This document shows positions 1 through 64,000 of a stretch of DNA of 64,000 nucleotides, in pieces. The stretch's first letter is position 1, and every line of letters starts with the position of its first letter. Position numbers and translations under genes: made by a program. The DNA is from Dyadobacter chenhuakuii. Its GTDB lineage: Bacteria; Bacteroidota; Bacteroidia; Cytophagales; Spirosomataceae. The stretch lies in contig NZ_CP098805.1 in NCBI RefSeq assembly GCF_023821985.2, positions 2,294,001 through 2,358,000 of the forward strand, read 5' to 3'. The notes under the pieces are model-generated. The model was not told the DNA's origin. It saw only the letters and a list, made by a program, of their open reading frames with translations, and did no database searches.

Positions 1-947
1 TGGATAAGCAACATTTCCCGCATGAGCAATTCGAAGTACTCATCATGGACGACAACTCCACCGACCGCACTGCGGCGATCGTCCAGGCGCTTGCTGCCAA
101 ATCGCAGGTAAACCTTCATCTGATCACGCTGCCCGACACGGCTACGACCTCTCCCAAAAAGCGGTCGATTGAAACGGCCATATCACGTGCAAAAGGCAAC
201 TTAATCGTCACCACCGACGGCGATTGCCGCGTAGAATCGGGATGGTTACAGTCTATTGCAGCCTGTTATGCGGCCACAAATGCTAAGTTAATCAGCGCAC
301 CGGTCACCTTTTCTGAGGAAACAACGCTTACCGATCATTTACAGACTGTGGAATTCGCAAGCCTTATCGGCAGCGGCGCGAGTGCCATTGCGGCTGGCTA
401 TCCTTCCTTATGCAACGGGGCGAACCTTGCTTACGAAAAGAATGCGTTTATTGAAGTCGATGGATTTGAAGGCGTGCGGCACATTGCTTCGGGTGACGAT
501 GAATTTTTGATGCACAAAATCGCAGCCAAGTATCCGAAAGGGGTTCATTTCTTAAAAGATCCGAGGGCGACTGTGACGACGAAGGCGCATGATAACTGGC
601 AGGCTTTCTTCCGGCAGCGGAAGCGCTGGGCGAGTAAGTGGAAACATTATCAAAGCAAAACACCGCTGTTGCTGGCGATCTACATTTTCGCTTGTAATTT
701 TTCGCTGATCGTAAGCGGATTGCTTTTTGCGTTCGGGCTGGTGGATGGCTACTTTTTTCTAAGCCTGTTATCTGCCAAATGCTTGCCGGAGTGGCTTTTT
801 CTCGGCTCTGTTTTGACTTTCCTTAAAAAGCAGAAATCGATTCTCTACATTCCGATCACACAGATTATCTATCCTTTTTATGTGTGCTTTTTCGGGCTGG
901 CAGCGCAGAAGCCCGCGTATGAGTGGAAAGGGAGGAAGTTGGTTTGA
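1..947 (+). CDS. Family 2 glycosyltransferase, membrane-anchored, 5' truncated by window edge
   Basis: The reading frame is open from the first complete codon (position 3) and enters the family consensus at once (EVLIMDDNSTD), so the gene starts before the window; the ATG at 45 is internal. Visible GT-A features are the nucleotide-sugar DDNSTD strand, a TDGDC metal-binding segment, a GDDEF acceptor/base segment and a QRKRW motif of processive family 2 enzymes. Two or three hydrophobic helices follow to the C terminus, which points to a bound inner-membrane enzyme acting on polysaccharide or glycolipid. Donor and product cannot be read. A convergent flavin monooxygenase follows with about 100 nt between. 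Confidence 0.85.
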   Translation, partial: DKQHFPHEQFEVLIMDDNSTDRTAAIVQALAAKSQVNLHLITLPDTATTSPKKRSIETAISRAKGNLIVTTDGDCRVESGWLQSIAACYAATNAKLISAPVTFSEETTLTDHLQTVEFASLIGSGASAIAAGYPSLCNGANLAYEKNAFIEVDGFEGVRHIASGDDEFLMHKIAAKYPKGVHFLKDPRATVTTKAHDNWQAFFRQRKRWASKWKHYQSKTPLLLAIYIFACNFSLIVSGLLFAFGLVDGYFFLSLLSAKCLPEWLFLGSVLTFLKKQKSILYIPITQIIYPFYVCFFGLAAQKPAYEWKGRKLV

Positions 948-1045
948 ATAAAAAATATCACTTTTAGAGTGGCATTTGGCGAGGTATAATGGAGCTGGAA
1001 AGGCAACATACGCAAGCAATGCAATTTTATAAGGAAGTATTACAT

Positions 1046-2182
1046 TCAAATTTTTAATGACGTAACGTCTTGCAGAAAGTATTTGTCGATTACTTTCAGT
1101 GTAATCGATTGAGGTGCTACGGCCATGGCCATATTTCTTAGGAAAACGGCCACGCTATTTTCCCATTGCCCCATTTTTCCTAACATCAGGCTGTCGTCAA
1201 CAATTGATTTCGCACGCGGAAACTGGATCGATTCATATAGTTGAAATGCTGTGTCTGTAATACCATATTTTCTCATGATCTCGCCTAATAAGTAAGCACC
1301 TTCAATAGCAAGACACCCGCCTTGCCCCAGATTGGGCGTAGTCGGGTGTGCTGCGTCGCCTATTAATGTGCAATTTCCCCTGGTCCAACCCCTGACGGGA
1401 ATCCTGTCCGACAGGCTATCCTTAACGATGTAGTCACTTTTGGCAATCAACTCTGAAATGGGATGGTGCCAGTAACCAAAGAGCCTTTGTAACTTTGGCT
1501 TGGTTCCTTCGGGCTCATCATCGGCCATGAATTTTTCGTTCAATGTAGCCCACCAGCCGTATCGCCCGTCCGGGAGTGGGACGATGCCTACCCGTTTACC
1601 TTTTCCATAACTTTCGCTCGCGTAATGAATTTCGGAGTTGGACGCTGCAATGCCGCGCCACATATTATAACCCCGAAAAACCGGCTTCCCATCATTCATA
1701 ATGCCCTGCCTCACAACAGAATTGATCCCATCGGCTCCTATCAGTGCGTCGAACATTCTGGAGTCACCATTATTAAAAGTGAGTTTCACTTTTCCATCAC
1801 CCGTGCTTTCAAACGATTCCAATGTATGATTGGGATAAAATGTCGCTTCCGCATGTTTGAGCAGGATTGCGTAAAGATCTGTGCGAAGCATTCCGAGGGC
1901 TGGAAGCTGATAACGCGGCTCGGTCTGGGCGAGAATTCTCCCATCATCTGTTTTCATAAAAATCCTGGTGATTGCACTGCCTATTCCCACGACTTCCGGC
2001 AACAATCCAAGCTGCTTCAATACCCGTAATGCGTTGGGGAATAAACTGATTGCCACGCCGATCTCACTAAACTCCGGATTTTTTTCAAATATATGGCACT
2101 TAAAACGTGAACCTTTCAGGCAAATAGCCAGGGTTAAACCTGCAATTCCGCCACCGATGATCGCAATGTCCTTTGTGTGCAT
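1046..2182 (-). CDS. FAD-dependent aromatic-ring monooxygenase (UbiH/PHBH class)
   Basis: A 378-residue group A flavoprotein monooxygenase. The Rossmann dinucleotide site GGGIAG lies at residues 10-15, the GADG segment near 149-152, and the ribityl-binding GDAAHP motif at 275-280, followed by NLGQGGCLAIEGA. These are the three FAD/NAD(P)H motifs of the salicylate/3-hydroxybenzoate hydroxylase, zeaxanthin epoxidase and TetX superfamily. The length is normal for a single-component cytoplasmic enzyme that uses NAD(P)H and O2. No neighbouring catabolic genes indicate the substrate, so only the class is called. The gene lies alone on its strand, 21 nt after the stop of the preceding cargo-protein gene. 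Confidence 0.85.
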   Translation of the reverse strand: MHTKDIAIIGGGIAGLTLAICLKGSRFKCHIFEKNPEFSEIGVAISLFPNALRVLKQLGLLPEVVGIGSAITRIFMKTDDGRILAQTEPRYQLPALGMLRTDLYAILLKHAEATFYPNHTLESFESTGDGKVKLTFNNGDSRMFDALIGADGINSVVRQGIMNDGKPVFRGYNMWRGIAASNSEIHYASESYGKGKRVGIVPLPDGRYGWWATLNEKFMADDEPEGTKPKLQRLFGYWHHPISELIAKSDYIVKDSLSDRIPVRGWTRGNCTLIGDAAHPTTPNLGQGGCLAIEGAYLLGEIMRKYGITDTAFQLYESIQFPRAKSIVDDSLMLGKMGQWENSVAVFLRNMAMAVAPQSITLKVIDKYFLQDVTSLKI

Positions 2183-2203
2183 GGGGTTTGGGCTGTTAGT
2201 TTC

Positions 2204-2917
2204 TTAATTTTTTATGATCTTCTCCGACTGCACAGTGCCATCATTCCTCGTAATGCTGATGATGTAAACGCCGGAAGGATATTTCTTAAAATCAATCTCC
2301 TTCCCGGCCATATCCCGCAGTTGCGCGTAGTTAAACTCTGCTACTTTGGCGCCTGACACATTTATAATTTTAAGATTTTCCAATGAAGGCCAATCCCTAG
2401 CTTTAATCGAAAGCCTGTCTACAACCGGGTTCGGATGAAACGTAAGGCCCCCCTCACCACCATAGTGAACGTTACGCATGCGGCTATACGCATAAGTCCC
2501 ATCCTGATCCACCATTTTCAGCCGGTAAAGGTTATCGCCTTTCACAGGGCTGCTGTGCTCAAATGCATAAGTCCTTGTCGCATTGCTCTCTCCCCCAGCC
2601 TTCACCCGACCGATCTCGCTCCAATACTTACCATTAATGCTGTGCTGGATTTCGAAATGGTCGCTATTTGTTTCCTCGGAAGTACTCCAAGTTACCGAAA
2701 CTACTAGTTCATCTGTTAGCATACATTTAAAATCAATAAGTTTAACAGGTAACGCCGATATCGCTTCCGGCGTCAAACTTCCCAGAACCCAAGTGACGCT
2801 CACTCCGCCGCCGGCAGAAGTGTTGGACGCACCATAGATGCCGGAGGGGGAAATAGATTGGGCGCTCGCCATTACTCCTGACAAGCATACCCCTGATAAC
2901 ATTAAAAGTCTCTTCAT
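2204..2917 (-). CDS. Small secreted T9SS cargo protein, mostly Fn3-like domain plus sorting signal
   Basis: A 237-residue protein with an N-terminal signal peptide ending in SAQS near residue 20. Residues about 60-150 form a beta-rich Fn3-like segment (SDHFEIQHS, YRLKMVDQDG). The C terminus is a type A T9SS sorting domain: FHPNPVVDRL, then GVYIISI and a basic end. Apart from the stalk-like module and sorting tail there is little room for an enzyme. It starts inside the stop of the preceding S74/YadA-head gene (4-nt overlap), so the two are translationally coupled and probably work together at the surface. The same Fn3-like segment recurs in the two other T9SS cargoes here. Confidence 0.85.
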   Translation of the reverse strand: MKRLLMLSGVCLSGVMASAQSISPSGIYGASNTSAGGGVSVTWVLGSLTPEAISALPVKLIDFKCMLTDELVVSVTWSTSEETNSDHFEIQHSINGKYWSEIGRVKAGGESNATRTYAFEHSSPVKGDNLYRLKMVDQDGTYAYSRMRNVHYGGEGGLTFHPNPVVDRLSIKARDWPSLENLKIINVSGAKVAEFNYAQLRDMAGKEIDFKKYPSGVYIISITRNDGTVQSEKIIKN

Positions 2918-4455
2918 TTTGCAGCAGATTTTGTTGTCCTGGAATTTGCTCCGCTATTAATACTCGCTTCCAGCAACTCCAACCGCTTACCCATCTCCCG
3001 CATGCCTTCCAACTCCTTACGCAAAACTGCAATCTCATCCGTCTTACTTTTCAATTCCTTCACCGACTCAATAAGGTGAGGAACCAAACCAATGTAGTTA
3101 ACCGATTTAAAACCGTCCTTATTCGTCGAAACCAATTCAGGAAAAACCTGCTCCACTTCCTGAGCAATCAAACCAGTTTGCAGCGTCTGGTCCTTTGTTT
3201 TGTCTTCCCAGTTGTAATGGTAACCTTGCAAGCTATTTACTTTTCCGAGGCTGCTTTTGAATGGTTGAATTTTTGTTTTTAGGCGGCGGTCGGAGGTTTG
3301 GATTAGGTTGCCGTTTAGATAGCCATTTCCTTGGTCATTTACCCAGAATCGCCAGCCTTTAAGAAAAAACCCAATTTGCTGGTCATTAACCATTCCAACG
3401 AAACCGTCAGGATTTCCATTTTGACTATCAAAATAAATTCCTGCGGATTCGAAATTATATCGGATCCTCATTCTTCCCCCAAGATCTAATTGATAATTTG
3501 GATTAGTAACACTTGTTCCAATTCCTACTTTGCTGTTTCTAAGTATTGTTAGCGCGTTAATACGAGTAGAATTGGATATCCCAATACCTAACTGAAAAAT
3601 TCGATCTGTTTGCGATTCACTAGTGGGATTTGGATTATCATTAACTGTGTTCCAGCTACCAAGGGCAACGCCATTCTTTGCCTTTGCAACCGTACCCTCA
3701 CCCAATGCAGTTGAAGCGAAACCTGAGGCCTCGGACTTACTTCCAGCTGCAAGAGAGGCTTCCCCACTTGCTATCGACAAATTGCCTAAGGCTGATGAAA
3801 ACTTTCCCTCGGCGAGTGAGTTACTTCCGCCAGCAAATGAAAATTCCCCGATCTTCGAATCATCCCAAACGCCGGTATTTTCGAAGCCAACTCTGAAAGC
3901 AGCTTTTCTGGGATACCAAATAAATTTCGAGTTTCCAGGAATAACCGGAAGTACAGAACCTTGACCAACAGTTCCAGTCATAAAGACAGGATCATCATTT
4001 TTCAACCGATCTGCCTCCGTAGCATGTAGGGCATAAGGAACGCTCAGCAGTTGCGTCGTGCCTATATCGACAAAATTGCTTCCGGAAGTAGGATCAATCT
4101 CTACCTTTAAATAGTATTCGGCTTTCCCCCAATTGATAGTGGTTAGATTCATGCCCGCGCTTCCTACAGACACATTGAATATTCCATTGGAACCAGTAAC
4201 CGGCGTGTGCTCTTCTTCGAAATAGACATTTGAGTTTGGCGCTGTTTCGTAGATAGTAAGTCGAAGTCTTACAAGCTGATTCGCAACAATCTTACCAGCC
4301 GCGTCCCGCGCCACTCCTTGGAAGCTGAACTGCTGCGGTGCCTGAGCGTTGCAAAGCAGCGAACATAGCAATAGTAAAGCCACGGCAATCGGTCTTAAAT
4401 AATTCGGAAAGACTTTTACCGCCCGCATGTGTAAGTGTAGAGTCCTGTTTCTCAT
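2914..4455 (-). CDS. Tail-fibre/adhesin-like surface protein with YadA-head repeats and S74 chaperone domain
   Basis: A 513-residue protein. A hydrophobic signal segment around residues 21-38 ends in NAQA. Residues about 205-270 hold short Ser/Ala/Gly repeats (GGSNSLAEG, ALGNLSIASG, ALGEGTVA) like the trimeric YadA head. From residue 386 the sequence TSDRRLKTKI opens a peptidase S74 intramolecular chaperone domain, followed by QTGLIAQEVEQVFPE and a C-terminal coiled coil (about 465-500). In this family the Ser of the SDxRxK segment (S388 here) marks the autoprocessing site and the domain drives trimer assembly. A fibrous, probably trimeric surface protein is inferred. An internal Met at residue 10 could be the true start. 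Confidence 0.82.
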   Translation of the reverse strand: MRNRTLHLHMRAVKVFPNYLRPIAVALLLLCSLLCNAQAPQQFSFQGVARDAAGKIVANQLVRLRLTIYETAPNSNVYFEEEHTPVTGSNGIFNVSVGSAGMNLTTINWGKAEYYLKVEIDPTSGSNFVDIGTTQLLSVPYALHATEADRLKNDDPVFMTGTVGQGSVLPVIPGNSKFIWYPRKAAFRVGFENTGVWDDSKIGEFSFAGGSNSLAEGKFSSALGNLSIASGEASLAAGSKSEASGFASTALGEGTVAKAKNGVALGSWNTVNDNPNPTSESQTDRIFQLGIGISNSTRINALTILRNSKVGIGTSVTNPNYQLDLGGRMRIRYNFESAGIYFDSQNGNPDGFVGMVNDQQIGFFLKGWRFWVNDQGNGYLNGNLIQTSDRRLKTKIQPFKSSLGKVNSLQGYHYNWEDKTKDQTLQTGLIAQEVEQVFPELVSTNKDGFKSVNYIGLVPHLIESVKELKSKTDEIAVLRKELEGMREMGKRLELLEASINSGANSRTTKSAAK

Positions 4456-4616
4456 AGTTTAATCTGTTTTTTTAGTATAATGAATGTGCATGCCTTGGGG
4501 CGATGCCCTTATTTGAGCCTAATGTTCTGTATTAATCCGCAGAGATGAAAAATCCAATGAGCAAGAGGTGAGATTGAGTTATCTAAGGGTGAGATTTACG
4601 CTCAGCGGAAAGCGTA

Positions 4617-5081
4617 TTAATTTTCATTCTCCGGATCGTCTGGAAGCACCCGTGTTTGGTCGTAAACATGGTTTTTATCCCGGCCACTATATTGCCCCGT
4701 CGCTTTGAAAGAGCCGGGGTCGGCACCTGGAACAGTATATCCCCGATAGTATACTTGTTTATGATCACGGGCATAATAGGAACTGCTTACATAGCCGGGA
4801 ACATCGGTGTCCAGCCGTACGATTTCAAATGTTGCCGCATCCACATCGACCAGCTCCTTGATCGAGTCATTCATTAATCCACCATAATAATAGACCCTGT
4901 GATCTCTTACGTGGTAGCCTGCGGGTGTGAGCGCACCGGGCTTGAAAACACCTTTTTTATACGAACATCCAATGCATTTCGAACAAATCCATACAAGACA
5001 AATAACCACCAATATGCCAAGCAGATATCTCATTTCTTCATAAAAGTTAGATGAATCGATAAGGTTATCGCATTTGTCCAT
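4617..5081 (-). CDS. DKNYY-family protein with one membrane segment
   Basis: A 154-residue protein with a hydrophobic helix (LLGILVVICLVWICSKCIGC) followed by a soluble part containing repeated D-x-x-x-V-Y-Y motifs: RDHRVYYYGG, RDHKQVYYRG, RDKNHVYDQT. These match the DKNYY repeat family, which is widespread in Bacteroidota and of unknown function. Either a transmembrane anchor or an atypical lipoprotein signal (IGC) is possible. A second ATG at codon 17 (position 5033) would start just before the hydrophobic helix and may be the real start. It has no obvious operon partner. Confidence 0.7.
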   Translation of the reverse strand: MDKCDNLIDSSNFYEEMRYLLGILVVICLVWICSKCIGCSYKKGVFKPGALTPAGYHVRDHRVYYYGGLMNDSIKELVDVDAATFEIVRLDTDVPGYVSSSYYARDHKQVYYRGYTVPGADPGSFKATGQYSGRDKNHVYDQTRVLPDDPENEN

Positions 5082-5175
5082 AGCCTCAAAATCCGATGAT
5101 TTTCCGGCTGGCGCTATTGAGGGATAGGTCGTTGCTGGTTGCTAAGCACAGAAAGCCAGGCGCTTGGCCGGGCGC

Positions 5176-5210
5176 AAAAAAAAGGCTGTCTCAAAACGAG
5201 ACAGCCTTTT
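5176..5210 (-). terminator. Rho-independent terminator of the choice-of-anchor A gene
   Basis: A perfect 13-bp stem (AAAAGGCTGTCTC and its complement) around a 5-nt AAAAC loop lies at 5180-5210, about 30 nt past the stop at 5242. On the minus strand it is followed by a run of T residues (A run at 5176-5183 on the plus strand). Confidence 0.9.
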
Positions 5211-5241
5211 CCTGATCACATAACGCTATATAAACTCTTAC

Positions 5242-7332
5242 TTATTTTTTCAGGATCTTGGAAGAATATGCGCCTTCTTCATTCACAATGTTTACAATGT
5301 ACAAACCCGTTGCGAAAGACTGAACATTTACTTTGAGCTCTGTCTGGTTTTGGGTGGGCGTAGCTTGGTAAACCTGTTTTCCATTTAGTGTCAGAATTTC
5401 AAATTTTTTCACTGGTGAGTAACTTTTCACTGTCACTTCGTCCTGCGTTGGATTCGGGTAGAAATCTACTGCAAGCCTTGCATCGCATGTTCCGGCTTCA
5501 ACGCTGCGGATCGCACTATATTCAAACGTTTCATCATTATCAACTTGTTGCAGACGGTAGTAATAAAATTTCGAAGGAGCCGATTCTCTGCTGAAAGGGG
5601 CGTCGCTGTATGTATATGTATCCTGCGTTGTGCTGTAATTAATGCGGTTGAGCGAGGTGAAGTTTTTTGCGTCCGTTGAGCGCTCCACTACAAAGTGTGA
5701 GAAATTTTTAGCTTCCGTAACAGCCCATTTCAACTGAACATCGCAATTTTCATTTTTTGCTGTGAAGCTTGCCAATGTTACAGGCAATGTGCCTGTTGGC
5801 GGAGGTGTTGTGAAGCATTTGCCGTCAGGGGTAGACACCGGGTAAGTGACTTCAACGATTTTCCAGGGAGTAACTGTAATCCTTACTTTCGCGCCTTCGT
5901 TGAGGATCGATGAATAGCGATCAGTAACTTCTACCCACTTTTCGCCATCCTTTTCCCAACCCGGCCAAGCCATTCCCGCTCCGTTCTCGTCCACCGCTGC
6001 GCCTGGGAATAAAATGCTGCCTTTCAACGGTAACTCACTGTTTTCCTGGATAATACTTTCGTCAGAATTGATCCATTCTATTTTCGCAGTCTCTCCGGTT
6101 GCAGGGTAATTTGGTGTTATTGTATATTCCAACCATGGCGCATTGTTGATGCATTTTGATTCAACTGTCACTTCGATCGCTTTCTCAACAGGCTCAGGAA
6201 TGGAAGGTAAAAATGGCCAGAAATGAACCTCGTCGCGGGTGTGTACAAAGCTCTTGGCAATGATCTGTCCGTTGATATTTCCATTGTTTTCTTTGATCAA
6301 ATTGGCGCAGGGAGCGAAAATAGTCCCGTGGATCGGCGTGTTGCCGCCTAGTACCAGCTTGTCGGTCGCATCCGGGAAGTTGTAGATCACGTAGCTCCCT
6401 TGCGGATCGGACAATCCGCCCACGCTTGGGAAATTAATGATTGGATTGTTGCCCTTCGACGCCGCAAATGTTGGGAAGTCTACAATGTTGATAATCAATG
6501 CAAATGGACCTGTATAGCTTGCATCTCCCAGTTGCGGGCCTTGTGGGATATGTTCGATGTTTGTGTTTCCTATTCTATCCCAAACTGCTCCTGAAACAGT
6601 CAGGACATTGATCTTGTTAGGGTCAACGATAATCTTTGGGTTATTCCCGATTTTCGAAGGGTCCAGGTAAGGCCCCGTTTCCATTCCCGTAATGATATTC
6701 CCATTCTGATCGCGGATCGCCAGGTTGTCTTTCATGTCTCTCAGCTGGTTCGAGCGCTTCATGAAAGTGGTGAAAGCCCCATCTATATCGATCTGATCGC
6801 TGCCTGTACCGAACACGTTCTGGCAAATCGGATTCTCACTATCGCTTACTTTCGGAGACCAGGTGTTTACATTGGCATTGATCGTAATGTTTGGCGTATC
6901 GCTGTAATTGGCTGTGCTTCCGGTAATCCGGATAGTCGACTCCGCATTGTTATTATCCTTATACCAGACACGCAAAGGCGTTGCCGCATTGGCATCTGCT
7001 GGTGCACATTGCCCGATTTTCAGATAATTATCACCATTGATGGTAAGGCTTCCGCTATTGAGCTTCACCCCGCCCCGTACGGCCAGCCCGATTGACGCAC
7101 CGCCCACAAAGAATACGCCGTGGTTTTTATTAAAGCTGATCTGATATTGATTAGTAGTAAGATTACCGCCGATGGCAACAGGACCTTCTGTTTCATTGGA
7201 GATAAAAGTTGCATCGCCTTTTACAAAAATATTAAATCGCTTGGCGGCTGCGGTTGGGCTTTGCGCCCGGGCATCATTCAAATTCAGTATGACAGATGCG
7301 AGAAGGGTTACGAGTAAAAGTTTGGCTGACAT
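5242..7332 (-). CDS. Choice-of-anchor A family protein with T9SS sorting domain
   Basis: A 696-residue secreted protein. A signal peptide ends near NDARAQ (residue 24). The segment from about residue 32 (FNIFVKGDATF, TEGPVAIGGNLT) is the choice-of-anchor A domain, found on many surface proteins with interchangeable C-terminal anchors. A beta-rich linker follows, then an Fn3-like module (about 520-610: FSHFVVERSTD, YYYRLQQVDND), and last a type A T9SS signal (DFYPNPTQDEV, GLYIVNI, basic end). It is therefore exported through the outer membrane by T9SS. The role may be structural or adhesive; no catalytic motif is seen. It is monocistronic, with a strong terminator downstream. Confidence 0.85.
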   Translation of the reverse strand: MSAKLLLVTLLASVILNLNDARAQSPTAAAKRFNIFVKGDATFISNETEGPVAIGGNLTTNQYQISFNKNHGVFFVGGASIGLAVRGGVKLNSGSLTINGDNYLKIGQCAPADANAATPLRVWYKDNNNAESTIRITGSTANYSDTPNITINANVNTWSPKVSDSENPICQNVFGTGSDQIDIDGAFTTFMKRSNQLRDMKDNLAIRDQNGNIITGMETGPYLDPSKIGNNPKIIVDPNKINVLTVSGAVWDRIGNTNIEHIPQGPQLGDASYTGPFALIINIVDFPTFAASKGNNPIINFPSVGGLSDPQGSYVIYNFPDATDKLVLGGNTPIHGTIFAPCANLIKENNGNINGQIIAKSFVHTRDEVHFWPFLPSIPEPVEKAIEVTVESKCINNAPWLEYTITPNYPATGETAKIEWINSDESIIQENSELPLKGSILFPGAAVDENGAGMAWPGWEKDGEKWVEVTDRYSSILNEGAKVRITVTPWKIVEVTYPVSTPDGKCFTTPPPTGTLPVTLASFTAKNENCDVQLKWAVTEAKNFSHFVVERSTDAKNFTSLNRINYSTTQDTYTYSDAPFSRESAPSKFYYYRLQQVDNDETFEYSAIRSVEAGTCDARLAVDFYPNPTQDEVTVKSYSPVKKFEILTLNGKQVYQATPTQNQTELKVNVQSFATGLYIVNIVNEEGAYSSKILKK

Positions 7333-7713
7333 TGTTGAGTTACTTTTAATTACTCAACGAAAGTAGCCGACGCCAAAAAGTTTGTAATTCTTTTTGTGAC
7401 AACCCGGCGAATGCTTGGGGTGATTTCTGAAAATTCAGGGGTTTCCAAAATTTACAAATTGCACTTTCTTCATATCACCGCTTGGAACTTAATAACTAAA
7501 TGGAGTCCCAATACTATTTACTTTTTTCCTTCAACACGCATTTATTCTACATTATTACGTCGTAAGTATGCCCTGGTGAGCACATTACCAAACACTATTT
7601 CTACATACCACATTGAGCGGGCAGTTTTAATATTTAATATACATTATAACAATTCCGCTACCCGGCCTGGCGCAACAATACTGAGTCTTTGCCGACGTAT
7701 GTAGATGATCCAA
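7333..7713. other. Intergenic region with a 5' hairpin next to the anchor-A gene
   Basis: There is no convincing gene in these 381 nt. Immediately upstream of the minus-strand start at 7332 lies an inverted repeat, GTTGAGT (7334-7340) and ACTCAAC (7352-7358), which would form a hairpin in the 5' leader or serve as an operator. The rest is AT-rich without recognised promoters or repeats. Confidence 0.5.
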
Positions 7714-8562
7714 TTATTTGGATGCAGGGCGTCCCTTTATTTCTTTGATCTCATTCTGCATTTCCTGCAACATTTTCATCAGTTGTTGCATGTCCGTTTG
7801 CGGCTCAGGAAGCTGCTTGCTGTGAAAGCTGTAGTATTCCCAAAGCTCGATCACTTCTGAAAGTGGGACGGTGTAAGCAAAATATTGCTTGTTAAATGAT
7901 TGCAGTAACATGGTGCCATCCTTATTAATGGTAACCTGTTTGAAAACAAAATCCTGGTCACCCTTTAAGATAACGATACACGGTGTCTCCGGCCGGATCG
8001 TGGTCCAGTCCTGAACATATTTTGTAATGATATCACTTCCTTCCGGAACCGGTAACATGGAATCGCCAATGGTTGGGAACATCCTGAATGTGCCATTCTT
8101 AGGAAGCGTAGGCAAGCTGAACCTTGGTAAGGTGGCCAGAAATTCAGGGTCGCTGTAACCCGAGCGGTAACCTGCCTTGGCCTGCACGGGAACGTACTCA
8201 ATGTTCTCCTTCTCCTCGCGGTCCACGGTGATGGCAAGCACGCGAATGTTGTCGCCCTTCATAAAGAGTTCACTGCCCTCTTCCAGGTCTTTCACTTTTT
8301 GTTCCGAAAGCCTGCTAAGGTCGATTTTGAGCAAACTATCGATGCTCATTCTGAAAAACTCAGAAAAATGGATCAGATCGTCAATGGTTGGATTGGCGGT
8401 ACGGCCACTTTCATGCGCATTCAATTTTACCCTTGTAATCCCCAAGCGCTCAGCCAATGCTTCCTGACTCAGTTTCAGGCGTGAACGAAGGAATCTGATG
8501 TTCACCGGCCAATAAATCTCCTGATTTCTCATAACGTGAATGATATCTTGTAAATCAAACAT
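7714..8562 (-). CDS. XRE-family repressor with S24 (LexA/CI-like) domain
   Basis: A 282-residue regulator. Residues about 20-75 are an XRE helix-turn-helix (FLRSRLKLSQEALAERLGI, HESGR). Residues about 122-235 are an S24 peptidase-like domain: a candidate Ala130-Gly131 cleavage site in QAKAGY, a catalytic Ser168 in GDSML, and Lys208 in FVFKQV. The spacings resemble those of LexA. A short coiled coil (about 255-275) ends the protein. It may be a self-cleaving repressor that responds to DNA damage, though many Bacteroidota members have not been tested. It is divergent from the carotenoid regulator, with 100 nt between them. An alternative ATG lies at codon 11 (8532). Confidence 0.85.
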   Translation of the reverse strand: MFDLQDIIHVMRNQEIYWPVNIRFLRSRLKLSQEALAERLGITRVKLNAHESGRTANPTIDDLIHFSEFFRMSIDSLLKIDLSRLSEQKVKDLEEGSELFMKGDNIRVLAITVDREEKENIEYVPVQAKAGYRSGYSDPEFLATLPRFSLPTLPKNGTFRMFPTIGDSMLPVPEGSDIITKYVQDWTTIRPETPCIVILKGDQDFVFKQVTINKDGTMLLQSFNKQYFAYTVPLSEVIELWEYYSFHSKQLPEPQTDMQQLMKMLQEMQNEIKEIKGRPASK

Positions 8563-8563
8563 C

Positions 8564-8580
8564 TGATATTAATAATATCA
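8564..8580. promoter_or_regulatory. Palindromic candidate operator next to the XRE/S24 start
   Basis: A perfect palindrome, TGATATT-AAT-AATATCA, lies 1 nt upstream of the XRE/S24 ATG. A partial copy (TGATATC, 8541-8547) lies just inside the gene. The position fits autorepression, since XRE/S24 repressors bind such dyads. The assignment is inferred from position and symmetry. Confidence 0.5.
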
Positions 8581-8624
8581 AAAGTAGCAGCATTTTTTTA
8601 TTTTCCTACAAAATATGGCTAAAA

Positions 8625-8663
8625 TAATTTTGTTTAACTATTTTTGAAAAACGTTAAACAAAA
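8625..8663 (+). promoter_or_regulatory. Promoter -7 box overlapped by an 11-bp inverted repeat, candidate CarH-type operator
   Basis: TAATTTTG at 8625-8632 fits the Bacteroidota -7 element TAnnTTTG. It overlaps the left arm of a perfect inverted repeat, TTTTGTTTAAC (8628-8638) and GTTAAACAAAA (8653-8663), which runs up to the start codon of the regulator. Binding here would block polymerase, as expected for an autorepressing MerR/CarH regulator. The 10-nt half-site GTTAAACAAA recurs upstream of idi. Confidence 0.6.
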
Positions 8664-9580
8664 TGTCATCATATTCTATCAAAGACCTGGAACGGATCAG
8701 CAATATGAAAGCGCACACCATTCGCATATGGGAGCAGCGTTATGGCTTGCTTGAACCCGACAGGACGGATACCAATATCCGGTCTTATAATGATGACCAG
8801 GTTAAGAAGCTGCTGAATGTCTGCACGTTGCTAGACAGAGGCATGAAAATTTCAAAGATCGGCAAGCTCTCAAAATCTGAAATGGCGAGTGAGATTGAGA
8901 AGGTCATTCATGATTCTTTTCAGGGAGATGTGCATGTGGAAGCGATCATTAACCAGGCACTCATCGCCATCACCACTTTTAATGTTCCGCTTTTCGATGA
9001 GATATTTTCAAATGCTGTAAAAAAGTTTGGCTTGAAAAAGACCTATATAAAGATCCTGTATCCGTTGCTCGTCCGGACGGGCCTAATGTGGGTAAAGGAC
9101 GATCTGCTTCCCTCGCAGGAACACTTTTTATCCAACCTGATCAGGCAAAAACTTTTTGCGGCCATAGACGCGCTGCCTGTGGCCACCCATACGGACCAAA
9201 AGTGGATCCTGTTTTTGAATGAAGAAGAAGATCATGAGATAGGCCTGCTATTTGCCTATTATATGATCCGGCAGGTGGGAAAGGAAGTGGTTTATCTGGG
9301 CGCCCGGGTTCCTTTCAGAGATCTTTCACCGGTTATTTTAGGCTGCGAGCCAACGCATGCATATTCCTTTTTTGTTCGCAATCAGTTTGACGATCAGATA
9401 GAAACACTCCTGGGGAATCTCAGAACTGAGTTTCCGCAAATAAATGTCTGCGTCTCCGGAGGCAGTGAAAAATTAAAGAAAATTGCCTCCAAAAAAGGAG
9501 TTAACTTGATAGAAACAATTGAAAATCTGACTGATATTCTTATCTCTCCCAATGCACAACGGACGCCTACCCAAATCTGA
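8663..9580 (+). CDS. MerR-family regulator with cobalamin-binding domain (CarH/LitR type), likely light-responsive
   Basis: A 305-residue protein. Residues 1-70 are a MerR winged helix (YSIKDLERIS, AHTIRIWEQRYGLL). Residues about 90-170 form a helical B12-cap domain, and 180-300 a Rossmann-like B12-binding domain. Residues seen in CarH photoreceptors are kept: W143, then E153-H154 (W-x9-EH) in the cap, and H191 in DHEIG, the expected lower axial ligand of cobalt. In the family, adenosylcobalamin holds the DNA-bound tetramer and light breaks it, releasing carotenoid genes. The gene heads the crt operon and its end overlaps crtI by 29 nt, so regulator and pathway are cotranscribed. Light sensing is inferred, not shown. 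Confidence 0.88.
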   Translation: MSSYSIKDLERISNMKAHTIRIWEQRYGLLEPDRTDTNIRSYNDDQVKKLLNVCTLLDRGMKISKIGKLSKSEMASEIEKVIHDSFQGDVHVEAIINQALIAITTFNVPLFDEIFSNAVKKFGLKKTYIKILYPLLVRTGLMWVKDDLLPSQEHFLSNLIRQKLFAAIDALPVATHTDQKWILFLNEEEDHEIGLLFAYYMIRQVGKEVVYLGARVPFRDLSPVILGCEPTHAYSFFVRNQFDDQIETLLGNLRTEFPQINVCVSGGSEKLKKIASKKGVNLIETIENLTDILISPNAQRTPTQI

Positions 9581-11054
9581 TAAATCACACGAAATTGCAG
9601 TCATCGGCTCGGGTTTCGCGGGCATGGCAGCGGCCGCAATGCTGGCCGAAAGCGGGAATGAGGTCACCGTTTTTGAAAAAAATTGCAACATAGGAGGCCG
9701 CGCACGGACGTTTTCTCAGGACGGTTTCGTCTTTGACATGGGGCCAAGCTGGTACTGGATGCCGGATGTTTACGACAGCTTCTTCTCGCTGTTTGGCAAA
9801 TCCACTTCTGATTTCTACGAATTAAAGAAACTGGATCCGGGCTTCGCCGTCATCTTTGAAAATGAGGTGATGGACATCCCGGCCAACTTCGATGCAGTTT
9901 GTGACCTTTTCGAGAGCATTGAAACGGGCAGCGCCGACCAGCTCAGGAAATTCATTGCAGAAGGAGAATTCAAATATACGGTGGGCATGAATGACATGGT
10001 TTACAAGCCGGGACATTCGGTTACTGAGTTTTTCAGCCTGAAATTATTCAAAGACGCGCTCAAACTCCAACTTTTTACGTCGTTCAGTAAGCATGTCAGG
10101 CGGTATTTCAAAGATCCGAGGCTGCTTGCACTGATCGAATTTCCCGTGTTATTTCTGGGTGCTATGCCTAAGGACACACCTGCCCTTTACAGCCTGATGA
10201 ACTTTGCGGGCCTTAAACAAGGCACGTTTTATCCGATGGGCGGCTTCGGAAAAGTGGCGGATTCGTTCAGGCAAATTGCGGAGAATGCTGGCGTAAATTT
10301 TTTAACCTGCCAGAACATTGAAAAGCTTGAAGTTACTTCCGACGTCATCAGTCATTTACATACCAACAAAAAAAGCATAAGGACGGATGCAGTAATCGGA
10401 AGTGCTGATTATCATCACATTGAACAGAATCTATTGGGTAAAAATCATCGCACATATGATGAAGCATATTGGGAAAACAGGACGTTTGCCCCGTCCTGCC
10501 TGCTATTTTATTTAGGTGTAAATAAGAAAATTGATAAGCTCCGGCATCACAACCTCTTTTTTGACGAGCACTTTGACCAGCATGCCGTTGAGATTTACAA
10601 AGACAAAAAATGGCCTGAGCGACCATTGTTTTACGTCTGCTGCCCGTCGAAAACAGACCCATCCGTTGCACCCGAGGGAAGTGAGAATTTATTTGTACTG
10701 ATGCCAATTGCCATCGATCTGGATGATCCCGATTCGATCCGGGAAAAGTATTTTGACGTACTTATGGATAGGCTTGAAAAATTTGTGGGCGAGGACATCA
10801 GATCACATGTGGTTTACAAAAAGAGTTATTCTGTCTCAGATTTCATCAGTGATTACAATGCTTATAAAGGAAACGCATACGGACTTGCCAACACGCTGAT
10901 GCAGACGGCCATATTCAAACCAAAACTTAAAAGCAGCAAGGTTAAGAACCTTTTTTATGCTGGTCAGCTGACTGTTCCCGGGCCTGGCGTTCCTCCTTCG
11001 ATCATCTCGGGCCGCATTGCGGCTACTGAACTTCAAAAATACCTAAACAAGTAA
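9552..11054 (+). CDS. crtI: Phytoene desaturase CrtI
   Basis: A 500-residue FAD-dependent desaturase that converts phytoene to lycopene in membrane-associated form. The N-terminal FAD site GSGFAG lies at residues 19-24, followed by EKNCNIGGRARTF. The C-terminal carotenoid-oxidase signature is YAGQLTVPGPGVPPSI, near residue 475. Length and architecture are standard for bacterial CrtI. The ATG at 9552 lies inside the regulator gene (29-nt overlap) and no nearer ATG precedes the FAD motif, so translational coupling is likely. It is followed after 3 nt by crtB. Confidence 0.95.
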   Translation: MHNGRLPKSDKSHEIAVIGSGFAGMAAAAMLAESGNEVTVFEKNCNIGGRARTFSQDGFVFDMGPSWYWMPDVYDSFFSLFGKSTSDFYELKKLDPGFAVIFENEVMDIPANFDAVCDLFESIETGSADQLRKFIAEGEFKYTVGMNDMVYKPGHSVTEFFSLKLFKDALKLQLFTSFSKHVRRYFKDPRLLALIEFPVLFLGAMPKDTPALYSLMNFAGLKQGTFYPMGGFGKVADSFRQIAENAGVNFLTCQNIEKLEVTSDVISHLHTNKKSIRTDAVIGSADYHHIEQNLLGKNHRTYDEAYWENRTFAPSCLLFYLGVNKKIDKLRHHNLFFDEHFDQHAVEIYKDKKWPERPLFYVCCPSKTDPSVAPEGSENLFVLMPIAIDLDDPDSIREKYFDVLMDRLEKFVGEDIRSHVVYKKSYSVSDFISDYNAYKGNAYGLANTLMQTAIFKPKLKSSKVKNLFYAGQLTVPGPGVPPSIISGRIAATELQKYLNK

Positions 11055-11057
11055 GTC

Positions 11058-11894
11058 ATGAAAAGCTTATACGACAACCTTTCCGCGACATGCAGCAAAA
11101 CAACCACACAACTATATAGCACGTCGTTTTCGCTGGGCATTTATTTCCTAAAACCGGCTTTGCGGGCACCCATTTACGGCATTTACGGCTTTGTCAGGCT
11201 TGCAGATGAAATTGTGGATAGTTTTCATGACTACAACAAGGAGTTCATGATGAACAAAATCCGTCAGGATACGGTGGAAGCGCTCCGCGACGGGATTAGT
11301 ATTAACCCGATCCTGAACAGTTTCCAGCACGTTGTAAATACTTATAACATTGAATGGGAGCTGATTGACACGTTTTTGAAGAGCATGGAAATGGATCTGA
11401 TGAAGACGGAGTATACTTCGGATTCATATAATGAATACATTCTTGGTTCTGCGGAAGTGGTTGGTTTAATGTGCCTTAGGGTTTTTACAGAAGGTAATCA
11501 GCAGCAATTTGATGAGCTTAAACCGTTCGCTATGAAACTGGGATCCGCGTTCCAGAAAGTAAATTTCCTGCGCGACCTGAAAGCGGATTACGTGGATCTT
11601 GGCCGGACTTATTTTCCAGGCGTGAATTTTGATCATTTTTCAAGCAAAGAGAAGGAAAAGATCCAGCAGGAGATTGAGGAGGAATTCGAGCAGGCGCTGA
11701 TCGGCATTAAGCGGCTCCCGAGCGGTGCACGAAGGGGCGTTTATCTGGCTTATTATTATTACAAAAAACTTTTCCTGCGCATTAAGGAAACGCCGCCCGA
11801 AAAAGTAATGAACGCACGGATCAGGATTCCGGATCATGACAAGGTAGGACTCATGTTTCGTTCGCTGGTAAGGCATCAGTTCGACCTTTTATGA
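11058..11894 (+). CDS. crtB: Phytoene synthase CrtB
   Basis: A 278-residue head-to-head prenyl synthase that condenses two geranylgeranyl diphosphates to phytoene. Both Mg-diphosphate-binding aspartate motifs are present: D50-x3-D54 (DEIVD) and D173-x3-D177 (RDLKAD) followed by YVDLGRTYFP. The length matches other Bacteroidota CrtB proteins. It lies 3 nt after crtI. A 69-nt gap then holds a candidate regulator half-site before idi. Confidence 0.95.
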   Translation: MKSLYDNLSATCSKTTTQLYSTSFSLGIYFLKPALRAPIYGIYGFVRLADEIVDSFHDYNKEFMMNKIRQDTVEALRDGISINPILNSFQHVVNTYNIEWELIDTFLKSMEMDLMKTEYTSDSYNEYILGSAEVVGLMCLRVFTEGNQQQFDELKPFAMKLGSAFQKVNFLRDLKADYVDLGRTYFPGVNFDHFSSKEKEKIQQEIEEEFEQALIGIKRLPSGARRGVYLAYYYYKKLFLRIKETPPEKVMNARIRIPDHDKVGLMFRSLVRHQFDLL

Positions 11895-11900
11895 CGTTTT

Positions 11901-11917
11901 TTTGTTAGTTAAACAAA
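11901..11917. promoter_or_regulatory. Second candidate CarH-type half-site upstream of idi
   Basis: The segment TTTGTTAGTTAAACAAA contains GTTAAACAAA (11908-11917), identical over 10 nt to the right arm of the operator in front of the regulator gene. A 6-bp inverted repeat (TTTGTT and AACAAA) surrounds it. It may be an internal regulated promoter for idi-crtZ-crtY; no clear -7 box is seen. Confidence 0.4.
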
Positions 11918-11963
11918 GGAGCTGAACATTGGACTGTTAGCCACGAACCTAAAACGCGATTTT

Positions 11964-12485
11964 ATGACTGATCAAGTTGTGCTGGTGAATGAAGACGATA
12001 TGGAAATTGGCCTTATGCCAAAGTTAGAGGCGCATCAAAAAGGCGTTCTGCATCGTGCTTTCTCAGTTTTTATTTTTAATTCAAATGGTGAAATGCTTTT
12101 GCAGCAAAGGGCTTTCGGGAAATATCATTCGGAAGGGCTTTGGTCCAATACTTGTTGCAGCCACCCGCTCCCGGCAGAATCCGCGCATCACGGAGCCGTG
12201 AGGAGACTTTCGGAAGAGATGGGCATTTCGGCCGATTTGCAGTTTCTTTTCACCTTCCAATATCGCGTTAAACTCGAAAACGGGCTGACAGAAAACGAAC
12301 TCGACCACGTCTTCTGGGGCATTTCAGACGACGAGCCGAACATCAATGTGAGTGAGGCGAATGATTATAAATACATGAAAATGGCTGATATTAAGGCAGA
12401 TATGAACCAGAAACCGGAGGCTTACACCGAGTGGTTCAAGATTTGTTTCGCCGAAGTAGCCGACAAAATAAAACCAAAACAATAG
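11964..12485 (+). CDS. idi: Isopentenyl-diphosphate delta-isomerase, type I
   Basis: A 173-residue Nudix-fold enzyme that interconverts isopentenyl and dimethylallyl diphosphate, feeding the carotenoid pathway. The active-site Cys65 sits in SNTCCSHP, the Nudix-like RRLSEEMG lies near 80-87, and the catalytic Glu sits in TENELDHVFWG (about E112). Metal-binding histidines (H25, H30) are in place. The normal type I length is about 175-180. It stands inside the crt operon between crtB and crtZ, with an upstream gap that may carry its own control site. Confidence 0.95.
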   Translation: MTDQVVLVNEDDMEIGLMPKLEAHQKGVLHRAFSVFIFNSNGEMLLQQRAFGKYHSEGLWSNTCCSHPLPAESAHHGAVRRLSEEMGISADLQFLFTFQYRVKLENGLTENELDHVFWGISDDEPNINVSEANDYKYMKMADIKADMNQKPEAYTEWFKICFAEVADKIKPKQ

Positions 12486-12524
12486 CCGACGGCCACTGCC
12501 GGAAGCTGACAGCTTGAATTTACA

Positions 12525-12998
12525 ATGAGTCCCTGGATAGTAAATACATTGATCGTACTGGCCGCATTTATTGGCATGGAATGTGTGGCGTGGATTGCTC
12601 ATAAATATTTGATGCACGGCGCCTTATGGTTTTTGCACCACGATCATCACCAGCGTGATGACGGCGATTTTTTTGAGAAAAATGATTACTTCTTTGCCAT
12701 CTTCGCCACGCCAGGCATACTCTGCCTTTTATTTGGTGTAAATCAAGGGTTTAATCATTTTTTCTGGATCGGATTGGGCATTACGATCTACGGTTTCACC
12801 TATTTTTTGGTGCATGACATCTTCATTCACCAGCGCTTTAAAATGTTCCGTAACACGGATTCGGTTTATCTGAAAGCCATTCGTCGCGCGCACAAAATGC
12901 ACCATAAGCACCTTGGAAAGCATCAGGGCGAATGTTTTGGGATGCTCTGGGTGCCGCTAAAATATTTTAGGGAAGCGAAAAACACGGCGTCCAAATGA
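12525..12998 (+). CDS. crtZ: Beta-carotene hydroxylase CrtZ
   Basis: A 157-residue integral-membrane non-heme di-iron hydroxylase that adds 3- and 3'-hydroxyls to beta-carotene to give zeaxanthin. The histidine clusters of the fatty-acid-hydroxylase superfamily are all present: HKYLMH (26-31), HHDHH (38-42), HDIFIH and HKMHHKH near the C terminus. Hydrophobic helices separate them. It overlaps the next gene, crtY, by 4 nt (ATGA). No ketolase (CrtW) gene is near, so zeaxanthin is the expected product of this set. Confidence 0.93.
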   Translation: MSPWIVNTLIVLAAFIGMECVAWIAHKYLMHGALWFLHHDHHQRDDGDFFEKNDYFFAIFATPGILCLLFGVNQGFNHFFWIGLGITIYGFTYFLVHDIFIHQRFKMFRNTDSVYLKAIRRAHKMHHKHLGKHQGECFGMLWVPLKYFREAKNTASK

Positions 12999-13720
12999 AC
13001 TTCCTATATCTGCTCGTCGATCTTGGTGCAATTGCTGTTCCGTTGCTGTTTTCTTTTCATCCCAAAATTCAGCTGTATAAAAGATGGCATTTGCTCTGGC
13101 CGGCGATTATTCTGTCATTAATTCCTTTTGTGATATGGGACAGCTATTTTACAAAAATCGCCGTGTGGGGATTTACACCGAAATATCTCGTCGGCACTTA
13201 CCTGTTTGGGCTTCCTATTGAAGAAATTCTGTTCTTCATCTGCATTCCCTACGCATGCCTTTTCACTTATTACTGCTTCCGGATCTATTTCGGAACTGAT
13301 TATAAGCTTAAAAACGAGAACCTGATTACGGCCATCTTCTTGTGTTTCACATTGGCCATGGGCGTGACTTTCTACGATCATTACTATACGTCCTGGACAG
13401 CGGTTGGGCTGGTGGCGTTTCTATTATTTTTGAGATTTATTGTCAAGCCGCGATGGCTGAGCTTGTTCTATTTCTCGCACATGTTCCTGCTGATTCCTTT
13501 CTTTATCGTAAACGGGATTCTAACAGGATCGGGACTGGACGAGCCGGTTGTTTGGTATAATAATGCAGAGAATATGGGTATCCGGATATTTACGATCCCA
13601 TTTGAGGACGTCTTTTACGGCATGTTAATGTTGCTTCTGAACACATTCTTATTCGAATATCTCCTTTCCAAATATCCCGTTGCCGAGAAAGAAAACTTAG
13701 AAACGGTCTCCGTGGGTTAA
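12995..13720 (+). CDS. crtY: Lycopene beta-cyclase, fused CrtYc-CrtYd membrane type
   Basis: A 241-residue protein with six or seven hydrophobic helices. It carries two copies of the lycopene-cyclase-domain motif: LPIEEILFF near residue 73 in the first half and IPFEDVFYG near 205 in the second. This is the single-chain form of the heterodimeric CrtYc/CrtYd cyclase, common in Bacteroidota and related to fungal and archaeal cyclases. It converts lycopene to beta-carotene in the membrane. It is the last gene of the crt operon. Its 3' end overlaps the 3' end of the convergent flavoprotein gene by 24 nt, with no terminator visible between. Confidence 0.92.
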   Translation: MNFLYLLVDLGAIAVPLLFSFHPKIQLYKRWHLLWPAIILSLIPFVIWDSYFTKIAVWGFTPKYLVGTYLFGLPIEEILFFICIPYACLFTYYCFRIYFGTDYKLKNENLITAIFLCFTLAMGVTFYDHYYTSWTAVGLVAFLLFLRFIVKPRWLSLFYFSHMFLLIPFFIVNGILTGSGLDEPVVWYNNAENMGIRIFTIPFEDVFYGMLMLLLNTFLFEYLLSKYPVAEKENLETVSVG

Positions 13721-14833
13721 GGACACAAGCTTCTTCAAAACGCCCGGGAAATTATTTAAGGCTCTCAGGGCCAGATCGGTTGTAGTTCTTTTCCCAAACA
13801 ATCCCTGCAAATAATAACCGGCTGTAATTCTGCGTCCAAAAGCGTGGTCCCATGCTTTTTTGTAGTTAGCCGAGACGCTGTCAATACTTTGCTTTTTCTC
13901 AAAATACCGGATCAGCTCGGTGGCCAGAATTTTGGAAGCGCGCATGCCCATGCTCATGCCGTTGCCGCAGAGCGGCGTGATAGAACCTGCCGCGTCACCC
14001 AGGAGGAAAACGCCGTCAGTTTGTGTTTGTTTCCTGGAAAAATGGATGTTGCTGATTACCAATGGATTTTTGTTAACAAATTCGGCATGAGTAAAATATG
14101 CTTTGAGAAAAGGATTTTTATGCAAGACATTTGCCTCCATTTCCTGAATGTCTTTTCCATTTTCCTGCAAATTCCGGGATGTGGTCAGATAGCACAGGCA
14201 ATGCCAGTCCTTATCCACTTTTGAAACTCCGCAATAGCCGTCCTTAAAATTGTGCAGCTCAATGCGGTCAGGTGCCAGATCCGTTTTAATGTGATATTTC
14301 ACACCGATATAATTATCGCTTTCATTCCCGGTGTCCATTAAGTTGCGCGCCAGGAACTGCGGGGTATATTTTCCATAACTGCCGCACAGCACGCCAACAT
14401 TGAAATCCCCAGCCGAAGATTTGATTACAAAACCTTCATTACCAACCCTTTCCAGTCCATTCACTTTGCAATGTTCCACGACAGCGACGCCTTTTGCGGC
14501 TGCAATGCTTGCAAGTGCGTGGTCAAGGCTGAATCTGCTGATCCCGAAACCGCCCATTTGCAAGGAATGTTCAAGCATAAAGCCCTTTTCGGAGCTGATT
14601 CTGAGCTTGTTAATGATGGGTAAATTGAGTTCATCCAAATTCAAACCCAGGCTTTTAATAAAATCCCAGCTTTCCATGGAAATGTACTCGCCGCAAACCT
14701 TATGAAATGGATATTGATTTTTTTCGAACAAAACCACCGAAATACCCCTGTCCGCAAGCTGTATAGCCAGGCACAGGCCTGCCAATCCGCCGCCGATAAT
14801 GCCGCAATCGTACGTTTTAGCTTGCGTTTCCAT
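13697..14833 (-). CDS. FAD-dependent oxidoreductase of the geranylgeranyl-reductase/aromatic-hydroxylase type
   Basis: A 378-residue flavoprotein. It has the Rossmann FAD motif GGGLAG (residues 14-19), the family segment YPFHKVCGEYIS with C47-G48-E49, and the second FAD motif GDAAGSITPLCGNG near 285. These are shared by geranylgeranyl reductases and several hydroxylases and halogenases. ATG at 14833 is chosen over an upstream TTG. It overlaps the preceding methyltransferase gene by 17 nt and is the last gene of the polyketide operon. By analogy with the Streptomyces srs set it may hydroxylate the aromatic product to a quinol; alternatively it could reduce a prenyl chain. Context favours a tailoring role; the reaction is inferred. 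Confidence 0.8.
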   Translation of the reverse strand: METQAKTYDCGIIGGGLAGLCLAIQLADRGISVVLFEKNQYPFHKVCGEYISMESWDFIKSLGLNLDELNLPIINKLRISSEKGFMLEHSLQMGGFGISRFSLDHALASIAAAKGVAVVEHCKVNGLERVGNEGFVIKSSAGDFNVGVLCGSYGKYTPQFLARNLMDTGNESDNYIGVKYHIKTDLAPDRIELHNFKDGYCGVSKVDKDWHCLCYLTTSRNLQENGKDIQEMEANVLHKNPFLKAYFTHAEFVNKNPLVISNIHFSRKQTQTDGVFLLGDAAGSITPLCGNGMSMGMRASKILATELIRYFEKKQSIDSVSANYKKAWDHAFGRRITAGYYLQGLFGKRTTTDLALRALNNFPGVLKKLVSLTHGDRF

Positions 14834-15512
14834 AAACAATCACTTCATGTCGGAATGCCCATTTGTTGCGAACGGTGTATTTAATTGCTCCGGCTTTGTT
14901 CAGGATCGCCAACCATTCTGCTCTCTTAAACCCCCGCAAAACTGACAGCGGTGCATCGTTTTTGACCAGGTAAGATTTAGAAAACAGTTGCGTCAGCCAT
15001 TTAATGGAATAGTAAGCGAAAGGATTTCTTTCCAGATCATTAATAACCAAAACCGCCTTGCTACTCAATGCAAACCGCACAAGTTCAATGAGTTGTTCTT
15101 CTGTTAAATGGTGGCAGAAAAGACATGCGTGAATAATGTCAACCTGTTTCAAATGGCTGAAAATGTGCCTGTAATCGTCACAAATCAATTTGACCGGCGC
15201 TGTTTTCAGGTTTTCCTCTGCATAGGCAATGCAAACAGGCTTAATGTCAACACCATATAAATCCAGCGCATGGCGCTCCTTTTTGTTCCAATTGTCAATG
15301 CGCTTTAATGTATCGCCGCCGCCGCATCCGATATCAACGAGAATATGTGATTCTCCTGGCTTAATAACCTTTTTTAGCGCGTTAAAGGAAATGTTATATC
15401 CGCCCAGCCAATGATTAATGAAGTCAAGTTCCCTTAAATTCTGGAACAAGTCGACCGATGGAATATCCTCCTGGTCAAGCAGCTCCTTATCCTGGCTGCG
15501 GTGTTTAAACAT
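14817..15512 (-). CDS. Class I SAM-dependent methyltransferase of the type III PKS operon
   Basis: A 231-residue methyltransferase with the SAM motif I DIGCGGGD near residues 60-67 and an acidic strand-2 end (GVDIKP). The later DIIHACLFCHHLTEEQL segment corresponds to motifs II-III. ATG at 15512 is used because the upstream in-frame candidate at 15533 is TTG and lies deeper in the synthase gene; even so it overlaps the synthase stop by 8 nt. It sits between the UbiA-PKS fusion and a flavoprotein. The order matches Streptomyces alkylresorcinol/alkylquinone operons, so O- or C-methylation of the polyketide is the likely role. The exact substrate is not known. Confidence 0.82.
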   Translation of the reverse strand: MFKHRSQDKELLDQEDIPSVDLFQNLRELDFINHWLGGYNISFNALKKVIKPGESHILVDIGCGGGDTLKRIDNWNKKERHALDLYGVDIKPVCIAYAEENLKTAPVKLICDDYRHIFSHLKQVDIIHACLFCHHLTEEQLIELVRFALSSKAVLVINDLERNPFAYYSIKWLTQLFSKSYLVKNDAPLSVLRGFKRAEWLAILNKAGAIKYTVRNKWAFRHEVIVYGNAS

Positions 15513-17463
15513 AACGCAGCTGCATCGTTTCAATGCTTAGTCCTGGCCCGAATGCCGCTGCAAAGATTCTGTTGCCTATATTTTCCGGCTTAGCCGTTTC
15601 AAGGACTTGCTTCAATACAAACAAGACCGTAGGAGACGACATATTTCCGAAATTTTTAAGCACATCATAAGTGGCTGCCAGACAGCCTTTATCCAGCTCC
15701 AAAGCAGCAACAAAATCATCCACAATGCGCTTTCCACCCGGATGAACAGCCCAATGTTTAAATGCATCCGGCGCAAGACCGATCTTTTCCAGCATCGGCT
15801 TTATGTTTTTCCGGATCAGGTCAGGCACGTAGGAAGTCAGGTTCATAATGAAGCCGGTTTCCGACAACTGCCAGGCCATATCGGCATACCCATTGTGCAG
15901 GATCAAGGAGTTGAATGCATCTATCTCAACATGATGCGCATAATCTGATCCCGCTTCGGCAGTAACCAAAACCGCTGCTGCGCCGTCTCCGAAAATCAGG
16001 TTGGACAGCAGGTAATCATCATTATATCGCTTCTGGAAATGTATCGTGCAAAGCTCGGTGCAGACGATGAGCACTTTCGCGCGCGGCTGGCTTCTGCAAA
16101 TGGCGTCGGCATTTTTGAGCGCAATAATCGCGGCATTGCATCCCATAAAATTTACGCTGCTGCGCTGTATGGCAGGATTCAGGTCCAGTTCCCGCATCAA
16201 TTCCACGTCCAGTCCGGGCGCAAACAGGCCCGTACAAGTGACTGTTATCAAGTGCGTTAACCGGCCTTTCATCTCAGCAAATCCATCTATTTTCTTGATA
16301 GCACTTATGGAAAGTTCCGTGGCATGCTCCTGATAAAGCTGCATACGCTGGGTCAATGTCGGTTCCGGGAGTAATGTGGCCGTTTTGTTAAAAAACTGAT
16401 AATCTTCCGGCGCTTTATCAAAATCGGCAATCACAGAATAGCGGTTCGCTATGCCTGTTTTCCCCGCTACTATCTTGATTTTTCTCTTATTGGTAATGTC
16501 TTCTGTCGAATTCATGTAGAATGAAGTCAACGTTTCCTGCGAGTAACAATGTTCGGGAACGGCTGTCTCAATAGCAGATATATAACTCAAAGGGATTCTG
16601 TTAATTACAATTAAAATAATGAAACAACTGTTCATGCAGATGGCTGCTATCCAGTTCATCCGCATGGTATTCCTGAAATTCGCCTCACTCCTATCCTTCA
16701 AAACCAGGTAAAACCAATAGCTGAAATAAAGGACGATCGGCAGGAAGAACACCTGGATAATATAAAAAACCATTCCAAGGCCCTTCGATGTAAAGTACAA
16801 ATAATAAAATACATTGCACAGCAGAAACATCGCCGCCGTAAACAGAAATGTACCCCGGTAACCGAGCTTATAGCTTAATGTAACGACCCCATCTTTCAGG
16901 TCCCGCTGGTGCTGATAAACCTGCGTAAGCGGATACGCGCCGGCAATCTGAAAAGAACAGGCTAAAAGCACATAAATATGCTCTCTGCTCAGCATCAGCG
17001 CACTTTCTGAAACACCCGCAATGGACATATAGTAGGTAAATGCACCCTGGAAAATCACAACAGTCAGAAACCCGATAACCGGATATCTTTTCAGCCGGAT
17101 CTGCCGGGAACTATATGCCCGCGACGCTGCAATGTAAAGCACCAGACAAAAAGCGAACAATGTATTTACGAAAAGGAACGCTAAAACGATCGCGGTAAAA
17201 TCCAGAAACATGGTGAGGTAAAAGAGTGCGGCCGTAGGCATAGGAGGCTTTTCGAGCCCGCCAACGCTTTCTTCGTCCCTATCCACATAACTGTTGTAAC
17301 CATTACTAGCCGGGTAAATCAGCAGATGAATGATCAAAAAAGCGAAGAGTGCGTGATGATGCACAACCGTATCTGCCTGACTGTAAGCAAACAGAAACAA
17401 CGGCATCAGGAAAAAAGAAAAAGGAATCCGCAGAAGTTTAATTGTATTGCCATCAATGCCCAT
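15505..17463 (-). CDS. Fusion of a UbiA-type prenyltransferase and a type III polyketide synthase
   Basis: One uninterrupted 652-residue frame. Residues 1-290 are a polytopic UbiA-superfamily domain: first Asp-rich motif N57-SYV-D61-R-D63 (the usual second Asp is Ser58), second motif RDLKD at 187-191 followed by GVVTLSYKLG, and about eight or nine membrane helices. From about 292 (YISAIETAVPEH) a complete type III PKS follows: Cys442 in NFMGCNA, His574 in WAVHPGG, Asn607 in FGNMSSP, and FGPGL near 638. All three catalytic residues are present. Almost no linker joins the halves. The gene leads a tight operon with a methyltransferase and a flavoprotein. Either a prenylated polyketide or membrane tethering of the synthase is inferred. 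A sequencing frameshift joining two overlapping genes should be excluded. Confidence 0.88.
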   Translation of the reverse strand: MGIDGNTIKLLRIPFSFFLMPLFLFAYSQADTVVHHHALFAFLIIHLLIYPASNGYNSYVDRDEESVGGLEKPPMPTAALFYLTMFLDFTAIVLAFLFVNTLFAFCLVLYIAASRAYSSRQIRLKRYPVIGFLTVVIFQGAFTYYMSIAGVSESALMLSREHIYVLLACSFQIAGAYPLTQVYQHQRDLKDGVVTLSYKLGYRGTFLFTAAMFLLCNVFYYLYFTSKGLGMVFYIIQVFFLPIVLYFSYWFYLVLKDRSEANFRNTMRMNWIAAICMNSCFIILIVINRIPLSYISAIETAVPEHCYSQETLTSFYMNSTEDITNKRKIKIVAGKTGIANRYSVIADFDKAPEDYQFFNKTATLLPEPTLTQRMQLYQEHATELSISAIKKIDGFAEMKGRLTHLITVTCTGLFAPGLDVELMRELDLNPAIQRSSVNFMGCNAAIIALKNADAICRSQPRAKVLIVCTELCTIHFQKRYNDDYLLSNLIFGDGAAAVLVTAEAGSDYAHHVEIDAFNSLILHNGYADMAWQLSETGFIMNLTSYVPDLIRKNIKPMLEKIGLAPDAFKHWAVHPGGKRIVDDFVAALELDKGCLAATYDVLKNFGNMSSPTVLFVLKQVLETAKPENIGNRIFAAAFGPGLSIETMQLRYV

Positions 17464-17597
17464 GGCCCAATTTAAGAAAAAAATTTTTGAACATTTGAGG
17501 CTGTCACAGATACAATATACTTTCTGCCAGGAACACCATTGTGCCGGAATCGGTTAAAGAGGAATAACAATTAGTCATACCAGAAAAATAAAAGATC

Positions 17598-18545
17598 ATG
17601 CAAGCACAAAGTAAAGCACCTTCCACCCTTATGGTGGTATTGGCTTTTGCCACCGTTTACATCGTATGGGGATCGACTTACTTCTTCATTCAGCGGGCGC
17701 TGGAAGGTTTTCCGCCGTTTTTCCTGGGCGCTTTCCGCTTCATTATTGCCGGGCTTATTATGCTGGCGTGGAGTGTTGCACAAGGTGAAAACGTGTTCTC
17801 GCTCAAAGCGATCGAACCTGCGATCATTACCGGACTTTTGTTGCTTTTTATCGGCAATGGCATTGTGATATGGGTTGAGCAGTTTCTTCCCAGCGCAATG
17901 GTCGCCATTATGATTTCCTCATCTCCACTCTGGTTTATCGTCCTGGATAAACCGAAATGGTCTGAAAATCTTAGCAACAAATCGACTATTGTAGGTCTGT
18001 TGATCGGTTTTGCCGGGGTAGTGCTGTTATTCAGTGAAAAAATAATGATTTCGATGTCGTCCATGAACAGTTCGCGCGATCTGTTCGCGATGGCGCTCGT
18101 CGTTTTTGGCTCCATGGCCTGGGCTGGTGGTTCTTTGTTTTCTAAATACAAGTCAGGCACCGACTCCGCAAGTGTCAATTCAACCTGGCAAATGCTGGCA
18201 GCCGGATTTGCCTTCCTCCCAGGCAGCATTATTTCGGGCGAACTGGCGACCCTGAATCTTGCATCCATTCCGATGGAAGCCTGGCTATCAACGTTATATC
18301 TGATTGTTTTTGGGTCGATTGCCGGTTTTGGAGCATACGTCTGGCTGCTGAAAGTCCAGCCAGCAACCAAGGTTAGCACTTATGCCTATGTAAATCCCGT
18401 CGTAGCAGTCCTTTTGGGGATATTTTTTGCAAACGAATCTATTTCTGTCCTGCAAATAGTCGGGCTGGTCATCATTCTCGGCAGCGTGTTGCTGATCAAT
18501 CTGCACAAATATCGCAAGCCAAAACAAGTCGTATCCGCTTATTGA
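17598..18545 (+). CDS. EamA/DMT-family transporter
   Basis: A 315-residue membrane protein with about ten hydrophobic helices in two EamA repeats. The first begins VYIVWGSTYFFIQRALEGFPP and the second SMAWAGGSLFSKYKSG; the end GSIAGFGAYVWLLK with AYVNPVVAVLLG is typical of the drug/metabolite transporter superfamily. It probably exports a small molecule or amino acid across the inner membrane. It is divergent from the UbiA-PKS gene, with 134 nt between. Export of that operon's product is a possibility but rests only on position. Confidence 0.85.
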   Translation: MQAQSKAPSTLMVVLAFATVYIVWGSTYFFIQRALEGFPPFFLGAFRFIIAGLIMLAWSVAQGENVFSLKAIEPAIITGLLLLFIGNGIVIWVEQFLPSAMVAIMISSSPLWFIVLDKPKWSENLSNKSTIVGLLIGFAGVVLLFSEKIMISMSSMNSSRDLFAMALVVFGSMAWAGGSLFSKYKSGTDSASVNSTWQMLAAGFAFLPGSIISGELATLNLASIPMEAWLSTLYLIVFGSIAGFGAYVWLLKVQPATKVSTYAYVNPVVAVLLGIFFANESISVLQIVGLVIILGSVLLINLHKYRKPKQVVSAY

Positions 18546-18567
18546 TCTCTTGGAGGAATATGAGCAG

Positions 18568-18819
18568 TTAACACAAGGAAGCTTCTGTGATCTGCTCCAC
18601 CTCCGAAATGTCCCTGTTTCTTTTGATCAAATTAAAGATACGTTCAAAATCAATAAGTTGCGAAGCTTCGAAGGCAATGACGCCTACGAAAACCCTTCCC
18701 TTGCTGATAAAGTTAAGGTGTTTGATCCTCGCACCATTAAACGATTCAACGATGGATGTGATCTTATGGAGACTTACAGCACTTCTGTAAATGATTTTGA
18801 GAAAGAAAATTTTGCTCAT
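18568..18819 (-). CDS. Small ACT-like domain protein or fragment
   Basis: An 83-residue minus-strand frame with an ATG start, 43 nt downstream of the cysteine desulfurase on the same strand. By eye the whole chain fits a beta-alpha-beta-beta-alpha-beta ACT pattern: HKITSIVESFNGARIKHLNF, then VFVGVIAFEA, then FERIFNLIKRNRDISEVEQI. It resembles the C-terminal ACT domain of Rel/SpoT proteins. No synthetase or TGS part is nearby, so it is either a stand-alone regulator or a remnant. A frame on the opposite strand (18550-18843) has only a TTG start and no recognisable pattern. Confidence 0.45.
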   Translation of the reverse strand: MSKIFFLKIIYRSAVSLHKITSIVESFNGARIKHLNFISKGRVFVGVIAFEASQLIDFERIFNLIKRNRDISEVEQITEASLC

Positions 18820-18862
18820 TTTAGTATTTTTTATCGTGGCTAATAATTGAAGAACCTCCGGC

Positions 18863-20038
18863 TCAATGCGTTAATTCCAGACGGAAACGTGACTGGCCGC
18901 GTGATGCAGGATCGGCATTATAAATGTTCACAACGGCCTGCACAATGTGATCAATCTCATCGAATGTGTTGAATTTGCTAAACGAGAAACGGACATTTTC
19001 TTTATCCTTCTGACAAGGAAGCGCGCTGATCACGTGCGAGCTGCCCTGACTGGAACAAGCGCTGCCGCCGGAAACTGCAATGCCCAGATTATCAAGACTT
19101 TTAACCAAACTGCCCGCAGCCAAACATGGGAATGAAACGTTCAGGATGTTCACCATGCTGTTTTCAAGAGAGTGACTTTCGCCATTATAACAAATGCCGT
19201 ACACACCACTGATCGCCAGTTTGGAGACCATATATTGCTTCAACTTGCTGACTACGGAATGGTTGCTGTCCAGGTCGCGGTATGCCACCTCGAGCGCTTT
19301 GGCAAGCCCTACAATGCCAGTCACATTTTCTGTCCCTCCACGCTGTCCTTTTTCCTGGCCTCCGCCAAAAATTTGCGCATGAATGCGGTGTTTTTTATTG
19401 ATATAGATAAATCCGGCGCCTTTCGGTCCATGGAATTTGTGGGCGGAACCCACCAGAAAATCGATAGGCGTCTGGGTCAGATCGATCCATTGCTTCCCGA
19501 TTGTCTGGGTGGTGTCCGTAAAAAAAATGGAATCATAACGTTGAGCAAGTTTACTTATCGCGTGGATATCTGTCAGGTTTCCAATTTCATTATTGCCGTG
19601 CATCAGGCAGATCAATGTCTGTGGATTGGCTCTTAAAAGGTTTTCAAGATGGTAAAGATCAACATTGCCGCGCTCATCCAACTGCACAAAACTCGTTTCG
19701 ATATCACCCGATTTTTCATGTTGGAGAATGGTTTGCAAAACGGCCTTGTGTTCAATTTTACTTGTCACGACATGGCTAATGTCATATTTCGCAATCGCAC
19801 CGGATATGGCGAGGTTGATGGCCTCGGTGGCTCCGGACGTAAAATATATTTCTTCCGCAGAAGCATTTAAAACCTTCGCAACCAGCTTCCGCGAATCTTC
19901 TATCGCATCTTTCACCTTCCGTCCTGCCCAGTGAGTGGACGACGGGTTGCCGAAGCTGGCGGCAAAAAATGGAAGGATCGCTTCAATCACTTCCGGATCC
20001 AGTGCAGTTGTGGCGGCGTTATCACAATAAATTTCCAT
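18863..20038 (-). CDS. Cysteine desulfurase (NifS/IscS family)
   Basis: A 391-residue class V PLP enzyme that removes sulfur from cysteine for Fe-S cluster or thio-cofactor assembly. The PLP lysine is K201 in SAHKFHGPKG, the cofactor-stacking H97 sits in IEHKAV, and the persulfide Cys328 sits in SGGSACSSQGSS. The N-terminal DNAATT and GNPSSTH signatures are clear. The longer catalytic loop with SACSSG-like sequence places it in the IscS/NifS group rather than SufS. No iscU or iscA gene is adjacent. A small ACT-like frame follows closely. The molybdenum enzyme further along the window would need such a donor, but a direct link is not shown. Confidence 0.92.
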   Translation of the reverse strand: MEIYCDNAATTALDPEVIEAILPFFAASFGNPSSTHWAGRKVKDAIEDSRKLVAKVLNASAEEIYFTSGATEAINLAISGAIAKYDISHVVTSKIEHKAVLQTILQHEKSGDIETSFVQLDERGNVDLYHLENLLRANPQTLICLMHGNNEIGNLTDIHAISKLAQRYDSIFFTDTTQTIGKQWIDLTQTPIDFLVGSAHKFHGPKGAGFIYINKKHRIHAQIFGGGQEKGQRGGTENVTGIVGLAKALEVAYRDLDSNHSVVSKLKQYMVSKLAISGVYGICYNGESHSLENSMVNILNVSFPCLAAGSLVKSLDNLGIAVSGGSACSSQGSSHVISALPCQKDKENVRFSFSKFNTFDEIDHIVQAVVNIYNADPASRGQSRFRLELTH

Positions 20039-20399
20039 GTTGATCTAAGTGTTAAATGTTATCAGTTTATTGATTCCAAATGCCGCACCTTGCCTGGATA
20101 ATCGTAACAATTCCGCCAAAAACGAAACCGTAACGAACATACACGGACAAGCCTCTGGCTTTCCTTAACTCGATTGTACTCTGTTACTCCGGTGGTTGGA
20201 TTCTCAGATTTATCATTAGAATTAGGTTGGGGCACCTTAAAAAGTCATAGGTTGCCAGAAGATCATAGAGCCTAACCTCTCCCTTCCTTCTTTATAAATC
20301 TACTAATTCGATAGACAAAGATGTAATAAAGATTTTAAAGATCCAAAAAGAGCGAAAAATTTCTTTGAGAAAATTCTTGATGCGCAGATTACCCGCCGT
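20039..20399. other. Intergenic region, no gene recognised
   Basis: These 361 nt lie upstream of the cysteine desulfurase and downstream of the sulfatase. They contain no long frame in either strand, no strong hairpin with a T tract and no repeat that was recognised. The part next to 20038 presumably holds the desulfurase promoter. Confidence 0.5.
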
Positions 20400-21824
20400 T
20401 TATTTGGTTTCCGGATAGCCTTTTTGGAGGAGCATGGCTAGTTCATTGACCGTGATAATGTAGGTGCTTTCTTTGGCGAGGTTTGTGAATTCGTTGGGGT
20501 CTTTTTGGTGGTCGTATAATTCCACGCCGGCTTTTCCTCCATCCCATTCCGTGTAACGGAAGCGCTCCGTTCTTACGCTGCGACCAGTAATTTTATTCCG
20601 CCGAACTTGGGTGTAAGCAGCTTTATCCCAAATGCCGTCCGGGTTTTTGAGTAATGATGTCAGACTTTTGCCGCCGAGTTTTTGGGTAGGCATCAGTCCG
20701 CAAAGCTCAGCCAATGTTGGGTAAATGTCCAGTAATTCCACCGTCCTGCCCGATGCCTTTCCTGCGGTTCCGCCAGGCACTGAGATGATTAATGGAACGT
20801 GCGCAGCATTTTCGAAAAGGCTTTGCTTCATCCACTGGCCGTGCTGGCCTACATTATAACCGTGATCGCTCCACAAAACGATGATCGTTTTATTGGTCAG
20901 TTTCAACCGGTCCAGTTCGTCCAGCACCCTTCCTACTTGCGCATCCATGAATGAAATTGACGCATAATAGGCCCGCAACGCCTCTTTTCTTTGCGCTACT
21001 GAAAGGCCTAAATGTGCCGGTTTGGTGGAAATTGCTGCTTCCGGAACGTCGTCAAGGTCATTTTGAATTTCTTTCGGAAGCGGGATTGATGCCAGTGGAT
21101 ATTGGTCAAAATATTTTTTTGGCGCTACGTAAGGGGAGTGCGGGCGATAAAAACCAACTGCCAGGAAAAATGGCCCGGCCTTCTTTTCCTTCAATAATTT
21201 GATAGCCTCGCTGGCGACCATTCCGTCTGTCTGCTCTTCATCCGCTCCCTCGCTTGCATGCCAGGCAAGTGCGCTGCCCAAGCCTTGGTCCGGCGTAAGA
21301 TTTTTGACTAGTGATTCTTCGGTTTTGTCACGCCCTTTTGGATTGACTTTGCGATCCCAGGAAATAGGATCGTCCAGGCCGTCTGTCCCGATCTGGCCCG
21401 GAACGCCATAATGATAGATTTTCCCGACCCGGGCGCTGTAATATTCATTGTTCTTAAATAGCTGCGGCAATGTCACCACGTTGGGAAGATTCTTACGGAA
21501 GTGTGTTTGCAGTTCGTAGACCTTGGTAACATCAGGCCGCTGGCCAGTTAGCAGCGAAGAGCGACTCGGGCTGCAAAGTGGGAATTGAGTGTAAGCTTTG
21601 TCAAATTTCACCCCGCGTTTAGCCAGGCGGTCAATGTTTGGCGTTTTGACAAATTTGTTTCCATAACAACCTAAATCTGTGTTTAAATCATCAACTGCGA
21701 TAAAAAGAACATTCAACTTCTTTTCTGCCTTGCCTTTTTCGTCTTCTGCGGCGTAACTTTTTTTAACAATACACCCGGAAAATGAGCAGACAAAAAATGC
21801 GGAAACGAAATATCTTTTTATCAT
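20400..21824 (-). CDS. Sulfatase, iduronate-2-sulfatase-like, exported
   Basis: A 474-residue member of the formylglycine-dependent sulfatases. The maturation motif C-S-P-S-R (Cys84) sits in FPLCSPSRSSLLTGQRP. Metal-binding D45-D46 lie in IAVDDLN, and later WSDHGYNVGQHGQW provides the Asp-His metal pair. The N terminus has a hydrophobic signal with a possible lipoprotein Cys18 (FSGC), so it is periplasmic or surface-bound. It needs a formylglycine-generating enzyme, not found in this window. The substrate is probably a sulfated polysaccharide or glycosaminoglycan; the gene is not within a polysaccharide locus here. Confidence 0.9.
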   Translation of the reverse strand: MIKRYFVSAFFVCSFSGCIVKKSYAAEDEKGKAEKKLNVLFIAVDDLNTDLGCYGNKFVKTPNIDRLAKRGVKFDKAYTQFPLCSPSRSSLLTGQRPDVTKVYELQTHFRKNLPNVVTLPQLFKNNEYYSARVGKIYHYGVPGQIGTDGLDDPISWDRKVNPKGRDKTEESLVKNLTPDQGLGSALAWHASEGADEEQTDGMVASEAIKLLKEKKAGPFFLAVGFYRPHSPYVAPKKYFDQYPLASIPLPKEIQNDLDDVPEAAISTKPAHLGLSVAQRKEALRAYYASISFMDAQVGRVLDELDRLKLTNKTIIVLWSDHGYNVGQHGQWMKQSLFENAAHVPLIISVPGGTAGKASGRTVELLDIYPTLAELCGLMPTQKLGGKSLTSLLKNPDGIWDKAAYTQVRRNKITGRSVRTERFRYTEWDGGKAGVELYDHQKDPNEFTNLAKESTYIITVNELAMLLQKGYPETK

Positions 21825-21868
21825 CGGTTGTAGGTTTAGTTTAAACTTGCTTTACGCCCAGTGTATCC

Positions 21869-22267
21869 TCACCAAACGACTTTCAATCCATCCGAAGCAT
21901 ATTTACGAATGTTTTCATCATCGCTGATCAATGTATACCTATGGCAAAGCGCCTGCCATATGAGCATTCTGTCGAACGGGTCTTTGTGGTAGGTGGCTGT
22001 AAGCTGATAATATGAACTGCTCGTTTCAGCAACCAAATCCAGAATCCCAAATCCCAGCTCTTCACTGGCTTTGTGAAAGTCTTCCGGATTAAGGGAATTG
22101 ATATCAAGCTTGCCTAATGAAAATTTGAGCGCTATTTCCCAAAAACTGATAGTACTAACCACAACAACAGACTCCGGGGTTGTTAATATCTCTCTTACGC
22201 TTTCTGAAAGTTTTTCTGGCTCAGTGATTGCCCAAATTAAAGCGTGTGTATCTAATAAATATCTCAT
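21869..22267 (-). CDS. PIN-domain toxin (VapC-like ribonuclease)
   Basis: A 132-residue PIN-domain protein. The acidic active-site residues are present: D6 in LLDTHALIW, E44 in SFWEIALK, D96/D99 in KDPFDRMLIWQA and D116 in LISDD. Such proteins are Mg-dependent RNases acting as toxins of type II modules. It overlaps the upstream antitoxin by 4 nt, the usual arrangement. The RNA target is unknown. Confidence 0.9.
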   Translation of the reverse strand: MRYLLDTHALIWAITEPEKLSESVREILTTPESVVVVSTISFWEIALKFSLGKLDINSLNPEDFHKASEELGFGILDLVAETSSSYYQLTATYHKDPFDRMLIWQALCHRYTLISDDENIRKYASDGLKVVW

Positions 22268-22497
22268 AAGTTAAGAAACTCCTCTTCTGACATCTTAAAA
22301 TCATCTTTAAAGACGACTTTCCCTTTATCAGCCAAAATTCCCAACTTTCTGGGTTCTTTCAATTTTTCATTCGGCACTAGCAGCGCCTTCACTTCCTTAC
22401 TTCTACCGTAAGTAATACCAATCTTTTCTCCCTTTTCGACGTCTTTCAGGACCTGGGAAAAATGTGTTTTGAATTCGCCAACAGTCATTGTTTTCAT
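22264..22497 (-). CDS. Antitoxin of the PIN toxin (Phd/YefM-like)
   Basis: A 77-residue antitoxin starting MKTMTVGEFKTHFSQVL, the typical Phd/YefM N-terminal DNA-binding fold, with a C-terminal tail (FKDDFKMSEEEFLNL) expected to wrap the toxin. ATG at 22497 is chosen because the only upstream candidate (TTG, 22515) overlaps the -7 box of the promoter. It precedes the PIN toxin with a 4-nt overlap. Autoregulation through the tandem repeat in the promoter is likely. Confidence 0.88.
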   Translation of the reverse strand: MKTMTVGEFKTHFSQVLKDVEKGEKIGITYGRSKEVKALLVPNEKLKEPRKLGILADKGKVVFKDDFKMSEEEFLNL

Positions 22498-22512
22498 AGT
22501 CAGCTTTTTAAT

Positions 22513-22544
22513 CAAATATAAAGTTTATTTGTCAAGTTGTCAAG
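22513..22544 (-). promoter_or_regulatory. Promoter of the toxin-antitoxin operon with tandem operator repeat
   Basis: On the minus strand the order is TTG, 20 nt, TATATTTG (box at 22513-22520, TTG at 22541-22543), matching the Bacteroidota TTG-N17-23-TAnnTTTG consensus. The 8-nt unit CTTGACAA occurs twice in tandem (22529-22544) over the upstream element and spacer and is a candidate antitoxin-binding site. Confidence 0.65.
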
Positions 22545-22579
22545 TTGCTTATGTATGAGCGTTGAGCTTTGAATTTGTA

Positions 22580-23449
22580 TCAGTCTAACTTTTTTGTTAA
22601 CGCATTCAACGCTGCTTCCGTGGGCGTTGCTGAGGGGATTCCTTGTTCCGGGATCTTGGCTTTGGCAGTCCAGGCAATAGCATTCAGGACTATTTTTCTG
22701 AAATTATCATTGCCCCAGTTCTTGTGCATATGCCCACCTGAAAACCCAAACCCGCGACCACCGTCTGGCCGTTCCAATGCCCAGGCCACAGGTTGCAGCT
22801 CTTTTTTGGTAAGCACTGCTTCGCGGACGCCAGGGTTATTAGAGTGCGTTCCGTCCTTTCCTTTTAACGTAGATTCTGGCGGTAAGGCCTGTAAAATCGG
22901 AGTAATATTTTCCATCCCATCAGCAAAACGCATGTGATAATACCACTCGTCCGTGATGGAAAATGGCTTTACGCCATTAGCAATAGGATGGTCGGGAAAA
23001 GTGGAAAACGCGGCTTCCCAGACCGGATTCACCGACCAATTTATCTCGAAATAACCTCCTATCCAATCCCTAACGTGATTTCCAACCTCTCCCGCCGGCA
23101 CTTCAAGCGAGAAATGCAGCATTACTAACCCAATTCCTTTCTTCGTCAACCGGTCCATTTCTGCCAGATGCGGAATCAACAGGTGATCGCCTCCCCCATC
23201 CGCATAGATCACAATTGCATCAGCATCATTTAGTACCGCGCTGTCCTTTGGCCAACCGCTTTGCAGCAACACAGCATTCACGCCCGGTAATCCTTCCTGG
23301 ATGGATTTCACAAGCAATGTGCTTCCGCCCTGGTGTTCATGCTCTCCTTTCCCATGGCTGTCAGGCCCGGCGATAAAGACAATTTTTTGGGCGAAAATGT
23401 GACCACTCACAAGAGCCAGTAATAATGTGATTTTGAGTATCCGCTTCAT
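22580..23449 (-). CDS. ThuA-domain secreted protein
   Basis: A 289-residue protein with a signal peptide ending in GHIFAQ (residue 21). The remainder is a ThuA-like class I glutamine-amidotransferase fold: KIVFIAGPDSHGKGEHEH, ADAIVIYADGGGDHLL, GLVMLHFSLEVP, and the ending GFGFSGGHMHKNWGNDNFRKIVLNAIAW. ThuA proteins are common in Bacteroidota sugar-utilisation regions and their chemistry is poorly known. Being exported, it probably acts in the periplasm. It stands alone, between the toxin-antitoxin pair and the peptidase gene. Confidence 0.85.
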   Translation of the reverse strand: MKRILKITLLLALVSGHIFAQKIVFIAGPDSHGKGEHEHQGGSTLLVKSIQEGLPGVNAVLLQSGWPKDSAVLNDADAIVIYADGGGDHLLIPHLAEMDRLTKKGIGLVMLHFSLEVPAGEVGNHVRDWIGGYFEINWSVNPVWEAAFSTFPDHPIANGVKPFSITDEWYYHMRFADGMENITPILQALPPESTLKGKDGTHSNNPGVREAVLTKKELQPVAWALERPDGGRGFGFSGGHMHKNWGNDNFRKIVLNAIAWTAKAKIPEQGIPSATPTEAALNALTKKLD

Positions 23450-23502
23450 CCTCGTATATAGTCGGTTGTAAATGCAGCTGGTAAAAAATCACGCCATACG
23501 CA

Positions 23503-25749
23503 TTATTCCTTCATGAATCTTACCGCCTTAATGCTTTTACTGACAACATCTTCGACCTGCAAAATGTACACTCCGTGCTGCATTGCCGAAACGTTGATGG
23601 AATTGCTATTTGTCTGGGAAACATGTTCCAATCGCTCTAGATGGCCGTCTGCATTGTAAATCGAAACATTCATCCCGCCCCGATTTTCCCCGTTCGTTCT
23701 GAAATGCAGCAAGTCTGCAACCGGATTCGGAGAAATAATCAGATCTGATTTTTGCAGCGTTCCGCAAGTGTTCCGCAAAATTCTCGAATACTGAACCTTC
23801 CCATCCATGTCTTGCTCGGCAATGCGGTAATAATCTCCATTTGCCTGGGTCGTGTAGTCTGTGTATGTATAATGTTTCAAATCAGTGCTGTTCCCGGCCG
23901 CTTCCACCGATCCGATTTTTGACCAGTTCACCGCATTGCTGCTTTTCTGGATCTCGAAATGGTCAGCATTTAATTCCTCGGAAGTGGTCCAGATGAGTTG
24001 TGGCTGATCGCCCAGACATTGGACCTTAACAGTCTCGAAAGTGACCGGAAGTGGGTCCGACGATTTTGTGATGACATTATTCTTTGAAATCAGCCATTTT
24101 TCGGGATCGAATGTGACAAGGTTGGGTTCGAAGCCCAGGTTTTCCAAAAAGACCTGATCGTTTGTGGTGTGATCCACGACCACCAACTTTTGCTGACCGG
24201 TTCCAGTGTTTTGAAACAAAATAGGCAACGGCAATTTGAAAAACCCAACAGAAGCATGGGAAGTCGTCTGGCTGACCTTGATCTGGACATTATTGCCCTC
24301 AGGAAACCACTGCACTTTATAAGACGGATATCCTTCACCAATGAACCACTGGTCGAAAAAGTAAGTCAGGTCCTTTCCGCTCACGGCTTCCAGGTGGCTT
24401 TTAAGATCATTGGTCGTAGCGAAGCCGTAGGCCAGGGCGGGATCTTGCAGATAATTCTTAACTCCTGAGAAAAACACTGCATCACTTAAAATCCACCGGA
24501 GCATATATAGCAGGTGCGAGCCTTTGTAGTAACTCAATCGCTGGCTGAAAATCCGGTTCGGATTGTTCACATCATCTACCCTTACCGACCCGCCGGAATC
24601 AGCGGTGATGGCATTGATCTGTGCATTTCGGTAGACAGTTGCGTTTGCCGGAAATTTATTTTCAATGTAAATGCTGGCCATGTGGGTAGCGAAGCCTTCA
24701 TTCAACCAGATATGTTCCCAATTGCCGCAGGTGATTTTATCCCCAAACCAATGATGCGCAAGTTCATGGGCGATGAGGTTTTCACCCATATTCACCATAA
24801 AAGAACACGTCTGATGCTCCATTCCGCCACCATATGCAAATTGCACGTGCCCATATTTTTCTTTCTTGAATGGATAATCGCCCAGCAAATTGCTGAATTG
24901 AACCATCGCATTCATAGCATTTTGAGCACCGGTCGCAAATGTTGCCTGATTCTCGGGATAACAATAAGTCTGCATCGGAACAGCCGTACCATTGATGTCC
25001 ACGCTGTTATTCAATACATTATAGTTGGAAACAGCAAAATAAACCAGGTAGCTGGCAATAGGATAACGATGCTTCCAATGCGTGATAACCCCCGAACCTG
25101 CAACCGGCGTTTCGGACTTCAATAGTCCGTTCGAAGCGGCCTTATATATGGCCGGATGTTTAATGTAGACGTCGATTGAATCTGCCTTATCGTCAAGCCC
25201 GTTTTTACAGGGCCACCAGTCTTTCGCACCGAAAGGCTCACTCAATGTCCACATGGCAGGGTCCTGATTGGGACCATGCGTAGCAGTGGTGAAAGGACTA
25301 AATGCCGTCGTTGGAACGCCACCATAAGAAATGCTGATCGAATCTTTTACCCCGCCTGCAATGGGAACCGGGAAAGAAACTGTTACAGCGCCATTCATAT
25401 GCGTAAATGATAATGCAACATTATTCCGCGTTACCGAGCTGATTATATGTTCATTAGCAAGATCAAGTGTGATGGAATTCCCTGAACTCGTCATCACAAA
25501 ATGAGTAGTAACGACACCTTTGATATAACGGACAGCAGGATCCACTTCCCATTCGCAACGATAGTACTTGACGTCGAAATTCTGTGAAGCGCTTGTTCGG
25601 GCATTGGCTAAGTCGCCATTCCGTCTGCGCTGAAAGCCTTTCTGCTCCATTTGAGAAATGCGCTCTATTTCTTCCTGATAATTCGGAGCGAACTGCGCTT
25701 GTACATGCACAAAGGCAATCATTATAAATAATAGCAGAATTAATCTCAT
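23503..25749 (-). CDS. M1-family metallopeptidase with T9SS sorting domain
   Basis: A 748-residue secreted aminopeptidase. A signal peptide ends near VHVQAQ. The zinc site HELAHHWFGD lies near residue 330, with the third ligand Glu in NEGFATHM about 20 residues on. The exopeptidase GxMEN loop appears as GGGMEHQTCSF. Residues about 590-670 hold an Fn3-like module (NADHFEIQKSS, YYRIAEQDMDG), and a T9SS type A signal (ISPNPVADLLHF, GVYILQVEDV) ends the protein. It probably trims peptides at the cell surface or outside. The beta-rich C-terminal part replaces the long helical domain of classical aminopeptidase N. Confidence 0.92.
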   Translation of the reverse strand: MRLILLLFIMIAFVHVQAQFAPNYQEEIERISQMEQKGFQRRRNGDLANARTSASQNFDVKYYRCEWEVDPAVRYIKGVVTTHFVMTSSGNSITLDLANEHIISSVTRNNVALSFTHMNGAVTVSFPVPIAGGVKDSISISYGGVPTTAFSPFTTATHGPNQDPAMWTLSEPFGAKDWWPCKNGLDDKADSIDVYIKHPAIYKAASNGLLKSETPVAGSGVITHWKHRYPIASYLVYFAVSNYNVLNNSVDINGTAVPMQTYCYPENQATFATGAQNAMNAMVQFSNLLGDYPFKKEKYGHVQFAYGGGMEHQTCSFMVNMGENLIAHELAHHWFGDKITCGNWEHIWLNEGFATHMASIYIENKFPANATVYRNAQINAITADSGGSVRVDDVNNPNRIFSQRLSYYKGSHLLYMLRWILSDAVFFSGVKNYLQDPALAYGFATTNDLKSHLEAVSGKDLTYFFDQWFIGEGYPSYKVQWFPEGNNVQIKVSQTTSHASVGFFKLPLPILFQNTGTGQQKLVVVDHTTNDQVFLENLGFEPNLVTFDPEKWLISKNNVITKSSDPLPVTFETVKVQCLGDQPQLIWTTSEELNADHFEIQKSSNAVNWSKIGSVEAAGNSTDLKHYTYTDYTTQANGDYYRIAEQDMDGKVQYSRILRNTCGTLQKSDLIISPNPVADLLHFRTNGENRGGMNVSIYNADGHLERLEHVSQTNSNSINVSAMQHGVYILQVEDVVSKSIKAVRFMKE

Positions 25750-25926
25750 ATTAGCGGGGTTGGTTAATCAATGTACGTAAAAATGACACATTGAAACTTT
25801 TCGCTAAAATGAGTAAAAGGATGCTGTTAACGAGAAACGGTTTACCCAGCGACCATATGATTTTTCTAACGGTAAGAAGCTGCGCCTGGAACAACAAGTA
25901 CGCAGCAGAGGAGGGTGCTTAGGCCG

Positions 25927-26133
25927 CTAATCCAATGCGTCAATCAATTGAATTGTATAAACTCCGTCATCGCCTTTTTCGGGCAGCGACATTTCAAGTC
26001 CTTCGCTTTTATTGACCCGCAAATAATTCTCGACAGCCAGGATCGCTTCATCCTCAGATGCAACGTTGGATACAGAAAGCGTAACTCCCGACTTAACAGA
26101 TCCCGAAGGATCCAGATTTTTGATATTTGGCAT
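25927..26133 (-). CDS. Small conserved-looking hypothetical protein
   Basis: A 68-residue frame with an ATG start and an acidic, mixed alpha/beta sequence (ASEDEAILAVENYLRVNKSE, then DDGVYTIQLIDALD). There is no signal peptide or membrane helix. It is not recognised. It reads more like protein than the opposite frame at 25915-26151, which is rich in Cys, Arg and Phe. It lies isolated between the M1 peptidase and a Ser/Thr/Pro-rich gene on the same strand. Confidence 0.55.
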   Translation of the reverse strand: MPNIKNLDPSGSVKSGVTLSVSNVASEDEAILAVENYLRVNKSEGLEMSLPEKGDDGVYTIQLIDALD

Positions 26134-26191
26134 AATGTTCTGTTTTTTTAGTGACGTTTATAAATTCCCGTACCAGATTCTATATATAACA

Positions 26192-26219
26192 AAACAGCCC
26201 GCCGATGGGCGGGCCGTTT
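26192..26219 (-). terminator. Terminator of the Ser/Thr/Pro-rich gene
   Basis: A 12-bp GC-rich stem with one mismatch (AAACAGCCCGCC against GGCGGGCCGTTT) and a 4-nt loop lies about 30 nt after the stop at 26248. A T-rich stretch follows on the minus strand. Confidence 0.8.
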
Positions 26220-26247
26220 ATATCAAAACCGTACTATTTCTCAGCTA

Positions 26248-26871
26248 TTATTTCTGAGGAGTTGATGGTCTTGAAGTGCTGCTACCTGGAACTGTCGATG
26301 ATGACGATGGCGTGGTAGTACTTCCCGGCACTGTTGATGATGGGATAGTTGTACCCTGCGGAACAGTTGAAGGTTGTGTCGTATTGTTAGGAATGCTTGA
26401 CGCTGGTACATTGCTGTTTGGCGTTGTACCTGATGATGGCTGCGTTGCGCTTCCAGGAATTGTTGTCGATGGCTGTGTGGTGGATGAACCCGGTGTTGTG
26501 GATGATCCTGGCACAGTGCTAGATGGCTGTGTAGTTCTGTCGGGCACAGTTCCCGGGGGAACTGATGATGGCCTGGTTGTAGAACCAGATGTGGTTGTCG
26601 ACGGCTGCGTCGTCGTACCTGACTGGGTTGACGAGCGAGGCTGTGTCGTAGAACCCGGCTGGCTCGATCCCGGTAAAGTTGATGGTTGCGTTGTGCTGCC
26701 GGGAACCGTTCTTGGCTGTGTCGACGAGCTGCCCGGCGTGGTCGACGGTTGCGTCGTGCTGGATGGCGTAGTGCTTGATGATGAACCGCTTGATGGTGTT
26801 GTCGTTTGAGCAAATACTGCTGTTGACCCTAATAATGCAATTCCTAGTATGTTTAACTTTAAAGCTTTCAT
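26248..26871 (-). CDS. Secreted Ser/Thr/Pro-rich low-complexity protein
   Basis: A 207-residue protein with a clear signal peptide ending in AVFAQ (residue 22). The mature part is almost entirely Ser, Thr, Pro, Gly and Gln in degenerate repeats of the type TTQPSTxPGSS, with hardly any hydrophobic or charged residues. No domain follows, and there is no T9SS signal or lipoprotein Cys. It looks like a mucin-like or extended linker protein, probably periplasmic or outer-membrane associated. Its Ser/Thr density could offer O-glycosylation sites, but the Bacteroidota motif D-S/T-A/L/I/V/M/T is absent because Asp is nearly missing. Function unknown. Confidence 0.7.
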   Translation of the reverse strand: MKALKLNILGIALLGSTAVFAQTTTPSSGSSSSTTPSSTTQPSTTPGSSSTQPRTVPGSTTQPSTLPGSSQPGSTTQPRSSTQSGTTTQPSTTTSGSTTRPSSVPPGTVPDRTTQPSSTVPGSSTTPGSSTTQPSTTIPGSATQPSSGTTPNSNVPASSIPNNTTQPSTVPQGTTIPSSTVPGSTTTPSSSSTVPGSSTSRPSTPQK

Positions 26872-26962
26872 GTCAATTAGTTTTTAGTGATGAATTTTGA
26901 TTGTTTTATGCAATTGTAACTGGTAAGTAAAAAGAATCATACCAATGCGGCACATGTTTAAG

Positions 26963-27075
26963 CAAACTTCCCCAAATTACCCCCCTGAATCCGGCTCCAC
27001 GTTTTTCTGTCCCAAACGCCCCCCGGATTCGACGTTTTTACACACCCTTTTTTACCCAATTATTGGGGAAGTTTG
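26963..27075. repeat. Nested inverted repeats upstream of the DUF899 gene
   Basis: A perfect 13-bp inverted repeat (CAAACTTCCCCAA at 26963-26975 and its complement at 27063-27075) brackets an inner 8-bp pair (GAATCCGG at 26987-26994, CCGGATTC at 27023-27030). The inner region also repeats CACGTTTTT / GACGTTTTT. It ends 20 nt before the ATG at 27096. It could be a small MITE-like insertion or a structured leader. Confidence 0.5.
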
Positions 27076-27095
27076 TAAACAACAATCATATACAC

Positions 27096-27872
27096 ATGGA
27101 AAAACAGAACAAATTCTCAGCTGCTATCGCGATGGAAAGCACTGATAACCATCACATTGTATCGCAGGAAAAATGGATTGAAGCGCGGAAACACCTGCTC
27201 AAAAAAGAAAAAGAACTTACACGGCTGAATGATGAGCTGGCCCGTCAGCGCCGTCAATTGCCGTGGGTTGAAGTTAATAAGCACTATATATTTGAGAGCG
27301 AGCAGGGCCGGAAAACGCTGTCCGACCTCTTTGATGGTAAAAGTCAGCTGATCATTTACCACTTCATGTTTGCGCCCGGCGACAAAGAAGGTTGCCCTGG
27401 CTGCTCGTTCCTGGCCGACCATATTGATGGCGCTAACCTGCACCTTGCCCATCATGATATTTCAGTTGTAGTCGTTTCCCGTGCTCCGTTGCAGGAATTA
27501 TTACCTTTTAAACACCGTATGGAATGGAAGTTCGAATGGGTTTCTTCCTTCGGCAGCGATTTCAATTATGATTACTTTGTTTCCTTTACCCAGGAACAGC
27601 TCAATAACGGGTCGATTTATTACAATTATGAAGATTTAAAACACGATGACGGCACGGAGTCTCCGGGGACAAGTGTGTTTTTTAAGGATAAATCGGGCAA
27701 GATTTATCACACATATTCCAGCTATGCCCGCGGTGGCGATATTCTGGTAGGTGCCCATAATTTTCTTGACATTACTCCAAAAGGCAGAAATGAAGAAGGC
27801 GCCATGGATTGGATGCGGCATCACGATAAATATGATGATTACAAAAAGGATAATAATTCCTGCTGCCATTAA
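27096..27872 (+). CDS. DUF899 thioredoxin-like protein
   Basis: A 258-residue protein. After a coiled N-terminal region it has LPWVEVNKHYIFE, then IIYHFMFAPGDKEGCPGCSFLADH with a C100-x2-C103 pair in thioredoxin-fold position, and the closing HTYSSYARGGDILVGAHNFLDITPKGRNE typical of DUF899. Members are cytoplasmic, thioredoxin-related and biochemically little studied. ATG at 27096 is preferred to an upstream TTG. A nested inverted repeat lies just upstream. The quinoprotein dehydrogenase gene follows 33 nt downstream, so cotranscription is possible. Confidence 0.85.
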   Translation: MEKQNKFSAAIAMESTDNHHIVSQEKWIEARKHLLKKEKELTRLNDELARQRRQLPWVEVNKHYIFESEQGRKTLSDLFDGKSQLIIYHFMFAPGDKEGCPGCSFLADHIDGANLHLAHHDISVVVVSRAPLQELLPFKHRMEWKFEWVSSFGSDFNYDYFVSFTQEQLNNGSIYYNYEDLKHDDGTESPGTSVFFKDKSGKIYHTYSSYARGGDILVGAHNFLDITPKGRNEEGAMDWMRHHDKYDDYKKDNNSCCH

Positions 27873-27905
27873 TACATTGATAGGGTTGAAATTATTTAAG
27901 TGTGC

Positions 27906-30035
27906 ATGCGAAAACTCACCTTACTACTGCCTGTTATCGCTTTCGCAGCCTTTGCAGCTTATCAAACGAAAGACGATGACCGCACCTGGGCTATCTATAA
28001 GGCCGATGCCGAAAGCACGAGTTACGCGCCGCTCACTCAGATCAATACAGCCAATGTACATCAGCTGCAACCCGCCTGGACCTTCGGATTGAGTGATATG
28101 AAGCCAGGATCCAGACCCGCAAATAGCGAATGCAACCCCATTATTATAGATGGCGTCATGTACGCAACCTCAGCAAAACACCTCGTGTACGCTGTGGACG
28201 CAGGAACAGGAAAACAACTTTGGTCCTTTGACCCCTTTGATGGGGCCGAAGGTGGCGGCGTGAGCCGTGGTGTTACCTATTGGGAAAATGGCGATGACAA
28301 ACGAATACTGCTCACCGGCGGAGATATACTTTTCGCATTAAATGCGCAAACAGGAAGGCCTATCCCAACATTTGGGAAAGAAGGCAAAGTGAGCATGAAT
28401 GTAGGCCTTAGGGACGACCCGGAAACGATTTCTGTGATTCCTACCAGTCCGGGAATTGTGTACAACGACCTGCTCATTATGGGTGCAGAAGTGTCGGAAC
28501 TGTATGGTGCACAGCCCGGCTATATCCGCGCCTACAATTGCGTGACGGGCAAATTGGAATGGACCTTTCACACCATTCCGCTGCCGGGAGAGCCTGGCTA
28601 TGAAACCTGGCCGAAGGACGCTTATAAATATGCAGGTGGCGTGAATGATTGGGCAGGAATGAGCCTGGACATGAAACGAGGCATTGTTTTTCTCGCATTG
28701 GGCTCCCCCAGCTACGATTTCTATGGGGCCGACCGGAAAGGAGACAACTTATATGGCAACAGCGTTGTGGCGCTCGATGCTGCAACGGGCAAATACATTT
28801 GGCATTATCAGCTTGTGCATCACGATCTTTGGGATTATGATCTGCCGGCTCCGCCCAATCTCGTAACCATAGCGCGGGCTGGCAAAAATGTGGATGCAGT
28901 TGCCCAGGTTACCAAGCACGGATTTCTTTTTGTCTTTAACAGAGAAACCGGTGAGCCACTCTTCCCGATCGAGGAGCGAAAAGTGCCGGCTTCCCGCATT
29001 CCCGGTGAAGAGGCGTCGCCTACCCAGCCATTTCCGCTCAAACCCAAACCATTTGCAAGACAATGGATGACCGAAGCTGATCTGACGCACTATTCAGATG
29101 CTGGCCGGGATTCTGTTCTCAAAAAATTCAGGTCCATGCGATATGAAGGACTTTTCACCCCACCCGACCTGAAAGGCACATTAATGCTACCCGGCAGCCG
29201 GGGCGGTGCAGAATGGGGCGGAGCGGCATATGACCCGTCGACCTCTGTTCTTTTTGTCAAATCAAATGATTCACCCGAAATCCAGTCGATGAAGAAGGTG
29301 GAAGAAGAAAAGGAAGCCAGGGATCAGACGGTTTACGAACAAGGGAAATCCGTTTATATGACTTACTGCGTGGCATGTCATGGCAAAGACAAAAACGGCG
29401 ACGAACCGAATTATCCCTCCCTGATCGGACTGAAGAACCGGATGACTCGGGAGGCAGCATTAGATAAGATCAAAAAAGGCGGAGGAAAGATGCCTGCTTT
29501 CGCCAGCGTAGTGAAAGGTAAGGAAAAGGGAATCATTGCCTTCCTTTATGAACGCGAACAAAACTCTGGCAAAGTCAGTAAAATGGAAACCGGTCAGACC
29601 AAAGCCGGGGCTGACAAATATCTCAACCTGACTGCATACGGACATTTCCGTGATCCGGACGGCAATCCAGCGCTCCGCCCGCCATGGGGCACATTGAATG
29701 CGATTAATCTCACAACCGGAGATTACGAATGGCAAATCCCGCTCGGAAATAACGAACGGCTTCGCGCTAAGGATGCACCTGAAACGGGACAGGAAGGCTC
29801 TGCGGGACCTATCGTAACGGCAGGCGGGCTCATTTTCATCAGCGGCACTAATGATAAAAAGCTCCGCGCGATTGACAAGAAAACCGGAAAGATCCTTTGG
29901 GAAACCCTCCTGCCCGGCGTCGCCAATGCAACGGCCTGCACTTACATGCATAAGGGCAAGCAATATGTTGCATTATCGGTAGGCGGGACGAAGGAAAACC
30001 CTTCTGGTTCTATCATGGCGTTCGCGTTACCTTAA
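27906..30035 (+). CDS. PQQ-dependent dehydrogenase with inserted cytochrome c domain
   Basis: A 709-residue quinoprotein. A signal-like N terminus (RKLTLLLPVIAFAAFAAYQT) leads to beta-propeller repeats with Trp-docking motifs (TGKQLWSFDPF, TGKLEWTFHT, TGKYIWHYQLVHHDLWDYDLP). A cytochrome c module sits between propeller blades: heme site C-V-A-C-H at 488-492 and a Met ligand in GGKMPAF. The final blades (GDYEWQIPLG, TGKILWETLLPG) follow. It probably oxidises a sugar or alcohol in the periplasm and passes electrons to the built-in heme. ATG at 27906 is used rather than GTG at 27900. Its stop overlaps the convergent doxX-like gene by 4 nt. No PQQ synthesis genes are in the window. Confidence 0.9.
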   Translation: MRKLTLLLPVIAFAAFAAYQTKDDDRTWAIYKADAESTSYAPLTQINTANVHQLQPAWTFGLSDMKPGSRPANSECNPIIIDGVMYATSAKHLVYAVDAGTGKQLWSFDPFDGAEGGGVSRGVTYWENGDDKRILLTGGDILFALNAQTGRPIPTFGKEGKVSMNVGLRDDPETISVIPTSPGIVYNDLLIMGAEVSELYGAQPGYIRAYNCVTGKLEWTFHTIPLPGEPGYETWPKDAYKYAGGVNDWAGMSLDMKRGIVFLALGSPSYDFYGADRKGDNLYGNSVVALDAATGKYIWHYQLVHHDLWDYDLPAPPNLVTIARAGKNVDAVAQVTKHGFLFVFNRETGEPLFPIEERKVPASRIPGEEASPTQPFPLKPKPFARQWMTEADLTHYSDAGRDSVLKKFRSMRYEGLFTPPDLKGTLMLPGSRGGAEWGGAAYDPSTSVLFVKSNDSPEIQSMKKVEEEKEARDQTVYEQGKSVYMTYCVACHGKDKNGDEPNYPSLIGLKNRMTREAALDKIKKGGGKMPAFASVVKGKEKGIIAFLYEREQNSGKVSKMETGQTKAGADKYLNLTAYGHFRDPDGNPALRPPWGTLNAINLTTGDYEWQIPLGNNERLRAKDAPETGQEGSAGPIVTAGGLIFISGTNDKKLRAIDKKTGKILWETLLPGVANATACTYMHKGKQYVALSVGGTKENPSGSIMAFALP

Positions 30036-30406
30036 TACCAGGCAGCTTTTTCAGCATGCGAACCTGGCAGAAAAATGCTGCTATCGCGCAGGAATGCCGC
30101 AATCCAGATTAAAATCATCGGAAGCAATGCATTGAATGGTGTCCCGTGAGACAGTTCGGTGGCCAGGGCCCCGGCAAAGTAGCAGGATAGCAGAATAAAG
30201 CCAATCTTCATTGTTTTCGGGTAAATAAATAATGCGGCAAAGCCGATTTCCATCAACCCGAGCGGAACGCGATAATCGCCTACACCAACCTTCGCTAACG
30301 TGCTGACAACCTCTTCGCTTCCTGATAATTTCATGACCCCGCTCATGACGACAAGCGCGCTGGCGACTATCGTTACGCCAATCGTGGTAATTCTCTTTGC
30401 TTTCAT
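30032..30406 (-). CDS. DoxX-family membrane protein
   Basis: A 124-residue protein with four hydrophobic helices (TTIGVTIVASALVVMSGVMKL, PLGLMEIGFAALFIYP, IGFILLSCYFAGALATEL, LLPMILIWIAAFL), the DoxX-like layout. The segment GxMKLSGSEEVV matches DoxX-like regulators of redox or quinone-linked functions; the precise role is unknown. It is divergent from an HxlR-type regulator with a 97-nt promoter region carrying a direct repeat, a frequent and likely regulatory pairing. Confidence 0.85.
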   Translation of the reverse strand: MKAKRITTIGVTIVASALVVMSGVMKLSGSEEVVSTLAKVGVGDYRVPLGLMEIGFAALFIYPKTMKIGFILLSCYFAGALATELSHGTPFNALLPMILIWIAAFLRDSSIFLPGSHAEKAAWY

Positions 30407-30423
30407 AATTATTTTATTTTCAG

Positions 30424-30492
30424 CAAAAATAGATACCTTTACTTACCAATATATAGTAGTATACAAAAGGTTAGCAGTATCCTTTTGGTTAG
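30424..30492. promoter_or_regulatory. Divergent promoter of doxX-like gene and HxlR regulator
   Basis: Two 17-nt direct repeats of AGTATnCnnnnGGTTAG stand at 30458-30474 and 30476-30492 and are candidate HxlR operators. On the minus strand TATTTTTG (30424-30431) fits a -7 box for the doxX-like gene. Repression of both genes by the regulator is inferred. Confidence 0.5.
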
Positions 30493-30503
30493 TGTCAGCA
30501 ATT

Positions 30504-30911
30504 ATGGATCAATTAAACGGATTTTCAAGACCACATTCCGGTGCAGAATGTAACAGCAAATTAGGCGCAATCGGAGATGCGCTTTATGTGATTGGCGGAA
30601 AATGGCGGCTGCGGATCATCGTGGCGCTGACAGAAGGCGGCTCGCGGTTCAATGAATTGCAGCGCATGCTGCCGGGAATTTCGCCGCGTGTCCTTTCCAA
30701 TGAACTTAAAGAACTGGAAATCAACGGATTTTTAACCAGAAACGTTTTTACAGACACGCCGGTTGTTGTGGAATATAAGCTTACACCATATAGCCGCACC
30801 CTGGACAGCGTGATGGGAGCACTCGTGGAATGGGGCGAAATGCACCGGATTAAAATACGCGAGGATGATATGCAGACTACAAAGCCTATTGCTCAGGAAG
30901 CGATACTGTAA
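30504..30911 (+). CDS. HxlR-family transcriptional regulator
   Basis: A 135-residue winged-helix protein with the HxlR signature: ALYVIGGKWRLRIIVALTEGGSRFNELQRMLPGISPRVLSNELKELE as recognition core and VEYKLTPYSRTL as wing. ATG at 30504 is used; the frame is open upstream but contains no family residues. Members respond to aldehydes, quinones or disulfide stress. Here it is divergent from the doxX-like gene and probably controls it. Its 3' end overlaps the end of the next, convergent gene by 26 nt. Confidence 0.9.
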   Translation: MDQLNGFSRPHSGAECNSKLGAIGDALYVIGGKWRLRIIVALTEGGSRFNELQRMLPGISPRVLSNELKELEINGFLTRNVFTDTPVVVEYKLTPYSRTLDSVMGALVEWGEMHRIKIREDDMQTTKPIAQEAIL

Positions 30912-31812
30912 TGTGCCACATGTCTCCCGAATTTGTCACCTTCGGCGTGCCCCAAACACCCGGGCCGCCATCGGTTCGAAGATATACGGCAAAAACCAGG
31001 CTGGTAACATCTGAGCCGGTAACCATTAGGCTTCCGCAAGCGGCACCATTGCCGCAGTTGCCGGTTATAGTGGATTTGGTATGTAAAATTTTCGTTTTGG
31101 AATCATCCAGGATTAGCTCCTTACTCCCCGAAAGTTTGACTAGCGTTCTGCCGGGCGTTTGAAGTTCCAGCTCTGTGGTAAAACCGAGTCGCTTATTGGC
31201 AAAATTGGTCGTTGCACCTAACCCTGCCAATGTGATCACCGGATTATTGACCGGCCTGCTGAACTGCAAACGCAGTTTGCCGTAATAATAACGGCTTGTA
31301 TCGGCAGTAGAAGCATTCGCAGCCTGCAATGGTTTTGCCGACAAAAAAACCTGCACTCCTACATTGGTGTATAAATTCACCCCGCGCCCCGCTTCTCCCT
31401 TCGGATGCGACGTAAAAAGCGTTCGCGTAGAATCCTCAAAATAATAATTGCTATTGACCACCGGAACAGATTTCACCTGCGTGGCACTCGCGCCCGAAGC
31501 CGCCCCGAATGTCATTCCCGTCACGTGCTGGGGAACAGTAATGTAAGGCTGATCATCGAAACTGAATGTGACGGTAAGGTCGGATTGGGGTTTTTGGAAA
31601 TAAATGCCTTCGTCCTTGCTGCCGTTGTTGTTGACAAAAAAAGAGAGTGTTTGCGGAATGGAGGTCGGGCCTTTGGGGACGGGCGGCCGGTAACTGTTAT
31701 TAACGCCATCCTGTACAAATTCAAGCGTATTTTGTGCAATTGTCGTTTGCGCTGTGATGCAGGCCATCAATAGGGAACACACCCGTATGGTCAGAGTCTG
31801 TTTTAAAAGCAT
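30886..31812 (-). CDS. Secreted protein of unknown function, possibly C-terminally shortened
   Basis: A 308-residue protein with a signal peptide (ATG at 31812; cleavage near TTIAQN). The mature part is beta-rich with Asn and Thr-rich strands (TVTFSFDDQPYITV, KLRLQFSRPVNNPVITLAGLG) and ends VFAVYLRTDGGPGVWGTP, MWHITVSLPEQ. The pattern resembles the N-terminal domain of long Bacteroidota surface proteins that continue into SdrD-like or gliding-motility repeats, but here a stop follows and no sorting signal is present. It may be a complete short protein or a truncated one. A frame continues upstream of the chosen ATG but has no signal-peptide character. Confidence 0.6.
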   Translation of the reverse strand: MLLKQTLTIRVCSLLMACITAQTTIAQNTLEFVQDGVNNSYRPPVPKGPTSIPQTLSFFVNNNGSKDEGIYFQKPQSDLTVTFSFDDQPYITVPQHVTGMTFGAASGASATQVKSVPVVNSNYYFEDSTRTLFTSHPKGEAGRGVNLYTNVGVQVFLSAKPLQAANASTADTSRYYYGKLRLQFSRPVNNPVITLAGLGATTNFANKRLGFTTELELQTPGRTLVKLSGSKELILDDSKTKILHTKSTITGNCGNGAACGSLMVTGSDVTSLVFAVYLRTDGGPGVWGTPKVTNSGDMWHITVSLPEQ

Positions 31813-32020
31813 GTGTAGTAAAAAAGAATCGTTGAGTTGTTTTTCAGCCGCAATATAATATTTCGAGTGAAAGGTTAAAGCGTTACCAGTCACAAAAATC
31901 CGCAGACCTGTGACAGGCAACGCTGTGCAATGCAATTTTAAGTATTTGAATATTAAGCCAGTGTGAACATTTGCGGCATTCCTGAACGGATCGCAAATTT
32001 ATCAAATGGCTGAGTCTGCA

Positions 32021-33649
32021 TTACGGAACTGCTCGAAACCAGCGGTAACCATAAGCCTCTAAGGTGATCGTATGCCTTCCCTTTTTGTCTGTTACACTTT
32101 CAATGTTGCTCATCAGGTCCGCGATTCGTGTGGCCCCTGCCATTTCCTCAGGAACGACCAATTCCAACGATTTTTCCTGGAAATTATGCCATATGAGCAG
32201 GATCTTGTTTTTCCAGGTGTAACGCATGCCCAGGATTTGATTTTGACCCGTATCCATAATTTCCCAGTTGCCGTAACCAATTTCCGGACATTCTTTCCGC
32301 ATCCTTATCAGGGAAGTCATCCAGTTCAGCAGGGAACTGGGTTCGCGCCGCTGATTCTCGACATTCACGTGATCATAAGCATAGTAACCTTCCTCAACCA
32401 CCGGATGCACCAATGTCTCCGCTTGTGAAAAACCACCTTGTTTTTCGCCCGTCCATTGCATTGGCGTCCTGACGGCGTCGCGTTCTTCCAGTTCGAGGTT
32501 GTCACCCATGCCAATTTCATCACCATAGCGGATAACCGGCGTCCCCGGCAATGAGAACATGAGGCTGTAAGCCAGTTCTGTTTGCTGCCTGCTGCCGAGC
32601 ATAGGCGAAAGCCTGCGCCGGATGCCCCGGTCATAAAGTTGCATATGTTTTTCAGGACCAAACCTTTCGAAAACAGTCTGCCGCTCTTCCTCGGTCAGCC
32701 TGCCCAGGTCCAGCTCGTCGTGGTTGCGGAGGAAATGCGCCCACTGGCTGGTGCCGGGAATGTCCCTTGTCGCTTCCAGCGCCTTGATCAGCGGACGCGT
32801 GTCGGCAGTGGCCAGGGCGTAGAATGTATATTGGTTTACAAAAAAGTTAAACATTAAATGAATGCCGTCACCGTCTTCCCCAAAGTACTTTTTGCTTTCA
32901 TTTGGTAACACATTCGCCTCGCCCAAAAGCACCGCGTCGCCTTTACGCCATTGCAGAAACTTGCGCATTTCTTTCAGGTATTCAAAATGCAATGCGGGTT
33001 CACCACCCTTCTTGGAAGTGCTCGATTCGAGTATAAATGGCACGGCATCCACACGGAATCCTGCGATCCCGAGTTCGAGCCAGTAGCCCATAATCTTGTT
33101 TATTTCTTCCCTTACCTCGGGATTGTCCGTGTTCAGGTCGGGCTGGAATTCGTAGAAACGGTGAAAATAATACTCTTTTGACTCCTTGTCCTTTGTCCAG
33201 GTGGCCTTTTGTACACCCGGAAAAACCATGCCTTTGTTCCAGTCTGCCGGCCTCTTCTCCGACCATACATACCAGTCCCTTTTTGGACTATCCTTTGAAG
33301 ACCGTGCTTCCTTGAACCATCGGTGCTCGTCGGAAGTGTGGTTTACAACAAGATCGATAATGACCTTTATGCCCAGTTTACGGGCCTTATGAATGAAGCT
33401 AACAAAGTCGCCGCTGGAACCGTGGCGCGGATCAACGCCGTAGAAGTCGCTGATATCGTAACCATTGTCACGGTTGGGAGTGGGTTGAAAAGGTGCCAGC
33501 CAGATCGTGTCTAACCCTAATGCATGCAGATAATCGAGCCGGTTGCAAAGTCCTTCAAAATCGCCCGTTCCGTCACCATTTGCATCCATGAATGTTTCGA
33601 GGTCGAGGCTGTAAATCACCGCGTTTTTATACCAAAGGTCTTCGAGCAT
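32021..33649 (-). CDS. GH13 alpha-amylase-family enzyme, trehalose synthase-like
   Basis: A 542-residue GH13 enzyme beginning WYKNAVIYSLDLETFMDANGDGTGDFEGL, the trehalose-synthase type of N terminus. Catalytic residues are visible: nucleophile D201 (GFRVDAVPF), acid/base E244 (LLGEANVLP) and D311 (FLRNHDELDL). The early calcium/substrate motif VVNHTSDEHRWF is also present. No signal peptide is seen, so it is cytoplasmic. Interconversion of maltose and trehalose is the best guess, but alpha-glucosidase-type hydrolysis is possible. ATG at 33649 follows the terminator of the preceding gene; the frame open further upstream is not used. Confidence 0.85.
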   Translation of the reverse strand: MLEDLWYKNAVIYSLDLETFMDANGDGTGDFEGLCNRLDYLHALGLDTIWLAPFQPTPNRDNGYDISDFYGVDPRHGSSGDFVSFIHKARKLGIKVIIDLVVNHTSDEHRWFKEARSSKDSPKRDWYVWSEKRPADWNKGMVFPGVQKATWTKDKESKEYYFHRFYEFQPDLNTDNPEVREEINKIMGYWLELGIAGFRVDAVPFILESSTSKKGGEPALHFEYLKEMRKFLQWRKGDAVLLGEANVLPNESKKYFGEDGDGIHLMFNFFVNQYTFYALATADTRPLIKALEATRDIPGTSQWAHFLRNHDELDLGRLTEEERQTVFERFGPEKHMQLYDRGIRRRLSPMLGSRQQTELAYSLMFSLPGTPVIRYGDEIGMGDNLELEERDAVRTPMQWTGEKQGGFSQAETLVHPVVEEGYYAYDHVNVENQRREPSSLLNWMTSLIRMRKECPEIGYGNWEIMDTGQNQILGMRYTWKNKILLIWHNFQEKSLELVVPEEMAGATRIADLMSNIESVTDKKGRHTITLEAYGYRWFRAVP

Positions 33650-33681
33650 AGGTTTGAGGTTTGTTGATTTTACAAAAACCG

Positions 33682-33720
33682 TAAAAAAGCAATGCCATGA
33701 AACCTGCGTCTCATGGCATT
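33682..33720 (-). terminator. Terminator of the DUF2723 gene
   Basis: A perfect 10-bp stem (AATGCCATGA, 33691-33700, and complement 33711-33720) with a 10-nt loop is followed on the minus strand by GC and a six-T run. It lies 21 nt after the DUF2723 stop and before the GH13 start, so it separates the two genes. Confidence 0.85.
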
Positions 33721-33740
33721 GCACGTATGGCACCAACGTG

Positions 33741-36716
33741 CTAATTGCCTCCGCTATACATATTAAACGCTAGTAAATGTTTCCTGAAAATAGCCTCATA
33801 CTTGTCTGCTTCGGCATCCTTTTTCGCGCGTTTGCATTCCTGAACAATGGTTTGCAGCACATAAAGATCCACATTCACATCTCGGTTCCTGGTGCCGCCG
33901 TTCTCCCTGGCCCAGGTAAGATTTTCGTCCGATCGGAGTGCCATAACGCGGGCGGAATCCAACGCTTTTTTGTCCTCACCGACATCAAACAGCATGCCCA
34001 CAAAACCAACCGAAAACTGGTCAAACGGAATGGTGTCGTCGGGCATTACAGTCATGGCCGTGTTCACCACCTCCTTCGCTTTTACTAAGTCATTTTCGGC
34101 GATCAGCTGGCCTGCAAGGCGTAGGAACGAGATCCTGGCCGTAGCAACGGGCGAGCCGCGATAGGTGTCATCATGATACACTTTGGGGTTATTCAGCGAA
34201 CGCCACTGCATTTTTTTCAGCATGTTATCATACATAATTTCAGAGTTGACATACCCATCCGAAGCGCCCTGTACGCGGACTGGTAGTAGTCTGTAAGTGT
34301 AACCTTCGAGCTGCAAATATTCCTGTAAACCCAGATTGTGCGTGGTGCCCATTGTGGATGAAAAATAGACGGGCCGCTTCCAGTTGTTGGTCGCGATAAT
34401 GTCCAGCATCACGAGGTCGCTTTTGTAAAGATCATTGGTTCCAATGTTCCAGCTCATAGAGTCGGTGAGCATAGGCAGCAAATCATTTTTGACAATGTTC
34501 ATGGACCGGACCTTTTGCGCATCCACGGGTAAGAAAAGTGTGGAAGAAGGTAAAATTGAGGTCATATCGCCGCTCGTCAGCGGAACCTGGATCGCCTTAT
34601 TTTCCTGATTAATCAAATCAAGATATTCTTTCAGGTTAATGCCGTTCCGGACGGCCGGGATTTCGTAAAAGGGCACGAATTCATTCTTCCCGGTTGCATA
34701 ATCATCAAGATCCAGCGAGAGTGGCAAGGCTTCCGAAAGGTTGGTTTTGCGTCTCAGCTGCTCAACGTACCAGTCTATACCCAGGAATGTCTGCACACAT
34801 ACACGCACGTCCGTGCGAACGCCCTCCACTTCCTGCAAATACCACAATGGAAATGTGTCGTTATCGCCTCCTGTGAAAAGGATCGCATAAGGCGCACACG
34901 AATTCAGCAAATTTCTGGCAAAGTCCACAGAATGATATCGGTCGCTCCGGTCGTGATTGTCCCATCCTCTCGCCAGCATAATCACCGGCACCGACAGGCT
35001 CGCAGACACTGCCAGCGCAGTTCTAAGCTTAGGTGTTTTAATTAATTTTTGTAAAAGACCTGCAACAGCCATTACGCCGAACCCGATCCAGATGCAGAAA
35101 ATGTAAAACGAGCCTACGTAAATGTAATCGCGCTCCCGCGGTTCTGCGGGCGGCAAATTGAGATAAACAACAAGCCCTACTCCCGTAAGAACGAATAGCA
35201 AGCCGAGCACCAGCAACTCGTTCCGGCGTTTCCCGTACATCCAGACGAGGCCTGCAATGCCCAGCAAAAACGGCAGCACGTAAAAGTTGTTATGGCCCCT
35301 GTTTGTGGCAATGGAAGAAGGAAATTTGCTCGCAGGTTGCCAGGGCATCACCGTCCCCGCTCCTTCCTTATCGCTTTCACGCCCGGCAAAGTTCCAGAGA
35401 AAGTAACGCCAGTACATATGCCCCATCTGGTGTGAGAACAGGTAACGCAAGTTGTGCGTCATGGTCGGCTGCTGCCCTTCCGCCAGGCCTGTCATCTGCT
35501 GGTAAAGCTGCGGGTGGCCCGGCTGCGCGCTGTACATACGTGGAAAAAGAATGTTACTGCCTGGCGCATATTTGTAAACCGGCCGGTAATCAATGATGAC
35601 ATATTTGCCATCTTTCTTGCGGTAAACCGGCGCTCCCCGCTCCTGGCTGACGGGCTTTGAAGTGAAGGACGGCCCCCATAAGAGTGGTCTGCTTTCATAT
35701 TGTTCCCTTTTTAAATAAGAAACAAAACGCAGCACGTCGCTTGGATTGTTCTCATTAATAGGCGGATTAAATTCCGAACGCACCAGCACCATCAGATAAG
35801 ACGAATAGCCAATGAGCACAAAAACCAATGACAACAAAGCAGTGTTCAGCAGCACCTTCCCTCTCTTGTGCGCGTAGCGCACCGACCAGCTTAATGTTCC
35901 CAGAAATAGCACGACGAAAAAGACGATTCCGGAGTTGAACGGAAGGCCCAGCGTATTGACAAAAAAGATCTCAAACTTCCCCGCCAGATCCGGCAGGCCA
36001 GGAATAATGCCGGAGTTAATGATCGCTAATACAACCAATCCACCGCCAAATGCCAGAATCCGGCCTATAACGGTCGGTTTGCGATATGTTTTGAAATAAT
36101 AAACCAAAGCCAGGGCCGGAATCGTGACCAGATTGAGCAAATGCACACCGATGGAAATACCAATGAGATACGCAATCAGGATTAGCCAGCGGTTTGCCGT
36201 GGATGCGTCTTGCGTTTCCTCCCACTTGAACACGGCCCAGATCACAATGGCCGTAAAAAAAGATGACATCCCATAAACCTCAGCCTCAGCTGCTGAAAAC
36301 CAGAATGAGTCCGACCAGGCGTATGCAAGGGCGCCGGTAAGGCCGGAAAAAATGACGAGTACTGCCTCGGATTGGCTGAGCTGTTCTGCCGTTTTACCAA
36401 TAAATTTGCGAACCAGTAATGTAATGGTCCAGAACAAAAAGAGAATGGTAAAGGCACTGCTGAGCACCGAAACCATATTAACCCAGTACGCTACACGCGT
36501 CACATCGCCAAGCGCCAGCAAGGAGAAAAGCCGGCCGATGAGCAGAAAAAAAGGTGCTCCCGGCGGATGGGGCACCTGTAATTTAAAAGCTGCTGCAATG
36601 AATTCACCGCAATCCCAAAAACTTGCCGTACGCTCCATAGTGAGCACGTAAGTCAGGAATGCAGTTGAGAAGACTGCCCAGCCCGTAATTTTGTTCCATT
36701 TTTTGAAAAGTGTCAT
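33741..36716 (-). CDS. DUF2723 membrane protein, candidate protein O-glycosyltransferase (GT117)
   Basis: A 991-residue protein. The N-terminal half holds about ten to twelve membrane helices and starts with the family signature ERTASFWDCGEFIAAAFKLQVPHPPGAP, whose acidic residues fit a GT-C catalytic loop. The C-terminal half is soluble and periplasmic, with TPR-like helices near the end. DUF2723 proteins are hallmark genes of Bacteroidota and related to mannosyltransferases; a role in the general O-glycosylation system is supported for the family in other species and inferred here. ATG at 36716 is chosen. It is followed by a strong terminator and appears monocistronic. Confidence 0.85.
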   Translation of the reverse strand: MTLFKKWNKITGWAVFSTAFLTYVLTMERTASFWDCGEFIAAAFKLQVPHPPGAPFFLLIGRLFSLLALGDVTRVAYWVNMVSVLSSAFTILFLFWTITLLVRKFIGKTAEQLSQSEAVLVIFSGLTGALAYAWSDSFWFSAAEAEVYGMSSFFTAIVIWAVFKWEETQDASTANRWLILIAYLIGISIGVHLLNLVTIPALALVYYFKTYRKPTVIGRILAFGGGLVVLAIINSGIIPGLPDLAGKFEIFFVNTLGLPFNSGIVFFVVLFLGTLSWSVRYAHKRGKVLLNTALLSLVFVLIGYSSYLMVLVRSEFNPPINENNPSDVLRFVSYLKREQYESRPLLWGPSFTSKPVSQERGAPVYRKKDGKYVIIDYRPVYKYAPGSNILFPRMYSAQPGHPQLYQQMTGLAEGQQPTMTHNLRYLFSHQMGHMYWRYFLWNFAGRESDKEGAGTVMPWQPASKFPSSIATNRGHNNFYVLPFLLGIAGLVWMYGKRRNELLVLGLLFVLTGVGLVVYLNLPPAEPRERDYIYVGSFYIFCIWIGFGVMAVAGLLQKLIKTPKLRTALAVSASLSVPVIMLARGWDNHDRSDRYHSVDFARNLLNSCAPYAILFTGGDNDTFPLWYLQEVEGVRTDVRVCVQTFLGIDWYVEQLRRKTNLSEALPLSLDLDDYATGKNEFVPFYEIPAVRNGINLKEYLDLINQENKAIQVPLTSGDMTSILPSSTLFLPVDAQKVRSMNIVKNDLLPMLTDSMSWNIGTNDLYKSDLVMLDIIATNNWKRPVYFSSTMGTTHNLGLQEYLQLEGYTYRLLPVRVQGASDGYVNSEIMYDNMLKKMQWRSLNNPKVYHDDTYRGSPVATARISFLRLAGQLIAENDLVKAKEVVNTAMTVMPDDTIPFDQFSVGFVGMLFDVGEDKKALDSARVMALRSDENLTWARENGGTRNRDVNVDLYVLQTIVQECKRAKKDAEADKYEAIFRKHLLAFNMYSGGN

Positions 36717-36852
36717 GTTAAGTTCCGTTTTTTCTGTGCCCAAAGCTATGGAAAGCGCTTTGAAGCGATATCCGGCTAACTCTTAAAAAAAGTTAAGCGA
36801 ACGTCTCAGAATCAACTATTTAACTTAATTTAACATGACGACTGGTCAGTGA

Positions 36853-36987
36853 CTATCTGCCTAAAATCTGATAAAGTGCATAAATAGCGGAAAGCCAAAG
36901 CAGCGATCCGGCGGTGATAGTAAAAACAAGGGCCCCGATGAAAGGCAGAGCGCGGGAGTTCATTTCGAATTGTATAAGTCTGGCCAT
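36853..36987 (-). CDS. Small single-span membrane protein of 44 residues
   Basis: A short frame starts at ATG 36987 after a purine-rich GAGAGAAGAAGAAG leader, a good Shine-Dalgarno-like context, and stops at 36853. It encodes a 44-residue protein with one hydrophobic segment (ALPFIGALVFTITAGSLLWL) and a short polar N terminus (MARLIQFEMNSR). It is not recognised. The strong ribosome site and clean membrane helix favour a real gene. Confidence 0.5.
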   Translation of the reverse strand: MARLIQFEMNSRALPFIGALVFTITAGSLLWLSAIYALYQILGR

Positions 36988-37144
36988 CTTCTTCTTCTCT
37001 CTACAATAATTTTCTGATAGGGTTACTCAAATGACCTGATGGCCATCTTTCTGTAAATATAATTATTGTTGAATTAGTGCAATTCACACGGTCAAAAACT
37101 ACTTGTGCGAATATATTGACACATTGTAGCCAATATTCGACAAA

Positions 37145-37801
37145 CTAGGAATGATGAAAGCCGGAGTTGTGCTTTTTGTAGATTTCCACTTTTTTGAATA
37201 GTTCGAGAACATTGGTCACTTCGAGCTTTTCGAAGATCCTGGCCTTGTAGGTGCTTACCGTGCTCTCTTTGATGTTCAGTTCGATGGCAATGTCTTTTGT
37301 CCACTTTCCGGTGAGGAGCATATCCATGATTTCGAGTTCACGGTTAGAAAGGATCTCCAAGGGACTTTCGCGGCTTTCTCTATCGACTAATGTGTTGTTA
37401 ACCAACTGCTGCTGAACAACATTGCTTATGTATGTGCCGCCATTCAACACCGAAGATACAGCGCGTTCCAGCTCTTCATTGCTTGTGTCTTTGGGCAGGA
37501 ATCCGTTTGCGCCTGCCTTCACATAGTGCAGCGCGTACAATTCTTCCTCCTGGGAGGAGAAAACCAGGATTTTAACATTTTCCTGCACAGCCCTGATCCT
37601 CGGGATCATATTGAAAGCCTCGCCGCCGGGAATCCGGATATCCAGTATCACCAGGTCAAAATGCCTGGTTTGCAGCACTCTAAGTGTTTCACTAAAACTG
37701 GCTGCTTCTATAATAACCACAGCTGGTATAACGTCCTCAATCAGCAACTTCACGCCCATCCGCACTATTGAATGATCCTCTACTAACAAAATCGTTTTCA
37801 T
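37145..37801 (-). CDS. NarL/LuxR-type response regulator
   Basis: A 218-residue regulator. The receiver domain has the acidic pocket (VEDH) and phospho-acceptor D54 in LVILDIRIP, with the conserved Lys in FLPKD. The C-terminal LuxR helix-turn-helix (LSNRELEIMDMLLTGKWTKDIAIEL, STVSTYKARIFEKL) spans about 149-200. ATG at 37801 is preferred over GTG at 37807. It lies 78 nt downstream of a histidine kinase on the same strand, probably its partner. Targets are unknown. Confidence 0.92.
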   Translation of the reverse strand: MKTILLVEDHSIVRMGVKLLIEDVIPAVVIIEAASFSETLRVLQTRHFDLVILDIRIPGGEAFNMIPRIRAVQENVKILVFSSQEEELYALHYVKAGANGFLPKDTSNEELERAVSSVLNGGTYISNVVQQQLVNNTLVDRESRESPLEILSNRELEIMDMLLTGKWTKDIAIELNIKESTVSTYKARIFEKLEVTNVLELFKKVEIYKKHNSGFHHS

Positions 37802-37879
37802 CAACACTGTTATTTCTTATTTCCTCTAAAAGTAGTTTAATATCAAGGAATAATACGTAGAAGTCAGGCTACGAAAGCG

Positions 37880-39190
37880 TCATTTCTGGAAAATGATGTG
37901 GATCGAGGCGCCTTGTGTTTTCTCGGATTCGGCCAGCAGGCGCGCGTTAATCAATGCGCTTACTTCCTTTACAATCACGAGCCCCATTCCAAAGCTATCG
38001 GGATCCAGTCCGGCGCCGGGCACTTTCTCATCGCTATTGATCCACCGGATGATGGCGGGCTCCATTCCGGGCCCGGTGTCCTTCACGATGAGGTGAAGCG
38101 AATCACGATAATCTATATGTGTTACTTCAATGGTGCCTCTGCTGGTCACTTTGTTTGCATTGTCGATCAGGTTATGAAGCACGATGCTAAGCAATTGCAA
38201 ATTGCTTTTCAGGATCACGCCTTGCGAAACCGTATTGATAAATTCATTGCCGCTGCTTTCCGCTTCGGCCATAAAAATGGCAAACTTCTGGTCAACCAGT
38301 TCGTGCACGTCCAGATAATTGAAAGTCACACGCGTATTCCTGTAACGAAACTGCGTGTATTCCAGCAGGTTTTTCATAAAATGATAAAGCCGGTAACTCG
38401 ACTGGCTTATAGCGCGGATCGTAGGCAAGTCGGGGTTGCTTTTTGCCAGGCGACCGGTGGTTGCCATCAGGAAGCGGAGCGGGCTTTTAATATCATGCGA
38501 AATACTGGCCAGCAACAATTTCTGGTGGCTAAACTCGGATTCAAGCTTGCGCTGCGATTCTTCCAAATAAGATAAACTCGATGTAAGCTCCGTTGTCCGG
38601 GCATCCAGCGCGGAGATGGTCGAGTAAAAGGAGTTGAAAAAGTAATAGTTGATCAGAAAAAGAAAGAAGAAGTTATGCAGTAACAGGATCGCAACTGTCA
38701 TTTTACTGACGCCCATCGGCCCCCACGGAATGGCAGCCCCAAGCTGATGTTCCAGATACATATAAATGAAAAAGGGTAAAATAGCGACCAGCGAATAAAA
38801 GAGCCCCCATTTATTACCCAGGCCATAGAACGCGTAAATGCTGATGATCACCACATATTGGAGCGTGACCACATGGAAACCCTCTTTATAAAAAAACAGA
38901 TTGGACCAAATAATGACCAGGAAGATCAAAATAGCCATGTGAATGGCCTTTTTCCATTTCAGCCCCAAACGCAGAACGACATAATAGAGGATCACAACGA
39001 CCATCAACAGCCCGATCCGTTTGGTTTGGACAGCGTGATTTTCAAGAATGTAAAATACAAGCAGTATAGTGGTCGTGATCAATCTCAAATGGAGCGATAA
39101 CGATAACACTTTGATGCGTGCAATATTAAGAGCATTTGTTTCCCCAGCCAGCTGTTTTTGAACGGGCCAATCAATAAAAGATAAATTCAT
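37880..39190 (-). CDS. Membrane sensor histidine kinase
   Basis: A 436-residue kinase. Residues about 30-185 carry five or six membrane helices with no large periplasmic sensor, suggesting it senses within or at the membrane. A coiled coil (195-222) leads to HisKA with phospho-acceptor H232 (ASISHDIKSPLRF). The HATPase domain has an N box (LHNLIDNANKVTS), G1 (VKDTGPGM) and G2 (GMGLVIVKEV). It forms an operon with the downstream LuxR-type regulator. The C terminus ends soon after the ATP domain, with no receiver, so it is a simple kinase. Confidence 0.92.
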   Translation of the reverse strand: MNLSFIDWPVQKQLAGETNALNIARIKVLSLSLHLRLITTTILLVFYILENHAVQTKRIGLLMVVVILYYVVLRLGLKWKKAIHMAILIFLVIIWSNLFFYKEGFHVVTLQYVVIISIYAFYGLGNKWGLFYSLVAILPFFIYMYLEHQLGAAIPWGPMGVSKMTVAILLLHNFFFLFLINYYFFNSFYSTISALDARTTELTSSLSYLEESQRKLESEFSHQKLLLASISHDIKSPLRFLMATTGRLAKSNPDLPTIRAISQSSYRLYHFMKNLLEYTQFRYRNTRVTFNYLDVHELVDQKFAIFMAEAESSGNEFINTVSQGVILKSNLQLLSIVLHNLIDNANKVTSRGTIEVTHIDYRDSLHLIVKDTGPGMEPAIIRWINSDEKVPGAGLDPDSFGMGLVIVKEVSALINARLLAESEKTQGASIHIIFQK

Positions 39191-39400
39191 GTAACATTCA
39201 GTACTCTCCCGAAATAATATACTTTGAACAATCGGACGAAGGAAATCTTACGGCTCCGAAACAATAATAATGGGTTGCAACGAATTTTGAAAGAGGGAGG
39301 ATACCTGAAATAAAAACCAAATCTATATAAATAAATGTCACCGGCAATGTAGAGAAATCGCTACAAGAGAATTCACAGCTATCTACAACCAATATTGCTT
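39191..39400. other. Intergenic region upstream of the sensor kinase
   Basis: AT-rich sequence with no convincing gene. A minus-strand frame (39198-39464) exists but has a Cys-rich, unpatterned translation and no ribosome site. This part presumably holds the promoter of the kinase operon. Confidence 0.4.
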
Positions 39401-39408
39401 TGACATTG

Positions 39409-39545
39409 TAAATTTGTTTATTCTTTCTTTTGAAATGGCTTGTGTTATTGGCAGAAAGAATCACCCAAGAATGAACGTAATGAAATACGTTATAAACGTT
39501 GAGTATATCTTACACCTTCCGGTCCTGCCGTGAAGGTGTTTTGTT
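39409..39545 (+). ncRNA. Candidate small RNA or leader with 20-residue peptide and terminator
   Basis: TAAATTTG at 39409-39416 fits a -7 box. About 100 nt later an 8-bp stem (ACACCTTC at 39512-39519 and GAAGGTGT at 39532-39539) is followed by TTTTGTTT, a plus-strand terminator. Between them, ATG at 39471 opens a 20-codon frame (MNVMKYVINVEYILHLPVLP) whose stop falls inside the terminator stem, and AACGTA/TACGTT can pair. A short discrete transcript is likely; whether the peptide is made is unknown. No longer gene follows on the plus strand. Confidence 0.35.
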
Positions 39546-39664
39546 TATTATGATACGGCGTTGAGAACCGGGAGAAGTTAAGCAGAGGAACGAGAGCAGG
39601 TAATGTGCTTACTTTTTTGATTGTAACAGAGGAACGACTTAAATTCAAGTAATCGTCGGAAGTG

Positions 39665-39874
39665 CTAGTTTCCCCCGGCTCTTTCCTGTGCCTGTCTTTT
39701 GGATTTTTTCACTTCCCCTGGCGTAAACTCACCATTGATCCATCTTACAAAATTCTTTGATTGAACCTGGTAGACCTGTGCAGACAAAGGTTTCAAATCT
39801 GAATTTTCAATTTCCTTGAGATAATCGGCAAGTAACCGGTTAATCTCTTCCAAATACTGACTCTGCGTTCTCAT
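39665..39874 (-). CDS. Small helical hypothetical protein
   Basis: A 69-residue protein starting at ATG 39874 (an upstream TTG is less likely). The N-terminal half is helical and charged (YLEEINRLLADYLKEIENSDLKPLS), followed by VQSKNFVRWINGEFTPGEVKK and a basic tail. There is no signal or membrane helix. It is not recognised; the Trp-containing centre and basic end would allow nucleic-acid binding, but this is speculation. Confidence 0.55.
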   Translation of the reverse strand: MRTQSQYLEEINRLLADYLKEIENSDLKPLSAQVYQVQSKNFVRWINGEFTPGEVKKSKRQAQERAGGN

Positions 39875-39880
39875 GTGCAA

Positions 39881-40080
39881 TGTTAATTAATAATGATAAT
39901 GTGTTTAAATTAAGTCTGAAACAGGCAGACTCTTCCTTTATTCGAATACAATTATAATTATTCATTTTTTCGCAATTTTATTTTTGGGGTGATCCCTTGT
40001 TTTTTCAGGGTGTAGCGTGATTTTGGCGGGGAAACCCTCTTTACAGCTTACTCAACCGGCCCCGTAATGCCAGTCCCTAT
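39881..40080. other. AT-rich intergenic region, no gene seen
   Basis: Between a small hypothetical gene and the DUF4097-like operon end. It contains TTTTTTCGC and ATTTTTGGGG tracts but no frame or hairpin that could be assigned, except the terminator-like stem described separately at 40089-40119. Confidence 0.4.
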
Positions 40081-40088
40081 TTATGCGA

Positions 40089-40119
40089 TAAGGGCTATAC
40101 GCAATGCGTACAGCCCTTA
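40089..40119 (-). terminator. Hairpin downstream of the DUF4097 operon
   Basis: A 14-bp stem with one G-U pair (TAAGGGCTATACGC, 40089-40102, against 40106-40119) and a 3-nt loop lies about 30 nt after the stop at 40148. There is only a weak T tract, so it may be a terminator or a 3'-end stabilising structure. Confidence 0.6.
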
Positions 40120-40147
40120 CTGTTCATGGCTAACAAATATTGAAAAA

Positions 40148-40849
40148 CTATTCTTTACTCCGCAGATACACATCGTTACTGATCGATTCCAGCTTCACCT
40201 CCGGCCCTCCGCCATTCAGTGTGCCTTCCAGCAAATAACCCACGATCGGGTTTTTCTCTTTTTTGTTTTTAAAATCAATGTCAAAATCGGAATAGACTTC
40301 TCCGGTTATGGTTTTCAAGGCAACACTTATCCCCTTGGATTTTGGCCAGCTCATATCCACAAATCCGCTGATCGTTTTCGCATGAACGGTTGTAGTAGCG
40401 CCCTGAATGTCGATATTCCCGTCGATCGTTTCCAGTTTGAGCTTGGCATTACGCGGCAGAAACACCTGGTAATTTATTTCTTTGCACAAATAGTATCGCT
40501 GCTTTCCATCCTTATCATTCCATGAGCTCCGATTGTTTCCGGGACAATCTTCCGCTTTGCCCTGTCGGAGCAGTTTATCATCAAATCCAACCTCTACAAT
40601 CACTTCATCGGACGTTGCGCGGTCGGTTACGAGCAGTGCGTCGTTTAACTGATTGTTATTGATGACCGCCCGGATTTTCACGTAAACTTCCTGTTTGTCC
40701 CAATAGCGGACCTGAATGCTGTCGGCAAACTTCAAGTTCAGGTTCGCGGTTTGCCCTTCCTTGTAAGGCAACTTTTTTTCAATGATTTTCTGGGCAGATA
40801 AAGGTCCTGCGAGCAATGCTAAAACGATTATTAAAAGTCTGTTTTTCAT
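40148..40849 (-). CDS. DUF4097-like secreted beta-repeat protein (second copy)
   Basis: A 233-residue exported protein with a signal peptide ending in GPLSAQ (residue 20). The mature chain is a beta-solenoid-like sequence with the repeating pattern of a charged residue and hydrophobic strand (LKLETIDGNIDIQG, VHAKTISGFVDMSW, VALKTITGEVYSDFDI), closing with GGGPEVKLESISNDVYLR. It is a paralogue of the next gene upstream (40871-41656) and the last gene of a sigma/anti-sigma operon. In related operons these proteins are envelope components; function unknown. Confidence 0.8.
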   Translation of the reverse strand: MKNRLLIIVLALLAGPLSAQKIIEKKLPYKEGQTANLNLKFADSIQVRYWDKQEVYVKIRAVINNNQLNDALLVTDRATSDEVIVEVGFDDKLLRQGKAEDCPGNNRSSWNDKDGKQRYYLCKEINYQVFLPRNAKLKLETIDGNIDIQGATTTVHAKTISGFVDMSWPKSKGISVALKTITGEVYSDFDIDFKNKKEKNPIVGYLLEGTLNGGGPEVKLESISNDVYLRSKE

Positions 40850-40870
40850 AACATTATATGGCCAAGGTGG

Positions 40871-41656
40871 TTATTTTTTCCTGATGTAGATATTACCGCT
40901 GATCGTATTGAGCTGCATTTCAACCCCGCCGCCGTTTGTCGAGCCTTCTATGTTGCTTCCACCGCCCACTTTGGAAAGCCCGTCTTTGGTGTTTCTGGTG
41001 CCTAGATCAAAATCTGTGTACATTTCACCGTTAATGGACCGCAGCTTCATTGTCGACTTTGCGGTTGCAGGCAATGTCACATCCACTTCGCCGCTGATGG
41101 ACGAGATTGCGGTCGGCTTTGTCTGGTTTAGTGCGGAAAAAACGACGTCCACGTCACCACTTGTCGTGTTGGCCACCACCGGCCCGGTAACACTGGTCAG
41201 CTGAATGTTGGCACCATTGGTTTTAATTTCAAGATCTCCATCCATATTGCTGATCGCGATCTTGGATCCGCCCTGCCAGTTCACTTCCTGAAAAAGCACC
41301 GAAACCTGCCTGGGTATACGGATCGTGTATTTGGCCTCCTTGCGCGTCACTTTCTCCACTTTGATCCCGCTCGCATCCGTCGTAACCGAAAGGCCCATTC
41401 CCGTGTTGTCTACACCGGCATAATACAATGGTTTCAAACCCTTTGCCCGCTCTGGCGGCGCTTCATAACCCGAAGTCGTCTGGATCACAATTTCATCGCC
41501 CGCATATCCTTCGATCTTCACCTGACTGGCAGCCATTTCGATAGTTACCTTTTTATCTTTCGAGTTGGCCAGCTTGGCTTTGTATTCTGGCGTCTGAGCT
41601 ATGGATTCGGCAAGGCACAGCAAGCAACCCATACTTATTAAAAGTATTTTTTTCAT
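40871..41656 (-). CDS. DUF4097 family secreted beta-repeat protein (first copy)
   Basis: A 261-residue exported protein with a signal peptide (LCLAESIAQ). Strands follow the DUF4097 pattern: SKIAISNMDGDLEIKTNG, TSVTGPVVANTTSGDVDV, SSISGEVDVTLP, RSINGEMYTDFDL, ending GGGVEMQLNTISGNIYIRKK. It shares its ending with the downstream copy, which suggests duplication. It lies between the HEAT-repeat anti-sigma-like gene and the second copy. It is probably located in the periplasm or at the outer membrane and controlled by the ECF sigma factor of the same operon. Confidence 0.82.
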   Translation of the reverse strand: MKKILLISMGCLLCLAESIAQTPEYKAKLANSKDKKVTIEMAASQVKIEGYAGDEIVIQTTSGYEAPPERAKGLKPLYYAGVDNTGMGLSVTTDASGIKVEKVTRKEAKYTIRIPRQVSVLFQEVNWQGGSKIAISNMDGDLEIKTNGANIQLTSVTGPVVANTTSGDVDVVFSALNQTKPTAISSISGEVDVTLPATAKSTMKLRSINGEMYTDFDLGTRNTKDGLSKVGGGSNIEGSTNGGGVEMQLNTISGNIYIRKK

Positions 41657-41711
41657 GGTTTTAATTGAAATATAAATGGAATAAAAAAGCGTAATCTCTT
41701 TTCAGAAGCAC

Positions 41712-42485
41712 TTAAACGTCCGCAGCGATAAGCTCGCTGACTCCCTGCTGCGCTTTAAGCCGGACCACTTCCAACACTTCCTCGTTTCTGGCCAGTTGCT
41801 GAAATGGTTCAACCGCCCGCTTTTCTTTGGTTGAAACAAGGATTTCGATCAGCATAATCTGAATGTTGGGATCGGTTTGAATAGCCAGGGAATGCATCAG
41901 CGCTTCCGCTACATTATCCTCATTATCAAACCGTTGCAATGCCTGACAAGCTGCAAGCCTGACATTAACATTCGGATCGAAATTGAGTGTATTAATCAGC
42001 AGCTGCGTAATGTCCTTATCCAGGTTTGAAAGCGCATAGCTTTGATTCACAGCCTGAATGCGTTCACTGGCCGATGTGGAATTCATTTTTTCAAAAGCCA
42101 GCACATTTTTCATTTCCAGCTGCGACACCGACTCTTTTGAAGCTAACAATGGAATCTCCGCACCATCGCGCTCCTGAAATGCACGTCCTCCCAAAAACCC
42201 GACGATCAACAGCGCCAGCCCGGCAGCAATCCTTACCAGCCAGCGACCAAAAGTGCGCACCGGACTTTGTTTCGGCGGATCAAGCAACATTAATAATTCA
42301 CTGCCGAATGTCAGCGACGGATGTTCGTTTCTTGCCTCAACAAAGTAACCAAACTGTGCTGCGTGGCTCATTAAATGTTCTGGAACGTCACCATTTTGGA
42401 AAAAGCGTTTAATTTCCTTTTCTTCTTCAATGGTCGTTTCGCCTTCGTAATATTTCTCTAGTAGTTTCTCAATATCCTGATCCAT
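41712..42485 (-). CDS. Membrane anti-sigma-like protein with HEAT repeats
   Basis: A 257-residue protein. The N-terminal cytoplasmic part (EKLLEKYYEGETTIEEEKEIKRFF) resembles the sigma-binding segment of Bacteroidota anti-sigma factors. One membrane helix follows (LVRIAAGLALLIVGFLGGRAF), then a periplasmic region with HEAT repeats (DPNVNVRLAACQALQRF, DPNIQIMLIEILVSTKEKRAVEPF). ATG at 42485 overlaps the sigma-factor gene by 17 nt, so the two are coupled. Binding of the sigma factor and sensing by the HEAT domain are inferred. Confidence 0.8.
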   Translation of the reverse strand: MDQDIEKLLEKYYEGETTIEEEKEIKRFFQNGDVPEHLMSHAAQFGYFVEARNEHPSLTFGSELLMLLDPPKQSPVRTFGRWLVRIAAGLALLIVGFLGGRAFQERDGAEIPLLASKESVSQLEMKNVLAFEKMNSTSASERIQAVNQSYALSNLDKDITQLLINTLNFDPNVNVRLAACQALQRFDNEDNVAEALMHSLAIQTDPNIQIMLIEILVSTKEKRAVEPFQQLARNEEVLEVVRLKAQQGVSELIAADV

Positions 42486-42987
42486 AATCGTTTGCTTTAA
42501 GATAATTCTCCCGAAGCTTCTGCCTCGCCCTCGAAAGGATTGTACGAATGTTCGCATTGCTCAATCCCGTAACCTGCTCAATCTCCTCGAATGAATATTC
42601 TTCCACGTCGCGCAAATGCAGCACTAGTTTGTGCTGTTCGGGCAGCTCGCCGATGAGCTTGTGGATGAGCGCGGCGCTGTCGCTGTTTTCCAGTTGCCGG
42701 TGCGGCGACAATTCCGCTGCCTGCACGCTGGTAACGTCTGCACCGTTTTGCATTTTCTGCTTATGATGCGATTTGAGCCTGTCCATACAGAGGTTTTTCG
42801 TCATCTGCACAGCCAGTGCTTCGACACTATGATACGTTTCCAGCTGCTGCCTGTTCGTCCACAACCTCAGCAACACATCCTGAATGGCATCTTCCGCTTC
42901 CTCGCGGTTGCGAAGAAACATTTGCGCCAATCTGAAAAGGCGTCCCTGCACGGGAAGGATGCGTTGGTTAAAGGCTTGTAAATCCAT
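42469..42987 (-). CDS. ECF-type sigma-70 family RNA polymerase sigma factor
   Basis: A 172-residue sigma factor with region 2 (FLRNREEAEDAIQDVLLRLW) and region 4 (HKLVLHLRDVEEYSFEEIEQVTGLSNANIRTILSRARQKLRENY). It has no region 3 or long N terminus, as usual for ECF factors. It heads an operon with a HEAT-repeat anti-sigma-like protein and two DUF4097 proteins, a layout in which the sigma factor controls its own operon. Confidence 0.95.
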   Translation of the reverse strand: MDLQAFNQRILPVQGRLFRLAQMFLRNREEAEDAIQDVLLRLWTNRQQLETYHSVEALAVQMTKNLCMDRLKSHHKQKMQNGADVTSVQAAELSPHRQLENSDSAALIHKLIGELPEQHKLVLHLRDVEEYSFEEIEQVTGLSNANIRTILSRARQKLRENYLKANDYGSGY

Positions 42988-43122
42988 TCACATACAAAGA
43001 CGACCAAGCCAGCGCTTCGTTACAGGTTGGGGGAAAATTATTTTTCAATCAGGCTTAAAATTGTTTTGTGTTTGCTTCCAGTAAGCTGTATCTGGACTTT
43101 TTCTAATATTAAACGTTTGCAC

Positions 43123-43155
43123 TTGGATGAGATCAAAAAACATTTTTTAGATTTG
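43123..43155 (+). promoter_or_regulatory. Promoter of the small membrane-protein gene pair
   Basis: TTG (43123-43125), 22 nt, TAGATTTG (43148-43155) fits the Bacteroidota consensus TTG-N17-23-TAnnTTTG. It lies 33 nt before the ATG at 43189 and supports that gene as real. Confidence 0.55.
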
Positions 43156-43188
43156 AAGCTCACTAAAATACACACGGAATAAGGCTAT

Positions 43189-43392
43189 ATGGAAGCACTA
43201 AACATTTTATCTTCTATCGTCATCATCACAGCAGTTGGGGCGGTGGTTTACAAAACTGCGAAGCTTTTTTACAAGCTGATTACTAATGCAGATCTAACTG
43301 TAACCAACAAAAGAACCGGAAAATCCATAAAAATGGGAGCCCACCCTACTCCTGGTTTTGCGGAAAAACTACTGGATGTGCTTAATTCATGA
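43189..43392 (+). CDS. Small membrane protein with EACC1-like layout
   Basis: A 67-residue protein: a hydrophobic helix (ILSSIVIITAVGAVVYKTA), an amphipathic stretch with KLFYKLI, then a beta-hairpin-like tail (ADLTVTNKRTGKSIKM) and a final amphipathic helix (GFAEKLLDVLNS). The order helix, short linker, TVT-x-GKS strand pair and Leu-rich end resembles the effector-associated constant component (EACC1) family of conflict systems. This likeness is by eye only. It overlaps the next gene by 4 nt (ATGA) and has a good promoter, so the two form a pair. Confidence 0.55.
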   Translation: MEALNILSSIVIITAVGAVVYKTAKLFYKLITNADLTVTNKRTGKSIKMGAHPTPGFAEKLLDVLNS

Positions 43393-43751
43393 CCAGTGTT
43401 ACTTCTCAATCCGGCAATGCCCCAAAAAGACAGGCTGTCAAGGTTACAGGAATCACTTTTGTTTTGACCAGCATTGCCAATAAGGTCAGTGATCCCATCT
43501 ACAAGGATTGGCTGGTATCTTTAAGTCCATTGTTCGGGTATTTGCTTCATCTGGTTTATGCGGTCGTAGCATGCGAAATTTCATTTGCTTACTTTCAAAA
43601 CCGTGTCAATCGCTTTGTGAAAGAATTAAAGCTAAGAAAAACAGATCCGGAATGCGATGAAATTGAATCAAAGCAGATCGACAAAGAGATGGCCGATATG
43701 CGCAAAGTTCTCATAGAAAGGCGTATAAAAGATCTCAACGCCCGGTTTTAA
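43389..43751 (+). CDS. Small membrane protein with coiled-coil tail, partner of the preceding gene
   Basis: A 120-residue protein with a hydrophobic central stretch (about 42-68: SPLFGYLLHLVYAVVACEIS) and a highly charged helical C-terminal half (RFVKELKLRKTDPECDEI, KEMADMRKVLIERRIKDL). The N-terminal 20 residues are polar. It is not recognised. It starts within the stop of the 67-residue gene, so coexpression is certain and a joint function likely, for instance a membrane complex or effector. Confidence 0.55.
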   Translation: MTSVTSQSGNAPKRQAVKVTGITFVLTSIANKVSDPIYKDWLVSLSPLFGYLLHLVYAVVACEISFAYFQNRVNRFVKELKLRKTDPECDEIESKQIDKEMADMRKVLIERRIKDLNARF

Positions 43752-43806
43752 TCTCCGCATCAGGCAGCTTTTCAGTCGCTCAATCCTGACTTACTGCACC
43801 AGGAAA

Positions 43807-44142
43807 CTATGAACGGAGTGTTGCGGCGGTTTTCTTGAATGGGACTGCTTTGATGAGGCGGGTGTTATTGAATTCTTCTATCGTTCGCACATTTTCTGCG
43901 GGGATAATGCCGCGGTTGATCCAGTTTACAACCGTTTCCACATTCTTAACCTGAAAACGGTGACAATATTCCTTGATTGTCACCCATTCAGCCAGGTCAA
44001 CAACTTCACCCTGACTGATCAGGTAATTAGTGGCTTCCTTAATGGCAGCATCTGCCCCTGCGAGCAGCCGCTCGATTTCTTGCGCCAGATCTGGCATAGC
44101 TTTCATTTGATTATCACCTTCGACGACCATTTTTTCAATCAT
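43807..44142 (-). CDS. Small DNA-binding protein, excisionase/MerR-type helix-turn-helix
   Basis: A 111-residue protein. The N-terminal half is a helical region (DLAQEIERLLAGADAAIKEATNYLI). Residues about 52-95 form a winged helix-turn-helix (EWVTIKEYCHRFQVKNVETVVNWINRGIIPAENVRTIEEF) like DNA-binding excisionase or MerR folds. The start lies within the stop of the preceding 51-residue gene (8-nt overlap). Probably a DNA-binding regulator of its own operon. Origin from a mobile element is possible, but no integrase is near. Confidence 0.65.
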   Translation of the reverse strand: MIEKMVVEGDNQMKAMPDLAQEIERLLAGADAAIKEATNYLISQGEVVDLAEWVTIKEYCHRFQVKNVETVVNWINRGIIPAENVRTIEEFNNTRLIKAVPFKKTAATLRS

Positions 44143-44290
44143 TTAAAGATTCCAACTTCTCAATCAAATCCTGCAAGGCCTCAATCTTACTCCAGATTTC
44201 CAATCTCTGATCTTCCGTCATCTCCTCGGATCTGTCCCTCAGTAACTGCCTAAGCGCAGCCAAGTGCATTCTCAAACTGAATAACTGCAT
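44135..44290 (-). CDS. Small helical protein upstream of the HTH gene
   Basis: A 51-residue, highly charged helical protein (MHLAALRQLLRDRSEEMTEDQRLEIWSKIEALQDLIEKL with a short leader). ATG at 44290 is selected because a complete promoter lies 16 nt upstream; a longer open frame further upstream is not used. It overlaps the HTH gene by 8 nt. Coiled-coil partner or antitoxin-like function is possible; nothing more can be read. Confidence 0.55.
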   Translation of the reverse strand: MQLFSLRMHLAALRQLLRDRSEEMTEDQRLEIWSKIEALQDLIEKLESLND

Positions 44291-44305
44291 AGTGTGTATT
44301 TTAAA

Positions 44306-44336
44306 CAAATATAATACTGTTTGGCAGCCAAACAAA
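44306..44336 (-). promoter_or_regulatory. Promoter with palindromic operator of the small HTH operon
   Basis: On the minus strand TTTG (44333-44336), 19 nt, TATATTTG (44306-44313) matches the Bacteroides -33/-7 consensus exactly. A perfect palindrome, GTTTGGC-T-GCCAAAC (44319-44333), fills the spacer and is a good candidate operator for the encoded HTH protein. Confidence 0.7.
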
Positions 44337-44536
44337 CAATAGCCGGACAGAAATTTCAAGGGGAACATCAGGGCATTTCTTGCCAAACTGGCATAACCCC
44401 TAATTACATTTCAGACACAGGAAATTGCAATCCGGATGGCGGATAGCACATATTGCACAACTTCAATCTCAATTATGCGGATTGCTGGGCTAATTTGTCG
44501 TGAAGTTAAATGCATTGTTCCTCAATATTCTTAGCC

Positions 44537-44839
44537 ATGAACCTGAAATTTTCTACTGTTATCCTCAGCACCGCGCTGGTCGGTGGAACCATTACGGCCA
44601 TTTGTCTCAGCATTTGCCAAAAGCCCTTGCCCCAGGAAGCCTTGGAAGCGAAGGCTGTACCAACAGAAACTGTGCCGAATTGTAAATATGAATACGACGA
44701 GATTGCCCATAAGCTCGTGGCTTACAGTCCGACAGGAAAATGCGCGGCTGGCCAGAGAAATTTCTCTTTCAAGATCGGCAGCCGGATTTCAGATCTTACA
44801 AACGGATCATTGACAGAGCCTCAGATTGTTACGCTTTAA
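44537..44839 (+). CDS. Small exported hypothetical protein
   Basis: A 100-residue protein starting at ATG 44537, with a hydrophobic N terminus (STVILSTALVGGTITAICLSIC) that acts as a signal or anchor. The remainder contains PNCKYEYDEIAHKLVAYSP, TGKCAAGQRNFSFKIG and a hydrophilic end. Two cysteines about 22 residues apart could pair. It is not recognised. It ends 2 nt from the end of the convergent enolase-superfamily gene. Confidence 0.55.
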   Translation: MNLKFSTVILSTALVGGTITAICLSICQKPLPQEALEAKAVPTETVPNCKYEYDEIAHKLVAYSPTGKCAAGQRNFSFKIGSRISDLTNGSLTEPQIVTL

Positions 44840-44841
44840 AT

Positions 44842-46254
44842 TCATTGCGCTGTCTCAAACATCTCTTCGTAGTGTGGCGATGGCGTGAGTATGCCTCCGC
44901 TTTCAGCATAGAATGTTGCGTCGGTGAGGTAAACACCTTTTTGTGTGCGGACCCAGGAACCGTCTTTTTTGGGATGATAGGTCATTAATTTCTCCCAGTT
45001 TTTGTAATACTGATGACCATTCGTCTCCTGTAAACCAACGGTCATGCCTGGAAATGGCTGCAACCTTGCCGCAACATTCTTGTTCCAGTCTACCAGAATC
45101 GGATTAACTGTCAGGTCGGCGCAGAAGCAGGGCACCTTTTTTTCGTAGGCGAGTTGCGTGATTTTCATGGTCATGCTCAGCGTTTTAGCAATCGCTTTGA
45201 CGGCAATAGCACTGTAACCCAATTCGATCCGGTGCGCTGCATCCTCCACGGTGTGCGCACTTTCGTCGGCGGCTACGCGTACGCCCATATCACCCACAAA
45301 AGCCTCGTTACGCTCTTCAAACGGCTCTTCGATCACCGCAATCTGGTCGAATGCACCGATCTTTCGCGCATGATCCAGGAAACGGAGCAATGTTTCTTTT
45401 TTCTCATATCGCCCGTTTGCATCAAAATAATACGGGATCTTGCCATTCTGGGTGTAGGGCGTTTCGTAATGTCCGATTGCCTTGTGTACCGCGCTCAGGA
45501 AGGCAATGTCCTTCTCGATCATTTCCTGTTGCGTTCCCGCTGAGCCGGTTTTCAATTTCATGATAAAATAACCTTCATCGGCTGCCTGCTTGATCCGCTC
45601 CGCCGAAGTCCCTACACTGAAAGACGGAATACTCGCCACTTTTTCGTGCCTGTGTGGCAAGCCGGGCTGGTATGCCGCGGGAATAAGCTTATCGAATTGA
45701 TCAATGTTGTTTTCTTTGGCATATAAAAGCCATGCAGCATTGTCAACACTTACCAATGCATTGAGTGCAAACGTTTTACGCAGGTCAGGGTTGCCCGTGA
45801 TCTTTTTTCCGTAAGCCAGAACCTCCGGCAGGATGTCGTCCAGCAATTTTACCGGATCTGAGAATGTCGTGCCTTTGATCATTTGCAGAGACCGTTCCGT
45901 CATGGCATACATCAAAGCATTGCCGGCGCTTTCAGAATGTCCCGCAAAGACCTTGGAATCAGACCATAACACGCCCTGTGTGCCAATCCCAATTTTCCTG
46001 GTCCCGGATTCGGACTCCAGCAGGGAAATTGCCTGCCAGCTGTCTGTGATAGCGCTTCCCTTAAACCTGTACGGGTTCAGCGGCTCTCTTTCAAAGTTGG
46101 AATTAACGTTTTTGATCCGTATCGTTTTCATGGGTTTAGGAAGATGCGTAGATGCGCTTGTGATTTCCGGCGCCAGCATGCCGGCCGCCGCGATGACGCC
46201 TGCCCGGTTGATGAAGTCGCGCCGGGAAATGTTTTCATCGTTTTTTAAGAACAT
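44842..46254 (-). CDS. Enolase-superfamily (mandelate racemase/muconate lactonizing) enzyme, Tat-exported
   Basis: A 470-residue protein with a Tat-type signal (SRRDFINRAGVIAAAGML). The barrel carries the superfamily residues: a K-x-K pair at 233-235 (IMKLKTG), metal ligands D278 (YYFDANGRY), E309 (VIEEPFEE) and D330-E331 (VAADESAH), and a second base near K353. These allow proton abstraction from a carboxylate substrate. Dipeptide epimerase or a sugar-acid dehydratase are both possible. Tat export is unusual in this superfamily but seen in some Bacteroidota. It is monocistronic. Confidence 0.85.
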   Translation of the reverse strand: MFLKNDENISRRDFINRAGVIAAAGMLAPEITSASTHLPKPMKTIRIKNVNSNFEREPLNPYRFKGSAITDSWQAISLLESESGTRKIGIGTQGVLWSDSKVFAGHSESAGNALMYAMTERSLQMIKGTTFSDPVKLLDDILPEVLAYGKKITGNPDLRKTFALNALVSVDNAAWLLYAKENNIDQFDKLIPAAYQPGLPHRHEKVASIPSFSVGTSAERIKQAADEGYFIMKLKTGSAGTQQEMIEKDIAFLSAVHKAIGHYETPYTQNGKIPYYFDANGRYEKKETLLRFLDHARKIGAFDQIAVIEEPFEERNEAFVGDMGVRVAADESAHTVEDAAHRIELGYSAIAVKAIAKTLSMTMKITQLAYEKKVPCFCADLTVNPILVDWNKNVAARLQPFPGMTVGLQETNGHQYYKNWEKLMTYHPKKDGSWVRTQKGVYLTDATFYAESGGILTPSPHYEEMFETAQ

Positions 46255-46515
46255 GGAAATTACCTTTTACAGACAGTTTATTCAAAGGACTCAGAAATGC
46301 ACAACTACCCTGACAGGGCCATGTTTCCCGGATTATTCACATGTTTTTTCCGTTGCCTAAGTTTTTTGCAATGGATTGTTCCGGTTTTCCTATCTAAAAA
46401 TGGAAACCAGTATATTTGACCTTAATCCTCCTCTCGCTGCGTTTTTATTAATGATTGCAGCTTAGTAAAACCAACTGAACTTATTACTCAATGCTCTTTA
46501 CAAAAAATGTAATGT

Positions 46516-47208
46516 ATGAACGACGTGCACTTGCTTTTGATTGATGACGAAGTACAATATAGCGAGCTGACAAAAGAATACCTGGAAATGCGGGGCTGCA
46601 AGGTCACTCTCAAACACGACGGCATGGCCGGCATGGACGCATTTAAGCAAAAACCTTTTGACCTATGCGTTCTGGATGTGAAAATGCCCAAAAAGGATGG
46701 ATTTACGCTCGCTGCCGAAATCAAGGAAATGAACGAGACTATCCCGATTATTTTCCTCACGGGCCAGTCGCTGAAAGAAGATAAAATCAAGGGCCTGACG
46801 ATAGGCGCGGACGATTATCTGACCAAGCCTTTCAGTATGGAAGAGCTTTATCTGCGCATACGAGCCATTTTGAAGCGGGTCAAAATCCATGAAAAAGTAC
46901 AGGTGATTGATCAATTCAACATCGGATGTTCGAGCTTTGATGCCGGCTTGCGCGAATTGGCGGTGATGGATAAAGTTATTAAGCTGACTTCTATTGAATC
47001 CAAATTACTGAAAATGCTTTGCGAGCACGAAAACAAGGTCCTTACCCGCGAAGTGGCGATGTTTGGGATTTGGGGAGACGAAGAGGCGTTTCGCGGTTAT
47101 AGTCTCAACGTATATGTAAGCAAGATCCGAAAGTTTCTCAAAGAAGATTCCAAGGTCGAAATCCTGAATTTGCATGGGGAAGGTTACAAACTGATCAGCA
47201 AGTTATAG
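46516..47208 (+). CDS. OmpR-type response regulator
   Basis: A 230-residue regulator. The receiver has the acidic pair D10-D11, phospho-acceptor D54 (LCVLDVKMP) and conserved Lys (YLTKPFS). A winged-helix trans_reg_C domain follows from about 130 (LTSIESKLLKMLCEHENKVLTREV, YSLNVYVSKIRKFL). It is followed after 3 nt by an Hpt gene, and both face a giant hybrid kinase. It is likely the output of that relay. Confidence 0.92.
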   Translation: MNDVHLLLIDDEVQYSELTKEYLEMRGCKVTLKHDGMAGMDAFKQKPFDLCVLDVKMPKKDGFTLAAEIKEMNETIPIIFLTGQSLKEDKIKGLTIGADDYLTKPFSMEELYLRIRAILKRVKIHEKVQVIDQFNIGCSSFDAGLRELAVMDKVIKLTSIESKLLKMLCEHENKVLTREVAMFGIWGDEEAFRGYSLNVYVSKIRKFLKEDSKVEILNLHGEGYKLISKL

Positions 47209-47211
47209 CAA

Positions 47212-47529
47212 ATGGATCTTACTTTTTTACGCGACCTCATGAACGGAGACGAAAGGCTGGTCAGCAACTTCGTCCGGATCTTTCGCGAACAAGCACCGAA
47301 GCAGATCGAAGAAATCCAGGAAGCACTCGCTAATGAAGACTGGGAAAACTTCTCCAATCTGGTCCACAGTCTCAAAACCCAGTATGCCTATCTGGGACTA
47401 ACCGACTTATCAGAGCAAATGAAGATCATGGAGTTCGAAGTGGACAACGGCGATAAAACCCAGCTGAAACCCTTACTGGAACACTTCCATAAAGAATTCC
47501 GAATTCTTTCTGAAAAAGAGCTACAATAA
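47212..47529 (+). CDS. Histidine phosphotransfer (Hpt) domain protein
   Basis: A 105-residue four-helix protein with phospho-acceptor H52 in NLVHSLKTQYAYLGL, followed by the conserved small residue and Leu pattern of Hpt domains. It is coupled to the OmpR-type regulator gene with 3 nt between. Its expected role is to carry phosphate from the receiver of a hybrid kinase to the regulator. The convergent hybrid kinase gene, 19 nt beyond its end, is the obvious candidate. Confidence 0.9.
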   Translation: MDLTFLRDLMNGDERLVSNFVRIFREQAPKQIEEIQEALANEDWENFSNLVHSLKTQYAYLGLTDLSEQMKIMEFEVDNGDKTQLKPLLEHFHKEFRILSEKELQ

Positions 47530-47548
47530 GGGATCATTGCCCGTTCAT

Positions 47549-53143
<5,595 letters not shown>

Positions 53144-53298
53144 GCGTATAAGTCTTTTGTTTTAATACAAACCCCACATTATCACTGCACTTAATAAAAG
53201 TAGTATCCCCGTTTATGAACTGAAACAGCGACATGCGGATTTTTATAATTTTTTATACTTTTTAATTTTTGCTTAGATTATGAAGTGGTGACGGAGGG

Positions 53299-53306
53299 TA
53301 GATTTG
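53299..53306 (+). promoter_or_regulatory. Candidate -7 box of the styrene-monooxygenase-like gene
   Basis: TAGATTTG, 30 nt before the ATG at 53337, fits TAnnTTTG. An upstream TTG lies 27 nt away, which is longer than usual, so only the -7 element is supported. Confidence 0.35.
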
Positions 53307-53336
53307 TAACATCAAAATGAACTAACCTTCTATACA

Positions 53337-54587
53337 ATGAGAAAAATCGCGATCATGGGTGCCGGGCAATCAGGTTTGCATCTGGCAATCCGCCTTTTGA
53401 AAAGTGGTTACGACGTGACCATCATTTCGGAAAGATCGGCAGGAGAGATCTTCAATGGCCCGCCAACGGGCGCTACATATTTATTCAACGACACTTTGCA
53501 GCTTGAAAAGGAGCTTGGGCTTGACCTTTGGAGTGACACAGCCTATCATTCGACGGGCTTTAACATCAATTTCGGAATGCCTGACGGCAATCTGGCATTG
53601 AGTATCAACTCCAAAACCAGCAAACCGGGCGTGTCTATCGATCAGCGCTTGAAATTCTATCAGTGGATCAAACTTTTTGAAAGAAACGGCGGCAAGTTCA
53701 TCGTCAGCGACACGACGCCATCGGACCTGCTGGCTTGTACGGAGCAATTCGATCTCGTTGTGGTTTCTTCCGGCAAGGGGCCGCTCGCCAAGCTTTTCCA
53801 GCGCGACGAGGCCAAATCCACAAGAGATAAACCTGCCCGCAAACTGCTGCAATTACACATTAATAACTTCGAACATCCCGGCAAAACCAAGTTCACTTCC
53901 ATTACATTGGACGCGGTTATGGGAGCTGGCGAGATCATTACAGCCCCGTTTTATCAAAAGGACGACATTCAATGCTCATTCATGCTGGTAGAAAGCGTTC
54001 CGGGAGGTCCTATGGATGTTTTTGACGACGTAAAATCTGGTAGCGAGCAACTGGAAAAAGCCAAGAAAATGATCCGCGAGGTGCTTCCGTGGCGTTACGA
54101 AGCCTTTGCCAATGCTGAAATTATCCGCGATGATGCTTTCCTGAAAGGCTCGTTCGCACCCGTTGTGCGCAAGCCGGTTGTGCAACTCAATTCAACGGCT
54201 GCCGTCCTCGGAATCGGCGACACGGTTATCCTGAATGATCCGATCGTTGGGCAAGGCGGCAATAATGCGACCAAAATGGCCAATGCTTATGCAAAAGCAA
54301 TCATTGCACGCGGGGATAAGCCATTTGATGTGGCATGGATGAACCAGACTTTTGACGATTTCTGGGAATATTCCAAACATGTGAACCGGTTCTGCGATAT
54401 ATTCTTGTCTCCCCCGTCACCACATGCATTCGATATTCTGGCTGCGGCCAGTCAAAATTCGGAAATCGCTTCTGATTTTATAAATGGCTTCAACCATCCG
54501 CCAAGCCTTTTTCCATGGCTCGATGATGCGGACGAAGCGCGTAAATATATTTCCAGTAAAACGGCGTCGCTGGAATCGGTCGCTTAA
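53337..54587 (+). CDS. Styrene/indole monooxygenase-like flavoprotein (StyA type)
   Basis: A 416-residue FAD-dependent epoxidase-like protein. The N-terminal FAD site is MGAGQSGLHLAIRL, followed by the StyA-like GPPTGATYLFNDTLQLEKELGL; the C-terminal half has GIGDTVILNDPIVGQGGNNATKMANAYAKAI, the second FAD region of the group. StyA enzymes use reduced FAD from a separate reductase (StyB), and none is adjacent. The substrate is unknown. The aldehyde/xanthine-type oxidase genes follow on the same strand after 131 nt, which would suit oxidation of an aldehyde formed downstream of an epoxide, but the link is inferred. Confidence 0.85.
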   Translation: MRKIAIMGAGQSGLHLAIRLLKSGYDVTIISERSAGEIFNGPPTGATYLFNDTLQLEKELGLDLWSDTAYHSTGFNINFGMPDGNLALSINSKTSKPGVSIDQRLKFYQWIKLFERNGGKFIVSDTTPSDLLACTEQFDLVVVSSGKGPLAKLFQRDEAKSTRDKPARKLLQLHINNFEHPGKTKFTSITLDAVMGAGEIITAPFYQKDDIQCSFMLVESVPGGPMDVFDDVKSGSEQLEKAKKMIREVLPWRYEAFANAEIIRDDAFLKGSFAPVVRKPVVQLNSTAAVLGIGDTVILNDPIVGQGGNNATKMANAYAKAIIARGDKPFDVAWMNQTFDDFWEYSKHVNRFCDIFLSPPSPHAFDILAAASQNSEIASDFINGFNHPPSLFPWLDDADEARKYISSKTASLESVA

Positions 54588-54718
54588 AACCCACGCCCGG
54601 GATTACGGGACTACGTTTCCCATAACCCCCATATTTATGCCCGTTTAAGCATGCTTTCATGGAGGAATAGTTTTTTACGCATCCAGGCATAATCAACAAC
54701 TATTCACCATTTGCATGT

Positions 54719-55243
54719 ATGAAAAATGACGCAACGGTTTTGGATTCACCAATCCAGAAAAAGCAAGAATTGCCTGAATATGAATTAGTTAATTTAACTA
54801 TCAACGGCCAGTTTTTCAAACTCAAATTGCAACCTTGGGTCAGTCTTCTCGATGCAATCAGGGAATACGCCGGTCTTACCGGGACCAAAAAGGGATGCGA
54901 TCATGGCCAATGCGGCGCCTGCACGGTGCTCATTAACGGCAAACGCATTAACTCCTGCCTTACACTTGCTGTAATGAAAGACGGCGAGGCGATCACAACC
55001 ATTGAAGGGCTTTCGGACGGCACTGTCAACCATCCTTTGCAAGACGCATTTATAGAGCACGACGCTTTCCAGTGCGGTTACTGTACGCCGGGACAAATCT
55101 GTTCTGCGGTGGGAATGCTCAATGAGGGCCGGGCTGATTCTTTGGAAGATGTGCAGGAACTCATGAGCGGCAATATATGCCGTTGCGGTGCTTATAACAA
55201 CATTAATGCAGCCATTATGGATGTTAAATCGAAAATGGCATGA
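54719..55243 (+). CDS. 2Fe-2S subunit of a molybdenum hydroxylase (PaoA/YagT type)
   Basis: A 174-residue subunit with two iron-sulfur clusters. The plant-ferredoxin site has C60, C65, C68 and C80 (GCDHGQCGACTV). The second, helical site has C119, C122, C154 and C156 (QCGYCTPGQIC, CRCGAYNNI). Apart from a short N-terminal extension it has the standard length. No Tat motif is visible, unlike E. coli PaoA. It overlaps the FAD-subunit gene by 4 nt and passes electrons from the Mo site to FAD. Confidence 0.95.
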   Translation: MKNDATVLDSPIQKKQELPEYELVNLTINGQFFKLKLQPWVSLLDAIREYAGLTGTKKGCDHGQCGACTVLINGKRINSCLTLAVMKDGEAITTIEGLSDGTVNHPLQDAFIEHDAFQCGYCTPGQICSAVGMLNEGRADSLEDVQELMSGNICRCGAYNNINAAIMDVKSKMA

Positions 55244-56235
55244 ACAGTTTTTCATACAACAAAGCCTATGACGTCGCAGAAGCTGTGGCGGACATTCAAG
55301 TTCATGAACAGGGCAAGTTCATCGCAGGCGGCACCAATTTGCTGGACCTGATGAAAGAAAATGTGATGAAACCGGATCATTTGACGGACATTAACCGGCT
55401 TGACCTGGCTAACATCACTGAGCATGAGGACGGCGGATTACGGCTCGGTGCACTCGTTACCAACGCCGACACAGCATGGAATGAACTCGTGGAGCAACGC
55501 TATCCCCTGCTTTCCAAGGCTATTCTGGCCGGTGCGTCGCCGCAGTTGCGTAATATGGCTACCAATGGCGGCAACCTTTTCCAACGAACCCGCTGCTATT
55601 ATTTTTATGACACGGCCACTGCCTGCAACAAGCGAGAGCCTGGCTCGGGTTGTTCAGCAATCAACGGCATCAACCGCATTCACGCCATTCTGGGAACGAG
55701 CATGCAATGCATTGCCACGCATCCTTCGGATATGTGCGTGGCGCTTGCGGCACTGGATGCGAAGGTGAATATTGCTGGCCCTAATGGCGACAGAACATTA
55801 GAATTTGCTGATTTCCATCGGTTACCCGGCAATTCACCACATTTGGATACCAATGTTTCTCCCGGAGAACTGGTTACGTCCATTGACCTTCCTCCGAGCA
55901 ATTTTACCAAAAACGTTTTTTATCTGAAAGTCCGCGACAGGCAGTCCTATGCATTCGCACTGGTTTCCGTAGCAGCGGCTCTGGATCTGGACGGGGATGT
56001 GATCAAGGATATCCGGGTTGCGATGGGCGGCGTTGCGCATAAGCCCTGGCGGCGCAGGGATGTAGAGGAAAGTTATATTGGAAAAACGGCTTCTACGGAG
56101 AATTTCCAGGAACTGGCCGAAACCATGCTCACAGGTGCAATTGGTTTTGGTGGTAACACTTTCAAAATCGAATTGGCCAAAAGAGCAATCGTACGTGCTT
56201 TGAATGAGGCGCTCAAAACAGGAGAAAATCTATGA
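55240..56235 (+). CDS. FAD subunit of the molybdenum hydroxylase with 4Fe-4S insertion (PaoB/YagS type)
   Basis: A 331-residue subunit of the CO-dehydrogenase flavoprotein family. FAD-binding segments are KFIAGGTNLLDL (26-37) and ATNGGNLFQRTRC (107-119). A cysteine set C119, C129, C138 and C157 (TRCYYFYDTATACNK, SGCSA) forms an insertion that in PaoB binds an extra 4Fe-4S cluster. This marks the enzyme as an aldehyde oxidoreductase of the PaoABC group rather than a classical xanthine dehydrogenase. It overlaps both neighbours by 4 nt. Confidence 0.94.
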   Translation: MNSFSYNKAYDVAEAVADIQVHEQGKFIAGGTNLLDLMKENVMKPDHLTDINRLDLANITEHEDGGLRLGALVTNADTAWNELVEQRYPLLSKAILAGASPQLRNMATNGGNLFQRTRCYYFYDTATACNKREPGSGCSAINGINRIHAILGTSMQCIATHPSDMCVALAALDAKVNIAGPNGDRTLEFADFHRLPGNSPHLDTNVSPGELVTSIDLPPSNFTKNVFYLKVRDRQSYAFALVSVAAALDLDGDVIKDIRVAMGGVAHKPWRRRDVEESYIGKTASTENFQELAETMLTGAIGFGGNTFKIELAKRAIVRALNEALKTGENL

Positions 56236-58490
56236 AAACGCAATATATAGGAAAGCCCGTCAGCCGGGTGGACGGACTGGCGAAGGTTACGGGCAGTGCC
56301 AGATATTCAGCCGACTTTAAAGTGGAAGGCATGCTGTATGGCTACATTGTATCCAGCGGCATTGCAAAAGGAAAAATCCTGAACATTGACACTTCGCAGG
56401 CCATGTCGCTGAAAGGCGTTTTGCAGGTTTTCACACATGAGAATGTTTCCGGCCTGCCTTGGTTTAGCATTAAATATAAGGATATGGATGCGCCTACCGG
56501 CTCTCCGTTCCGGCCTTTGCACGACGATAAGATCATTTACAGTGGTCAGCCTATCGCATTAGTCGTGGCTGAAACTTTCGAGTTGGCGAGATATGCGTCC
56601 TCATTGGTGAAAGTGGAATATCAGGAAGAAGGATTTACGACCGATCTGATCCAAAACCTCGAAAATGCATACAAGGCGCCGTCCGGGAAAATAGGTTTTG
56701 TTCAGCCCAAATCGCGTGGTAATGCAGAAGAAGCATATGAGCAGGCGGAATTCAAGATGTCCGGTTCTTACCAGCACGGAGCAGAGCATCATAACCCTAT
56801 GGAGCTGTTTTCAACCACGGCCATCTGGGAAAATGAAAAGCTGACTGTTTATGATAAAACGCAGGGGGTTTCCAATTGCCAGTTTTACATTGGTAATGTA
56901 TTCGGCCTGGCGTATAAGGATGTACGGATTATTTCTCCCTACGTTGGCGGCGCTTTCGGATCCGGACTAAGGCCTCAATACCAGCTTTTTATGGCTGTGC
57001 TTGCTGCGCTTGAATTAAAAAGACCTGTTAAAGTGGGGTTGACGCGCCAACAGATGTTCACATTCGGGCACAGGCCGGTTACTATGCAGAATGTTGCCCT
57101 TAGTGCGTCTGCGGATGGCACATTAGAATCCATTACGCACGAAGCATACTCTGAAACTTCCAGGTTTGAGAACTATACAGAGATCATCGTAAACTGGTCT
57201 GGGACAATGTATAATTGTGATCATGTCAAATTGAAATATGATCTGGTGGGGCTGGATATGTATACGCCTGTAGATATGCGTGCGCCGGGCGCTGTTACGG
57301 GTGCGCATGCGATGGAAAGTGCAATGGATGAATTGGCATATGAACTGAAAATGGACCCGTTGATTTTCCGACTCAAAAATTATGCGGATGAGGACCAGAC
57401 TGAAGGAAAACCATTTTCCAGCAAGGAGCTGATCGCATGTTATCGGGAAGGTGCAGAAAAATTCGGATGGACCAAAAGAAACCTCGAACCGCGCTCAATG
57501 CGGGAAGGAAACCAGCTGATCGGCTGGGGAGTGGCTACTGCTGCCTGGGATGCATTCCAGATGCCTTGCCGGGCAAAAGCCTTACTATCCATTGACGGAA
57601 AGCTGGTGGTAAGCAGCGGAACTTCGGACATTGGAACCGGCACTTACACCATTATGACGCAGATTGCGGCAGAAAGTTTAGGCCTGAAAATCGAAGATGT
57701 TACATTCAAACTGGGAGATACCAATATGCCGCTTGCGCCGCTGGAGGGTGGTTCATGGACGGCAGCTTCCGTGGGCGCAGCCGTGAAAGGCGTATGTGAA
57801 GATGTGCGAAAGAAGCTGGCAAAAATGGCTGTCAAAACCAAAGGCTCCCCTTTCTATAATGCTGACCAGAAGGGCATTTCGTTTGATTCGGGAATGTTGT
57901 CGGAACCAAATGACAGCTCGAAGTCGATATCAATTGTTGACCTGATGCGGCTTGCGGGCGTTAACAGCATTGAGGAAACCTCAACCAGCGGCCCAAACCC
58001 GATCAACAAAATGAAGTACACTTTTAATTCGCACGCGGCAGTTTTTGCGGAGGTGAAAGTGGATGAAGATCTCGGGATCGTCCGTGTGACACGCGTCGTA
58101 TGCGCGGTCGCGGCGGGAAAGATCCTCAATCCGAAAACGGCAAGAAGTCAAATCCTGGGCGGCGTTGTTTGGGGAATTAGCAAGGCATTGGAGGAAGAAA
58201 GCAAGATGGATCACCAGTACGGGCGGTTTATGAACCACAATCTGTCCGAATACCACGTGCCGGTAAATAAGGACATTAACGATATCGAAGTGATCTTCGT
58301 GGAAGAGAAGGACGACATTGTGAATCCATTGGGTATCAAAGGCGTGGGGGAGATTGGGATTATCGGAGTGGCGGGAGCCATTGCCAATGCCGTGTTCCAT
58401 GCAACCGGTGTACGCGTCAGAAACCTGCCTATCACTATGGACAAAGTGCTTCAAATCGCAGAAGACGATCACAATCAGATATCGGTTTAA
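56232..58490 (+). CDS. Molybdopterin-binding catalytic subunit of the molybdenum hydroxylase (PaoC/YagR type)
   Basis: A 752-residue subunit of the xanthine-oxidase family. It opens with IGKPVSRVDGLAKVTGSARYSADF. Cofactor-binding loops include GGAFGSGLRPQYQ and MRAPGAVTGAHAMESAMDEL, and the catalytic Glu sits in GIKGVGEIGIIGVAGAIANAV (about residue 705). It oxidises aldehydes or N-heterocycles with water at a Mo centre, using the two preceding subunits for electron transfer. Xanthine dehydrogenase-type maturation (XdhC, Moco genes) must be encoded elsewhere. A bidirectional terminator follows. Confidence 0.94.
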   Translation: MKTQYIGKPVSRVDGLAKVTGSARYSADFKVEGMLYGYIVSSGIAKGKILNIDTSQAMSLKGVLQVFTHENVSGLPWFSIKYKDMDAPTGSPFRPLHDDKIIYSGQPIALVVAETFELARYASSLVKVEYQEEGFTTDLIQNLENAYKAPSGKIGFVQPKSRGNAEEAYEQAEFKMSGSYQHGAEHHNPMELFSTTAIWENEKLTVYDKTQGVSNCQFYIGNVFGLAYKDVRIISPYVGGAFGSGLRPQYQLFMAVLAALELKRPVKVGLTRQQMFTFGHRPVTMQNVALSASADGTLESITHEAYSETSRFENYTEIIVNWSGTMYNCDHVKLKYDLVGLDMYTPVDMRAPGAVTGAHAMESAMDELAYELKMDPLIFRLKNYADEDQTEGKPFSSKELIACYREGAEKFGWTKRNLEPRSMREGNQLIGWGVATAAWDAFQMPCRAKALLSIDGKLVVSSGTSDIGTGTYTIMTQIAAESLGLKIEDVTFKLGDTNMPLAPLEGGSWTAASVGAAVKGVCEDVRKKLAKMAVKTKGSPFYNADQKGISFDSGMLSEPNDSSKSISIVDLMRLAGVNSIEETSTSGPNPINKMKYTFNSHAAVFAEVKVDEDLGIVRVTRVVCAVAAGKILNPKTARSQILGGVVWGISKALEEESKMDHQYGRFMNHNLSEYHVPVNKDINDIEVIFVEEKDDIVNPLGIKGVGEIGIIGVAGAIANAVFHATGVRVRNLPITMDKVLQIAEDDHNQISV

Positions 58491-58502
58491 AACACTTTGA
58501 AT

Positions 58503-58548
58503 GGCATAAAAAAAGCGTGGCGATTGATCGCCACGCTTTTTTTATGCC
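58503..58548. terminator. Bidirectional terminator between the oxidase and aldo/keto reductase genes
   Basis: A perfect 21-bp palindrome (GGCATAAAAAAAGCGTGGCGA and complement) around a 4-nt TTGA loop, with A/T tracts on both arms, serves both strands. The last two codons and stop of the aldo/keto reductase gene (end 58542) lie inside the right arm. Confidence 0.93.
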
Positions 58549-59474
58549 TTCTCGATCCATTCGATCATTTTTTTTCTTCCGGCCTCGTCGGGAAGTTTAC
58601 CCAGGGCCGCTCCCAAATTATCGGTCACATGTTTTACGTCCGAAGTTCCGGGAATGGCGCAGGTTACGGCCGGATGGCTGACAATGTATTTCAAAAAATA
58701 CTGAGCCCAGCTCCTGATATCATAGTCCGCTGCGAAGGCCGGCAATTCCTTGCCCTTGACCGCCCTGAACAATGCGCCTTGCTCAAATGGCTCGTTGATG
58801 ATCACGGCCACTCCATGATCTTTGGCCGCATTCAGCAGACTTTTCTCGGCATTCCGCGAGCGGATGGAATAATTGAATTGGACAAAATCGACTTCCTTTG
58901 CCTTCACGATCTGTTCCAGCCGGGCGTGTGCGGAATCTGTGTAATGCGTAATACCGATGTATTTTATCTTTCCCTGCGCCTTCCAGTCTTTTAATGTCTT
59001 TAAATGGGTCTGCCAATCCTGCAAATTATGGATCTGCATGAGCTCGATTTTTTTCCGCCCCATTTTTCTGAACGAATCATTCATTTGCGCTATCCCCTGC
59101 TCCTTCCCGGTTGTCCAGACTTTGGTAGCGAAGAAAAACTTATCGTTGTTTTTCAACTCGGTGGTAAGCGCTCCGATCACCTCTTCTGCACGCCCGTACA
59201 TAGGCGACGCGTCGATCAGCTTGCCGCCTAATGTCTCCATTTCCTGCAAAACCTTGGTCAATGCTGCTCTTTCGCTCGCTGCCTGGCCTACATCGAATTG
59301 CTGCCAGGAACCAAGACCGATTACCGGAAGTTTTTCGCCACTGGCAGGGATTGTTCTTTCTATCATTATTTTCTGTTCAGGTTTTGCATGAGAGAACAAT
59401 GGATTTAACAACATTGCACCGCTGGAAAAGCCAATGCTCTTGATAACATCACGACGGGAAAACGAATCTTTCAT
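58542..59474 (-). CDS. Aldo/keto reductase with Tat signal
   Basis: A 310-residue enzyme with a Tat-type N terminus (SRRDVIKSIGFSSGAMLL, cleavage near SHA-KPEQ). The barrel has the AKR tetrad D88 (LIDASP), Y93 (MYGRAEEVIG), K118 (ATKVWTTG) and H149 (LMQIHNLQDW), and the Arg-rich NADPH region near the C terminus (CAIPGTSDVKHVTDNLG). The Tat signal implies folded, cofactor-loaded export to the periplasm. The substrate is unknown; a sugar or aldehyde is plausible. It stands alone, sharing a terminator with the Mo-oxidase operon. Confidence 0.9.
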   Translation of the reverse strand: MKDSFSRRDVIKSIGFSSGAMLLNPLFSHAKPEQKIMIERTIPASGEKLPVIGLGSWQQFDVGQAASERAALTKVLQEMETLGGKLIDASPMYGRAEEVIGALTTELKNNDKFFFATKVWTTGKEQGIAQMNDSFRKMGRKKIELMQIHNLQDWQTHLKTLKDWKAQGKIKYIGITHYTDSAHARLEQIVKAKEVDFVQFNYSIRSRNAEKSLLNAAKDHGVAVIINEPFEQGALFRAVKGKELPAFAADYDIRSWAQYFLKYIVSHPAVTCAIPGTSDVKHVTDNLGAALGKLPDEAGRKKMIEWIEKA

Positions 59475-59544
59475 ATTTAAAGGGCAGGATAAAAAAGCTT
59501 ACATGGCCTAATTTACACAACAATCCTAAAAATTACCCCACAAA

Positions 59545-59580
59545 TCAAAAAAGGAGCCCGGCTCGCGGCCAGGCTCCTTT
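59545..59580 (-). terminator. Terminator of the small lipoprotein gene
   Basis: A 9-bp stem (AAAGGAGCC, 59550-59558, and GGCTCCTTT, 59572-59580) with a GC-rich loop is followed by T residues on the minus strand. It lies about 30 nt after the stop at 59610. Confidence 0.85.
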
Positions 59581-59609
59581 CTCAAATTTTCACACCAAAA
59601 TGTAACTTC

Positions 59610-60050
59610 TTATTTTTTCTCGATGGTCACATTAACTTTATAATCCTCGATTTTAGGCGTTTGTGTGCTTACCGGATAAGGCTGCAATTCGCTTACCGTC
59701 AGCATGTAGTTCTGACCACTTAATGTGAACGCCTGCGAATCCGCTTTTGCATCTCCTTTGAAATCAACATTAACCTCCGTGGAATTAGTCGCATCGGAAA
59801 CATTGAGCTTGATTTTTGCGCTTCCCATCTGAATACAAACTACATCCTTGGGACAACGGCTGTCATTCACTTCCCTAAGGTCTACCTTTAAATCGGCGCC
59901 CGACGCTCCGGCGCCCGAAGCTGCAATTTTGGTCTGCTTGCGGTAAGGCACGCTGGTTGACTGTGGCTCGGGCTGTGGCGTTGCGTTTTGTTTCTCGTCA
60001 CAAGCCATAACCGAGAGCCAGATTAGTGCAAATAAAATTGTTCTTTTCAT
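59610..60050 (-). CDS. Small lipoprotein of unknown function
   Basis: A 146-residue protein starting at ATG 60050, with a lipoprotein signal whose lipobox is LSVMAC (Cys17). A short Pro-rich linker (ATPQPEPQSTSVPYRKQ) leads to a beta-rich domain with a Cys pair (RCPKDVVCIQMG) and repeated strands (AKIKLNVSDATNSTEVNVDF). It is not recognised. Attachment to the outer membrane or inner-membrane periplasmic face is expected. It has its own terminator. Confidence 0.75.
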   Translation of the reverse strand: MKRTILFALIWLSVMACDEKQNATPQPEPQSTSVPYRKQTKIAASGAGASGADLKVDLREVNDSRCPKDVVCIQMGSAKIKLNVSDATNSTEVNVDFKGDAKADSQAFTLSGQNYMLTVSELQPYPVSTQTPKIEDYKVNVTIEKK

Positions 60051-60223
60051 GCTAATAGTGCTTTTTGTCATACAGTTTAGAGAAACACACGGCAATAAAA
60101 AGGTTGTAACGAAATGCGAAAATATTACAGAATTCCCTAAACCTCGAAAGGGATGAACTGACTTCCAGATCCTTTACCGACCACTGATCGACGACTGTTT
60201 TTACATGAGCCATCACAAAGCAA

Positions 60224-60250
60224 AACAGCCGGGAAATTTTCCCGGCTGTT
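60224..60250 (-). terminator. Terminator of the 113-residue PepSY-like gene
   Basis: A 10-bp stem (AACAGCCGGG, 60224-60233, and CCCGGCTGTT, 60241-60250), extended by A/T pairs to a very short loop, lies 27 nt after the stop at 60277. On the minus strand TTTTGCTTTG follows. Confidence 0.85.
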
Positions 60251-60276
60251 CCTTCATCATGTGGAAAAATTATTCC

Positions 60277-60618
60277 TTATCCCACATTATTACCATCTTT
60301 ATCTAATCTCACCCTGGCACTTTCACTGCCTTTGGCTACTTGTAATTCGTAATATGGTGTTTTAGCGCCCTCTTTTACCAGAAATGCTTTCTTCACCGTC
60401 CAACCCGAAAACTCTTCTCCTTTAATGGTTTTTTTAATTCCCTCAGGAAGGTCTTCCGGTTTTACCGCTACCTTATCTTCTTTTGAAGTTGTAGTGGTTT
60501 TTGTCGTTGTCTCTTGCTTGGTTTCCGTTTGAGCGGACTCTGTTGTTTGCGCTGTGACTTGAACAGAAGCGAAAGAGATAAGTGTCATGGCCAATGCCGA
60601 TACTATTAGCTTTTTCAT
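60277..60618 (-). CDS. Exported PepSY-like small protein
   Basis: A 113-residue protein with a signal peptide (ASVQVTAQ) and a Thr/Glu/Lys-rich spacer (about 24-50). The C-terminal part VKPEDLPEGIKKTI, GWTVKKAFLVK, PYYELQVAKG, ARVRLDKDGN has the PepSY-like fold seen in small periplasmic Bacteroidota proteins. It is a paralogue of the next gene (60801-61145), sharing PEDLPE, GWT, YYEL and the closing hairpin. Function unknown. Confidence 0.75.
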   Translation of the reverse strand: MKKLIVSALAMTLISFASVQVTAQTTESAQTETKQETTTKTTTTSKEDKVAVKPEDLPEGIKKTIKGEEFSGWTVKKAFLVKEGAKTPYYELQVAKGSESARVRLDKDGNNVG

Positions 60619-60800
60619 AATTTGGGTTCGTTTGAACTTGTTTATTTTACGTTTCTGTGCATCCGCACTGTTGGGTAAAAAGCTAACATCATTATGCCAA
60701 AATACTTAACAAACTCATTTTCAATATTTTAATAAAATACGACATATTGAGACTGTGTCGAACGAAATCCACGTTTTGTGGGATTTATAGCCAGCTTAGG

Positions 60801-61145
60801 TCAATTCAGGACCTGCCCTTCTTTGTTCACTTTCATCCGGGATTGCTCATCCGCCTTCCTGACCACCAGTTCGTAATATTGCCCGCCGTCGTCAGCAACC
60901 ACCAGATAGGCATCCGAAATCGTCCAGCCTGCATAAGACTTGTTGTTCAACGCATTGCGTACTTTTTCGGGAAGATCCTCCGGCCGCACTTGTACGCGTT
61001 TTTCCAGCTCGATAACTGTTGCCTCTTTAACGAAACGCACTTTATGAATGCCATCGCCGGTAAATGCAGAGCCGACAACACCAGCCCCGAAAATCAGTGA
61101 ACTCAGTAAAAGTCCTTTTTGAAAAAACGTCTTATCCATTTTCAT
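60801..61145 (-). CDS. Exported PepSY-like small protein, paralogue of the adjacent gene
   Basis: A 114-residue protein with a hydrophobic signal (GLLLSSLIFGAGVVGSAF). Its body, VRPEDLPEKVRNALNNKSYAGWTISDAYLVV then YYELVVRKADEQSRMKVNKEGQ, aligns with the preceding 113-residue protein over the whole PepSY-like domain but lacks the Thr-rich spacer. The two probably arose by tandem duplication. 182 nt separate them, so they may be transcribed separately. Ligand unknown. Confidence 0.72.
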   Translation of the reverse strand: MKMDKTFFQKGLLLSSLIFGAGVVGSAFTGDGIHKVRFVKEATVIELEKRVQVRPEDLPEKVRNALNNKSYAGWTISDAYLVVADDGGQYYELVVRKADEQSRMKVNKEGQVLN

Positions 61146-61219
61146 AATTGATAGCTCATACTGACGCCTTAGTCGGAGTCAATGCTATATGGCTAAAATT
61201 ATGCCTGCCCGAAAACAAA

Positions 61220-61247
61220 GAAGCCACACCCGGATGGGCATGGCTTC
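61220..61247 (-). terminator. Terminator of the SusCD operon
   Basis: A stem of GAAGCCA (61220-61226) with TGGCTTC (61241-61247), extended by CCC/GGG pairs around a GGAT loop, lies about 20 nt after the SusD stop. TTTGTTTT follows on the minus strand. Confidence 0.75.
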
Positions 61248-61265
61248 AAAGCGAACGGAATCTGA

Positions 61266-63146
61266 TTATTTATCGTAACCTGGGTTTTGTACCAGCTTCG
61301 CGTTACGGTTGATCTCATCACGGCTGAAAGGACGGAAATACATTTTATCAACCCATGTACGGTTTTCATGCGATTTCTCGACAACCGGGGTATAAGTGTA
61401 AGTATAAACGTCTGTATCATAGTGATACGGCTCTTTCATCGTCTTACCTGGCTTGAACTTGCCCAAAACGTTGATGTATTCCAACGGACGACCCAATGTT
61501 TCTTTGGCGATCATCCAGCGGCGTGCATCGTGGTAACGTTGCTCTTCGTAAGCCATTTCAATGCGTTTTTCATGACGATACGCTTCTTTCAAAGCAGCGC
61601 CGGTCACTTTCAATGCGGGCATACCGGAACGGAAACGTATCCTGTTAAGCCATAGCAAAGCTTCCGCTTCCTGGCCTACTTCAATGCTTGCCTCAATGTA
61701 GTTGAACACAACTTCCGTAGTACGGATGAACGGCCAAGGGATATTCTGACGGTCCGTATTGTCATACAATGCAGGGTTTGGATCAATGAATTTACGCATG
61801 TAATATCCTGTACGGCTACCATTCCAGTCTTCGATTGAGCTGCTGCGTGTATCCAATCCTTTGCGGTTGATCAATGCGCCTTTGTCATCCAAAAGGTCAT
61901 ATGCACCTGTCTGGATCTGGTTCGCAGGATCTTTTGCATCCGATGGGCGCGGCTTCCAGTCTGCACCGTCAAACATTACGGTTGCGTAGAAACGGGGATC
62001 GCGGTTTTTGTAAGGAGCTGCTTTGTGCGTTGGATTGGTCCAGCTGAAACGTGTTCCGTCCATCAGTTCGTAATCATCAACCAGCAGGCCGATAGGCGTA
62101 TTTCCAGCCCAGTTGTGGTAACCGTTAGGACCGTTGTTCAAGCCGGTCTGACGGGCACCTTCGCTAAGGCTAGGTGTGAAATACCGTCCGAAAATGATTT
62201 CATTGGCAGCAGATGCGTCCAGTGATTTATCAGCACTCGCACCGCCCATAGCGATGGAAATGTAATTGATCCTTCCCTGTGCAGGCGTTACCGGAGCAGT
62301 CAGATTAAGTTTATATCCACCGTCCGTTGCAGCCAGTGCCGCTTTTGCAGCAGCATGCGCAGCCGTCCAGCGCGCCTTTCTGTCACCGGATACATAACCC
62401 AGGAATTCAGGGTTAGGGTAAGCAGCAAGCACAGCTGATTTGGCTTTCGCAGTCGTCATATCATGCAAATCGCTGGCAGCATAAACCAACACTCTGGATT
62501 TCAGCGACAATGCAGCCGCTTCGCTTGCACGGCCTTTCACAATCGTTTTGCCTTTCAGCAACATGGCAGCGCTGTCCAGGTCAGTAACGATGCGGTTCAC
62601 ACATTCTTCATAGGTGTTACGGGGCACAGAGTAATCTTCATTCAGGTTATAAACCCTCGTAATGATCGGCGCAGATCCGTAGTAGCGAACAAGCTGCTGA
62701 TAGTAATATCCGCGCAGGAAATAAGATTCTCCCATCAGACGGGCTTTCAAAGTTTCATCCGTGAAAGTCGCCGTTTTCAGATTAGCAATCGCAAGGTTTG
62801 CAGCCCTGATCCTGGTATACATCGGGCCCCAGCCATAAGTATCATCTACCCAGCCAAGATTGGAAGGACTCAAACTTCCTTCGTTTACCGTATTAATGTT
62901 CCGGCCTGTGTGCGTAAATACTGCTTCATCCGTAAGAGAAGCCAGCATCTGCTCACTAAAACCGCCTTGCTGAAGACCCGCGTAAATACCTGTTACAAAT
63001 CCTTCGGCAAGCGGACCTTCCTTCCAAACTTCTTCTGACGGAATTTCAGTTGGAGGCGTTACGTCCAAGAATTCCGTGTCGCAGGACACCAGCCCGAATG
63101 AGCCAAGTGCTGCTAAAAATATCCAATGTTTATAATTCAGTTTCAT
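61266..63146 (-). CDS. SusD/RagB-family outer-membrane nutrient-binding lipoprotein
   Basis: A 626-residue lipoprotein with lipobox FGLVSC (Cys22) and FLDVTPPTEIPSEEVW, the typical SusD start. TPR-like helices follow, then FNYIEASIEVGQEAEALLWLNRIRFRSGMPAL and EKRIEMAYEEQRYHDARRWMIAKETLG at the C-terminal side, all standard for RagB/SusD. It caps the SusC transporter and binds glycan or peptide substrate at the cell surface. It lies 9 nt after the SusC gene. No glycoside hydrolase is seen before the window ends, so the ligand is unknown. Confidence 0.95.
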   Translation of the reverse strand: MKLNYKHWIFLAALGSFGLVSCDTEFLDVTPPTEIPSEEVWKEGPLAEGFVTGIYAGLQQGGFSEQMLASLTDEAVFTHTGRNINTVNEGSLSPSNLGWVDDTYGWGPMYTRIRAANLAIANLKTATFTDETLKARLMGESYFLRGYYYQQLVRYYGSAPIITRVYNLNEDYSVPRNTYEECVNRIVTDLDSAAMLLKGKTIVKGRASEAAALSLKSRVLVYAASDLHDMTTAKAKSAVLAAYPNPEFLGYVSGDRKARWTAAHAAAKAALAATDGGYKLNLTAPVTPAQGRINYISIAMGGASADKSLDASAANEIIFGRYFTPSLSEGARQTGLNNGPNGYHNWAGNTPIGLLVDDYELMDGTRFSWTNPTHKAAPYKNRDPRFYATVMFDGADWKPRPSDAKDPANQIQTGAYDLLDDKGALINRKGLDTRSSSIEDWNGSRTGYYMRKFIDPNPALYDNTDRQNIPWPFIRTTEVVFNYIEASIEVGQEAEALLWLNRIRFRSGMPALKVTGAALKEAYRHEKRIEMAYEEQRYHDARRWMIAKETLGRPLEYINVLGKFKPGKTMKEPYHYDTDVYTYTYTPVVEKSHENRTWVDKMYFRPFSRDEINRNAKLVQNPGYDK

Positions 63147-63155
63147 TTCTAATTC

Positions 63156-64000
63156 TTAAAAAGTTACACGTACACCTGCATTAAGTACTCGCGATTGCGG
63201 ATAGTATTGTCCGTTTGAGCTTGTAGATTCCGGATCCCAGATCTTAATCTTGTCAAATGTGAACAAGTTAAGTCCGTTAACATACAGTCTCAGGTTACCC
63301 AAACCGATTTTGCTTCCAATTTCAGAAGGCAGATTGTAACCAAGCTCAATGTTTTTAAGACGCAGATAATTGTTGCTTCTCAGGAAATAAGTGTTGGCAC
63401 CGGCGTTGTCGAAATTGGTATAATAAGTGTTATTTCTGTTGGCCAGCCTAGGTTCTGTTGAACTTGGATTATCGATGGTCCAGCGGTTATCATATGCATA
63501 TTGCAGATAGTTACCAATGTCACCCGACTCCGTTTGTCCAATGTACTGCAACCCGCCTAATGCGCCCTGGAACAGGATTGAAAGGTCAAATGCTTTGTAA
63601 CCTAAGTTGATCGACGCACCGCCGGTGAATTGCGGACGGTTTGTTTTTTCAGATCTTACTTTATCATCAGCTGTGATTCTTCCATCTCCGTTGATATCCT
63701 TAAACTTCATGTCACCCGGACGGATCGTTCCTGTGATACCTTTGTAATCCAATGGGTTGGCATCAACTTCGCTCTGATCGCGGAACACACCGTCGTACTG
63801 ATACGCCAGGAATGAGTTATATGGCATTCCCGTTGTCTGCTGGTACGTAGGTGCACCCGGCGTTTCATCCCAAAATTTGATCTGGTTCTTCGCATAACCA
63901 CCATTCACGCTCACAGAGTAAGTAAAGTCGTCTAAGCTGCCATCATAGCTCACTTTGAATTCCCATCCTTTGTTTTGCAGCTTACCCAGGTTTTGAGGAG
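63156..64000 (-). CDS. SusC/RagA-family TonB-dependent transporter, 3' part only
   Basis: The frame runs through the right edge of the window, so only about 280 C-terminal residues are present. Visible signatures are NLGKLQNKGWEFKVSYDG, GYAKNQIKFWDE, FKDINGDGRITADDKV, the Phe/Trp-rich beta-strand repeats and the end GLNLFTFDKIKIWDPEST...NAGVRVTF with a terminal aromatic residue for BAM recognition. It forms the outer-membrane barrel that imports the ligand bound by SusD, energised by TonB. The plug domain and any anti-sigma partner are outside the window. Confidence 0.93.
   Translation of the reverse strand, partial: PQNLGKLQNKGWEFKVSYDGSLDDFTYSVSVNGGYAKNQIKFWDETPGAPTYQQTTGMPYNSFLAYQYDGVFRDQSEVDANPLDYKGITGTIRPGDMKFKDINGDGRITADDKVRSEKTNRPQFTGGASINLGYKAFDLSILFQGALGGLQYIGQTESGDIGNYLQYAYDNRWTIDNPSSTEPRLANRNNTYYTNFDNAGANTYFLRSNNYLRLKNIELGYNLPSEIGSKIGLGNLRLYVNGLNLFTFDKIKIWDPESTSSNGQYYPQSRVLNAGVRVTF

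Follow-up and report, generated by a model that had tools for sequence, protein, structure and literature searches.

A Dyadobacter UbiA prenyltransferase fused in frame to a type III polyketide synthase whose ancestral start codon is conserved and probably still used

In the window, a stretch of 64,000 nucleotides from Dyadobacter chenhuakuii (contig NZ_CP098805.1, positions 2,294,001 to 2,358,000), a UbiA prenyltransferase and a type III polyketide synthase (T3PKS) share a single reading frame. This UbiA-T3PKS gene is a genuine, clade-specific in-frame fusion of two complete enzymes. The ancestral start of the synthase, the TTG codon of Leu292, is under strong nucleotide constraint in the fused gene, suggesting continued production of free T3PKS. 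In the reading that we favor, the fusion was born in Dyadobacter within a four-gene operon and TTG292 is probably used, giving a membrane-bound fusion along with a free soluble T3PKS, the free form being the one that would carry out synthesis. The gene would then be an example of an overlapping gene pair that fused by one base with the downstream start still under selection, and its annotation as one bifunctional enzyme would conceal two proteins that the cell probably makes. The features are as follows.

15505-17463, minus strand: fused gene UbiA-T3PKS, 652 amino acids, ATG start at 17463 (Pfam, genus search).
16600-17463, minus strand: UbiA prenyltransferase domain, residues 1-288, nine transmembrane helices (Pfam, AlphaFold2, VIA-align).
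17275-17295, minus strand: first Asp-rich motif of UbiA, residues 57-63 (N57 S58 Y V D61 R D63; alignment).
16900-16914, minus strand: second UbiA motif, residues 184-188 (Q184 H185 Q R D188; alignment).
16588-16590, minus strand: TTG codon of Leu292, the ancestral T3PKS start and proposed internal start (codon conservation).
15505-16590, minus strand: proposed frame of the free T3PKS from the internal TTG, 361 codons plus stop.
15508-16584, minus strand: T3PKS domain, residues 294-652 (Pfam, alignment, structure comparison).
16138-16140, 15742-15744 and 15643-15645, minus strand: T3PKS triad residues Cys442, His574 and Asn607, respectively (alignment).

The fused frame closes with a stop codon at 15505-15507 on the minus strand; a reading of this stretch on the plus strand, which has no open frame here, was rejected. 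Pfam placed UbiA at residues 19-268 (64 bits, cut-off 34.2), Chal_sti_synt_N at residues 295-503 (97.6 bits) and Chal_sti_synt_C at residues 521-651 (77.7 bits), and a PHROGs search returned no match. An AlphaFold2 model of the whole fusion, built from a 122-row alignment, recovered both folds with a mean pLDDT of 91.4; at a pTM of 0.67, the relative orientation of the two domains is not fixed by the model. The final UbiA helix of this model ends at residue 288 and the first T3PKS strand begins at residue 294, leaving a linker of about five residues. A preliminary description, made from the sequence alone, had proposed, with no strand named, a complete UbiA and a complete T3PKS in one 652-codon frame with almost no linker between them and had suggested predicting the structure. 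Pfam and the model bear out this layout, and the residue numbers given there for the triad and for Ser58 were correct.

To determine how far the one-frame state extends, we used several searches. Among 48 Dyadobacter genomes, 32 carry the pair as one frame, 13 carry it as two adjacent genes, and three (G001, G007 and G025) have no orthologous UbiA/T3PKS pair. Since one frame recurs in 32 of the 48, an assembly or frameshift error at the junction, about which the preliminary description had warned, is ruled out. A peptide-pattern scan of named genomes, which finds close relatives and was our sole coverage of phyla beyond Bacteroidota, yielded 45 loci: 23 fused, all titled Dyadobacter, 21 separate and one cut off. 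One species with the fused gene is D. fermentans (locus L056). The scan revealed no fused locus outside Dyadobacter, and among the named genomes the closest fused protein to that of the source genome was from D. alkalitolerans (96% identity). Similarly, no one-frame UbiA-T3PKS outside Dyadobacter was among the stronger matches listed in a family search (222 genomes) or a phylum search (395 genomes, where the source genome was the sole Dyadobacter among the matches listed). Looking for both families in one chain, as had been proposed, thus showed recurrence within the genus and nothing beyond it among the matches listed. Two candidates were discarded: one from outside the genus (genome G309, locus L082) has a TAG between the domains, and one flagged for its 698-codon open frame (G555, L120) has a stop after UbiA. 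The beginning of the same UbiA is encoded on a short contig (L081) that is labelled Candidatus Saccharibacteria and is possibly mis-binned Bacteroidota DNA. In keeping with the preliminary description, which knew of no enzyme of this layout, the titles and abstract openings of the literature searched held no description of a UbiA-T3PKS fusion, and as far as our searches reach this domain architecture is undescribed.

The T3PKS domain filled the structure-match table of the whole fusion, and we therefore folded and compared the UbiA half separately. Modelled alone (pLDDT 94.0), it has the predicted nine-helix UbiA fold, and VIA-align superposed model residues 4-288 on AfUbiA (4tq4_D) with a Z score of 24.1 (rmsd 3.2, 268 aligned). 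The fold is shared with the AfUbiA and ApUbiA structures (4tq3-4tq6, 4od4 and 4od5) across the entire domain (Z 20.9-24.1; Foldseek E 7e-6 to 3e-4); they differ from the Dyadobacter protein, at 14-18% identity, in its altered motifs NS..D.D and QH..D. To our knowledge, neither AfUbiA nor ApUbiA has a C-terminal enzyme domain. The classical UbiA consensus consists of NDxxDxxxD and DxxxD motifs. By contrast, NSxxDxD and QHxxD are found in all 70 aligned UbiA rows, with N57, S58, D61 and D63 as well as Q184, H185 and D188 invariant and the final Asp of classical motif 1 (position 65) variable. On these alignments the UbiA half is a divergent UbiA subfamily, not a classical one, and is predicted to transfer prenyl groups. 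The replacement of Asp by Ser58 had been read correctly in the preliminary description, but it is not particular to this protein: as all 70 rows carry S58, it is a property of the subfamily rather than a defect of one member. The source genome (G000) has six UbiA-family matches above the cut-off, the fused gene included.

The C-terminal half matches both T3PKS Pfam domains (PF00195/PF02797) above cut-off and has a predicted T3PKS fold, with Z scores of 48.7 against Ectocarpus PKS-I (4b0n) and about 47 against PKS18 (1ted). This fold is common to PKS18, Ectocarpus PKS-I and Steely1 (2h84; Z 45.9-48.7 for the three), the last being, by its entry title, a type I/III hybrid with a C-terminal T3PKS. 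We know of no joining of any of these to an integral-membrane prenyltransferase. None of Cys442, His574 and Asn607 varies among the 82 aligned T3PKS domains, confirming the complete triad described earlier. T3PKSs are soluble cytoplasmic homodimers that act on CoA thioesters.

The fused gene is followed by genes for a methyltransferase and an FAD enzyme, in this order and with overlapping ends.

14817-15512, minus strand: SAM methyltransferase (Pfam methyltransferase domains), whose ATG at 15512 overlaps fused-gene codons 651-652.
13697-14839, minus strand: FAD-dependent oxidoreductase, last gene of the operon; the listed start is TTG at 14839, and ATG at 14833 is likelier.

For the methyltransferase, the list of open reading frames also offers an earlier start, TTG at 15533. 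The nearest NCBIfam models fell under their cut-offs, both for the methyltransferase (PRK06202, 125.6 bits, cut-off 243) and for the FAD enzyme (geranylgeranyl reductase family, 87 bits, cut-off 158.8). UbiA, T3PKS, methyltransferase and FAD genes, which presumably are co-transcribed as a four-gene operon, occur together in all 44 loci L037-L080. Other Bacteroidota families have the same four genes, either in line or with the UbiA or FAD gene inverted, moved or beyond the short stretch examined. Because this set recurs in several families, the association of UbiA with T3PKS is broader than the fusion, and the shared gene content supports a functional link between the two.

Split UbiA/T3PKS pairs of other Dyadobacter and Bacteroidota encode orthologous proteins in the same gene set, with the T3PKS start codon at the same position. 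They differ from the fusion in being two genes, and the junction between them takes several forms. In 18 of 23 split loci the T3PKS start overlaps the UbiA TGA stop as NTGA (TTGA or GTGA), in three (L057-L059) one stop is all that separates the two in-phase frames, and in two (L079 and L080) there is another overlap. At the position of Leu292, 19 of the 23 have TTG and four have GTG. Moreover, a stop in the T3PKS frame lies 3-12 nt upstream in 11 of them, limiting any earlier start to at most four codons. The overlap found in most split relatives is the arrangement of the 4-nt-overlap termination-reinitiation pairs described in the available text of two reports (PMC6728339, PMC10666635); compared with such pairs, the fused clade has lost the stop and kept the start codon. 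Compared with the NTGA loci of the genus, the fused genes have an extra base just ahead of the shared TTGAGT. We propose that the fusion arose within Dyadobacter through a one-base change that abolished the four-base stop/start overlap. In the in-phase loci L057, L058 and L059, UbiA and T3PKS lie in the same frame one stop apart, as a one-step precursor of a fusion would; L082, outside the 23 split loci, is likewise in phase with one stop.

We inferred trees from the four joined proteins (LG+G4) of 53 distinct loci (74 before removal of duplicates). The best trees confine the fusion to Dyadobacter, require two state changes and place the split locus L034 inside the fused clade, and a single-change topology appeared in 0% of 200 bootstrap trees. 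One fused clade with no reversal was, however, acceptable by an AU test (p 0.248). The simplest reading of these sequence data is a single origin of the fusion, possibly with later re-splitting. Locus L034 (genome G022), split and nested among fused genes, could have regained the TTGA overlap by losing one base; as the AU test does not force a reversal, we do not claim one.

The codon usage at the junction points to the old start. Of the 37 leucines that are invariant across the 30 distinct fused genes, Leu292 alone keeps to one codon, TTG, and TTGAGT is present in all 32 fused genomes of the genus search. CTG never occurs at position 292, although it is the commonest leucine codon of these genes (829 of 2281). 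By parsimony on the fused tree, Leu292 underwent no synonymous change, compared with a mean of 11.2 and a minimum of four at the other 36 invariant leucines; a Poisson guess for zero changes is about 1e-5, a rough value given that sites and branches are unequal. Ser293 is AGT throughout the 30 fused genes, again the only single-codon case (among 18 invariant serines), and its invariant third base is not explained by the start codon. As a control, codons 651-652, which contain the methyltransferase ATG, also show no synonymous changes. In total, nine of 290 invariant degenerate residues have none (292, 293, 651, 652, Q29, Q184, G230, F233 and C280). Since Q29, Q184, G230, F233 and C280 have no start-codon explanation, nucleotide constraint is not unique to starts, and a low number is in any case expected at Gln (mean 2.3). 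A second spot of few synonymous changes lies at 16750-16794 (codons 224-238), around CTTGGAATGRTTTTTTA (codons 229-234), where GGA230 and TTT233 are unchanged in all 30 fused genes; its core is also present in several split Dyadobacter.

Bacteroidetes do not use Shine-Dalgarno sequences, and in F. johnsoniae initiation is favored by weak structure and by adenines at -3 and -6, with -12 and -13 also named, according to the available text of PMC6847099. At the junction, GC3 is 0.26-0.27, the lowest of 641 windows and well under the overall 0.557. GC in the 36 nt upstream of TTG292 is 0.25 in fused genes and 0.24 in split loci, so the low-GC region may be partly inherited. The mRNA structure of the junction is weak on average (mean MFE -6.4 versus -14.4 kcal/mol). 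Overall, 5% of other windows equal it in weakness, a share that rises to 15 and 17 of 56 in two of the 30 fused genes. Adenine occupies -6 in 28 of 30 fused versus 2 of 23 split genes and -12 in 29 of 30 versus 5 of 23, a difference that is partly determined by the amino acids and may stem from few changes. All 30 fused genes have C at -3 rather than the favored A, and none has A at -13. Bacterial genes commonly carry an adenine directly behind the start codon (PMC5850271, available text), in agreement with the TTG-A at 292. The start codon and its initiation region are therefore conserved beyond amino-acid need, as in an internal start, despite the C at -3. The Bacteroidetes promoter TTTG-N17-23-TANNTTTG was not found in the fused gene and occurs twice in the whole window, against a chance mean of 2.96. 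TTG is a weak start codon. As the UbiA stop is lost, termination-reinitiation is gone and initiation at TTG292 would have to be autonomous. Judging from these patterns of codon and base conservation, T3PKS is probably still initiated at TTG292, giving free T3PKS in addition to the fusion.

The side of the membrane on which the fused synthase would lie depends on the UbiA topology. The UbiA loops carry 17 Lys and Arg residues on the N-terminal face and three on the opposite face. This pattern agrees with AfUbiA, for which the available text of PMC4106721 assigns N-in, C-out as probable, citing the measured orientation of E. coli UbiA. We placed the domains by helix count, by charges and by the AfUbiA paper: nine helices and a canonical N-in/C-out orientation would leave the fused T3PKS outside, separated from both malonyl-CoA and the UbiA active site. 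The preliminary description had set the synthase beside that active site, whereas this placement puts it on the opposite face, and the proposed geometry is doubtful unless TM9 is re-oriented. A free T3PKS from TTG292 would resolve the wrong-face placement, a re-oriented TM9 being the alternative. The clade thus provides a sharp test of topology: either the C-terminus of UbiA can be cytoplasmic, or the whole clade carries a synthase on the wrong face.

Were TM9 re-entrant or re-oriented and the C-terminus cytoplasmic, the fusion could itself be the working enzyme, its membrane-held T3PKS passing the polyketide to UbiA. All motifs of both domains are kept in the fused clade, across most of which the fused state persists, and Lys or Arg stands just behind TM9 in 28 of 30 fused proteins versus 6 of 23 split UbiA tails, which would favor a cytoplasmic C-terminus and keeps a re-oriented TM9 possible. 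However, this tail charge may date from a single ancestral event, the hydrophobicity of TM9 is no lower in fused proteins than in split ones (mean KD 1.57 versus 1.40), the nine helices and loop charges place the C-terminus outside (PMC4106721, available text), and a fixed TTG292 would be unnecessary. We consider a working fusion of this kind unlikely. Somewhat less credible to us is that both forms operate together: as T3PKSs are dimeric, tethered UbiA-T3PKS would dimerize with free T3PKS at the membrane. The positive residue that follows TM9 in most fused proteins would help to re-orient this helix and so keep the synthase cytoplasmic, and the result would be a prenylated-polyketide metabolon whose ratio of tethered to free synthase is built into the gene. 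We likewise give little weight to the fusion being a nearly neutral accident, in which UbiA tolerates an inert T3PKS tail and the polyketide comes entirely from free T3PKS. The UbiA topology would suit such an accident, as would the two state changes of the best trees, the nested L034 and the absence of single-change topologies from the bootstrap. Against it, a lone fused clade without reversal survives the AU test, and 32 of the 45 genus genomes with the pair retain the fusion. Finally, it is very improbable that TTG-AGT is kept as an RNA or DNA element, or because frameshifting into +1 would bring a trimmed UbiA to its end at a hidden TGA: every fused gene examined does have the old UbiA TGA, read in +1, within TTGAGT, and the fused gene has further unexplained spots of synonymous constraint, but CTG would keep this out-of-frame TGA as well and yet the base before it is T in 30 of 30, arguing for a start codon rather than a hidden stop, no single slippery codon is conserved upstream (codon 291 is CCT in 13, CCA in 14 and CCC in three), and the Bacteroidetes promoter consensus is absent from the gene.

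In the reading that we favor, with TTG292 under selection and in use, one gene would yield two proteins. UbiA would now be obtainable solely as the UbiA-T3PKS fusion, and the free dimeric T3PKS would act in the cytoplasm, most likely converting malonyl-CoA and a fatty starter into a phenolic or pyrone lipid. UbiA would prenylate this polyketide, and the methyltransferase and the FAD enzyme would decorate it. Sister species with split and fused genes offer a ready natural comparison.

T3PKS, methyltransferase and FAD/oxidoreductase genes lie side by side here, as in alkylresorcinol-type (hierridin-like) clusters. The Planctomycetota operons of methyltransferase, FAD oxidoreductase and T3PKS (PMC10896814) combine the same three gene types, and the cyanobacterial hierridin operon hidABC (PMC8086630) also has them in common, the likeness being one of gene content. 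The tested T3PKSs from such operons make alkylresorcinols, and the operons differ from ours in having T3PKS last in the gene order, as given in the available text of both papers. Term counts on these texts gave no occurrence of "UbiA" or "fusion"; one hierridin-like cyanobacterial cluster, in Raphidiopsis, has a separate prenyltransferase gene (PMC8086630, available text). By analogy with these systems, the product would be a prenylated, methylated and oxidized phenolic or pyrone lipid.

Carotenoid genes lie convergently to the operon in 27 of 32 Dyadobacter loci, with CrtB and CrtI inside the stretch examined. In the window, this carotenoid cluster spans 8663-13720 and encodes CrtI, CrtB, Idi, CrtZ and lycopene cyclase (some of these names come from reading the frames), together with a MerR/B12-binding regulator that resembles CarH with a score under the model cut-off. 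The gene for lycopene cyclase shares 24 bases with the end of the operon's FAD gene.
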